NCBI GenBank assembly: GCA_903901425.1
Contig: CAIURC010000008.1
Location: 1 to 44,100, forward strand
DNA length: 44,100 nt
Direction of reading: 5' to 3'
Source of the DNA: an uncultured Spartobacteria bacterium
GTDB lineage: Bacteria > Verrucomicrobiota > Verrucomicrobiia > Chthoniobacterales > Chthoniobacteraceae
Both the position numbers and the translations under genes were made by a program. Below, in pieces: positions 1-44,100 of the stretch; the stretch's first letter is position 1; the number at the start of each line of letters is the position of its first letter. Below the pieces are notes generated by a model. It was given only the letters and a program-made list of their open reading frames with translations, was not told the origin of the DNA and ran no database searches.

Positions 1-2
1 CT

Positions 3-161
3 TGGGAGATTCAGTGGATTGTTCCCTTCTCGCAGAACTCGATTCTGAACCGGATCGGCACCGGCCTCAAAGCTGTACTCGGGATGGCAGTAGCATCAGG
101 AATGATCTGGTGGTTTCGAAGGAAACGACCGGGAGCAACTCGAAAATGCAAAAGCTTGTGA
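3..161 (+). CDS. C-terminal end of an unidentified membrane protein (5' end outside window)
   Basis: An open frame enters from the left edge and ends at a TGA at 159-161, giving about 52 residues. They include a hydrophobic stretch (around LKAVLGMAVASGMIWW) followed at once by a basic cluster (FRRKRPG). That is the normal layout of a last membrane helix with a short positively charged cytoplasmic tail. I do not recognise the family. It does not look like the end of NuoC, the usual neighbour upstream of nuoD. The fragment is short enough that a chance open frame is possible. Confidence 0.4.
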   Translation, partial: WEIQWIVPFSQNSILNRIGTGLKAVLGMAVASGMIWWFRRKRPGATRKCKSL

Positions 162-173
162 ATTTTTTCACAA
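156..173. repeat. Inverted repeat TTGTGAA-TTTT-TTCACAA
   Basis: A perfect 7-base inverted repeat with a 4-base spacer overlaps the stop codon of the upstream fragment and lies about 65 bases before nuoD. The stem is AT-rich and has no GC core, so it is a poor intrinsic terminator. A dyad operator for the complex I operon is possible but unproven. Confidence 0.3.
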
Positions 174-237
174 ATTGCGCTTGCTCCGTTTCTTACCCGG
201 TCCCTAACGTCAGGTGCCCGCCGCACACGGGCTTCTC

Positions 238-1488
238 ATGGCCCTCTCCACACACGATTTCTCTGCCCCGGACACACTCGCCAAAGCCCACGCCGGCGCC
301 GAACAGGCCACCACCGATCTTCTCGGCGAAAAACTCGTCCTCAACATGGGGCCGTCCCACCCGGCAACCCATGGCGTGCTCCGCCTGGTGCTGGAGATGG
401 ACGGTGAAATCATCACCAAAGCCACTCCGGACATCGGCTACCTGCACCGGGGCGATGAGAAGATCGCTGAAAACATGCATTACAACCAGTTCGTTCCCTA
501 CACGGACCGGTTGGATTACCTCGCGCCGCTGGCCAACAACGTGGCCTATGCTCTGGCGGTGGAAAAGCTCATGGGCTGGACGCTCCCGCCCCGGGGCCAA
601 GCGATCCGCGTGATTTGCTGTGAACTGGCCCGGATTTCCTCCCACCTGCTCGGCACTGGGTGCATGGCCATGGACACCGGGGCAATGACGGTGTTCCTGT
701 ATACATTTACGGAACGCGAAAAGATTTACAACCTGTGCGAAATGCTTTCCGGGGCACGGTTCACGACCAGTTACACCAGGGTCGGAGGCCAGACCCGGGA
801 CATTCCCGAAGGGTTCATTCCCGCGCTAAACCATTTCCTGGATGAACTGCCGGCAGTCATCGACGAGGTCGACAGCCTTCTGACTCGGAACCGGATCTTT
901 GTGGACCGGAGCCGGGACGTCGGGGTGATCACCCGGGAGCAGGCCATTGGTTTTGGGCTTTCCGGCCCGAACCTGCGGGCATCTGGCGTCGATCACGACC
1001 TGCGCAAGCGCCAACCGTACTTGGGGTACGAGACCTACGAATTTGAAGTCCCTATCGGTTCTGTGGGTGACTCCTATGACCGCTACCTGTGCCGCATGGA
1101 AGAGATGCGTCAGTCCGTCCGGATCCTCCGGCAAGTGGTGGCGAAACTTCCCGATGGTCCGATCAACGTCGAGGACTCCAAGAATTTTGCGCCGCCGAAG
1201 ACAACGGTTCTGACCAAGATGGAGGAACTCATCCATCACTTCATCCTGCACACGGAGGGGCCGGATGTGCCTGTGGGCGAGGTTTACTTTGGAGCGGAAA
1301 ACCCGAAGGGTGAACTGGGATTTTACATTCAGTCCAAGGGCGGCGGCACGCCGCACCGGATGAAGATCCGATCCCCCTCGTTTGTCAACCTGAGCGTCCT
1401 CCCCACGATTCTTCCGGGGCACATGATGAGTGACGTGGTCACCATCCTCGGGTCGCTCGACTTTGTGATGGGAGAATGCGATCGCTAA
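238..1488 (+). CDS. nuoD: NADH-quinone oxidoreductase subunit D (NuoD, 49 kDa subunit)
   Basis: This is the quinone-site subunit of the peripheral arm of complex I, about 416 residues from ATG 238. The NMGPSHPATHGVLR block and the YNQFVPYTDRLDY block carry the conserved His and Tyr that line the quinone headgroup site. The protein ends in the family's typical GECDR. The length matches a stand-alone NuoD and there is no NuoC domain. ATG 238 is preferred over an in-frame GTG at 214; neither has a clear Shine-Dalgarno sequence, and residue similarity starts well downstream of both. The 3' end overlaps the next gene by 13 bases. nuoA, nuoB and nuoC are not immediately upstream, so those subunits must be encoded elsewhere. 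Confidence 0.97.
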   Translation: MALSTHDFSAPDTLAKAHAGAEQATTDLLGEKLVLNMGPSHPATHGVLRLVLEMDGEIITKATPDIGYLHRGDEKIAENMHYNQFVPYTDRLDYLAPLANNVAYALAVEKLMGWTLPPRGQAIRVICCELARISSHLLGTGCMAMDTGAMTVFLYTFTEREKIYNLCEMLSGARFTTSYTRVGGQTRDIPEGFIPALNHFLDELPAVIDEVDSLLTRNRIFVDRSRDVGVITREQAIGFGLSGPNLRASGVDHDLRKRQPYLGYETYEFEVPIGSVGDSYDRYLCRMEEMRQSVRILRQVVAKLPDGPINVEDSKNFAPPKTTVLTKMEELIHHFILHTEGPDVPVGEVYFGAENPKGELGFYIQSKGGGTPHRMKIRSPSFVNLSVLPTILPGHMMSDVVTILGSLDFVMGECDR

Positions 1489-1841
1489 CCCCCATGCTGG
1501 TTGCAGCCGCTTCCCTTCCCGGGCTCAGCGCCTGTGATCGGCGAATCACCAATTCCAACATCGCGGTCGTCAACCGTGAGTTTGAACGGGGAGAAAAGGG
1601 GTCCGGCGGGGTCACGCCCAAGGAAGTGGAGTCCGTGCTTGGCCCGCCCAAGTCGGTGACCGTGAAGACCCTTTCCCTTGAGACCCAGAAGAAAGAGGTT
1701 GAGATCGTCCGTTACTATTACGAGCAGGATGGCCAGCTTTTGGAGCTGCACTTCCTCGACAACAAATTGATTTCCCGGATCCCTTCCTTGAACCCGCAAC
1801 AACCGGCAGCTGGAACCAAAACTCCGTCCCAAACCCCATGA
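1476..1841 (+). CDS. Small lipoprotein with BamE/SmpA-like domain, embedded in the nuo operon
   Basis: A 121-residue protein with a short basic start, a hydrophobic stretch and a lipobox ending LSAC, so it should be lipid-anchored at Cys20. The mature part (GVTPKEVESVLGPPKSV, then YYYEQDGQLLELHFLDNKLI) has the pattern of BamE/SmpA/OmlA-like small domains: an amphipathic 'T-x-x-E-V-x-x-x-L-G-x-P' helix followed by beta strands ending in 'F-x-D/N-x-x-L'. The tail is Pro/Gln/Thr-rich. It overlaps nuoD by 13 bases and its stop forms an ATGA with the nuoEF start, so it is very likely co-translated with complex I subunits. ATG 1476 supplies the Arg of the signal peptide; ATG 1494 is an alternative. 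A link to complex I is inferred from position only. Confidence 0.85.
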   Translation: MRSLTPMLVAAASLPGLSACDRRITNSNIAVVNREFERGEKGSGGVTPKEVESVLGPPKSVTVKTLSLETQKKEVEIVRYYYEQDGQLLELHFLDNKLISRIPSLNPQQPAAGTKTPSQTP

Positions 1842-3865
1842 CGATTCCGCCTGATCTTCTCGCCCGGATTGAAGAGGCCATCTCCCATTACCCGGTCTCC
1901 AAACGCAGCGCATCGCTTCCCCTGCTCCATCTCTGGCAGGAACACTTCGGATTTGTTTCCGACGAGGGCGTTTCATGGATCGCCAAAAAGTTGGATCTGG
2001 CGCCTATCAATGTGCTGGAACTGGTGACCTTTTACCCGATGTTCCGGAGGCAGCCTGCGGGCGCCACCCATATCCGGGTCTGCAGAACCCTCTCCTGCTC
2101 CATGGCAGGCAGTTACCAACTGCGGGATGAAATCGCTCGGGTGGCTGGGATCGATATCGACCGCTGGAAAAACGAGTTCTACGGACATCCCCACGGCGAC
2201 TCCTCCAAATCCCACTCTCCGGAGAAGCTGACCGGCCATGCCGTTCACAACTCCGGCCACGGCAACCCGGTGGCAGTGAGCGCCGATGGACGCTTTTCGG
2301 TCGAGTTTGTCGAGTGCTTGGCCAGTTGCGGCTCGGCGCCCGTCGTCATGGTGAACGACCTATTCAAGGAAAACGTGAGCCTGGCGGATGCTCCGAGTCT
2401 TCTAACCCTGAAACGTTCCGATGCCACGCTCCCCAAGGTGCGCCCGCCGCATCCCCGGGAAAAACGGGTGGTTTTCGCCAACATTGACCGGGAAGGCTGG
2501 ACCAACGACATCGAGTGCTATTTGGACCACGGGGGGTACGCCGACCTCAAGAAGGCGCTGAAGATGAAGCCCGAGGAGATTGTCAACGAGGTCAAGGCCA
2601 GCGGCCTCAGGGGCCGCGGCGGCGCCGGCTTTCCGACGGGGGTCAAATGGGGGTTCATCAAACATGGCGGCCCGAAACCGACCTACCTGATCTGCAACGC
2701 CGACGAATCCGAGCCCGGCACGTTCAAAGACCGCTACATCATCCACCAGGACCCCCACCAACTCCTGGAAGGCATGATCATTTCCTGTTACGCCGTCGGC
2801 GCCAAGCTTGCCTATCTCTACATTCGCGGTGAATTCCCCGAAGGCGCCCAGATCCTCGAACGCGCGCTCGCGGAGGCCAGGCGACGCGGTTTCCTTGGGA
2901 AAAACATTCTCGGTTCAGGTTTCGATTGCGAAATCTACGTGCACCGGGGCGCGGGCGCATACATTTGCGGTGAAGAAACCGGCCTGATCGAGTCGCTGGA
3001 GGGCAAACGCGCCTATCCCCGGATCAAGCCCCCGTATTTCCCGGCTGTCCTCGGCCTGTACCAGTGTCCGACCATCGTGAACAACGTCGAAACCCTGTGC
3101 GACGTGAAGCACATTGTCCGGATGGGCGGCGCGGAGTACGCCAAGATCGGGCGCCCAAACAACACCGGCACCCGGATCCTGTGTGTGAGCGGCGACGTTG
3201 TCCGGCCTGGATACTACGAGGTGGAGGTCGGGAGCCTGACCATGGGCGAACTCATCCACGAAGTGTGCGGCGGCCTCCGAGAAGGGCGCTCGCTCAAGGC
3301 GGTTATCCCGGGGGGATCCTCGGCCAAAGTCTTGCGCGCAGGCGAAAAATTCAAGGTCAAGGACCGGGAACTCGCGCTTGAAGACATCCCGATGGATTTC
3401 GACACGCTTGCTGCGTGCGGGTCGATGGCGGGGTCTGGAGGCGTGATCGTCATGGACGACTCTAGGGACATGGTCGAGACCCTCAACAACATCAACGAAT
3501 TCTACGCGCATGAGTCCTGCGGCCAGTGCACACCCTGCCGGGAAGGATCGCTCTGGATGAAAAAAATCACCGACCGACTCATTGCCGGAGGCGGTGTCAG
3601 TTCCGACCCCAAACTTCTCAAAAACGTGGCGGACAATATCGCCGGAAAAACCATCTGCGCCTTTGGGGAAGCGTGCTCCTGGCCCACCCAGAGTTTCCTC
3701 GCGAAATTCAGCGACGAATTCTCGGCACGCGCCGAAAAACCGCTTCCTCCCCCCATGCCTCCGGAGTACACGGCTGACGAACTGGCCTCCGGAAACCCAA
3801 TTCCTGCCGTGCCCGCCCCGCGCCACACTGGCCGCGAGTTCATGGCTCCGGCCGCCACCCGCTAG
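1838..3865 (+). CDS. nuoEF: Fused NADH-quinone oxidoreductase subunits E and F (NuoE-NuoF)
   Basis: A single 675-residue frame carries both electron-input subunits of complex I. Residues 1-190 are NuoE, a thioredoxin-like [2Fe-2S] domain with C82-x4-C87 and C160-x3-C164. Residues about 205-630 are NuoF. There, GRGGAGFPTG near 259-268 binds FMN, GAGAYICGEETG near 371-382 binds NADH, and C561, C564, C567 and C607 hold the [4Fe-4S] cluster. The tail from 633 is Pro-rich. The two NuoE cysteine pairs are 72 residues apart instead of about 35, because of a polar insertion at about 109-146 with six histidines. NuoE-F fusions are known in HoxF and FdsB-type diaphorases; here the fusion sits in a standard complex I operon. 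Translation is coupled to the lipoprotein gene by ATGA. Confidence 0.96.
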   Translation: MTIPPDLLARIEEAISHYPVSKRSASLPLLHLWQEHFGFVSDEGVSWIAKKLDLAPINVLELVTFYPMFRRQPAGATHIRVCRTLSCSMAGSYQLRDEIARVAGIDIDRWKNEFYGHPHGDSSKSHSPEKLTGHAVHNSGHGNPVAVSADGRFSVEFVECLASCGSAPVVMVNDLFKENVSLADAPSLLTLKRSDATLPKVRPPHPREKRVVFANIDREGWTNDIECYLDHGGYADLKKALKMKPEEIVNEVKASGLRGRGGAGFPTGVKWGFIKHGGPKPTYLICNADESEPGTFKDRYIIHQDPHQLLEGMIISCYAVGAKLAYLYIRGEFPEGAQILERALAEARRRGFLGKNILGSGFDCEIYVHRGAGAYICGEETGLIESLEGKRAYPRIKPPYFPAVLGLYQCPTIVNNVETLCDVKHIVRMGGAEYAKIGRPNNTGTRILCVSGDVVRPGYYEVEVGSLTMGELIHEVCGGLREGRSLKAVIPGGSSAKVLRAGEKFKVKDRELALEDIPMDFDTLAACGSMAGSGGVIVMDDSRDMVETLNNINEFYAHESCGQCTPCREGSLWMKKITDRLIAGGGVSSDPKLLKNVADNIAGKTICAFGEACSWPTQSFLAKFSDEFSARAEKPLPPPMPPEYTADELASGNPIPAVPAPRHTGREFMAPAATR

Positions 3866-3870
3866 ACCCG

Positions 3871-5532
3871 ATGAGCACTGCATCTCCCATCCCGATGGTC
3901 AACGTCCAGATCGACGGCACTTGGCTCCAGTTCCCCAAAGGCACCAAAGTCATTGAGGCCTGTTCTCAGGCCCAGAAGTTTGTGCCTCGGTATTGCTACC
4001 ACCCCAAGCTCAGCACCCCAGGCAACTGCCGGATGTGTCTGGTGGAAATCGGGATGCCGAAAATGTCTCCAGACCGGCAACCGGTTCTGGGTCCGGACGG
4101 CAAGCCGGAGATCGCATGGATTCCAAGGCCGCAGATTTCCTGTGCGCAGGAGGTGTCCGAGGGGATGGGCGTGCGGACGGACTCGGCGATGGTGCGCGAA
4201 TGCCGTCAGGGCGTGATGGAGTTTCTGCTAATCAACCATCCGCTCGACTGCCCAATTTGCGACCAGGCCGGCGAATGCCGTCTCCAAGAATTCTCCGTGG
4301 AATACGGTCAGGGCCAGTCCCGGTTCTTGGAGCGGAAGGTGAAGAAACCCAAGAACGTGGAACTCGGACCCCGGGTGACCTTGGACGCGGAGCGCTGCGT
4401 GCTTTGTTCCCGCTGCATCCGGTTCATGAAGGAAGTGGCCAAGGACGATGTCCTCGGTTTTGTAGATCGGGGCAGTTTCTCCACGATTGCATGTCATCCG
4501 GAGCGGACGCTCGACAGCAACTACTCGCTCAACACCGTGGATATCTGCCCGGTGGGCGCGCTGACTTCTACCGATTTCCGGTTCAAGATGCGGGTCTGGT
4601 TCCTGAAAGAAACCCGGACGATCGATGTGAACGACGGGTTGGGCTGCAACATCACCGTGGGCGCCCGTGAAAACAAGGTGCACAGGGTCACGCCCCGGGA
4701 AAACAACGACGTGAACGGCGTTTGGATCCCGGATTCGCATCGCCTGAATTTCAAGTACCTCACCGCCCCGGAGCGCATTACGGAGCCTCAGGTCAAGGGT
4801 CAGGCCGTGGATTGGCGCAGTGCGGTGGCGATTGCTGCAGATCTGATCCGCTCGATCCCCTCCTCCGCCGCAGCCGTCATTGGTTCTGCCCGGATGACCA
4901 ACGAGGAACTTTTCCTCTGCAAAAACCTCATCCAGACGCTGGGAGCAGGCGATCGGCACGATGTGGTCCCCCGGATTGGCGAACCGGACGGGATTTTGAT
5001 TCCCGCAGACCGCAACCCAAACACCACGGGCGCCGTGGCGCTCGGAGTGGCGGCACCCGAACCCGGTTCCAGACTTGCCTCGATTGCCGCCGGAGTCCGC
5101 TCCGGCCAGATCCGTCTGCTGGTCTGCTTTGAAGATGCCACCCTGCTGGGACTCACCGAATCTGAACTGGCGCGGTGCACGATCATCGCCACCGGCATTC
5201 TTCCCAACGCCACCACGCGTCAGGCAGCGGTTCTGTTTCCGTCGAGTGGCTCGTTTGAAAAGCGGGGTTCCATGATCAACATCCAGAACCGGCTCCAGCG
5301 CCTGAACCGTGCTGTGCAGGCTCCGGGCCAGTGTCGGGACGACTGGGAGATTCTCCGCGACCTTGCTGTGGCGCTGGGTTCCTCTCAGAAACCCTCCACT
5401 CTGGAAGAGGTCTTCGCGAAGATGGCCTCCGAACACCCCGCGTTTGCCGGGCTCAACCTCGGAAAGATCGGTGATCTCGGCATTCCGCTTGCAGGGATTT
5501 CCGCGGCACCGGCGACTGCAACCCTCAGCTAG
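3871..5532 (+). CDS. nuoG: NADH-quinone oxidoreductase subunit G (NuoG, 75 kDa subunit), short form
   Basis: NuoG relays electrons between NuoF and NuoI through several Fe-S clusters. Visible ligands are C42, C53, C56 and C91 for [2Fe-2S]; H123, C127, C130 and C136 for the His-Cys3 [4Fe-4S]; and C176, C179, C182 and C226 for the next [4Fe-4S]. In the following segment (RTIDVNDGLGCNITVG) only one cysteine, C259, remains, so the extra N7 cluster of some bacteria is absent. At 553 residues the molybdopterin-oxidoreductase-like C-terminal domain is much reduced compared with the roughly 780-910 residues of Thermus and E. coli. The gene starts five bases after the nuoEF stop with no obvious ribosome binding site. 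Confidence 0.95.
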   Translation: MSTASPIPMVNVQIDGTWLQFPKGTKVIEACSQAQKFVPRYCYHPKLSTPGNCRMCLVEIGMPKMSPDRQPVLGPDGKPEIAWIPRPQISCAQEVSEGMGVRTDSAMVRECRQGVMEFLLINHPLDCPICDQAGECRLQEFSVEYGQGQSRFLERKVKKPKNVELGPRVTLDAERCVLCSRCIRFMKEVAKDDVLGFVDRGSFSTIACHPERTLDSNYSLNTVDICPVGALTSTDFRFKMRVWFLKETRTIDVNDGLGCNITVGARENKVHRVTPRENNDVNGVWIPDSHRLNFKYLTAPERITEPQVKGQAVDWRSAVAIAADLIRSIPSSAAAVIGSARMTNEELFLCKNLIQTLGAGDRHDVVPRIGEPDGILIPADRNPNTTGAVALGVAAPEPGSRLASIAAGVRSGQIRLLVCFEDATLLGLTESELARCTIIATGILPNATTRQAAVLFPSSGSFEKRGSMINIQNRLQRLNRAVQAPGQCRDDWEILRDLAVALGSSQKPSTLEEVFAKMASEHPAFAGLNLGKIGDLGIPLAGISAAPATATLS

Positions 5533-5540
5533 GCGTTTTC

Positions 5541-6665
5541 ATGGACTTCCTGAATTCAATCCCTTGGTTCCTGATGGCCACCTCACTGGCCAAGACGATC
5601 TTCCTCGTGTTTCTGGTGGTGCTCCCGATGGTGAGCTACACGGTGTACGCGGAGCGCCGGGTGAGCGCCCTGATTCAAGACCGTCTGGGGCCGAACCGGA
5701 CCGGGTTCCCGCTGACACTTCTGGGCTTTAAGAAAGATTTCTCCCCGTTCCTTGGGGGGCTGGGCCAGCCGGTTGCAGATGCTGTCAAGTTCCTCCTCAA
5801 AGAGGATCTGACCCCTGGCCACGTCAACAAACCTTACTTCTGGCTTGCCCCGTGTTTGGCCATGATGCCCGCGTTGGTGACCCTCAGTGCCATCCCGTTC
5901 GGAAGCGAGTTCATGGGGGTCAAGATGGTGATTGCCGACATCAACGTCGGTCTCCTGTTCATGTTCGCCATTTCGAGCGTGGGCGTTTACGGGATCGTTC
6001 TGGCGGGCTGGGCCTCCAACTCAAAGTATCCGTTCCTCGGCGGAATCCGGAGCAGTTCCCAGATGATCAGCTACGAGCTGTGCATGGGGTTGAGCGCGGT
6101 CCCCGTCCTCCTCATCGCTGGGTCCACTGGACTCTCCAAAATTGTCGATTTCCAGGTCCGCGAAGGCTGGCTTCTGGCCCCGTTCACCGATGGAAACCTT
6201 TCCCTGCGCGAGCTCCTGCTTTGGGTTCCAGTCGGAGTCGCTTTCATCACATTCACCATTTCGATGTTTGCGGAAACCAACCGGCTTCCCTTCGACTTGC
6301 CGGAGTCTGAAACCGAGTTGGTTGCTGGGTACCACACCGAGTATTCCTCGATGAAGTTCGCGCTCTTCTTTCTGGGCGAATACACCGCCATGATCGCAGG
6401 CTCCGCTTTGATTGTGGTGCTGTTCCTGGGCGGGTGGCATGTTCCCTTCATGCCCGATGGCCGGGCCGGCTGGGTGTGGGGCCTGCTCAATATTGGCACC
6501 TTCTTTGCCAAAGTGGCCGGGCTCCTCTTCTTCTTCATCTGGGTGCGCTGGACACTCCCCCGGTTCCGCTACGACCAACTCATGAAACTGGGCTGGCTCT
6601 ACCTTTTTGAAATTGCGCTGGTCAATATTTTCCTCACCGCCGGAATCCTAGCCCTCTGCAAGTAA
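5541..6665 (+). CDS. nuoH: NADH-quinone oxidoreductase subunit H (NuoH, ND1)
   Basis: A 374-residue polytopic membrane protein of about eight helices that joins the peripheral arm to the membrane arm and forms part of the quinone chamber. Family signatures are AERRVSALIQDRLGPNRTG, GWASNSKYPFLGGIRSS and FAETNRLPFDLPESETELV followed by GYHTEYSSMKFALFFLGEY. The last block holds the acidic loop residues thought to couple quinone chemistry to proton pumping, and all are present. The gene follows nuoG after eight bases. Confidence 0.97.
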   Translation: MDFLNSIPWFLMATSLAKTIFLVFLVVLPMVSYTVYAERRVSALIQDRLGPNRTGFPLTLLGFKKDFSPFLGGLGQPVADAVKFLLKEDLTPGHVNKPYFWLAPCLAMMPALVTLSAIPFGSEFMGVKMVIADINVGLLFMFAISSVGVYGIVLAGWASNSKYPFLGGIRSSSQMISYELCMGLSAVPVLLIAGSTGLSKIVDFQVREGWLLAPFTDGNLSLRELLLWVPVGVAFITFTISMFAETNRLPFDLPESETELVAGYHTEYSSMKFALFFLGEYTAMIAGSALIVVLFLGGWHVPFMPDGRAGWVWGLLNIGTFFAKVAGLLFFFIWVRWTLPRFRYDQLMKLGWLYLFEIALVNIFLTAGILALCK

Positions 6666-6673
6666 CACGCGCC

Positions 6674-7204
6674 ATGGCATACACCGTCCCACGCCCCAAG
6701 CTGACCTTCGCGGAAAAGATCTACCTTCCCAGCATCGTGGCTGGGTTGGCCATCACCTGGAAACACCTCAAGAGGATGCTGACCGGCCAGACCAAGGTCG
6801 TCATGCAGTACCCGGAGGAAAAGTGGGACGCCCACATGCCCGAACACTACCGGGGCGCGCCCACCTTGGTGACGGATGAGCACGGCCGCGAACGCTGTGT
6901 GGCCTGTCAGCTCTGCGAGTTCATCTGTCCGCCGCGCGCCATCCGGATCACCCCGGGTGAACTGCCCACCGAAAGCGAGTTTTCTAAGGTGGAAAAATAC
7001 CCCGCCGGATTCGAAATCGACATGATCCGGTGCATCTATTGCGGGATGTGCGAGGAAGTCTGCCCGGAACAAGCGATCTTCCTCCGAAAAGACTACGCCA
7101 TTACAGGCACCTCGAGGGCTGAAATGCTCCACGACAAAACCAAGCTGTACGAAATGGGGGGCGTTTTTGACGGCCTCATCCACAAGTGGAACCCGGACAA
7201 GTAA
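6674..7204 (+). CDS. nuoI: NADH-quinone oxidoreductase subunit I (NuoI, TYKY subunit)
   Basis: A 176-residue ferredoxin-like subunit carrying two [4Fe-4S] clusters (N6a and N6b), which pass electrons to the final cluster in NuoB. The two motifs are CVACQLCEFICP and CIYCGMCEEVCP. The N-terminal amphipathic stretch (YLPSIVAGLAITWKHLKRM) is the usual membrane-surface anchor. The gene lies eight bases after nuoH. Nothing in it departs from the family. Confidence 0.97.
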   Translation: MAYTVPRPKLTFAEKIYLPSIVAGLAITWKHLKRMLTGQTKVVMQYPEEKWDAHMPEHYRGAPTLVTDEHGRERCVACQLCEFICPPRAIRITPGELPTESEFSKVEKYPAGFEIDMIRCIYCGMCEEVCPEQAIFLRKDYAITGTSRAEMLHDKTKLYEMGGVFDGLIHKWNPDK

Positions 7205-7226
7205 ACCCAGATAAACGCCTGCCTTC

Positions 7227-7730
7227 ATGTCTCCCTTTCTCTTCTGGTTTTTCGCGCTCCTGATGCTCGGCTTTGGCGTCAGCGTGGTGATCAACCGCAA
7301 CCCCGTGGCCAGCGCGCTGAGCTTGGTGGCCTCTTTTCTCTGCCTCGCAGCGCTCTTTGTCGGGCTCAACGCGTTCTTCATCGCGGTGATTCAGGTGCTG
7401 GTTTATGCGGGCGCCGTGATGGTGCTCTTCCTCTTCATCATCATGTTGCTCGACCTCAGGGCCGAACAGCGCCGCCGGTTCAACTTGGTGGCGCTCGGTG
7501 GGGGAACATTGGTCACCTTGGGCTTGGTGGCCGAATTGGCTTCGGTTCTGAACCGGTTTCCTCTCGGACGGAACCCATTTCCCCCGCTCCAAGGGTCGGC
7601 TGTTGACGACGTGCGCGAGGTTGGGATGACCCTTTTCTCCACCCACAACCTACCCTTCCAGATCACGGGCGTGTTGATTCTTGTGGCCACCATCGGCGTG
7701 GTCGTCCTTTCCAAACGGGAACTGAACTAA
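7227..7730 (+). CDS. nuoJ: NADH-quinone oxidoreductase subunit J (NuoJ, ND6)
   Basis: A 167-residue membrane subunit with about five helices. The YAGAVMVLFLFIIMLLDL segment contains the conserved helix with the pi-bulge that moves during turnover. The rest is hydrophobic with short loops, as usual for ND6-type proteins. The gene lies 22 bases after nuoI, and its TAA directly abuts the ATG of nuoK. Confidence 0.95.
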   Translation: MSPFLFWFFALLMLGFGVSVVINRNPVASALSLVASFLCLAALFVGLNAFFIAVIQVLVYAGAVMVLFLFIIMLLDLRAEQRRRFNLVALGGGTLVTLGLVAELASVLNRFPLGRNPFPPLQGSAVDDVREVGMTLFSTHNLPFQITGVLILVATIGVVVLSKRELN

Positions 7731-8054
7731 ATGAGCGTCACCCTCAATCACTACCTCTTTGCCAGCGGCATCTTGTTTGCCATCGGCTTCTCCGGAGTGC
7801 TGCTCCGGCGGAACATCCTCACCATCTTCATGTGCCTGGAGTTGATGCTCAACGCTGCGAACCTCTCGCTTGTGGCGTTTTCGCGCTTCAATGTTTCGCC
7901 GACGGGACTCCCCAACTACAACGCCCAGATCCTCGTGTTCTTCATCATCACCGTGGCAGCCGCGGAGGTCGCCGTGGGTCTGGCGATCATTGTCTCCCTG
8001 TTCAGGGCGCGGCAGACCACTCACGTCGAGGACGTCAACAGCCTCAAGTTCTAA
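7731..8054 (+). CDS. nuoK: NADH-quinone oxidoreductase subunit K (NuoK, ND4L)
   Basis: A 107-residue, three-helix membrane subunit of the proton channel next to NuoJ and NuoN. Both membrane glutamates important in the family are present: one in [16 protein letters not shown] and one in [18 protein letters not shown]. The start codon immediately follows the nuoJ stop with no spacer, so translation is probably coupled. Confidence 0.96.
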
Positions 8055-8058
8055 CCTC

Positions 8059-9873
8059 ATGGACCCGAAACTTCCTTGGTTTGTTCTCCTCTGCCCGCTG
8101 CTCAGCGCAGCCCTGATCCAACTGGTTCTCCGCAGAAAACACTCCCTTGCCGCCGGTATTTCCGTCCTCTCTGCCTTTGCCGGCCTCCTTGCCGCCGTTG
8201 GGATCTGGTTTTCGGGAATGCCCCCTGCCCCCCTCCAAATCCCGTGGATTCAAGTCGGCGACGCGCTCCAAGTTCCCATCGGCCTCCTGATTGATCCCCT
8301 GAGCAAGATCATGCTTCTGGTGGTCACCGGAGTGGGTGCGCTGGTCCACCTGTATTCCCTGGTCTACATGGCGGGCGACGAATCCAAGGGCCGGTTTTTC
8401 GGCAATCTCTCCCTGTTCATGTTCTCGATGCTCGGCATCGTTCTGGCGGACAACTTCGCGATGATGTTCATCTTCTGGGAACTGGTGGGGGTGAGCAGTT
8501 ACCTCCTCATCGGCCATTGGTTCACCAAGGACTCTGCTGCGGCCGCCGCCAACAAAGCGTTTCTCACCAACAGGATCGGCGACTTCGGGTTCATGCTCGG
8601 CATCTTGCTGATCTGGAGCGCCACCGGCACCGTGGTTTTCGGTGAGATCGCAACCAAGTCCGCAGCGATTCCTGCCTCCCTCCTCACCGCGGGTGTGCTT
8701 CTGGTTTTCTGTGGCGCGGTCGGCAAAAGCGCCCAACTTCCACTCCACGTCTGGCTCCCGGATGCGATGGAAGGGCCGACCCCGGTTTCTGCACTGATCC
8801 ATGCCGCCACGATGGTGGCAGCCGGTGTGTACATGCTCGCGCGGATCTCGTTCCTCGTCACACTGAGCCCTGCGGCACAGACCGTGATTGCTTGGGTCGG
8901 CATCCTTACGGCCGTGTTTGCGGCTCTGCTGGCCACCCAGCAGGACGACATCAAGCGGATCCTCGCGTACTCGACCCTCTCCCAACTGGGATACATGGTC
9001 TCCGCCATCGGCCTGGCCGCCCCGGGGGCCGCCATGTTCCACCTCTTCACCCATGCATTTTTCAAGGCGCTCCTGTTCTTGGGAGCGGGCGCAGTCATCC
9101 ACGGGTTGCACCACGAACAGGACATCTGGCGCATGGGCGGATTGTCCAAGCGGATGCCCCTCACGTTCCTGACGTTCGCGCTCGGCTATCTTGCGCTCAT
9201 TGGTTGCCCCGGACTGAGCGGGTTCTTCTCCAAGGACCTCATCCTCGCCGCCGCGTGGCAGTACAACAAGGCCCTCTTCGGTCTGGGCATCCTGACCGCC
9301 GGTCTTACCGCCTTCTACATGACCCGCTTGTTTGTGGTCGCGTTCCTCGGGACACCCCGGTCTGAGTCCGCTGCCCACGGGCACGATGGGCCCTTGGCCA
9401 TGACGCTTCCTCTGCTGGTCTTGGCGGTTCCTTCCGTTGCCGCCGGTTGGCCCGCGGTACAGAACGCAGCCATGGGTGCCTCTTACGCGGCTGCGCTCCA
9501 CCACCTCCACGAGTCCGCCTCCAACATCGTGATCATTCTCGCAACGGGCGCGTTCCTCGGCGGAGCCGGTTTGAGCGCCCTGATTTATTCCAGGGCGACC
9601 CGGGACCCGATTTCAATCCCACCGCTGAGATCCAAACTTTACGTCGACGAAATCTACGCGGCCCTCATTGCAGCCACTCAGGAACTTGGAGCCCAAATGG
9701 CCTCGTGGTTTGACCGCTGGATACTGGATGGCCTGATTGTGCGCGGCCTGAGCGGCCTGACTTGGGGGTTCGGATACACGCTGCGCTTCCTCCAAGTGGG
9801 CAACCTCCAAGCCTACTCCTTCCTTTTCGGTCTGGGTGTCGTGGCCCTGATTTATCTGGCCGTGCTTCGCTGA
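8059..9873 (+). CDS. nuoL: NADH-quinone oxidoreductase subunit L (NuoL, ND5)
   Basis: A 604-residue antiporter-like proton pump subunit at the tip of the membrane arm. Its C-terminal part should form the lateral helix. The TM5 glutamate is in FIFWELVGVSSYLLIGHW. The TM7 lysine is in GKSAQLPLHVWLPDAMEGPT, the TM8 histidine in SALIHAATMVAAG, and the TM12 lysine in GFFSKDLI. I chose ATG 8059, four bases after the nuoK stop. The frame is open further upstream, but that part lies inside nuoK and lacks the start of the first NuoL helix. Confidence 0.96.
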   Translation: MDPKLPWFVLLCPLLSAALIQLVLRRKHSLAAGISVLSAFAGLLAAVGIWFSGMPPAPLQIPWIQVGDALQVPIGLLIDPLSKIMLLVVTGVGALVHLYSLVYMAGDESKGRFFGNLSLFMFSMLGIVLADNFAMMFIFWELVGVSSYLLIGHWFTKDSAAAAANKAFLTNRIGDFGFMLGILLIWSATGTVVFGEIATKSAAIPASLLTAGVLLVFCGAVGKSAQLPLHVWLPDAMEGPTPVSALIHAATMVAAGVYMLARISFLVTLSPAAQTVIAWVGILTAVFAALLATQQDDIKRILAYSTLSQLGYMVSAIGLAAPGAAMFHLFTHAFFKALLFLGAGAVIHGLHHEQDIWRMGGLSKRMPLTFLTFALGYLALIGCPGLSGFFSKDLILAAAWQYNKALFGLGILTAGLTAFYMTRLFVVAFLGTPRSESAAHGHDGPLAMTLPLLVLAVPSVAAGWPAVQNAAMGASYAAALHHLHESASNIVIILATGAFLGGAGLSALIYSRATRDPISIPPLRSKLYVDEIYAALIAATQELGAQMASWFDRWILDGLIVRGLSGLTWGFGYTLRFLQVGNLQAYSFLFGLGVVALIYLAVLR

Positions 9874-9930
9874 ACCCCGCATTTCTTCTTTCTCCAAACC
9901 CAACTCCTGCCGAACGAGGCGACATTTACC

Positions 9931-11418
9931 GTGCTTAACCTTCTCCTCTTTCTCCCTCTGCTGGCCGCAACCGCAATTGGTTTTGGCTCCCCTGCCCGCA
10001 AGACCGCGATTGCCGCCTCTTTTGGGATGTTGGCCACGGCATTGGCGCTCCTGTTTCAGTACGACCGTGGCAATCCGGGGTTCCAGTTCGTCTCGTCAGT
10101 TTCCGTGCTGCCCGCATGGGACCTGAAATACCTCCTTGCCGCCGATGGATTGAGCCTCCTTCTGCTCCTGCTGACCGCGGCGGTCACCCTGAGCGCGGTC
10201 TGGGTGAGCCCCACCGACCCGGTACGGCCCCGCCTTTTTTACGCCAGCCTTCTTCTGATCTCGGCCGGGGCCGTGGGCGCATTTGCCTCGCAGGATCTTT
10301 TCTTCTTCTACGCGTTCCATGAACTTGCGCTGATCCCGACCTTCCTGCTTCTCGGGATCTGGGGCACCGGGGAACGTCACACAGCGGCATGGAAAATCAC
10401 CATTTATCTGGCCGTGGGCAGCTTCATTCTGCTGATCGGACTGGTGGACCTCTACCATGCGCTTCCTTCGGAGTTCAGGACGTTTGACATGATCAAGCTC
10501 CAGAAGCTCGCCACCCAGCAGGTGATCCCGGCGGCTGCGCAGGCCCGCCCCTATCTCTTCCTTCTGGTGGGCTTTGGGATTCTGGTTTCGCTGTTTCCTT
10601 TCCACACTTGGGCTCCAGATGCCTACGCATCTGCCCCGACCCCTGCTGCGATGCTCCATGCAGGCGTCCTCAAGAAGTTCGGTCTTTATGGCCTGATCCG
10701 TGTGGCGATTCCCCTGCTGCCCGCCGGGGCTGAGCATTGGGCATGGCTTCTCCTCATCCTGCTCGTTGGGAATGTGCTCTACGTGGGCTTGGTCACCATC
10801 GCCCAGAAACGCCTCGACCAACTCCTGGGTTTCTCCAGCGTCATGCACATGGGCTACATTTTTCTCGGCATCGCGGCCGCGAACTCCATCGGCCTGAGTG
10901 GCGCCTGCCTGCTGATGTTCGCCCACGGTCTTTCCATCGCTGCGTTGTTTGCCCTTTGCGGATACCTCCGTTCCCTAAAACCCGGCCTTTCGCTGGACGG
11001 ATTCGGTGGCTTGGGCCGTACCGCACCTTTCCTCGGAGCCACCTTCGGACTCGCGGCTTTTGCCTCCATCGGGCTTCCCGGTTTCGGCAATTTCGCGAGT
11101 GAAATGCTGGTGTTTTTCGGGGCCTTCAAACCGGCGGCGCCCGCTGGGTCGCAGCTCCCGTTCCAGATCGCCACTGGATGCGCGATCTGGGGGGTGGTGA
11201 TTTCCGCTGTCTATATGCTTCGGGCTTACCGTTCCGTCTTTCTGGGGCCTGTTACCCTGCCTCCCACCGAGGAAACCAAAGCGTGGGCCGCTGCCGCACT
11301 GCAACGGCTCCGCCTCCCGCTGGTCCTTCTGCTCGGGCTCTTGCTTTACGCGGGGTTTGTCCCCGGAAACCTCCTCGCCTTTGTAAAACCCAGCATCGAA
11401 GCCATGCTTCCGCGGTAA
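9931..11418 (+). CDS. nuoM: NADH-quinone oxidoreductase subunit M (NuoM, ND4), with altered TM7
   Basis: A 495-residue antiporter-like proton pump subunit. It starts with GTG 9931, the first usable start after the nuoL stop, with a weak GAGG 11 bases upstream. The TM5 glutamate is present in AFHELALIPTFLLLGIWG and the TM8 lysine in HAGVLKKFGLYGL. The position of the conserved TM7 lysine (five residues before the PxHxW motif; Lys234 in E. coli) reads Leu218, in GILVSLFPFHTWAPDAY. The usual WLPDAH also reads WAPDAY. The remaining family features and the length are normal and the frame is intact, so this looks like a real variant rather than a broken gene. Confidence 0.95.
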   Translation: MLNLLLFLPLLAATAIGFGSPARKTAIAASFGMLATALALLFQYDRGNPGFQFVSSVSVLPAWDLKYLLAADGLSLLLLLLTAAVTLSAVWVSPTDPVRPRLFYASLLLISAGAVGAFASQDLFFFYAFHELALIPTFLLLGIWGTGERHTAAWKITIYLAVGSFILLIGLVDLYHALPSEFRTFDMIKLQKLATQQVIPAAAQARPYLFLLVGFGILVSLFPFHTWAPDAYASAPTPAAMLHAGVLKKFGLYGLIRVAIPLLPAGAEHWAWLLLILLVGNVLYVGLVTIAQKRLDQLLGFSSVMHMGYIFLGIAAANSIGLSGACLLMFAHGLSIAALFALCGYLRSLKPGLSLDGFGGLGRTAPFLGATFGLAAFASIGLPGFGNFASEMLVFFGAFKPAAPAGSQLPFQIATGCAIWGVVISAVYMLRAYRSVFLGPVTLPPTEETKAWAAAALQRLRLPLVLLLGLLLYAGFVPGNLLAFVKPSIEAMLPR

Positions 11419-11469
11419 TCACGTTTTTTCCACGGAACCCCAAGCCCCGCTGCGCCAAGCCGAATACCC

Positions 11470-12975
11470 ATGCCGCACATCTTTGCTCCCCTTACTCTGG
11501 AAATTATCGTCCTGATCCTGGGCGTCTTCCTTCTTCTTGCCGAATCGCTGGCCAAGTCCGGTGACCGGTCCTGGATGGGACGCTGGGGTGTTGCCGTGCT
11601 GGCGATCGTGTTTGGATGGTCTTTCTTCACCACTGGCGACTCGGGCTCCGTGTTCTATTCGGCGGATTCCACCGCGCTGTTTTTCAAACGCATTGCCCTG
11701 CTCTCCACAATCGGGATTCTGGTGATGGCGCTTGAGTTCCAGACCGTGCTCCAACGCTTCATCCCAGGAGACGGCAAAGGATCCGGCACGGGCGAGTTTT
11801 TTGCGCTCCCGGTATTCACCTGCGCGGGTCTGATGTTTATGGCGTCGGCCATCGATTTTCTCCTCATTTTTGTGGCTCTGGAGCTCTCCACCATCAGCTT
11901 TTACATTTTGGTGGCCTACATGCGCCGCCAGAACGCCTCCTTGGAAGCCGGGGTCAAGTACCTGATCCTGGGTGCACTTGGCACAGGTTTCCTTGTCTAT
12001 GGGATCACTTGGGTGTTCGGACTGACGGGTGAGACGCAGCTTGCGAGGATCGCTCAGGCACTTCCGCTTCAGCTTGCCCCAGGAGGCCGTCTCCACGGCT
12101 CAGAAACGGCCATCCTTTTTGCCGTTGGGCTCCTGCTGGTCGCTCTCGGATTCAAGGTGGCTGCCGCCCCCTTCCAGCTCTGGGTGCCGGACGTCTACCA
12201 GGGCGCTCCCACCCCGGTGACCGCTTTTCTTTCGGTCGGTTCCAAGGCAGCCGGATTCATTGTGCTTCTCCGCGTCCTTGAGCCTTTTGTCTCCCAACCT
12301 GTCCTCGGGCCGAAACTGGTCGGCATCCTGAACGTTTTAGCCATTCTCAGTCTGGCGTATGGCAGTCTTGCAGCCCTGCCTCAGGACAACCTCAAAAGAC
12401 TTCTGGCTTACTCCAGCATCGGGCATGCCGGCTACCTGCTGGTTTCTCTGGCCAGCCTCAACCCGGCTGCGCCTGACTTTGCAGGCGCCACCCGGACCAT
12501 TGGATTCTATCTGGTGGGATACCTTCTGATGACGCTTCTGGCGTTTCTGGTTCTGACCATTGTCTCCTCGCAATCCCGAGGCGATGACATCGCCCATTTC
12601 AACGGGCTCTCCAAGCGGTCGCCGTTTCTGGCATTCGCGATGGTGGTCGCCATGGCTTCCCTTGCTGGAATCCCCCTCACCGTGGGGTTCTACGGCAAAT
12701 TCATGGTTTTCTCAGCGGCAGTCGCTGCTCAGAAGTTCCTTCTGGTCGGCATCGGGATCGTCAGCGTTGCCGCCGGGTTCTATTTTTACTTCCGGGTCAT
12801 TGCCGCGATGTTTTGGAGGGAACCCGGAGAGCAGTCCCCGGTTGTTGTCTCGGGCCTTTCCAAACTTGCGGTGGCCACACTGGTCGCTGGAATCCTGCTG
12901 CTGGGGATTTTTCCGGGGCCCGTTCTGAATTCAATCAAGGTGCGGAACGAACCCGCCACCGCATCGCTGCGTTGA
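11470..12975 (+). CDS. nuoN: NADH-quinone oxidoreductase subunit N (NuoN, ND2)
   Basis: A 501-residue antiporter-like proton pump subunit and the last gene of the complex I operon. Key charged residues are all present: the TM5 glutamate in FVALELSTISFYILVA, the TM7 lysine in GFKVAAAPFQLWVPDVYQGAPTP, the TM8 lysine in SVGSKAAGF, and the TM12 lysine in VGFYGKFMVFSAA. It follows nuoM after 51 bases. No intrinsic terminator is visible behind it; the thiC promoter follows directly. Confidence 0.96.
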   Translation: MPHIFAPLTLEIIVLILGVFLLLAESLAKSGDRSWMGRWGVAVLAIVFGWSFFTTGDSGSVFYSADSTALFFKRIALLSTIGILVMALEFQTVLQRFIPGDGKGSGTGEFFALPVFTCAGLMFMASAIDFLLIFVALELSTISFYILVAYMRRQNASLEAGVKYLILGALGTGFLVYGITWVFGLTGETQLARIAQALPLQLAPGGRLHGSETAILFAVGLLLVALGFKVAAAPFQLWVPDVYQGAPTPVTAFLSVGSKAAGFIVLLRVLEPFVSQPVLGPKLVGILNVLAILSLAYGSLAALPQDNLKRLLAYSSIGHAGYLLVSLASLNPAAPDFAGATRTIGFYLVGYLLMTLLAFLVLTIVSSQSRGDDIAHFNGLSKRSPFLAFAMVVAMASLAGIPLTVGFYGKFMVFSAAVAAQKFLLVGIGIVSVAAGFYFYFRVIAAMFWREPGEQSPVVVSGLSKLAVATLVAGILLLGIFPGPVLNSIKVRNEPATASLR

Positions 12976-12991
12976 AAGACGCCGCACGCGC

Positions 12992-13020
12992 TTGACGGGC
13001 GCGATCACCGGCCTAAGAAT
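12992..13020 (+). promoter_or_regulatory. Putative sigma70 promoter of thiC
   Basis: TTGACG (12992-12997) and AAGAAT (13015-13020) match the -35 and -10 boxes at 5/6 and 4/6, with the ideal 17-base spacer. The predicted start of transcription near 13027 places the TPP riboswitch at the very 5' end of the transcript. That agreement supports the call. Confidence 0.5.
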
Positions 13021-13029
13021 CAGGGTCAT

Positions 13030-15075
<2,046 letters not shown>

Positions 15076-15210
15076 TCCGCGTTCAGATCGGACAACCGGG
15101 TTTTTCAGCGGCAAACAAGAACCCTTTCATTCAAAGCTTTACTCGCGCTTCCGGCATCCTCTAGAATCCCTCGGGGTGGCTGACTCAATCTGCTCAAAGA
15201 CCATTTTGTT

Positions 15211-15240
15211 TTGACTATTTGATTTTTATTAGAGTGTATT
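15211..15240 (+). promoter_or_regulatory. Putative sigma70 promoter of the DUF1501 gene
   Basis: TTGACT (15211-15216) and TGTATT (15235-15240) with an 18-base spacer match the -35 and -10 consensus at 5/6 and 4/6. They lie in the most AT-rich stretch of an otherwise GC-rich intergenic region, about 40 bases before ATG 15283. The rest of the 207-base gap after thiC shows no gene or clear terminator. Confidence 0.5.
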
Positions 15241-15282
15241 TTCACCCGTCTTGCTTTTTTTACTTCATCCTCCCTACCACCC

Positions 15283-16716
15283 ATGAGCCAACCCTTCTCG
15301 CCCTCGGAAAAGTACCTGCTTGAGCATCACCCCGAATTCGCCAAGCCCATTCTGACCAAGCGCGATTTTCTGCTCCGGTCCGGCATGGGGATGGGCGCAC
15401 TCAGCCTGGCTTCCATCCTCGGAGTGAACCCCTATGACGCGGTGGCCGCACCTGCCTCCGGCGCGACCGCCAACTCCCCGCTCCTGCCCAAACCCCCGCA
15501 TTTCAAGGTCAAGGCCAAGGCGGTCATCCACCTGTTCGCGTCCGGGGCTCCGTCCCAGGTGGATACCTGGGATCCGAAACCTGAGTTGACCAAGTACGAC
15601 AGCAAATCCATTCCTGGCCATGATGGTCTGGCTTACGGTTCGCCTTTCAAGTTTTCCAAGAGCGGCAAATCGGGGGTTGAAACCAGCGAAGTATTCCCTG
15701 AACTGAGCAAGTGCGTGGACGATATGGCGGTGATTCGTTCCCTGTGGACGGATATCCCGGCCCATGATGTTGCCTCCCGGTTCATGCACACCGGGTCGCT
15801 CCAACTTCCGAAGCCTTCGATGGGATCTTGGTTGGTCTACGGTCTCGGGACTGAGAACCAAAACATGCCGGGATTCATCACGATCGGTGGCCAACCCGAA
15901 TGGCGGCAATCCTCGTTCCTTCCCGGATTTTACCAAGGCTGCAACGTGAACTACTCCTCCAAGATGAACCTGGAGGAAGTGATTCTCAACATCCGCAGCC
16001 AGTTCTCGCCGCTGGACCGGCAGCGCCGCCAGTTGTCTCTGGTTCACAAGTTGAATGACATTCATGCGGCTGCCCTCCAGCGGGACACCCAGTTGGAGTC
16101 CCGCATTGAGGCCTTTGAGATGGCATTCAAGATGCAGACCGAGGCCACCGATGCGTTCGACATCTCCAAGGAGCCTCAGGAAATCCGGGACCTGTATGGG
16201 AAGACTGAAATCGGGGCCAAACTCTTGGTGGCACGGCGTCTGGTAGAACGCGGCGTCCGATTTGTGCAGGTGGAGGCCGGCGGCTGGGATCACCACGGCG
16301 ATTTGGAAAAAAACCTGCCCCTGCGTGCGGCGGACATTGACGGACCTGCGGCGGCCCTCCTGAAAGACCTCAAGCAGCGGGGGTTACTGGATTCCACGCT
16401 GGTCATCTGGGGCGGCGAATTTGGGCGGACTGTCACCCGGGACCGGAACGGCAACACGGGCGGCGGCCGCGACCACAATGGGCGTTCCATGGTGGGCTGG
16501 CTGGCTGGCGGCGGCGTCAAAGGCGGGATGACCTACGGCTCCAGCGACGAGTTCGGGGCGCGCGCCGTGGAAAACAAGGTCCACATCCACGATCTGCACG
16601 CCACCATCCTAGCCCTCCTGGGCTTCGACCACGAGAAGTTCACCTACCGTTACAACGGCAGAGATTTCCGGCTCACCGACAACTTTGGGAAAGTGGTGAA
16701 GGACATCATCGCCTGA
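15283..16716 (+). CDS. DUF1501 family exported protein (sulfatase/phosphatase-like fold)
   Basis: A 477-residue member of the DUF1501 family (PF07394), abundant in Planctomycetes and Verrucomicrobia and distantly related to the alkaline phosphatase/sulfatase superfamily. Diagnostic parts are TKRDFLLRSGMGMGALSLAS (Tat-like signal with KR rather than RR), HLFASGAPSQVDTWDPKPEL, VIRSLWTDIPAHD, FVQVEAGGWDHHGD, STLVIWGGEFGRT, GRDHNGRSMVGWLAGGG and HIHDLHATILALLGFDH. The clustered Asp and His residues suggest a metal site. The substrate is unknown. It is followed 71 bases later by the cytochrome/DUF1549/DUF1553 gene. These families are usually paired, most often with DUF1501 second; here it comes first. 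Confidence 0.93.
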   Translation: MSQPFSPSEKYLLEHHPEFAKPILTKRDFLLRSGMGMGALSLASILGVNPYDAVAAPASGATANSPLLPKPPHFKVKAKAVIHLFASGAPSQVDTWDPKPELTKYDSKSIPGHDGLAYGSPFKFSKSGKSGVETSEVFPELSKCVDDMAVIRSLWTDIPAHDVASRFMHTGSLQLPKPSMGSWLVYGLGTENQNMPGFITIGGQPEWRQSSFLPGFYQGCNVNYSSKMNLEEVILNIRSQFSPLDRQRRQLSLVHKLNDIHAAALQRDTQLESRIEAFEMAFKMQTEATDAFDISKEPQEIRDLYGKTEIGAKLLVARRLVERGVRFVQVEAGGWDHHGDLEKNLPLRAADIDGPAAALLKDLKQRGLLDSTLVIWGGEFGRTVTRDRNGNTGGGRDHNGRSMVGWLAGGGVKGGMTYGSSDEFGARAVENKVHIHDLHATILALLGFDHEKFTYRYNGRDFRLTDNFGKVVKDIIA

Positions 16717-16745
16717 GTCCGGCGCCCGAATAACCGCATTCCCCC

Positions 16746-16783
16746 AACCGTTTCTCCAACCCGTTTCTCCAACCCGCTTCTCC
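16746..16783 (+). repeat. Three tandem 13-base units before the cytochrome/DUF1553 start codon
   Basis: The unit AACCCGTTTCTCC occurs about 2.9 times in a row: the first copy lacks one C, the last has CGCTTC for CGTTTC. It ends five bases before ATG 16788. The units are C- and T-rich on the coding strand and occupy the place where a ribosome binding site would be. Confidence 0.85.
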
Positions 16784-16787
16784 AGCC

Positions 16788-19733
16788 ATGCGCAAATCAG
16801 CCCTGTTTCTCCTCGGGATCGCCATCGCAGCGCCTCAGGCCTGGTCCGCCAGCATCCCGGCAGACCAACTCGAGTTTTTCGAGAAAAAGGTCAAACCCGT
16901 GCTGGTCGACAAATGCTACAAATGCCACAGCGTTGAGGCTGGAAAAAACAAGGGCGGGCTTCTTGTCGACGACCGCGAATCCCTGATCAAAGGCGGCGAG
17001 AATGGTTCCGCGCTCACCCCGGGCAATCCGGAGAAAAGCCTGCTGATCACCGCAATCACCTACAAGGACAAGGACCTTCAGATGCCCCCGAAAGGCGAAA
17101 AACTTTCGGATGCAGAAATTGCGGCACTCACGCAGTGGGTGAAGATGGGAGCGCCGGATCCGCGGAAGCCAGTGGAGGGAAAACTCTCAGGCTTGACGGA
17201 GAAGGCCAAGCAGCACTGGGCTTTCAAACCCGTCACCAAACCAACTGCACCTGCAGTCAAAAACCGGGCATGGGCAATCACCCCGGTCGACTTGTTCATC
17301 CTCGACAAGATTGAAAAGGCGGGCATGGCCCCTTCTCCGGCGACCGACAAACAGACCCTGCTCCGGCGCGCCACCTACGATCTCACCGGCCTCCCGCCCA
17401 CTCCGCAGGAGGTAGAGGAATTCCTCAAGGACAACTCGCCCTACGCTTTTGCCAAGGTCGTGGACCGGCTTCTGGCTTCCCCGGCTTATGGGGAACGCTG
17501 GGGCAGGTTCTGGCTGGACACCGCCCGCTACGCCGACACGACCGGCGACAGAAACATCGAGGACAACCGGGACTACAGGTACCCGTTTGCCTGGACCTAC
17601 CGGGACTATGTCGTCCGGGCCCACAACGACGACAAACCCTACGACCGGTTTATCCTCGAACAGATCGCGGCAGACCAACTCACCGATCTGCGCGATCCGC
17701 GCGACATCGCCGCAATGGGCTTCCTGACCGTTGGCCAGCGTGTCGGCAACGAAAACGATGTCATCAACGACCGCATTGACGTAGTCGGCCGGGGTTTCAT
17801 GGGACTGACCGTGGCATGTGCCCGCTGTCACGACCACATGTTTGATCCCATCTCCATCAAGGACTACTACGCCCTGCATGGGATCTTCGCCTCCACCAGT
17901 GAACCCAAACCGGACGAACTCCCGGTCATCTCGGACGTCAAAAAGGCCGATGCCGCGAAATTCACCAAGGAAGTGGAGGAGATCGACGAGAAAAACCGCT
18001 CCATGTTTTATGACCTGGTGTCGGACCGAAACTGGGCGTTCCGGAACGCGGCTGGCAACTACCTGCTGTCCGCCATTCTTTCTCGCAAAAGCGCCACCCA
18101 GGAGGAACAGCAGATCGGCCTGAAGATCCGCGAATCCGAGAAACTCGATGGCCCCATGGCCACGTACGTACTCAAACGGATCGCTCGTGAAACCGATGCA
18201 GTCACATGGCCCATCAAACGGTTTATCGACACCCCCTTTGAGGATTGGGAGAAGCTGGCCAAGGAGATCGCGGAGAACAAACAGAAGACCTACAATCCGC
18301 TTGTCGCCAAGGCGTTCCAAGGCACGCCTCCAAAGAATTACCAGGACATTGCCGAAACCTATGCCCGGGTCTTCAAGTCGGTGGATTCCAAGGGCCGCAA
18401 ATATGTGCAGCTCAATGCGGAAGCCAAATCACCTTCTGCCACGATTTCAGAGGTCACCGCGGAAGAGGCTCAACTCTTGGCGTTTCCGCTTCAGGTGGAA
18501 CCCGCCTCCAAGCTCACCAGCGTGGTGATCCGCGACATGATCCTGACGTGGGGCGTCCAGCTCTACAACCGGAAGCCGTGGCTGTTCGCCAAGGTCAATG
18601 AACTGCAAATGACCAGCGCCGGTGCAGGTGCCAAGGCCATGATTGTCACCGACAAATCCCGGGTCAAAAACTCCCCGGTGTTTCTCCGCGGCCAGGCTGG
18701 GACGCCTGGCGAAGAGGTGCCCCGCCGGTCCCTCTCCATCCTCTCGGATGGAACACCGAAGCCTTTCAAAAAAGGGAGCGGCCGTCTGGAACTCGCCCAG
18801 TCGATTGCGGACAAAAAAAATCCGCTTACGGCCAGAGTCTTGGCCAACCGGGTCTGGCTCCATCATTTCGGGGAAGGCTTTGTGCGCACCCCGGACGACA
18901 TCGGGACACAGGCAGAACAACCCACGCATCCGGAGCTGTTGGATTACCTCGCCAGCTACGTGATGGAACAGGGCTGGTCCCTCAAAAAGCTGCACAAGCT
19001 CATCATGCTCTCCAAGGTGTATCAGGTCAGCAGCTTCACCGTGCCCGCCCACGAACGGATCGACCCCTTCAACCGTCTGCTCTGGCGCGCAAACGTCCGC
19101 CGACTCGAGTTTGAAGCCGTCCGGGACTCCCTCCTGAGTTTCAGCGGCCAGCTGGATCTCTCCATGGGCGGGCCGCCCGTCAACATCACCGATGAGCCTT
19201 ACGTCATGCGCCGCAGCGTGTATGGGTACGTCGACCGCGGGCTGCTCCCCGAACTCATGGGCCACTTTGATTTCGCGGATCCCACCGCCCCGAATAGCAA
19301 ACGCACCACCACCGTGGTCCCCCAGCAGGCCCTGTTCCTCATGAACAGCCCCATGGTTGTCGACGTCGCCCGCCGGATTCTCGCTCGGAAAGAAGTCGCT
19401 GCCTCCACCAGCAACCAGAACCGCATTTTCAACCTCTACCGCGTGATCTTCCAGCGGGACCCGAAACCGGCTGAAATCCAGCTCGGCCTCGAGTTCGTTG
19501 GCAAGGAAATCAAGGAAGAACCCCAGACATTGGCTGCGGCCAAGGAGATCACCCGGAAAGCTGCTGAGGCCGTTGAAAAGCAGGAGGCACGTCAGTCCAT
19601 GAGCATGGGCCGAAACGAAGGACTGCGTGTCATTTCCAACGAAGGCGAGCGCGTGCCACGCACCCCGCTCAGCGCTTGGGAAACCTACGCACAGGCACTC
19701 CTGCTCTCCAACGAATCCGCCTACGTCAACTGA
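16788..19733 (+). CDS. Planctomycete-type cytochrome c with DUF1549 and DUF1553 domains (PSCyt1-PSCyt2-PSD1)
   Basis: A 981-residue exported protein. Residues 1-21 are a signal peptide ending near AWSAS. Residues 25-120 form a cytochrome-c-like domain with haem motif CYKCH (C43, C46, H47) and a downstream MPPKGEKLS carrying a possible axial Met. The DUF1549 domain follows (DLFILDKIEKAGMAPSP, TYDLTGLPPTPQEV, ERWGRFWLDTARYADT) and includes a second CARCHDH motif. The DUF1553 domain is at about 660-950 (NPLTARVLANRVWLHHFGEG, HPELLDYLASYVMEQGW, KRTTTVVPQQALFLMN). The family is a PVC hallmark with no established reaction; a periplasmic redox role is inferred from the haem motifs. It probably forms one transcript with the DUF1501 gene. 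Confidence 0.93.
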   Translation: MRKSALFLLGIAIAAPQAWSASIPADQLEFFEKKVKPVLVDKCYKCHSVEAGKNKGGLLVDDRESLIKGGENGSALTPGNPEKSLLITAITYKDKDLQMPPKGEKLSDAEIAALTQWVKMGAPDPRKPVEGKLSGLTEKAKQHWAFKPVTKPTAPAVKNRAWAITPVDLFILDKIEKAGMAPSPATDKQTLLRRATYDLTGLPPTPQEVEEFLKDNSPYAFAKVVDRLLASPAYGERWGRFWLDTARYADTTGDRNIEDNRDYRYPFAWTYRDYVVRAHNDDKPYDRFILEQIAADQLTDLRDPRDIAAMGFLTVGQRVGNENDVINDRIDVVGRGFMGLTVACARCHDHMFDPISIKDYYALHGIFASTSEPKPDELPVISDVKKADAAKFTKEVEEIDEKNRSMFYDLVSDRNWAFRNAAGNYLLSAILSRKSATQEEQQIGLKIRESEKLDGPMATYVLKRIARETDAVTWPIKRFIDTPFEDWEKLAKEIAENKQKTYNPLVAKAFQGTPPKNYQDIAETYARVFKSVDSKGRKYVQLNAEAKSPSATISEVTAEEAQLLAFPLQVEPASKLTSVVIRDMILTWGVQLYNRKPWLFAKVNELQMTSAGAGAKAMIVTDKSRVKNSPVFLRGQAGTPGEEVPRRSLSILSDGTPKPFKKGSGRLELAQSIADKKNPLTARVLANRVWLHHFGEGFVRTPDDIGTQAEQPTHPELLDYLASYVMEQGWSLKKLHKLIMLSKVYQVSSFTVPAHERIDPFNRLLWRANVRRLEFEAVRDSLLSFSGQLDLSMGGPPVNITDEPYVMRRSVYGYVDRGLLPELMGHFDFADPTAPNSKRTTTVVPQQALFLMNSPMVVDVARRILARKEVAASTSNQNRIFNLYRVIFQRDPKPAEIQLGLEFVGKEIKEEPQTLAAAKEITRKAAEAVEKQEARQSMSMGRNEGLRVISNEGERVPRTPLSAWETYAQALLLSNESAYVN

Positions 19734-19750
19734 CCGGAAACCCGTCCCCG
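19730..19750. repeat. 21-base exact direct repeat, copy 1
   Basis: Bases 19730-19750, spanning the TGA stop of the DUF1553 gene, are identical to 25483-25503 inside the subtilase gene, in the same orientation. Flanking bases differ. The core includes GACCGGAAACCCGTCCCC. Confidence 0.8.
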
Positions 19751-19809
19751 GAAGGGGGATGATCTCCGAATCTCCAAGAAACGCGACCTCTGCCCCCCCC
19801 GTACAGGAA

Positions 19810-20907
19810 TCAGGCGGGGCGTGTTCCAAACCGAAACACGGTCTCGCTGGTCCAGCGCTGACCGGGACTCAGGATCGTGTTCGGGAAACTCGGCTGGTTC
19901 GGCGAATCCGGGAAATGCTGCGTCTCCAAACAGAGACCACCTCGCCTCGGATAAAAAGCGCCGGTTTTGCCCCTACGCTTGCCGTCGAGAAAGTTCCCGG
20001 AATAAAACTGGATCCCAGGTTCGGTAGTCAAAACCTCCAGCGTACGGCCTGAAGTAGGCTCCCAAACCCGGGCTGCGGGCACCAACCCGGGCCCGGACCG
20101 GTCCACCACCCAGTTGTGGTCGTATCCCCCACCCAACATTAACTGCTCAGCCCCGGACTCGATCCGGTCCCCAATCCGGTGCGGCATGCGAAAATCCATG
20201 TCGGTTCCGTCCACGGAGCGCAGTTCCCCGGTGGGGATTAACCCGGGATCCACAGGGGTGAACCGGGAGGCCAGAATCTGGAGTTCGTGCCCCAGAACGG
20301 TGCCGGCGTTTTCACCAGCCAAGTTGAAAAAGGTGTGTTGGGTGAGGTTCACCGGGGTGGGCCGGTCGGAGACCGCCTCGTACTCGACGCGCCACTCGTT
20401 GTCACGGCTGACCCAGTACGTGACAGACACCTCCAAGTTCCCGGGATACCCCTCCTCGCCATCCGGACTGGTGCGCGTCAGGCGCACCCCCTGCGCTCCC
20501 GGCTTCGAGAGCCCTACCCCCTTCCATACCACCCGGTCAAATCCCCGGATCCCCCCGTGCAACCCACAAGGCCGGCCCCCAGGGGCGTTGTTGCACGCCA
20601 ACTCATGCCGGACACCCCCCAGTTCAAAACGCCCACCCGCAATCCGGTTGGCGTACCGCCCCACGACCGCCCCGAAATACGGATTCTCTTTCTCGTACTC
20701 GCCAAGGCTCGCAAACCCCAAGGCCACATCGCCCATTCTCCCAACCCGGTCCGGTGTTTCCACCGTAAGGACAATCGCCCCGTAGGTCATCACCCGGAGC
20801 CGCAAACCGCCGCTTCCCCCCAAAACATAGATGTCCACCGGTTCGCCGCTTTCCGTCACTCCAAAGGGTTCCGGTTGCGGTGCCGCCTCGCAAAATTCTC
20901 GATTCAT
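19810..20907 (-). CDS. galM: Aldose 1-epimerase (galactose mutarotase family)
   Basis: A 365-residue cytoplasmic enzyme that interconverts alpha and beta anomers of hexoses such as galactose and glucose. Conserved blocks are FGAVVGRYANRIAGGRF, GLHGGIRGFDRVVW (substrate His117), NLTQHTFFNLAG (catalytic acid His191), GGGYDHNWVVD and GLCLETQHFPDSPN (catalytic base Glu328). The length is normal. It lies 91 bases downstream of the Gfo/Idh gene on the same strand, but a strong hairpin separates them. It converges with the DUF1553 gene; the 76-base gap between them shows nothing beyond a short weak hairpin. Confidence 0.95.
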   Translation of the reverse strand: MNREFCEAAPQPEPFGVTESGEPVDIYVLGGSGGLRLRVMTYGAIVLTVETPDRVGRMGDVALGFASLGEYEKENPYFGAVVGRYANRIAGGRFELGGVRHELACNNAPGGRPCGLHGGIRGFDRVVWKGVGLSKPGAQGVRLTRTSPDGEEGYPGNLEVSVTYWVSRDNEWRVEYEAVSDRPTPVNLTQHTFFNLAGENAGTVLGHELQILASRFTPVDPGLIPTGELRSVDGTDMDFRMPHRIGDRIESGAEQLMLGGGYDHNWVVDRSGPGLVPAARVWEPTSGRTLEVLTTEPGIQFYSGNFLDGKRRGKTGAFYPRRGGLCLETQHFPDSPNQPSFPNTILSPGQRWTSETVFRFGTRPA

Positions 20908-20940
20908 CGGAAAAACCTAGCTGAGCTCCCAAAAAGGTCA

Positions 20941-20978
20941 CGGCCGTCCCGGAAACCGTCTGCTCCCGGGAACGGCCG
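20941..20978 (-). terminator. Hairpin with T-run between the Gfo/Idh and galM genes
   Basis: Arms CGGCCGTCCCGG and CCGGGAACGGCCG form a 12-base-pair stem with one bulged A and a 12-13 base loop. On the - strand it is followed six bases later by TTTTT. It may terminate, wholly or partly, the Gfo/Idh transcript before galM; the slightly displaced T-run lowers confidence. Confidence 0.5.
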
Positions 20979-20998
20979 CACCCCAAACAGATTTGGCT

Positions 20999-22132
20999 CT
21001 ACTGGAGCGACCACTCCGGCAGCGCAATCAACTCTCCGCCCCGCATCGCCGACTGGTGCGAAAGAATCCCAGTCAGCGTGATGTTCGCCGACTGAACCGC
21101 GTTTGGATATCCCTCTCCACTGCCCCGAAGCAGTTCCACAAACTGGTGCACCAAGTGGGGATGCGAGCCGCCATGCCCGCCCCCCTGCGTGAAGCTGAGG
21201 TGCTCTTCCCCCGAGTCGTGGGAATACACCCCGCCCCGGGTGAATGCGGCAATCTCCGGAGGCAGAAGATGCGCAAAGTCCGGGCATTCCACTTCCTCGG
21301 GAATCTCCGGCTCCGGCTTTTTGGCGGTGTGGACCACCAGTTTGCCGTGCTCGACCAGAGGCCACTCCACCGACTGCTTGGACCCGTACACTTCGATGCT
21401 TTCCCGGTACTGCCGGGCCACATCGAAAAGCGAACGGTACACTTGGGCACTCAGATCCGAGTCCTTGAACTTGATGTGGGTGGTTTCCACCGCGTACGGA
21501 GACCCGTAACAGCCGTGCATTTCCTCCCGGATGGTGCCGGAGCCAAAGCAACTCACATACTGTGCCTGGTTCCGCCCCAAGCCCAGCACCGGGCCCACGC
21601 AATGGGTGGCATAGTGCATCGGAGGCAGGCCGGGCCAGTATCCGGGCCAACCGTCCATGTCCTGCTGGTGGCTCGCCTTTAGAAACTGGAGCTTGCCCAA
21701 ACGGCCCTCCTGAAACAATTGCCGCATGAACAGGAACTCCCGCGCGTAGACGACCGTCTCCATCATCATGTACTTGAGACCGGTCTGTGCGCACAAATCC
21801 ACGATCGCCTTGCAGTCCTCCACCGAGGTAGCCATGGGCACCGTGCACGCCACATGCTTCCCAGCCCGCAGCGCCTGCAGCGTGTGTGCCGCATGGTCCG
21901 GAATCGGCGTGTTGATGTGCACCGCGTCCACCTCGGGATCCTTCAGCAGCTCCTCGTAACTGGTGTACCGTTTGGCGATCCCAAACTTCTCACCCACCTG
22001 CTTGAGCGTGTCCGGGTTCCGCTGGCAGATGGCTTCCATGGTCGCGTTTGGATGCCGCTGGTAGATGGGAATGAACTCGGCGCCGAATCCGAGCCCGATG
22101 ATGGCGATGCGGGGATGTGTCAGGGGTTTCAT
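20999..22132 (-). CDS. Gfo/Idh/MocA family oxidoreductase
   Basis: A 377-residue NAD(P)-dependent sugar or polyol dehydrogenase-like protein. The N-terminal Rossmann domain starts PRIAIIGLGFGAEFIPIYQRHP and continues with VDAVHINTPIPDHAAHTLQALRAGKHVACTVPMA. There the usual family motif EKP reads TVP, so the Lys/Pro dinucleotide-site motif is altered. The C-terminal alpha/beta domain carries MHYATHCVGP and ends in a short hydrophobic tail. The start at 22132 is the first Met before the Rossmann motif; the frame stays open upstream, but only on the opposite strand of the AraC gene. Divergence from a PAS-AraC regulator and proximity to galM suggest carbohydrate use. The substrate is unknown. Confidence 0.92.
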   Translation of the reverse strand: MKPLTHPRIAIIGLGFGAEFIPIYQRHPNATMEAICQRNPDTLKQVGEKFGIAKRYTSYEELLKDPEVDAVHINTPIPDHAAHTLQALRAGKHVACTVPMATSVEDCKAIVDLCAQTGLKYMMMETVVYAREFLFMRQLFQEGRLGKLQFLKASHQQDMDGWPGYWPGLPPMHYATHCVGPVLGLGRNQAQYVSCFGSGTIREEMHGCYGSPYAVETTHIKFKDSDLSAQVYRSLFDVARQYRESIEVYGSKQSVEWPLVEHGKLVVHTAKKPEPEIPEEVECPDFAHLLPPEIAAFTRGGVYSHDSGEEHLSFTQGGGHGGSHPHLVHQFVELLRGSGEGYPNAVQSANITLTGILSHQSAMRGGELIALPEWSLQ

Positions 22133-22216
22133 AGGGGTTGGTTGTGAGTGGGAAAATAGCCTCTCAGAACGGTCCTCGTCTTGTGGGGGCGCGCCATTTT
22201 TTATTAAAATCCGGCC
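22133..22216. promoter_or_regulatory. Divergent intergenic control region (Gfo/Idh gene and AraC regulator)
   Basis: The 84 bases separate two divergent starts and must hold both promoters. An AT-rich stretch, TTTTTTATTAAAAT at about 22197-22210, lies only seven bases before the AraC ATG and could be its -10 region, with TTGTGG at 22181 as a weak -35. I found no clear operator pair. Confidence 0.35.
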
Positions 22217-23011
22217 ATGCCCGCCGCCGCCCCACCCCCCTCCGAAACCGTCCAAACCGAGTTTCTCCGCACCCTCGCCAGCCCCATCCAGTTCGCCCAA
22301 CTCCTCGACCTGGTTGAAGGAACGGCTTTTTTCGCCAAAAATCACCGCTTCCAGATCGTCCTCGCCAACCGGGCTTTTTTCCAACGCCTCGGGTTCAAAT
22401 CCGAGACCGAAATTCTTGGGCGCGATGACTACGAACTCTTTCCCAAGCCGCTGGCCCAGAAATTCCGGGCGGACGATGAGCGCATTCTTGCCGCTGCAGC
22501 CCCCCTCCACGATATCGTGGAGCTTTTCCTGCATCCCAACGGCTCCACCGACTGGTACATCACCCAGAAAATCCCGGCCCTCGACCACCGGGGGTGCGCC
22601 TGCGGGATTCTCGGCGTGGTCCAGCGCTACGACCCACGGCTTTCCCTCCGGCCCGGAGACCCTGCAGTGGCCCGCGCCGCGCAAATGCTCAGGAATGACC
22701 CGGGACACCCCTGGAAACTGGCCGGATTGGCACGTTCGGTGGGGCTTTCCATCCGCCACTTCGACCGCAAGTTCAAGGAGTGCTTTGGCCTTACTCCCCA
22801 AGCCTACCTTCTCAAAACCCGGATCCAGTGGGCTTCGGAAGCCTTGCGGGAACCGGCTGCCCAGATTTCCGACGTGGCCACGCGGGCGGGGTTCTGCGAC
22901 CAGAGCGCATTCACCGCTCAGTTCAGACGCCACATGGGCATCACTCCCCTCCGCTACCTGCGCCAATTCCAAATGAATGGCTCCCCACAGAATGCCCCCG
23001 ACCAGAGTTGA
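22217..23011 (+). CDS. PAS domain AraC-family transcriptional regulator
   Basis: A 264-residue regulator. Residues about 25-140 form a PAS-like sensor (FFAKNHRFQIVLANRAFFQRLGF, then ILGRDDYELFP), which could bind a small ligand or cofactor. Residues about 155-255 form an AraC DNA-binding domain with two helix-turn-helix motifs: LAGLARSVGLSIRHFDRKFKE, and ISDVATRAGFCDQSAFTAQF followed by RRHMGITPLRYLR. It is divergent from the Gfo/Idh gene, its likeliest target. This PAS-AraC layout is common in Verrucomicrobia-like genomes near Gfo/Idh genes. No usual Shine-Dalgarno sequence precedes ATG 22217. Confidence 0.9.
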   Translation: MPAAAPPPSETVQTEFLRTLASPIQFAQLLDLVEGTAFFAKNHRFQIVLANRAFFQRLGFKSETEILGRDDYELFPKPLAQKFRADDERILAAAAPLHDIVELFLHPNGSTDWYITQKIPALDHRGCACGILGVVQRYDPRLSLRPGDPAVARAAQMLRNDPGHPWKLAGLARSVGLSIRHFDRKFKECFGLTPQAYLLKTRIQWASEALREPAAQISDVATRAGFCDQSAFTAQFRRHMGITPLRYLRQFQMNGSPQNAPDQS

Positions 23012-23151
23012 GTTGGCACTTCACGGCACCCTCCGATTCATCGCGGGTGCAGAGCCACACGCGCCTACTACCCAGCGTTATAACTGCCAGCATCCCGCGC
23101 CGCTCAGCCCCCTCATTCCGGATTCGAGTTTTCTGTCTCCCAAACGCCTGT

Positions 23152-23919
23152 TCACTTCTGCAGGAGTGTCCGCGGTTGTCCGCCAGGCGGGATCTCAGCC
23201 GCAGAACGGATCCGAACCACCTCCCAGTCATCCCTTCTCAGAGTCACAACTCCTTCCAATGCAGGTCCCTCCTCCGCTTTCGGAAATTCCGCCCTAAAAA
23301 ACACATCCATCTCGCCCCTCCCAAAAATCACCCGCTCTTCAGGCTGCTCTGGCTCAATCACAAAGAAAAGTCCGCTCCCCCGGGCACCGCTCAAACTCTG
23401 TATTTCAGCCTCAAGCCGCTTGGTCAATTTCGGGACAAGATCCGTGACCTTCAGAGCCCCCGTCTGGAACTCGACAACCCAGAGGTTTGCCGTGAAAAAC
23501 CGCACGTCGTTTGCAACCAGCGCCACAACCCCGCTCTCCCAGGAGGGCGACCACGCAACAGAGAGGTGCCCACGGCTCTTTCCTGGCCACATGGGCTGCC
23601 GGGATTGCATCACCAAGATGTTTCCCGTCTCTCTGTCCATGAATACATTCTGGATAGAATAAGCAGACTCCTGCTCCGTGATTTCTTTGGGCCCGTAGAG
23701 ATCCAGAAATCGCGGCCCCCCGTCCCGCAGCCGATTCCAGTCTATCTCCTGCCCGTTGATCCCGACCCGGAGCATGGTCCATCCGATTGCAAAACGCTTG
23801 TCCGGCGACTGCAGTTCCGGAAATGGCACTCTATTCAGAACCGGATCGTGAATCACCTCAGCCCCGAAGGCGCCGAATAAGCCCCACGGAACACAAAAAA
23901 ACAAAATGAAGAGTCTCAT
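23152..23919 (-). CDS. Exported protein of unknown function
   Basis: A 255-residue protein starting MRLFILFFCVPWGLFGAFGA, a clear signal peptide, so it should be periplasmic or secreted. The start at 23919 is well supported by GGAGGA six bases upstream, one of the few strong Shine-Dalgarno sequences in the window. The mature part has alternating beta-strand patterns (RFAIGWTMLRV, GNILVMQSRQPMWPGKSRGH, LSVAWSPSWESGVVALVAND). The phrase 'SPDKRFAIGW' plus 'VAWSPSWESGVVAL' resembles the 'SPDG...W' pattern of propeller-like or WD-type strands, but there is no repeat array. I do not recognise the family. It is convergent with the AraC gene. Confidence 0.75.
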   Translation of the reverse strand: MRLFILFFCVPWGLFGAFGAEVIHDPVLNRVPFPELQSPDKRFAIGWTMLRVGINGQEIDWNRLRDGGPRFLDLYGPKEITEQESAYSIQNVFMDRETGNILVMQSRQPMWPGKSRGHLSVAWSPSWESGVVALVANDVRFFTANLWVVEFQTGALKVTDLVPKLTKRLEAEIQSLSGARGSGLFFVIEPEQPEERVIFGRGEMDVFFRAEFPKAEEGPALEGVVTLRRDDWEVVRIRSAAEIPPGGQPRTLLQK

Positions 23920-24139
23920 CGGATTCCTCCATCCGAAACCTGAATGGGAACGACCGGCGCAGACCTTCATGCCGTGAGATTCGGAGTCTCTTCCAAAATG
24001 TCGAGCAACGCCTCGATGCAGAATCCACGGTCTCACGGGCCCCGCACGAAGCCTTGAGCGCTCTGCCAAGAGCCCTTCAGGCATTCTGAAACTACGGATG
24101 CCCGCCTGCTTTTCATGAGACGCCTTGAACCGCCCTCCG

Positions 24140-24619
24140 CTACCATCCAGGGTCCGCGTTTTTAAAATTCAGGGTCGAGGCAGCTGGCAAATAATGTACA
24201 CCGTACGATTCCACAATTCTCCAATTGATTTGATTTCCATCAAGCGAAAGGGTCGCCCTTCCTCCGCCCTCTGATCCGTAACCGCTTTTAAACCAGACAA
24301 GCGCCACTCCGTTTTCGATAAAACCTGCAATCGAAGGGCTTTCCTCTGAAGGCAAGGTGGCGTCGATCCGATTTCCTCGCTGCGCGACTGCGCTGTGATA
24401 TCCGGTGATCTGATTTCCGTTCTGTTTCAGATCAAGGGAAAATGCCCGCGTTTCATTTCCGTTCTCCGCCCACGACCCTGTAAAATTTCGTTCTGCCTTG
24501 CCTGTGCTTTGGCTCGGAATTCTTGGCTGGCTTGAAAGCCCCCTCTGCGAATCGGAATGATCCGACAAACAACCCGTCAGAAATGAGGCCGCAAACACCA
24601 TTAAAACTGCACATTTCAT
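24140..24619 (-). CDS. Lipoprotein of unknown function
   Basis: A 159-residue protein starting MKCAVLMVFAASFLTGCLSD. The lipobox LTGC predicts lipid attachment at Cys16. A Ser/Gln-rich linker follows, then a compact beta-rich domain (NFTGSWAENGNETRAFSLDL, QNGNQITGYHSAVAQRGNRI, FIENGVALVWFKSGYGSEGG, RATLSLDGNQINWRI). Repeated 'G-N-x-I' turns suggest a small lipocalin-like or beta-sandwich fold, but the family is not identified. Its base composition is visibly less GC-rich than that of neighbouring genes, which hints at later acquisition. The 220 bases downstream show no gene. Confidence 0.7.
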   Translation of the reverse strand: MKCAVLMVFAASFLTGCLSDHSDSQRGLSSQPRIPSQSTGKAERNFTGSWAENGNETRAFSLDLKQNGNQITGYHSAVAQRGNRIDATLPSEESPSIAGFIENGVALVWFKSGYGSEGGGRATLSLDGNQINWRIVESYGVHYLPAASTLNFKNADPGW

Positions 24620-24714
24620 CAGGACACACTCAAAGTCTTTCAAGTGAACAAAGTCTCCTGGCTGAACACCCAGCAAAAAAGCTCAGCGACAGCCCGGACC
24701 CGGTGGCAGCAGGG

Positions 24715-24942
24715 TTAGTCTTTTGGCCGGATTCCTAAGGCGCCTGATGAATTCACCCAACGCTTGAGGGCCAGAAACCACTTGTCTGCCATTTTTTCCG
24801 CCCCATGGACGTTGGGATGAACCTTGTCCGAGATTGTATCTTTCTGCGGATCGAATCCGGCCGCCTGATCCACAATGACGACCGGGGCGTCCGGGCGGCT
24901 CAGGGCTCTGTTCCGCCATCCGCGCGCCCGATGCGCGGCTGA
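24715..24942 (-). pseudogene. C-terminal remnant of an SGNH/GDSL-type hydrolase
   Basis: Immediately after the subtilase stop, in another frame, about 75 residues read into a recognisable end of an SGNH hydrolase: RPDAPVVIVDQAAGFDP, then DTISDKVHPNVHGAEKMADK and W. The D-x-V-H-P-N block is family block V, with the catalytic Asp and His, and the following GAxKMAxxW is typical. The blocks with the nucleophile Ser, Gly and Asn are absent, because the subtilase occupies the place where they should be. It is therefore a decayed or truncated copy without a plausible start. The 95 bases between it and the lipoprotein gene show no feature. Confidence 0.7.
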
Positions 24943-24944
24943 TT

Positions 24945-27887
24945 TTAAAACGGCGGGGCACCAATCTCGACCTTCCCAGAGGACGGTGCCCGGAGGAAAT
25001 AACCGACACCGAGCCCGCGTTTCTGCTGGAAAACGCCCCGAAACGCTCTGGCAGGAATCCGTGGAGCTTCAAGGAAAGTGCCACTGAAGAGGCCGTTCTT
25101 CGGATTGACGGAGAGCTTCAACGCGGCCGGTGCGGTGACCGAAGTGCCGGTGCCGAGCGTGAACTCCGAGCCCAGCGGCTCCACAAGGCCGCCTCCGGTA
25201 AAGTGAATGAACGCGTTGTTGATCTGGTTGGCCAACTCCAGAACCCGGCCAGAAGATTCCGGCGCATAATACCGGGCACCCGAAAGCGCGATCCGGGTGG
25301 TGAACCCGGCCGGGTAAAGCGAATCCCGGGCCCGGGGCGGCTTCACCCAGCGCAGATCGCCCGACAGATCGGTGGATTCAGCGTCCTCGTCAAAATCGAC
25401 CCATCCAAACACAGCCGAGGCTGCGGTGTAGGTGGTGGCGTAGAACGGCCAGCGTCCGATCCGAAGGAGGCTGGTGCCCTGGCTGACCGGAAACCCGTCC
25501 CCGAGGTTTCCGGCAAACCGGACGGCGCCATAAAATGACACCGTGAGAATACCGGCCCCGGTTCCTCCGGGACTGGGAAGGCCGGGATCCGCAGAACCAT
25601 CGGCCACGGGCAGTTCCACAGTGTAGTCTCCCACGGAAAGATTTGGGTTGAGAAACGGGTCGAAGTCATTGGCTTCGGCGAACAGCTCCCAGGGTGGGGC
25701 CCCGTTGACCGAAAGCGTTCCGCTCATTCTCCGCTCGTTATCAAGTTCAAGGACCAAAACCACCCGCTGACCAGAAATCACCCTCTGGAACTCATACTTG
25801 AAGTCGCTCCGCATGACCCCTTTGAACGCGTACACCACGCCCCGCACCCGGATGGACGCCGAAAATGCACCAGCTGCACCCAAATCCATCTTGAACGAAG
25901 CCGCGTCGCTGCCATCCGGAGCGGTGGCCATCCCGTTGTAACTTCCCTTCCGTGACCGGAAGGGGTCCGGCGTGAAAACCGCCTGAATCCCAATGTAGCC
26001 AGGAGCGGCCACCGTGTATTTGAAACTCGGCTCCACCGAAAGCAGGGCGTCATCCGCCGTATCCGCCCCGAGATCATACCACCCTTGGAGGATATAGCCC
26101 TTCGCGGGAGCAGCTTTTAAAAGGACTGTATCGCCCACTTTTTTGGTCAAATCCCCGAGCGGACTGGCAGTCCCGGAACCGCTCGAACTCACCGAGAGCA
26201 ACGCAAACTGACCAAAACCCTCCCCGGCATCCACATACCGCCCCCGGAACCCAACAGCCCCTCCTTGGCCCGGTGCGCTTCCCACGCGGAACACAAGCAA
26301 CTTTCCCTTTACCGCATCAAACTCTACCTCGGGCTCGCCTTCCGATGCACAAACGGGCTCTCTCTGGCCTGCCTCGAAGGCGGTGAAACTCGGGTACCCG
26401 GATTCCGGCCCGGCACCAGTAGAGAGCGAGATCCTGACCCTCCCCGTGAAGGACGAATACCAACTCCACCAGAGTGCCTTGGAGGGGGAACTTTGGGTGT
26501 CAAACTCGTCCGGGGAATTTAACGTGACCCCGCTGCCTCCAAAAAACACCCCTCCGATGGGCAACCGTTTCACAAACCGCCCATTGTAAGGACGCGGGCC
26601 CGCAGCCCCGGAAAGCGCGCGTTCAAGATTCAAACGACCTGCAGAAAGGCATTTGCCAGAAAGGGCGGGCTGCGGGTCCACCGTACTCAGGAGCCGCTCG
26701 ACCAACTGCCGATGGTTCATCGAGGGCAATTCCGCCTTCATGAGAGCCAACGCCCCAGCCACCAAGGGCGCAGAAAACGAGGTCCCGCTCTGGACCGCGT
26801 AAGCCGAATCGCTATCCGAGGCCGTGGAGGGCAGGTCCACCCCGGGGGCAACCAGCCCCACACGGGTTACCCCGTAGTTGGAAAATGTGGCGAGCAGATC
26901 GTTTCGTGTGGATGCCCCGACGCTGATCAGGTTTTCGGAACGGAACGCCGCCGGATAGGCGCTCACATCCCGGTCAAACTCCGTGTCGAAACTCTCGTTC
27001 CCCGCTGCCACCACCACCAACACCCCATCTGCTTTCAAGCCCTCAATCTCCTCCTGCAACGCAGGGTTTGCCGGGCCGATGGAGCCCAGACTCATATTCA
27101 GAATATTGGCCTTTTTGACCCTCGCATATTCCATCCCGGCAAGGATATCCGAGTCGAACCCACCCCCTGCCGCATCCAGAACCTTCACCGCCATCAGTTT
27201 CACGCTCCAGCATACCCCGGCCACCCCCTTCCCGTTGTTTCCCACGGCTCCGATCAATCCCGCGACGAAAGTCCCGTGCCCGTCGTCGTCCATCACGCTT
27301 CCGGTGTCATTGACCGCGTTGTATCCATGCACGTCGTCCACCACCCCGTTCCCGTCATTGTCCAGTCCGTCTCCGGCCACCTCCCCGAGATTGCGCCACA
27401 TGTTGCCCGCCAGATCCTCGTGGGTGTGCCGGATCCCGCTGTCCAGAACCGCCACCACCACGTCCGGAGCATCATGCCGGATCGCCCAAGCGGCCTCCGC
27501 ACGAATGTCTGCGCCGACCTTTCCCCGCTTCCGCCCGTCATTGGCGAGATGCCAGGCGTCCCGTCCCGGCAGACTCGCGTCATTGGGCAGAGCCCGTTTC
27601 CGGTGGGCATGGTCCGGTTGCGCATACTTCACCCGCGCGTCCTCCCGGTACGCCCGCAACGCCTCCGATACCCGAACCCCACCCTCAAGCTGGATCAACT
27701 CCAATCCTTCCACCCCCGAGAACCGACGCGTCACCCGGCCCATTGGCCTGAGGTCTCCCCCCGGTGCCTGCCCCGGCTTGAACCGCACGAGAATCCTGTC
27801 CTGCCGACCCTGGACCGAAGGGGGGACAGCCCCGAGGTTCACACCCAACAAAACGCACAACACCCACAGCCAGAGCACACGCTTCAT
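24945..27887 (-). CDS. Secreted S8 family serine protease (subtilase) with C-terminal beta-rich module
   Basis: A 980-residue exported protease. Residues 1-20 are a signal peptide and about 30-95 an inhibitor-I9-like propeptide. The catalytic domain has Asp149 (AVLDSGI), His204 (DDGHGTFVAG), oxyanion Asn297 (AAGNES) and Ser370 (SGTSFSAPLVAG). An Asp/Asn-rich DGLDNDGNGVVDD loop at 173-185 probably binds calcium. Residues about 440-560 look like a pre-peptidase-type beta-sandwich, followed by a bacterial repeat-like stretch (KGYILQGWYDLG). The last roughly 330 residues contain a module ending FSGTFLEAP, RAFRGVFQQKRGLGVGYFL and SGKVEIG, which I associate with secreted Verrucomicrobia proteins. 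It is divergent from the DUF2905 gene. An AGGG eight bases before the ATG may serve as ribosome binding site. Confidence 0.94.
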   Translation of the reverse strand: MKRVLWLWVLCVLLGVNLGAVPPSVQGRQDRILVRFKPGQAPGGDLRPMGRVTRRFSGVEGLELIQLEGGVRVSEALRAYREDARVKYAQPDHAHRKRALPNDASLPGRDAWHLANDGRKRGKVGADIRAEAAWAIRHDAPDVVVAVLDSGIRHTHEDLAGNMWRNLGEVAGDGLDNDGNGVVDDVHGYNAVNDTGSVMDDDGHGTFVAGLIGAVGNNGKGVAGVCWSVKLMAVKVLDAAGGGFDSDILAGMEYARVKKANILNMSLGSIGPANPALQEEIEGLKADGVLVVVAAGNESFDTEFDRDVSAYPAAFRSENLISVGASTRNDLLATFSNYGVTRVGLVAPGVDLPSTASDSDSAYAVQSGTSFSAPLVAGALALMKAELPSMNHRQLVERLLSTVDPQPALSGKCLSAGRLNLERALSGAAGPRPYNGRFVKRLPIGGVFFGGSGVTLNSPDEFDTQSSPSKALWWSWYSSFTGRVRISLSTGAGPESGYPSFTAFEAGQREPVCASEGEPEVEFDAVKGKLLVFRVGSAPGQGGAVGFRGRYVDAGEGFGQFALLSVSSSGSGTASPLGDLTKKVGDTVLLKAAPAKGYILQGWYDLGADTADDALLSVEPSFKYTVAAPGYIGIQAVFTPDPFRSRKGSYNGMATAPDGSDAASFKMDLGAAGAFSASIRVRGVVYAFKGVMRSDFKYEFQRVISGQRVVLVLELDNERRMSGTLSVNGAPPWELFAEANDFDPFLNPNLSVGDYTVELPVADGSADPGLPSPGGTGAGILTVSFYGAVRFAGNLGDGFPVSQGTSLLRIGRWPFYATTYTAASAVFGWVDFDEDAESTDLSGDLRWVKPPRARDSLYPAGFTTRIALSGARYYAPESSGRVLELANQINNAFIHFTGGGLVEPLGSEFTLGTGTSVTAPAALKLSVNPKNGLFSGTFLEAPRIPARAFRGVFQQKRGLGVGYFLRAPSSGKVEIGAPPF
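25483..25503. repeat. 21-base exact direct repeat, copy 2
   Basis: Identical to 19730-19750. Here it lies inside the subtilase gene, where the - strand reads in frame as DGFPVS. Confidence 0.8.
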
Positions 27888-27927
27888 TTCCGAACCCTAA
27901 AGGTTCACGCCCGAGCCGCCAAGCTCC

Positions 27928-27944
27928 CCGGGTCGCAGACCCGG
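27928..27944. repeat. Perfect inverted repeat CCGGGTC-GCA-GACCCGG
   Basis: Seven-base arms with a 3-base spacer, in the 108-base region between the divergent subtilase and DUF2905 genes. There is no T-run on either side, so a terminator is unlikely. An operator or a transcript hairpin are the alternatives. Confidence 0.5.
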
Positions 27945-27995
27945 CAAATCGTGACTTGCCCCGACCCAAGGCAATCCGATTTTAAAAACGTGGGC

Positions 27996-28217
27996 ATGAA
28001 AGAACTCGGCAAAATTCTTTTCTCGGCGGGGATCCTCCTCGCCCTTCTCGGTGCATGGATCTGGAAAAACAACGGGCCCGGCATCCTCTCCCGGCTCGGC
28101 CGGCTCCCAGGCGACATCCACATTCAAAAAGAGGGGTTTGAACTCCATTTCCCTCTGGCCACCTGCCTCCTGATCAGCCTCCTCCTCACTCTGGTCCATT
28201 GGCTTTTGCGCCGCTAA
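27996..28217 (+). CDS. DUF2905 family small membrane protein
   Basis: A 73-residue protein with two membrane helices (ILFSAGILLALLGAWIW and FPLATCLLISLLLTLVHWLL), joined by a basic loop with the family signature LGRLPGDIHIQKEGFELHFP. This matches DUF2905, a widespread inner-membrane family of unknown function. ATG 27996 is the only start that keeps the first helix whole. The 195 bases after it, up to cysK, show only a short inverted repeat GCGCTC/GAGCGC at 28256-28275. Confidence 0.9.
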   Translation: MKELGKILFSAGILLALLGAWIWKNNGPGILSRLGRLPGDIHIQKEGFELHFPLATCLLISLLLTLVHWLLRR

Positions 28218-28412
28218 TCCCCCACCTGGCACTTCCGGACGCAATTACCCCCATTGCGCTCTGACACTTGAGCGCGCCTCCGGGACTGCCCCCCCTTCTA
28301 TTCCCCTTCCAACATCGCCCTTGTCCGGCTCCCCAGCACCCGTGTACACCTGCCCCGGGCGCATGGAACCAATCCCGGCCGCCCGGCTCCCTCAAGCAAA
28401 CCATTTACTACC

Positions 28413-29396
28413 ATGGGTCATATCTACAACAACATCGTCGAAACCGTCGGACGCACCCCGCTTGTCCGTCTGAACCGCATCACGGCCGGCTTGGAAGCCA
28501 CCATCCTGCTCAAGTGCGAGTTTTTTAATCCGCTGGGCAGTGTGAAGGACCGGATCGGTATGGCGATGATCGACGACGCGGAAAAGCGCGGTCTCCTGAC
28601 CCCGGACACCCTGATTGTGGAACCGACCAGCGGCAACACGGGCATTGCCCTGGCGTTTGTGGCGGCAGCCAAAGGGTACAAACTCGTGCTCACCATGCCC
28701 GAAACCATGTCTCTGGAACGCCGCACCCTTCTGGCCATGCTCGGCGCAAAACTCGTCCTCACCCCAGGCAGCGAGGGAATGAAAGGCGCCATCGCCAAGG
28801 CAGAAGAAATCGTGCGCACCACCCCGGGGGCATGGATGCCCCAGCAGTTCAACAACCCGGCCAACCCCGCAGTCCACAGCCGCACCACCGCCGAGGAAAT
28901 CTGGGCCGATACCGACGGCTTGGTCGACATCCTTGTCTCTGCCGTGGGCACTGGTGGCACCATCACCGGATGCACCGAGGTAATCCTCCCACGCCGCCCA
29001 GGCTTCCGCGCCATTGCGGTTGAACCCGAAGATTCACCGGTCATCTCCCAAACCCTCGCCGGCGAACCGCTCAAGCCCGGCCCCCACAAGATCCAAGGAA
29101 CGGGCGCCGGCTTTGTCCCGAACAACCTCCACTTGAAGACGGCGGAGGGTGCACCCCAGATCACGGAGTGCATCCGTGTGTCCAACGACAACGCGTTCGC
29201 CATGGCAAGGCGCCTCGCTAAAGAGGAAGGAATCCTCGCCGGGATCAGCACGGGCGCCAACGTCTGGGCCGCCGTGGAGGCCGCCAAGCGCCCTGAAAAC
29301 AAGGGCAAACTCATCGTCACCATCGGCTGCTCCACAGGGGAACGCTACCTTTCCACTGCACTCGCCGCCGAGGCCCGCGCCGAAGTCGGCGCCTAA
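28413..29396 (+). CDS. cysK: Cysteine synthase (O-acetylserine sulfhydrylase)
   Basis: A 327-residue PLP enzyme that makes cysteine from O-acetylserine and sulfide in the cytoplasm. The PLP-binding lysine is in [14 protein letters not shown], the substrate loop is [13 protein letters not shown], and the phosphate-binding glycine loop is [11 protein letters not shown]. The [13 protein letters not shown] segment and length fit the CysK/CysM type A group. The start is preceded by TTACTACC, with no Shine-Dalgarno sequence. A strong intrinsic terminator follows, so it is probably monocistronic. Confidence 0.96.
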
Positions 29397-29438
29397 GCCC
29401 ACGCCGGATAGTCCCGGCCCGAAGTCCATCTCCTTCAA

Positions 29439-29474
29439 AATCCTCCTGCGGCTCTTCCGCAGGAGGATTTTTTT
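29439..29474 (+). terminator. Rho-independent terminator after cysK
   Basis: The arms CCTCCTGCGG and CCGCAGGAGG pair perfectly over ten bases, extended by flanking AAT/ATT, around a CTCTT loop, and are followed by TTTTTTT. A run of four A upstream gives TTTT on the other strand, so it may also terminate the convergent gene whose stop is at 29525. Confidence 0.93.
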
Positions 29475-29524
29475 ACCTCCCCACTTCCAAAAAACCTCTT
29501 TCGGCGCGATTCCAGCGGCGGAAC

Positions 29525-30955
29525 TCAAGGTTCCGCTTCAAGCCGAACGGCGTGCAGTTCCGCCCAGCCGTCGGGTTCTCCCCCTTCGCCCGGATCCAAC
29601 CGCAACCGGATCATCCCTCCCCGGTACCCTTCTGCATCTCGAAGCCGCACACGGTACTGACGCCTCTGACCGTCCCCATCCACGGCAAGCTGTGTATGAT
29701 CCCCACGCCCTGGCCCCTTTTCCCCAAGTCGCTGCCAGAAAACGGTCACCGTTCGACCCCGCATCCGGAACGCGCCATCGACCACCAACCACGGTGCGTC
29801 GTCTGCATTCCAAAATGTCACGGGCCCCTGCCACTGGGGATCCTTATCCCCCAATGCCAGCGCGATCCGGCCCTCCACTGGCCAGCCTGAAGCAGACCCG
29901 TTCCGGGAAAACCATCCCTGCCGGTGGTGGTCAAACGCCCAGCCAGGCAGTTTCCGGGGTGCACTTTGCATCGCCCGTGCACGGATCTCATCCACGGTGC
30001 CAGGCAGCAACTCGTACTCGTAGGAGTAGACGATATCGTGATCCAGAAACTCCTGGGCTTGCCCGGCCAGATACCCGGTGCTGTTTCCCAGAGTGTCGTT
30101 GCCCCCGGGACGCCCGGCAAATCCACCCGTAAAATCACAGCGTCCCGGTGTGATCAGCCCCACCCCCTCCCCGGAGCCGTCCACCGCAGCGGCCCATCCC
30201 TCCGTCCCCGTCCAGAAACTCCAGGGATGTTTGCCCGGCGCCTTGGGAATCTCAGAAACCGCTCCCCCAGAAAAGGGTCGGTCGCCCGTGTAACTCACAG
30301 TCCGGTAAAACGCCGAATTCACGTACACCGCAGGCAACTCCTGCAACCGGGCCGGGTACAGGGTTCGGTCCGAACGCCGGTTCCGGATCTGGGCGCGGCC
30401 GCGGACCACCGCGCCGTCCAGTTCGAGCCAGGAATCAAACTCGCACTCAGCCGGGACCGCGTTCAATGGCCACTGCAATGGCACACAGCGCACGTGCAAA
30501 ACCCGGCCATCGTTTTCATGGAGAACCACCCGGGAGGGGTTTCCAAAGTCGTCTCCGGTCTGGACCGGATTCCATCCCAAATGAGCCCAGTGCGGTGCTG
30601 GTTCCTGGCCCGCCTCGGCGTACGGAACCGGCCCGGCGTAGAATGAGAGCTGAACCTGTCTGCCAAAATCGTAATTGTTCACCCGGTTTTTGCCGCCACC
30701 CCGGCTCAGGAAAACCAATGCGCCCCCGTGTTTGAGATCCACGCCGACCCGGACCTGGCCGTTGTCCAGCCAGCTCATCTCGGCCCAAGAGGGCACCCCG
30801 AGTTCGTCGGCCTCCGCCTTACCCGGTGGCCGGCCCGCGAAAGCCCCGACCGAAAGCCCCAGAAACAGACCAACCGCAACAAGCCCCGGGCTGACCCAAG
30901 CCTGCTTCAGGACGCACAGGAACCCGGTTTGTCTGGGGATGGACTCGACTGGCAT
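29525..30955 (-). CDS. Exported protein of unknown family
   Basis: About 476 residues from the Met at 30955. The N-terminus has basic residues then SPGLVAVGLFLGLSVGAFAG, a signal peptide. The mature part has well-formed, conserved-looking blocks (WLDNGQVRVGVDLKHGGALV, NNYDFGRQVQLSFYAGPVPY, HLGWNPVQTGDDFGNPSRVV, PARLQELPAVYVNSAFYRTV, YTGDRPFSGGAVSEIPKAPG). I recall similar unassigned proteins in Verrucomicrobia and Planctomycetes. The aromatic- and Trp-rich beta pattern suggests a carbohydrate-related beta-sandwich. This is inference; no catalytic motif is recognised. An earlier start (31000) is possible but lies in the control region shared with the divergent kinase gene. Confidence 0.8.
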   Translation of the reverse strand: MPVESIPRQTGFLCVLKQAWVSPGLVAVGLFLGLSVGAFAGRPPGKAEADELGVPSWAEMSWLDNGQVRVGVDLKHGGALVFLSRGGGKNRVNNYDFGRQVQLSFYAGPVPYAEAGQEPAPHWAHLGWNPVQTGDDFGNPSRVVLHENDGRVLHVRCVPLQWPLNAVPAECEFDSWLELDGAVVRGRAQIRNRRSDRTLYPARLQELPAVYVNSAFYRTVSYTGDRPFSGGAVSEIPKAPGKHPWSFWTGTEGWAAAVDGSGEGVGLITPGRCDFTGGFAGRPGGNDTLGNSTGYLAGQAQEFLDHDIVYSYEYELLPGTVDEIRARAMQSAPRKLPGWAFDHHRQGWFSRNGSASGWPVEGRIALALGDKDPQWQGPVTFWNADDAPWLVVDGAFRMRGRTVTVFWQRLGEKGPGRGDHTQLAVDGDGQRRQYRVRLRDAEGYRGGMIRLRLDPGEGGEPDGWAELHAVRLEAEP

Positions 30956-31032
30956 CCGGAAACACCACCGCCCGACCCGCCACAAGTCAACCCCAGACAC
31001 GCCCGATTTCCGGCCCTGAACGCACCCGCCAT

Positions 31033-31061
31033 TTGCCTCGCAGGATATCCCCGCCTAGCAT
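31033..31061 (+). promoter_or_regulatory. Possible promoter of the histidine kinase gene
   Basis: TTGCCT (31033-31038) and TAGCAT (31056-31061) each match the sigma70 boxes at 4/6 with a 17-base spacer. Transcription would begin at about 31068, only a few bases before ATG 31071, giving a nearly leaderless message. Confidence 0.35.
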
Positions 31062-31070
31062 GGGGGCCTC

Positions 31071-32315
31071 ATGAACTCCGGGTTCCTCGACAAACTCATC
31101 GAACGCATCGGGCGGGTCCGCCCGGAGGAGGTCCAGAACTACCTCCACCGGCTTTCCGACGAAAAAGGGTTTTTTGAAACCATCTTCAACGCCATCCACG
31201 AAGGCGTGATCGTCACCGACCCAGCCGGCCAAATCAATTACCTCAACCGGGAGGCTTGCGCCCTCTTCGGCCTCGAACGCGAGGAGTGCATGGGCAAACC
31301 CCTCAATGAACGCCTCCGCGGACTCCAATGGCACAAACTCCTCGAGTCCGGCAAAACCGTGAGCCGCGAAATGGAGGTCTTTTACCCGCAACACCGGTTC
31401 CTGAGCTTCTACGTGGTTCCGCTCCATCTGGAATCCCCACAGACAAAGCGCGGCTCCCGTTCCGTCGAGGAAATGGTCGGATACGCCGTCATCCTCCGGG
31501 ACACCACTGAGAACCGGCGTTCCACCGAGGAAACCATCCAGAGCGAGCGTTTCTCGGCACTCACCCAACTGGCGGCAGGCGTGGCTCATGAGATCGGCAA
31601 CCCGCTGAACTCCCTGCACATCCACCTCCAGCTCATGGAGCGCAAACTGCGCAAGGTGCAGTCCCCCACGCGGGAGGAACTTAAAAAATCCCTTGAGATT
31701 GCCCGGGAAGAAATCGACCGGCTCGACTCGACTGTGCGTCAGTTTCTGGGGGCGATCCGCCCCAGCCACCTCCAACCCTCCCTCGAAAACATCAACTCCC
31801 TGCTCCAAGAGTCCGTGGCATTTCTCAAACCCGAGATCGATGACCGCAGCATTCTGGTTGAAACCCAGTTCCGCGCCGACCTTCCCCTCCTCCTCGTCGA
31901 CCGGAACCAGCTCAAGCAGGCCTTCTACAACATCATCCGAAACGCGTTTCAGGCCATGAAAACCGGGGGCATCCTCAGGGTCCGCACCGACCTCGACGAA
32001 GCCTTTCTCTGCATTATTTTTGCAGACACGGGCGGCGGCATTTCCCCCGAGAACGTCGGCAAGGTCTTTGAACCCTATTTCACCACCAAAGCCAGCGGAT
32101 CCGGCCTCGGCCTGCTGATTGTCCGGCGGATCATCCGCGAACATGGCGGCGAAATCGATCTCATCAACGATCCCGGCAACGGACTCACCCTCACCCTCCG
32201 ACTCCCGCTCTACCAACACAAAATCCGTCTCCTGCAGGACAGCCCGGCCTCCCCCCCACCGCCCGATGCAATCCCGAGACAAGACGGCCTTCCGCCCCCT
32301 CAAGACCCCACCTAG
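31071..32315 (+). CDS. Soluble PAS-domain sensor histidine kinase (NtrB-like)
   Basis: A 414-residue protein with no membrane segment. Residues about 33-150 form a PAS domain (ETIFNAIHEGVIVTDPAGQI, then YLNREACALFGLEREECMGK). Residues 160-230 form the dimerisation/phosphoacceptor domain with His173 in GVAHEIGNPLNSLHIHL. The ATPase has an N box (NIIRNAFQAM), G1 (DTGGGI), an F box (FEPYFTTK) and G2 (GSGLGL). The last 35 residues are Pro-rich. The architecture matches cytoplasmic NtrB/AtoS-type kinases, which usually act on sigma54-type response regulators. No response regulator lies next to it, so it is an orphan here. Its stop shares a CTAG with the convergent hflC stop. Confidence 0.94.
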   Translation: MNSGFLDKLIERIGRVRPEEVQNYLHRLSDEKGFFETIFNAIHEGVIVTDPAGQINYLNREACALFGLEREECMGKPLNERLRGLQWHKLLESGKTVSREMEVFYPQHRFLSFYVVPLHLESPQTKRGSRSVEEMVGYAVILRDTTENRRSTEETIQSERFSALTQLAAGVAHEIGNPLNSLHIHLQLMERKLRKVQSPTREELKKSLEIAREEIDRLDSTVRQFLGAIRPSHLQPSLENINSLLQESVAFLKPEIDDRSILVETQFRADLPLLLVDRNQLKQAFYNIIRNAFQAMKTGGILRVRTDLDEAFLCIIFADTGGGISPENVGKVFEPYFTTKASGSGLGLLIVRRIIREHGGEIDLINDPGNGLTLTLRLPLYQHKIRLLQDSPASPPPPDAIPRQDGLPPPQDPT

Positions 32316-33862
32316 GGTGCCGGCGCACCGTCCCCGGAAGCCCCTGCAGGCTCCGCCACTTTCGCTGGTTTCTTCTGGAAAAGCTGGAGCAAACCCGGCT
32401 TCGGCTTGGGCGTCGCCTCGGGAACAGGTGGCGGTACCGCCGGTTCCACCGGCACCGCCACCACCGGGGTCGGCGCCGGCGTTGCCAACGGCCGTGGACG
32501 CACCGCCACTGGCGTCGGAGTCGGCTTTTTCGGGGTTGGAAGCGCACGCACAGGAGTGGTTGCCGGTGCCGCGGGCTCTGCCACGGGGAAGGAGGAAGGC
32601 ACCAGAGCAGGCTCGCTCGGTTCCAGAGCCGTCTTCTTGGGTGGCAAAGGCTGAATAGGCTTTGCCGGAGGATCCATACGCCGCTGGGGCAATTCCGGCT
32701 CCACTGGCACAGATGCCTCACGCCGGACCTCTTCCTTCACCGGTTCGGAGTTTTGCGTCTCCGGCTTGGATTCAGGGCGTGACTCCACCTTTACAGGCTC
32801 TGTCTTTGGCTTTGGGGTGGGCGCCCCCTTTTTGGAGGGGGTAGCCGATGCAGGAACGGCGGGAGCGGAGGGCACATGCGCCACTGGGCGAGGAACAACC
32901 ACAGGGGAGGCGCCGGGTCCCTTGAACAGGTGAAACAAACCGCCTTCGGTGCTCAACAGAAGGGTTGTCTCCCGGTCAAACGCAGAGCGGTAGGTCTCCA
33001 GAGTCTGTGTGAACGAGTAAAACTCGCGCGCATGCGGGCTCTGGTTGTAGGCCTCGGCATAGACCGCCGTGGCCTCGGCATCCGCGCGACCTTGAATGGT
33101 CTGCACCTCCCTGAAAGCCTCGGACTCGATTCGTCGCAGGTCGCGTTCCTTGGCACCGATAATCTTGGCGGCCTCGCCGGCGCCTTCGCTCCGGAACCGT
33201 TCGGCAATCTGCCTCCGCTCGCTAATCATCCGGTCATAGATTTTGGAACTGACAGCCTGGTTGTAATTGATCCGCATCAAGCGGACGTCGAGCAGTTCGA
33301 TCCCGAACTCCGCCAGTTTCTTCTTGGACTGCCGGGTGATCTCCTCCTCCAACGCAACCCGCCCCAGCCGGATCGGCGGCAGCCAGCCGGTCGACCCGCC
33401 CATCTCTCTGGACGCCACCCCGTCCATCTGCGCTTCCCGGTTCTTGGTGGTCCGGATGAGTTCCACCAGTTCATGCCGGGCAACCGTGTTCCGCATCTCG
33501 CTGCCAAGAATGTCATCGAGACGCGACTGCGCGCTACGTTCATCCCGCAACCGAAGAAAAAAACTCATCGGATCCGAGATGCGCCAGCGGCCGAACGAAT
33601 CTACGACGATGTAGAGCTTGTCCTTGGTGGCCATCTCGGCGCTGGGCCCGTCCCATTCAAGCACCCTCTTTTCAAGCCGGTTGACTGTTTGAATGAAGGG
33701 TACCTTGAACCGGAGCCCGGCTCGGGTCACCGGCTCACCGACGGGACGCCCGAACTGAGTGACGATCACCTGTTGGCTTTCCGGCACAATGTAACAGACC
33801 CCAGAAACCAGCAGCACAACCACCGACACCACCACCGCCTTAATCACGCTCAAAGGATTCAT
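32312..33862 (-). CDS. hflC: HflC-like SPFH/band-7 membrane protein with long proline-rich tail
   Basis: A 516-residue protein. Residues 1-25 are a signal-anchor helix and about 25-315 the SPFH/band-7 domain plus coiled coil (VPESQQVIVTQFGRPVGEP, VDSFGRWRISDP, ELLDVRLMRINYNQAV, RSEGAGEAAKIIGAKERDLR, FYSFTQTLETYRSAF). This fits HflC, which with HflK forms a large periplasm-facing cage that modulates the FtsH protease. The usual HflC ends here at about 300-330 residues. This one continues for about 200 residues, rich in Pro, Ala, Lys, Glu and Val, with PKPK, PVKVE and PTPVA patterns and a basic patch (LLQLFQKKPAK) near the end. The tail should face the periplasm. The start overlaps the hflK stop as ATGA. 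Confidence 0.9.
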   Translation of the reverse strand: MNPLSVIKAVVVSVVVLLVSGVCYIVPESQQVIVTQFGRPVGEPVTRAGLRFKVPFIQTVNRLEKRVLEWDGPSAEMATKDKLYIVVDSFGRWRISDPMSFFLRLRDERSAQSRLDDILGSEMRNTVARHELVELIRTTKNREAQMDGVASREMGGSTGWLPPIRLGRVALEEEITRQSKKKLAEFGIELLDVRLMRINYNQAVSSKIYDRMISERRQIAERFRSEGAGEAAKIIGAKERDLRRIESEAFREVQTIQGRADAEATAVYAEAYNQSPHAREFYSFTQTLETYRSAFDRETTLLLSTEGGLFHLFKGPGASPVVVPRPVAHVPSAPAVPASATPSKKGAPTPKPKTEPVKVESRPESKPETQNSEPVKEEVRREASVPVEPELPQRRMDPPAKPIQPLPPKKTALEPSEPALVPSSFPVAEPAAPATTPVRALPTPKKPTPTPVAVRPRPLATPAPTPVVAVPVEPAVPPPVPEATPKPKPGLLQLFQKKPAKVAEPAGASGDGAPAP

Positions 33863-34845
33863 CGGTTGCCTCCTTTCTTCTCCGCACCTTTTTCAAGATT
33901 CAACAACTGGAGCGGGCCGCCCAGCTTCTCGTCCACCACAACCTTGCGTTCCACTCTGGGCAGAACCTCCCGCATTGTTTCCAAGTACAGCCGTTGCCGG
34001 GTGACTTCGGGCGCTTTTTCATATTCAAAAAGCAGCGACTGAAACCGTTCCGCGCTTCCGCGTGCCTCGTTCACGCGTTTGAGTGCGTATCCCTCCGCCT
34101 CCAGAATGGACTGGTCGGCTCGCCCCTTGGCCTGAGGCACAGCCTTGTTGTACTCCCCGTTGGCCATGTTGATGGCCTGTTCCTTCTCCTGCTGGGCTTG
34201 GTTCACCTCGTTAAAAGAGCCCTGCACCGCTCTTGGCGGATGCACGTTCTTCAACTGCACCTGCATGATCATCACTCCCAAACCATACCGCTCCGCAATC
34301 GCTTTGAGCTTCAAAAGCGCTTCCTCCTCGATCTGCTGGCGCCCCACCGTCAGCACCTCGTCCACTGTCCGGTCTCCCACCACTTCCCGCATCACCGCCT
34401 CGCTCGCATCGCGCAACGTCAACCCGGGTTCACGAACGCCGAAAAGATACTGCCTCGGCTCTTGGATCCGGTACTGCACCACCCACTCCACCGCGGCCAT
34501 GTTCAGATCCCCAGTCACCATGCTCTTCTCAAGGTCCGGCTCCCGCGAGGACTGGTCCCGGTTGGTTCCCCCCTCAGTTCCGAACCCGAACTCCAGCTTG
34601 AGCTGCCGCTGGACCGGAACCACCACCATGGAATCGATCCCCCACGGAATCTTCAAACCCAGCCCGGGACTCACCTGGGAACTCACCCGACCGAGCCGCA
34701 CCAGTACCCCCACCGAGTCCGCCGGCACGCTGTAAAAACAACTCCACACCCCCCAAGCGCCCAAACCCGCCAAGCACGCCGGCCAAAACCAGGCAGCCTT
34801 GCGCTTGGGCGGCTGCCATCTCTGTGAACTGTCACTGGTGAACAT
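33859..34845 (-). CDS. hflK: HflK-like SPFH/band-7 membrane protein
   Basis: About 328 residues. A short cytoplasmic N-terminus is followed by one helix (AAWFWPACLAGLGAWGVWSCF) and the SPFH domain: VPADSVGVLVRLGRVSSQVS, GLGLKIPWGIDSM, MVTGDLNMAAVEWVVQYRIQ, then EAVMREVVGDRTVDEVLTVG and VQLKNVHPPRAVQGSFNEVN. The coiled coil QAQQEKEQAINMANGEYNKA follows. This is HflK, the partner of HflC in the complex around FtsH. The Gly-rich cytoplasmic stretch of E. coli HflK is missing. The start at 34845 has AGGG nine bases upstream; a TTG at 34863 is the alternative. The gene is divergent from uxaE across 145 bases. Confidence 0.92.
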   Translation of the reverse strand: MFTSDSSQRWQPPKRKAAWFWPACLAGLGAWGVWSCFYSVPADSVGVLVRLGRVSSQVSPGLGLKIPWGIDSMVVVPVQRQLKLEFGFGTEGGTNRDQSSREPDLEKSMVTGDLNMAAVEWVVQYRIQEPRQYLFGVREPGLTLRDASEAVMREVVGDRTVDEVLTVGRQQIEEEALLKLKAIAERYGLGVMIMQVQLKNVHPPRAVQGSFNEVNQAQQEKEQAINMANGEYNKAVPQAKGRADQSILEAEGYALKRVNEARGSAERFQSLLFEYEKAPEVTRQRLYLETMREVLPRVERKVVVDEKLGGPLQLLNLEKGAEKKGGNR

Positions 34846-34990
34846 GCCCGGCACCCTACACAACCGGCAGGCGGCAACGCCATCTCATTCCACCCCAGCG
34901 AAATCAAGGATCGGCATGCTTCGGTCAACACCGCCAATTGCGCCCCCTGCTTCTTCCGGCTATCCCTTGCTCCACCCAACACCCCTTCCC

Positions 34991-36244
34991 ATGCTCACCC
35001 TAGAAAAATTCTCCATCGGCGTCGGCGACCGTTTCGCGCATCAGGCCAAGGCCCAGCTCCATGCCTGCCAACTCGCTCTCAAGGCCGGCGCGGAGGTCGT
35101 CCCCGTCTGGAACAAATCCAACCGAGAACATTCCTTCATCGGTTCAGAACCCGCCTCGGTACTCACTGCCGCCCGCGAAGCTGTCGCCGCCCTTGACTGG
35201 AAACACGGCTGGCATGTCGATGCGGATCATATCCGGCTCGAGACCGTAGATCGTTTCATTCCCTCCTCCGATTTCTTCACACTCGATGTGGCCGACTCCA
35301 TCGGCAAACCCGCCCCGGAAACCGACATCAACGCGTTTGTCGACCGACATCCGGAACTGATCGGGTCGCTCACCATCGCCGGAATCGACGCCCCACTCCA
35401 GATCACACGGGATCAGGTCCGCGCCATCGCCGCCCAGTTCCTCCTCGCCGTCAAGGACGCTGGCAAAATCTACAGGCACGTTGCCTCGGTCAAGGGACCG
35501 GAAAATTTCATCGCCGAAATCTCCATGGACGAGACCGACCGGCCTCAGACGCCTCCGGAACTTTTGGTGATCCTTGCCGCCATTGCCGACGAAGGCATCC
35601 CTGCCCAGACCATCGCACCCAAATTCACCGGCCGCTTCAACAAGGGGGTGGATTACGTCGGCGACCTCGCCCAGTTCGAACGCGAGTTCTCTGATGACCT
35701 CGCTGTTATTGCACACGCCGTCCAGCGGTATCCGCTCCCCAAAAACCTCAAGCTCAGCGTCCACTCCGGCAGCGACAAGTTCTCGCTCTACCCGATCATC
35801 CGCCGGCTCCTGCCGAAGTTTGATGCCGGTCTGCATATCAAGACTGCCGGCACCACCTGGCTCGAAGAGCTCATCGGGCTCGCCGAATCCGGCGGCGATG
35901 GCCTCGCTTTCTCCAAGGAAATCTACGCCGACGCAATGGACCACATCCAGGAACTCACCGCCCCATACGCCACCGTGATCGACATTGATCCGGCCAAACT
36001 CCCGGCTGCGGCCACGGTTCAGGCATGGTCCAGCGCCGAGTTCACCGGCGCGCTCCGGCACGAACCCACCAACCCACTGTTCAACTCCAGCCTCCGCCAA
36101 CTCCTCCACGTCTCGTTCAAACTCGCTGCGAAAAAAGGACAGCGCTACCTCGACCTTCTCAAGGACAACGAAGCCGTGGTCGCCAAAAACGTCACCCACA
36201 ACCTCTTCGAACGGCACCTCCGCCCGCTCTTTCTCCCCGCATGA
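34991..36244 (+). CDS. uxaE: UxaE-like tagaturonate/fructuronate epimerase
   Basis: A 417-residue protein resembling UxaE of Thermotoga (TM0440), which epimerises tagaturonate to fructuronate in galacturonate catabolism. Shared blocks are FSIGVGDRFAHQAKAQLHAC, HVDADHI, EISMDETDRPQTPPELLVIL, FTGRFNKGVDYVGDLAQFER, LKLSVHSGSDKFSLYPIIRR and LHIKTAGTTWLEE. Their His, Asp and Glu residues suggest a metal-dependent aldolase-like barrel. ATG 34991 begins right at the conserved region. Its stop overlaps the next gene's start as ATGA. It belongs to a three-gene set of sugar-converting enzymes, consistent with pectin or uronate use. Confidence 0.85.
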   Translation: MLTLEKFSIGVGDRFAHQAKAQLHACQLALKAGAEVVPVWNKSNREHSFIGSEPASVLTAAREAVAALDWKHGWHVDADHIRLETVDRFIPSSDFFTLDVADSIGKPAPETDINAFVDRHPELIGSLTIAGIDAPLQITRDQVRAIAAQFLLAVKDAGKIYRHVASVKGPENFIAEISMDETDRPQTPPELLVILAAIADEGIPAQTIAPKFTGRFNKGVDYVGDLAQFEREFSDDLAVIAHAVQRYPLPKNLKLSVHSGSDKFSLYPIIRRLLPKFDAGLHIKTAGTTWLEELIGLAESGGDGLAFSKEIYADAMDHIQELTAPYATVIDIDPAKLPAAATVQAWSSAEFTGALRHEPTNPLFNSSLRQLLHVSFKLAAKKGQRYLDLLKDNEAVVAKNVTHNLFERHLRPLFLPA

Positions 36245-37059
36245 AATCCGCCATCACCGTCTCCCTCGTTCCCCAAGCCAAAGGCGGTCCCTTTGTTTTC
36301 TGGGACGGCCTGGATGCGGCTTTCAAGTCCGCTCAAAACCTCGGCTTCAACGCAGTGGAGATCTTTCCACCCGCCGCTGATGCCTTGGATGCCGCCCAGA
36401 TCCGCGGCCTCATGGACAAACACCAACTCGCGGTGGCCGCCGTTGGCACTGGCGGCGGATGGGTCGCCCACCAGTGGCACCTGTGTCATCCCGAACCGGA
36501 AATCCGTTCCCAGGCACGCTCATTCGTCCGCGCCATGATCCGACGCGCCGGGGAACTCGGTGCTCCGGCCATTCTCGGTTCGATGCAAGGCCGGGTCCTG
36601 CCCGGAATCGAACGCGAACAGGCGCTCGAATGGCTCCGGGAGGCCCTCTCCGAATTCGACGCCGAAGCCAGTCAGGCCGGACAGGTCTTCCTCTACGAAC
36701 CGCTGAACCGTTACGAAACCAACCTGTTCAACCGCAGCCCAGATGCCGCCGCGTTCCTGGACGCCGCGGGCCTGCCCAACACCCGGATCCTGGCCGATCT
36801 GTTCCACATGAACATCGAGGAGGCCTCTATTCCGGACGCGCTCAAAGCGTCTGCCCACCGCCTTGGCCATGTCCATTTTGCCGACAGCAACCGACAGGCT
36901 GTGGGATTTGGCCATACTCATATGCCGCCCATTCTGGACGCACTCCGCTCGGTGAACTATTCAGGATTCCTTTCAGCGGAAATCCTGCCACTGCCGGACT
37001 CCGAGACCGCGGCCCGCCAAACGCTTGCGGCCTTCCGTGCCCTCGTCAATCCCCGCTAA
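36241..37059 (+). CDS. TIM-barrel sugar isomerase/epimerase (hydroxypyruvate isomerase-like)
   Basis: A 272-residue protein of the xylose-isomerase-like/AP-endonuclease-2 TIM-barrel family. Likely metal ligands are the Glu in VFLYEPLNRYE, the Asp and His in ILADLFHMNIEE, the His in HVHFADSNRQAVG and the Glu in FLSAEILPLP. This order is typical of hydroxypyruvate isomerase and D-tagatose/D-psicose 3-epimerase relatives. The substrate cannot be read from sequence. Coupling by ATGA to uxaE suggests a step in sugar-acid or ketose metabolism. Confidence 0.88.
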   Translation: MKSAITVSLVPQAKGGPFVFWDGLDAAFKSAQNLGFNAVEIFPPAADALDAAQIRGLMDKHQLAVAAVGTGGGWVAHQWHLCHPEPEIRSQARSFVRAMIRRAGELGAPAILGSMQGRVLPGIEREQALEWLREALSEFDAEASQAGQVFLYEPLNRYETNLFNRSPDAAAFLDAAGLPNTRILADLFHMNIEEASIPDALKASAHRLGHVHFADSNRQAVGFGHTHMPPILDALRSVNYSGFLSAEILPLPDSETAARQTLAAFRALVNPR

Positions 37060-37077
37060 ATTCCACCCATTCCAGCC

Positions 37078-37524
37078 GTGCTCAAACACCAACTGCTTCA
37101 TCCGAAACTCAACGAGGTTCTGGCCCGGGCTGGCCACCATTCGGTGGTTCTCATCGCCGACGGAAACTATCCCGCATGGACCAAACGCGGTCCGAACGCC
37201 GAACTGGTCTCGATGAACCTCTCACCGGGCGTGATTTCCTGCGCTCAGGCCCTTGAGGCCCTCTTGAGCGCCATCCCAGTGGACCGGGTACAGACAATGG
37301 GCATCCCCCCGGAGGATTCCTACGCGCAACAGGGGGAACCACCCGTGTGGGACACATACCGCTCAGTCATCGCACGTTCTGGCCTCAACCTGGCGCTGGA
37401 GCCGATCCTCAAATGGGACTTCTACAAGGCTGTGGAATCTCCCGACCACATCCTCACCATCCAGACCGCAGATCAGTCCCTCTGGGCGAACATCCTGCTG
37501 ACCATCGGCTGCAGGACGGCATAG
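37078..37524 (+). CDS. RbsD/FucU family sugar mutarotase
   Basis: A 148-residue protein from GTG 37078, 18 bases after the isomerase stop. The N-terminal MLKHQLLHPKLNEVLARAGH, with HHSVVLIADGNYP, holds the family's catalytic-site pattern (His then Asp in ADxxxP). The C-terminal IQTADQSLWANILLTIG is also characteristic. RbsD/FucU proteins interconvert pyranose anomers of ribose, fucose and related sugars. It completes the uxaE set and could feed the right anomer to an upstream or downstream enzyme. RbsD and FucU subtypes are not separated here. The 64 bases before the convergent gene show no terminator. Confidence 0.85.
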   Translation: MLKHQLLHPKLNEVLARAGHHSVVLIADGNYPAWTKRGPNAELVSMNLSPGVISCAQALEALLSAIPVDRVQTMGIPPEDSYAQQGEPPVWDTYRSVIARSGLNLALEPILKWDFYKAVESPDHILTIQTADQSLWANILLTIGCRTA

Positions 37525-37588
37525 AGCGGCACACTCGCCGGATAGAAATGGGGGACAGAGCTGAGGAGGACTTGCGTGTCCGACAGAC

Positions 37589-39334
37589 TCAAAGCTTGGG
37601 TGCCGCAGGTTTTACAGGCGGTTCGCAGGTGCGAATCCCGCGCACCTTGACCTTCCTCCGGTACACCTTGTCGCCGCAGGTCGCGTAGAGCGTGTCCCGA
37701 TCCGGACCACCGAACTCCAAGTTCGACACCTTGCCATTCGGCAACGGCAGGATGCAATTCACCCGGCCGGCTTGGTCGCACACCTGAATTCCCATCCGCG
37801 TCGCCACGTAGAGCCGGCCATCGGCATCAACGCGCATCCCGTCAGCGCCGCTTTCGTCGGCGGAATCAGGCACGTGGAGATGGTAAAACTGCTGCTTGTT
37901 CTCCAGCGTTCCGTCTGCCGCGATCCGGTAACTGTACACCCAGTGGCTTTTCCAGTCCGCCACATAGAGCAGGCTCTGGTCGGGACTGCACACCACGCCG
38001 TTAGGAAACTTGACGCCGGAATCCACTTCCCGCTTTTCCTGTCCATCAGCCAGCAACCACACCTTGCCTTGAACCTTTGGATCCGAAGAGGGTTCGGTCA
38101 CGTAAACCCGTCCGTTGTTCAGCACCACCAAATCGTTCCCCCGGATCCCCTCGGCCACCGTCTCAGGCTCCGCCGCGCCCGGTCGGTACGCCAAGACTTT
38201 CTGGTCCCGCGTTGCCACCACATATCGGCGCCCGTCCGGACCAAACGCGTGTCCGTTCGCACCGTGCGAGTCCGAGACCACAACTTCCGGTATTCCCGTT
38301 CCCACGCGATAGGTCTGGTTCCCGGGGATGTCGTTGAAGAAAACCTCCCCCTTCTCGTTCACCGCGGGGCCTTCGGTGAACTTGTATCCTTCGCCCACCA
38401 ATTCCCAGTCGGAAGCAGGCATCAGGATCTCCTGCATCTGACGGGACCCGGCACCCGCACCGATCCCAGCTGGCCACCCTTTCCACAACCAGCGGAGAGC
38501 CTGCGGGAAAATGGCGGTTGCAGGTTTTGCATTATGGGCGCCCTCACCCCAGACGTGTTCGACCTCGTACCCGGCAAAGGTCAGGGAACGTTCCATCTCC
38601 TGGTTGGCCATCCACCAGTCGCCTCCGTAAATGTTGTTGTCCGCCGAACCGTCCTGCAGAAAGACCCGCAGCCGTTTCGGCTCCACTTTGCGGACCAAGG
38701 TGGGCAACACGTTTCCGCCTCGGAGTCCCACAAACGTGCCGATTGCGGAAAAAACGCGTCCAAAGTCTGACGGACGTTCCCATGCGGCATTGAACGCCGC
38801 CATTGCGCCGCTGCTCGAACCCGAGATCGCCCTGTCGTTGCCCGACTTGGACAACCGGATGGGGCGCCCGTCGGATGTCTGGCGTTTCTCCACATCGGGC
38901 AGGAGTTCCTCCAGAACAAACCGCGCGTACCGGTCTCCGAGGCTGTCGTACTCGTAACTCCGGTTAAACCGGTCCAGTGCCCCTTCCCGTTCCGACTTCA
39001 TCCGGCCGGGTTGGACGAAGACGCCAATGAGGACGGGGATTTCGCCGCGGGCAATCAGATTATCGAACACAATCGGGGCGTTGAACTGGATTCCGTCCTG
39101 GTTCACCCAAACACAGGCCGGCTTGGCCGGGTCGTAGCTCTTGGGCACATAGACCCAGTAGTCCCGGGTCGTGCCGGGATACAGCCGGCTCCCGGCGAAG
39201 GTGTACTTGGTCACTTCGCCCTCCGGAACACCCGCCTGTTTCAGGGAGTCCGGACCGAGCGGATAATCTTCCGCATACAGAACACCCGTCCACAGACACG
39301 CTGCTGCAGCCAATTGAAGAGATTGCTTTTTCAT
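37589..39334 (-). CDS. Exported fusion of an alpha/beta-hydrolase esterase and an SMP-30/gluconolactonase propeller
   Basis: A 581-residue protein with a signal peptide (MKKQSLQLAAAACLWTGVLYA). Residues about 40-290 are an enterochelin-esterase-like (Fes/D-type) hydrolase, with nucleophile Ser174 in GSSSG, Asp228 in FLQDGSADNN and His267 in WGEGAHNAK. Residues about 305-565 are an SMP-30/gluconolactonase/LRE beta-propeller: FTEGPAVNEKGEVFFNDIPG (metal Glu321), GIRGNDLVVLNNGRVYVTEP, FPNGVVCSPDQSLLYVADWK and GADGMRVDADGRLYVATRMG. One chain could therefore cleave an ester and open a lactone outside the cytoplasm, perhaps on plant polysaccharide products. That is inference, but it sits beside the uronate genes. 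The order esterase then lactonase occurs in PVC bacteria. Confidence 0.92.
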   Translation of the reverse strand: MKKQSLQLAAAACLWTGVLYAEDYPLGPDSLKQAGVPEGEVTKYTFAGSRLYPGTTRDYWVYVPKSYDPAKPACVWVNQDGIQFNAPIVFDNLIARGEIPVLIGVFVQPGRMKSEREGALDRFNRSYEYDSLGDRYARFVLEELLPDVEKRQTSDGRPIRLSKSGNDRAISGSSSGAMAAFNAAWERPSDFGRVFSAIGTFVGLRGGNVLPTLVRKVEPKRLRVFLQDGSADNNIYGGDWWMANQEMERSLTFAGYEVEHVWGEGAHNAKPATAIFPQALRWLWKGWPAGIGAGAGSRQMQEILMPASDWELVGEGYKFTEGPAVNEKGEVFFNDIPGNQTYRVGTGIPEVVVSDSHGANGHAFGPDGRRYVVATRDQKVLAYRPGAAEPETVAEGIRGNDLVVLNNGRVYVTEPSSDPKVQGKVWLLADGQEKREVDSGVKFPNGVVCSPDQSLLYVADWKSHWVYSYRIAADGTLENKQQFYHLHVPDSADESGADGMRVDADGRLYVATRMGIQVCDQAGRVNCILPLPNGKVSNLEFGGPDRDTLYATCGDKVYRRKVKVRGIRTCEPPVKPAAPKL

Positions 39335-39352
39335 GGGGGAGGAAACTTTTCG

Positions 39353-39369
39353 GCGCGTACTCTACGCGC
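39353..39369. repeat. Perfect inverted repeat GCGCGTA-CTC-TACGCGC
   Basis: Seven-base arms with a 3-base spacer, in the 47-base gap between the uvrA stop and the esterase start (both - strand). It lies 18 bases before the esterase ATG, a suitable place for an operator or an attenuating hairpin. No T-run follows it. Confidence 0.5.
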
Positions 39370-39381
39370 GCTGGCCTTGAG

Positions 39382-42300
39382 TCACACGCTCTTTTCCCCG
39401 CGGGCCTGATTTCGCCGTGCCTTTTTTGGCGGCTCGATTCCGAGCACCTGTTTCAAGTAAGGGGCTGTCCGGCTCTGGTCGTTGTTTGCCACCGTTTCGG
39501 GCGGACCCGACGCCACCAGTTCACCGCCGCCCGGTCCCGCCTCAGGCCCAATATCGAGGATGTAGTCCGCCTCGGCCAAGACGCTGAGATGATGCTCAAT
39601 CACCACCACCGTGTGGCCCTCGTCCACCAATCGGTGCAGCACAACGAGCAACTCTTGAACATCCCCGAGGTGCAGGCCGATGGTCGGTTCCTCCAACAAA
39701 TACAGCATCGACTTGGAGCCGCGTCCGGAACGCCGGGCGTTTCCTGCACGGCCGACGCCCTTGGTCAGTTCGCTCACCAGTTTTAACCGCTGCGCCTCGC
39801 CTCCGCTCAGCGTTGGACTGGGCTGCCCCAGCCGCAAGTACCCCAATCCCGTGTCTCTGAGCAACTGGAGTGGGCCGCCCACTCTCGGGAGCGCTGCAAA
39901 AAAGTCGGCGGCATCCTCGACGGTCATGGCGAGCACCTCGCCAATCGTGCGCCCATTGTAACGGACCTCCAACGCTCCAGCCTCGTACCGTGACCCGCTG
40001 CACTCGGTGCACGGCGCATGACTGGTTGGCAGAAAACTCATCTCCACTTTCACCACCCCCTGCCCTCCGCAGGCCTCGCAGCGCCCCCCCTCGGAATTGA
40101 ACGAAAACCGGCCGGGACCGTACCCCCGGATCCTGGCCATCGGCACCTGAGCAAACACGGCACGGATCTCGTCAAACACCTTGATGTAGGTGGCCGGAGT
40201 GGAACGGGAAGTCTTGCCGATCGGCGCCTGATCCACCTCGTAAACCGCTTCCAGATGCTCGACTCCATGCACCGCGGGTCCGCTCAAACCGGTCCGCCGC
40301 TTCTTGCCGGCAGGCTTTTTCGCCAATTTCCCAGTGGTCTTGCCGCCACTCTTGAGCGCAGCCTCCACGGCGGGCTTGAGCACCCCGCGCATCAGGCTGC
40401 TTTTGCCCGAACCCGACACCCCACTGATCACGGTCAAACGCCCCACCGGGATCCGCACCGAAAGGTCCTTGAGATTGTTCTTGGAAGCGCCCTCCAATTC
40501 AATCCACGCCTCGACTCCGTCCAACCCCCGGCGTTCGCCCCGCAACGGGTGCCGCATGGGTTCCCGCAGAAACCTACCCGTCACAGAATCCGGATTGCGC
40601 TGGATCTCCTCCAGACTGCCCTGGGCCACAACGCGCCCCCCGTGGGTGCCTGCCCCCGGCCCGAGATCAATCACCGTGTTTGCCCGGCGCATGGTGTCCT
40701 CGTCATGCTCAACGACCACGAGTGAGTTACCCTTGGCACGCAAGGCCTCCAGCGTGTCCAGCAATCGCCCGTTATCCCTCGGATGCAGGCCAATCGTCGG
40801 CTCATCCAGCACATACAAAACCCCGCGCAGGTTCGACCCCAGTTGCGCGGCCAGCCGGATCCGCTGGGATTCACCACCGCTCAACGTCTTTGCAGACCGG
40901 TTCAACGCGAGGTAATCCAGACCCACCTCCCGCAAAAACTCGAGCCGCTGCCGGATCTCAGGCAAGATGTCTGCGGCCACCTGCTTTTGGGTGCCGGTAA
41001 ACTTGAGGCCCTCCAGCCAGCGCACCGCCGCCTCAGCGGTGCCACCCACCACCTCCCCAATCCCGGTTCCACCCAACCGCACGGCACGCGCCTCGGCATT
41101 CAGACGGACACCGCCACACTCCCCGCAGGGCACGCCTTCCCCGGCCTCCAGCGCCTCATGCTGACGTTCCTCATCCAACTCGCGTTCCATCTCCGTCTCC
41201 AAACGCGGATTGACCCGGTGCTTCCAGATCTCACCGAACCCATGGCACCCGGTGCACCACCCGTGCGGGGAGTTGAACGAAAAAAGGCGCGGATCCAGTT
41301 CTTCAAACGAGAGGCCGCATCCGACACAACTCCGTTCCGTGCTGACCACCGACTGACGCCCCTTCGCGTCCAACAGGTACGCAGTGCCCTTGCCAAGCTC
41401 CAGCGCACGCTCCAATGCCCCCCGCAGTTCCAGGTCGGATGCACCGATTGTTGCCACCAACACATCCAGCGAATGCTCCTGGAACCGTTCCAAACGCTGG
41501 AACCGGTCTGAACGCACCCACTTGCCGTCCACACGCAGCTCCGCAAACCCTTCCCGCTGCGCCCATGCCGCCACCTCGGTGTGGTACCCCTTTCTCCCTT
41601 TCACCAACGGCGCCAAAATCCGCACCCCGCCTTTTTTGGCGAGATCCCGGGCGCGCTGGAGGATGGCGTCCATGGTTTCCCGCCCCACCGCGCTTCCGCA
41701 GCACGGACAATGCTGCACCCCGACTTTCGCGAACAACAACCGCAGAAAATGGTACACCTCCGTCACCGTTGCCACCGTGGACTTTCCGCCACCGCGTGTG
41801 ACCCGCTGTTCGATCGCCACCGTTGGCGGCAGGCCCGTGATCCCGTCCACGTCGGGCTTTTCCATCTGCTCCACAAACTGCCGCGCGTACGCAGACATGC
41901 TGTCCAGAAAACGACGCTGTCCCTCCGCAAACAGAAGGTCGAAAGCCAGTGTCGATTTCCCAGAACCACTCCGCCCCGTCACCACCACAAGTTCCTCCCG
42001 TGGAATCCGCACAGAGAGGTTCTTCAAATTGTGCTCCCGCGCCCCGCTGACCGTAATTACCGGCTCGAACCCGGCAGCTTCCGCAACCCGCGCCGTCGGT
42101 TCCGGCTGGGCAGCGCGCCCGGCACGCTTCAGAAACCGGCCCGTCTCGGATTCCGGCACGCGCGCGATCTCCTCGGGCGTACCCGCAGCCACCACCCGCC
42201 CCCCGGATTCCCCGGCACCGGGCCCGATGTCCAGGACATAGTCCGCACAACGGATCACGTCGAGGTGATGCTCGATCACCAGGAGGCTGTTGCCTTCTTT

Positions 42301-44100
42301 CACCAACCGGTCCAAGACCCGGACCAGCACCGCGACATCATCCAAATGCAGCCCCGTGGTCGGCTCGTCCAGGATGAGCAGAGAACCGTCCCCCCTGCCT
42401 TGCACCAGACGTTCCACCAGCTTCAAACGCTGGCTTTCCCCGCCGGACAACAGATTCAACGGCTGTCCCAACTTCAAATACCCCAAACCCACTTCCGCCA
42501 AAACCCGCAATGGACCCGCAATCCGGTCACTGCGCAGCCCCGGAATGCCGTCAAAAAAATCGAGTGCCTCGGTCACGCTCAACTCCAGCACCTCATGCAC
42601 ATTGAGCGCCCGGCGCTTTCCAGCCAGCCGGACCCCCAGCACATGGCTCTGGTACCGGCGGCCTTCGCACTCTGCGCACCGCACAAACACGTCGCTCAGA
42701 AACTGCATCTCGACCCGCTCAAATCCGCTTCCTGAACACCGCTCACACCGCCCCGTGCCGGCATTAAACGAGAACGCGCCAGCCTTCAGCCCCAGAGCCG
42801 CTGCACCCTCCGTTGAAGCAAACAGTTCCCGGATATCGTCAAAGACACCGAGGTACACCGCCGGACTGGAGCGGGGTGTCCGGGAAAGCGGCGACTGATC
42901 GACCAAAAGCACCTGCCCGACCTGCTCCCATCCTTCAATCCCGTCACAGAGCCCTGGTGTTTCGCCGGACGCCTGGCCTTTCAACACGGCAAGGTTCTCG
43001 TACAAAACCGAGTGAACCAGCGTGCTCTTGCCCGACCCAGATACCCCGGTCACACACGCAAACACCCCCAGCGGCACCCGCACATCTTCCCCCTTCAAAT
43101 TGTTCGCACGCGCACGGCGGACCGTCAAAAACCCGGAGGGTTTCCGCCGTTTTTCAGGGACCGGAACGGACTTGTGGCCGTTCAAATACTCGGAGGTCAG
43201 TGTTCGCTTGGCGCCTCGCAACAGCCCGTCTGCATGGCCCGCATATTCCAAGCCCCCCCCGTCAATGCCGCGGCCAGGTCCAAGTTCCACCAGATAATCC
43301 GCGGCCCGAATCACGGCCTCCTCGTGTTCGACCACAAGCAGCGTGTTCCCGCAATCCCGCAACCTCTCGAGCACACCCACCAGACGCTGGGTGTCCCGTG
43401 GATGCAGGCCCACACTCGGTTCGTCCAAGACAAAGAGCGTGTTCACCAAGGACGCGCCAAGACAAGTCGTCAGGTTCACCCGCTGGACCTCGCCACCACT
43501 CAGGGTCCGGGTCGGCCGGTCCAAACTCAAATACTCCAAACCCACCTCGCGCAAATATCCCAGCCGGCTCCGAACCGCCTCCAACAACATTCCCGTGGCC
43601 GGGTCCGACACCTGGGCAAACAGCCCGCCGCGCAGCACCCGCTCAAGGTCACCCACTGGCAACGCCATCAACTCGGGAAGTGTCCGCCCGTCAAACCGGT
43701 AACACAGTGTCCCGGGCTGGTACCGGCCGCCGCGGCATTCCGTGCACGGAGCGTAGTTCCGGTACCGGCTCAGCAAAACGCGGACGTGCATCTTGTACGT
43801 GCTCTTCTCGAGCCAGCGGAAGAACCCCTTCACGCCGTACCATGCTTTCGGCCACTCGCGGCCCGACTCGCCGTAGTCGGGCTCTCCGTCGACCACCAGC
43901 GCGCGATGCTCCGGCGAGAGGTCGGCGAATGGCGCGTCCACCGGGATGCCGCGGCTGCGGGCGAAGCGGATCAGGTCCTTCTTCGATTCGCCGTAGACCT
44001 CACCCTCCCAGCAGCGGATCGCTCCCTCGCTGATCGATTTCGAGCCATCGGGAATTGCCAGCCGGTAGTCCACCTCGATCACGCGGCCGAAGCCGCGGCA
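39382..44100 (-). CDS. uvrA: Double-length (tandem-duplicated) UvrA excinuclease subunit, N-terminus outside window
   Basis: At least 1,572 residues are visible; the frame is open to the right edge and enters inside a zinc-finger region ([12 protein letters not shown]). UvrA scans DNA for damage and loads UvrB in nucleotide excision repair. Two UvrA units are joined. The first unit's NBD-I end has [11 protein letters not shown] and LDEPSVGLH. Its NBD-II has Walker [10 protein letters not shown], zinc finger CERC/CAEC and LDEPTTGLH. The second unit starts with GRSGSGKST, includes CPCC/CVGC and CGEC elements, and has LDEPTIGLH. The last NBD-II has GVSGSGKSS, zinc finger CEAC/CTEC and signature [11 protein letters not shown], but its Walker B reads [10 protein letters not shown]. 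Double UvrA proteins of this kind are known in Chlamydia and other PVC bacteria. The true start is beyond 44100. Confidence 0.97.

Follow-up and report, generated by a model that had tools for sequence, protein, structure and literature searches.

The window analysed here, a stretch of 44,100 nucleotides, carries a run of nuo genes on the + strand. Between bases 256 and 12975 the genes were found in the order nuoD, a small ORF, fused nuoEF, nuoG, nuoH, nuoI, nuoJ, nuoK, nuoL, nuoM and nuoN. The small ORF (1476-1841) between nuoD and nuoEF is a frame of 121 amino acids with a start that looked lipoprotein-like by eye, and NuoE and NuoF are fused in a single frame of 675 aa at 1838-3865 (2Fe-2S_thioredx plus Complex1_51K). 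One copy each of nuoA and nuoB was found on other contigs of the same genome and, judged from these together with the nuo genes of the window, the complex I of the organism is probably complete. The genes from nuoK to nuoN are as follows.

7731-8054, + strand: nuoK, both conserved Glu present (profile)
8059-9873, + strand: nuoL, 604 aa, with canonical K229, H254 and K399 (E. coli alignment, profile)
9931-11418, + strand: nuoM, Leu-type, 495 aa, GTG start (TIGR01972, PF00361, fold match)
11470-12975, + strand: nuoN, 501 aa, with canonical E133, K217, K247 and K395 (profile)

The assignment of the 495-aa protein to the NuoM family, which provides one of three proton-pumping subunits in respiratory complex I, is sound. 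It scored 382.7 bits against TIGR01972 NDH_I_M (cut-off 263.8) and was also matched by the PF00361 profile, and its gene lies in the order nuoL-nuoM-nuoN with nuoH to nuoK upstream. An AlphaFold2 model (mean pLDDT 91.9) had the antiporter-like helical fold with a broken TM7 and matched E. coli NuoM (3rko_C) with a Z-score of 51.8 and 2.0 Å over 479 residues. The protein is one of six Proton_antipo_M matches in its own genome, where a search with P0001 gave one NuoM-like match, the others being weak matches to NuoL, NuoN and a protein on contig 26. The genome holds a single NuoM, and not the two NuoM genes in one operon that are typical of the 2M complex I.

Leucine 218 and the surrounding residues

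In the initial annotation it was claimed that Leu218 (10582-10584) replaces the TM7 lysine, Lys234 in E. coli, and that the WLPDAH motif reads WAPDAY. Both observations held. The codon is CTG, and in an alignment without gaps around the site Leu218 lies opposite Lys234 of E. coli NuoM (reference taken from NC_000913.3). No lysine that could fill the site was found in TM7 of the window protein; all basic residues between 181 and 260 are R183, K189, K192, R206, K248, K249 and R257. The broken TM7 was kept in the model, with DSSP helices at 205-218 and 228-234 and Leu218 as the last residue before the break. Since the alignment is ungapped, TM7 has no lysine, and the broken helix and the fold are kept, the leucine truly lies at the lysine position. 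The TM7 lysine paired with the TM5 glutamate, as known from the canonical pump module, is missing. The residues discussed below are listed here.

10318-10323, + strand: His130-Glu131, a new His beside the conserved TM5 ion-pair Glu (E. coli W143-E144; alignments)
10582-10584, + strand: Leu218 (CTG) for the TM7 ion-pair lysine, E. coli K234 (codon, alignments)
10588-10590, + strand: Ser220 (E. coli P236), changes jointly with 234 and 244 (alignments)
10612-10614, + strand: Ala228 for the N-side gate leucine (E. coli L244, P. denitrificans L242; alignments)
10624-10626, + strand: Tyr232 for the channel histidine (E. coli H248; alignments)
10657-10659, + strand: His243, new TM8 histidine (E. coli L259; alignments)
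10672-10674, + strand: Lys248, new TM8 lysine (E. coli L264), candidate substitute for K234 (alignments)
10675-10677, + strand: Lys249, canonical TM8 lysine (E. coli K265; alignments)
10816-10818, + strand: Asp296 for Lys312 of the DxKR motif, N-side start of TM10 (alignments, model)
11101-11103, + strand: Glu391, TM12 terminal glutamate (E. coli E407), kept (alignment)

Canonical NuoM/Nqo13/ND4 (E. coli 3RKO, P. denitrificans 8QBY, T. thermophilus 4HE8) and the window protein share the family model, the fold (Z about 51-53), the operon place between nuoL and nuoN, the TM5 Glu, the TM8 Lys, the His pair and the TM12 Glu. E131, K249, E391 and the bridging H306 and H332 are all present in the window NuoM. 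Retention of the TM5 Glu and TM8 Lys had been noted from the start, as had the TM7 lysines of NuoL (K229) and NuoN (K217) in the same operon, and these points were borne out. The window protein differs from canonical NuoM, in E. coli numbering, by K234 to Leu, P236 to Ser, L244 to Ala, H248 to Tyr and K312 to Asp, and by the new H143, H259 and K264. The changes of Leu244 to Ala228, His248 to Tyr232 and Lys312 to Asp296, together with the new H130 and H243, go beyond the initial annotation. Tyr248 alone is not distinctive, being carried by the Lys-type NuoM copies of 2M complexes as well.

Three of these positions have been mutated in P. denitrificans Nqo13, where K232Q, L242A and H246F are each stated in an excerpt of PMC9802314 to abolish NADH:UQ activity. 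The corresponding residues (E. coli 234, 244 and 248) are Leu, Ala and Tyr in the window, i.e. naturally changed at all three. Leu214 of T. thermophilus is described as an N-side gate in part of PMC11496545 and, judged from the numbering offset, would match E. coli 244. The new TM8 His243 resembles the His(TM8) of ND5, the role of which is treated in a section of PMC10212512; NuoL, unlike the window NuoM, retains its TM7 Lys, and the His registers agree only when TM8 is aligned from its C-terminal end.

The lysine of the DxKR motif varied within the class. At position 312 the 146 window-type cores described below had Asp (103), Lys (36), Thr (5), Gly (1) or a gap (1); the window clade has Asp, the Methylacidiphilum-like rows have Thr or Gly, and the rest of the class has Lys. 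The change from Lys312 to Asp in the window clade is a charge reversal near the channel mouth.

Distribution and descent of Leu-type NuoM

NuoM sequences were taken from relatives (36 of 38 genomes matched), from 80 genome contigs (the best 80 of 502 relatives), from a sample of the phylum (84 of 240 genomes, E 1e-35) and, for other phyla, from plasmid records, with Rhodothermota, Planctomycetota, Acidobacteriota and Chlorobiota left out. After identical cores were dropped, 179 distinct NuoM cores were obtained: 146 with Leu234-Lys264-Lys265, three with Leu-Lys-Gln, six with Leu-Met-Lys, 23 with Lys234 and one distant paralogue with Asn at 234 (L184 2157), which was grouped with NuoM by BLAST and belongs to neither type. 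L185 was omitted because TM7 lies outside its coverage, and five second-copy places (G199:C55, G153:C54, G134:C1:921012, G194:C166 and G047:C25:77226) lie outside the sample.

The alignment of NuoM from related genomes, which had been suggested as a check in the initial annotation, gave leucine in the window-type rows without exception. All 146 distinct Verrucomicrobiae-type cores had Leu234, as did 21 of 21 further rows of the class, all of window type. Ala244, Tyr248, His259, Lys264 and Lys265 were likewise each fixed in the 146 cores and the 21 rows. His143 and Glu144 were each found in 145 of the cores, with one gap, and E144, H322, H348 and E407 were kept. Median pairwise identity in the window-type clade was about 50%. 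The Leu-type is far beyond chance or error and is a state of the whole subfamily; the loss of the lysine is real, but its placement in one NuoM was too narrow. A sequencing error, a misalignment or a shifted lysine is refuted by this fixation, by the two base changes that separate CTG from a Lys codon and by the absence of lysine from TM7. A recent loss or one in a single genome was rejected on the relatives, the genome contigs and the phylum sample. A degenerate or pseudogenised NuoM was also rejected, the frames being open and 63 of 509 E. coli-numbered columns being invariant in 38 window-type rows of the tree. At loci with window-type NuoM, K229 of NuoL was present in 129 of 129 lettered rows (11 gaps) and K217 of NuoN in 136 of 140, the remainder being two X, one N and one R in ORF pieces or masked stretches.

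Leu-type NuoM was also found outside the window clade. The NuoMs of Bacteroides finegoldii, Phocaeicola massiliensis and Prevotella nigrescens (three of three) have Leu234, Ser244, His259 and Met264, and thus share with the window the leucine, small residues at 236 and 244 and the new TM8 histidine. They differ in retaining His248, in having Met264 and no extra lysine, and in Tyr143; B. finegoldii NuoM was about 37% identical to the window protein across an aligned 67%. The three Leu-Lys-Gln cores (L190, L177 and L194, from one family elsewhere in the phylum; Leu234, Lys264 and Gln265 in 3/3) have lost both canonical lysines and keep Lys264 alone, and their His348 is Ser. The NuoM of L191 has Leu234 together with His263.

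Chadwick et al. (2018) reportedly described complexes with two NuoM (2M) in Nitrospira and elsewhere. The 2M complex I is also mentioned in the available part of PMC9040806. In verrucomicrobial 2M complexes, one NuoM copy of the pair is Leu-type like the window protein (Leu234, Gly236, Ala244 and Lys150 in 20 of 20), with its new lysine in TM5 (150) and not in TM8 (264). The partner copies have Lys234 (18 of 18, one of them a fragment), and the gene order at two long loci was nuoL, Lys-type NuoM, Leu-type NuoM, nuoN.

A tree was built from 68 NuoMs with the trait columns taken out and the window-type rows thinned to less than 66% mutual identity. A single branch separated Leu-types from Lys-types with a support of 100/99. 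Positions 236 and 244 changed once each at the same split as 234, and K264 arose once. K234L, P236 to S/A/G and L244 (the gate) to A/S were inseparable in the sample. When rooted with NuoN and Mrp outgroups, the Leu-type formed a clade (support 90/88), and the outgroup state was Lys. A single loss of the TM7 lysine is thus favoured, though it is not certain. The two NuoMs of verrucomicrobial 2M complexes (L235-L249, L253, L179 and L180) fell on opposite sides of the tree and are of separate descent, which speaks against their origin by simple tandem duplication within this lineage.

Every sampled Leu-type lineage had gained a buried basic residue close to the site, namely K264 (mostly with H143 and H259), H259, H263 or K150. 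None of 40 Lys-type rows had a basic residue at 143, 150, 259 or 264 (one gap at 143). Basic gains fixed in Verrucomicrobiae at columns uncharged in the Lys-type numbered three of 359 (143, 259 and 264), all beside the TM5 Glu or TM8 Lys, the site having been drawn after the fact.

Possible working of the Leu-type module

According to an extract of PMC10212512, a Lys(TM7)-Glu(TM5) pair is present in each antiporter-like subunit, and this pair is central to the coupling models in the parts of PMC10212512, PMC5938582 and PMC11496545 at hand. From these models and the activity losses of the Paracoccus mutants it follows that the Leu-type does the job assigned to the TM7 lysine by other means, or not at all.

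The reading to which we lean, with modest confidence, is that the protein belongs to an old NuoM subfamily in which the ion-pair base has moved to TM8 (or TM5) and the input channel has been rebuilt, and that it still translocates protons. In this view a single event would have removed the TM7 lysine together with Pro236 and Leu244, the gate residue on the N-side, and the base pairing with the TM5 glutamate would have been re-supplied by a neighbouring helix. In Verrucomicrobiae the likeliest substitute would be TM8 Lys248 (E. coli 264), which immediately precedes the central Lys249, and the new His130 and His243 may assist it. Switching would then depend on a Glu(TM5)-Lys(TM8) pair, with a rebuilt gate at the input, and NuoM would remain an antiporter-like module that translocates protons. 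We infer pumping by the subunit, with Lys248 filling the space of Lys234 and paired with Glu131. What favours a relocated base on a rebuilt channel is the retention of the central and terminal residues together with the fixation of the basic gains beside the site. A proton-translocating role is proposed from the retained TM5 Glu, central TM8 Lys, two bridging His and TM12 Glu. The relocation is also in line with the canonical state of NuoL and NuoN and with a predicted fold that matches the NuoM of E. coli, Paracoccus and Thermus.

The extra lysine of VLKKFG had been named in the initial annotation as a possible substitute, the alternative there being a subunit with another way of pumping. For the window clade this proposal gained support, as Lys248 is invariant in the 146 cores and 21 rows and is retained in the Leu-Lys-Gln type despite the loss of K265. 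As a universal substitute K264 was rejected: Bacteroidota and 2M Leu-type copies manage without it, and L191 has only a His at 263, which counts against the relocation. The sites of the new basic residues were picked out after the fact and, since K264 was fixed by one event in the tree, covariation cannot prove the pairing.

It is possible but rather unlikely that Leu-type NuoM is a passive lateral relay without a pumping cycle of its own, in which case about three and not four protons would be moved per NADH, suiting a menaquinone chain. The inactive Paracoccus mutants agree with such a relay, the window being changed at all three positions. Futalosine-type menaquinone genes were present in the genome of the organism (PF02621, two matches over cut-off), where a profile search for MenD and UbiG gave no match over cut-off. 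Menaquinone yields less free energy, according to a passage of PMC5938582, and this setting adds some weight to the relay. However, the pumping residues E144, K265, H322, H348 and E407 have been conserved, although a dead module would have no use for them, and the new basic residues are strictly conserved. Lys-type NuoM is also found in the menaquinone users Thermus and mycobacteria, menaquinone being the quinone type of the latter.

The differing new residues of the Leu-type lineages (K264, H259, H263 and K150), set against the joint change of 234, 236 and 244 in all of them, could be due to a hydrated site round the TM5 Glu, tuned by P236S/A/G, L244A/S and the new His, in which the TM7 lysine has no single replacement and K264 would be one of several local solutions. 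For Nqo13, the replacement of His by water networks is proposed in an excerpt of PMC9802314. We consider such a site unlikely, since the new residue is invariant within each lineage, suggesting a specific role. A specialisation of the Leu-type for the transport of sodium or for sodium/proton antiport, and not for protons, is highly improbable, since every residue of the proton path is retained. The reported Na+/H+ exchange by complex I of Rhodothermus marinus was counted in favour of sodium.

No report of a NuoM without the TM7 Lys was found in the open-licence PMC literature, which was the scope of the search. Tentatively, complex I may have evolved a NuoM of another, separate kind that lacks the TM7 lysine switch; this Leu-type is fixed in Verrucomicrobiae and the sampled Bacteroidales, is paired with a normal NuoM in 2M complexes and would have regained a base at 143/259/264, 259, 263 or 150. 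Coupling would then need no Glu(TM5)-Lys(TM7) pair, and the stoichiometry may differ. Removal of the TM7 lysine charge kills the Paracoccus enzyme, as given in the excerpt of PMC9802314. The large natural Leu-type group raises the question of whether the TM7 lysine itself is needed or any base near the TM5 glutamate, and this can be tested in existing organisms, cultured Bacteroides included. The Leu-type lineages, a whole bacterial class and some gut bacteria, are natural experiments on how the pump works.
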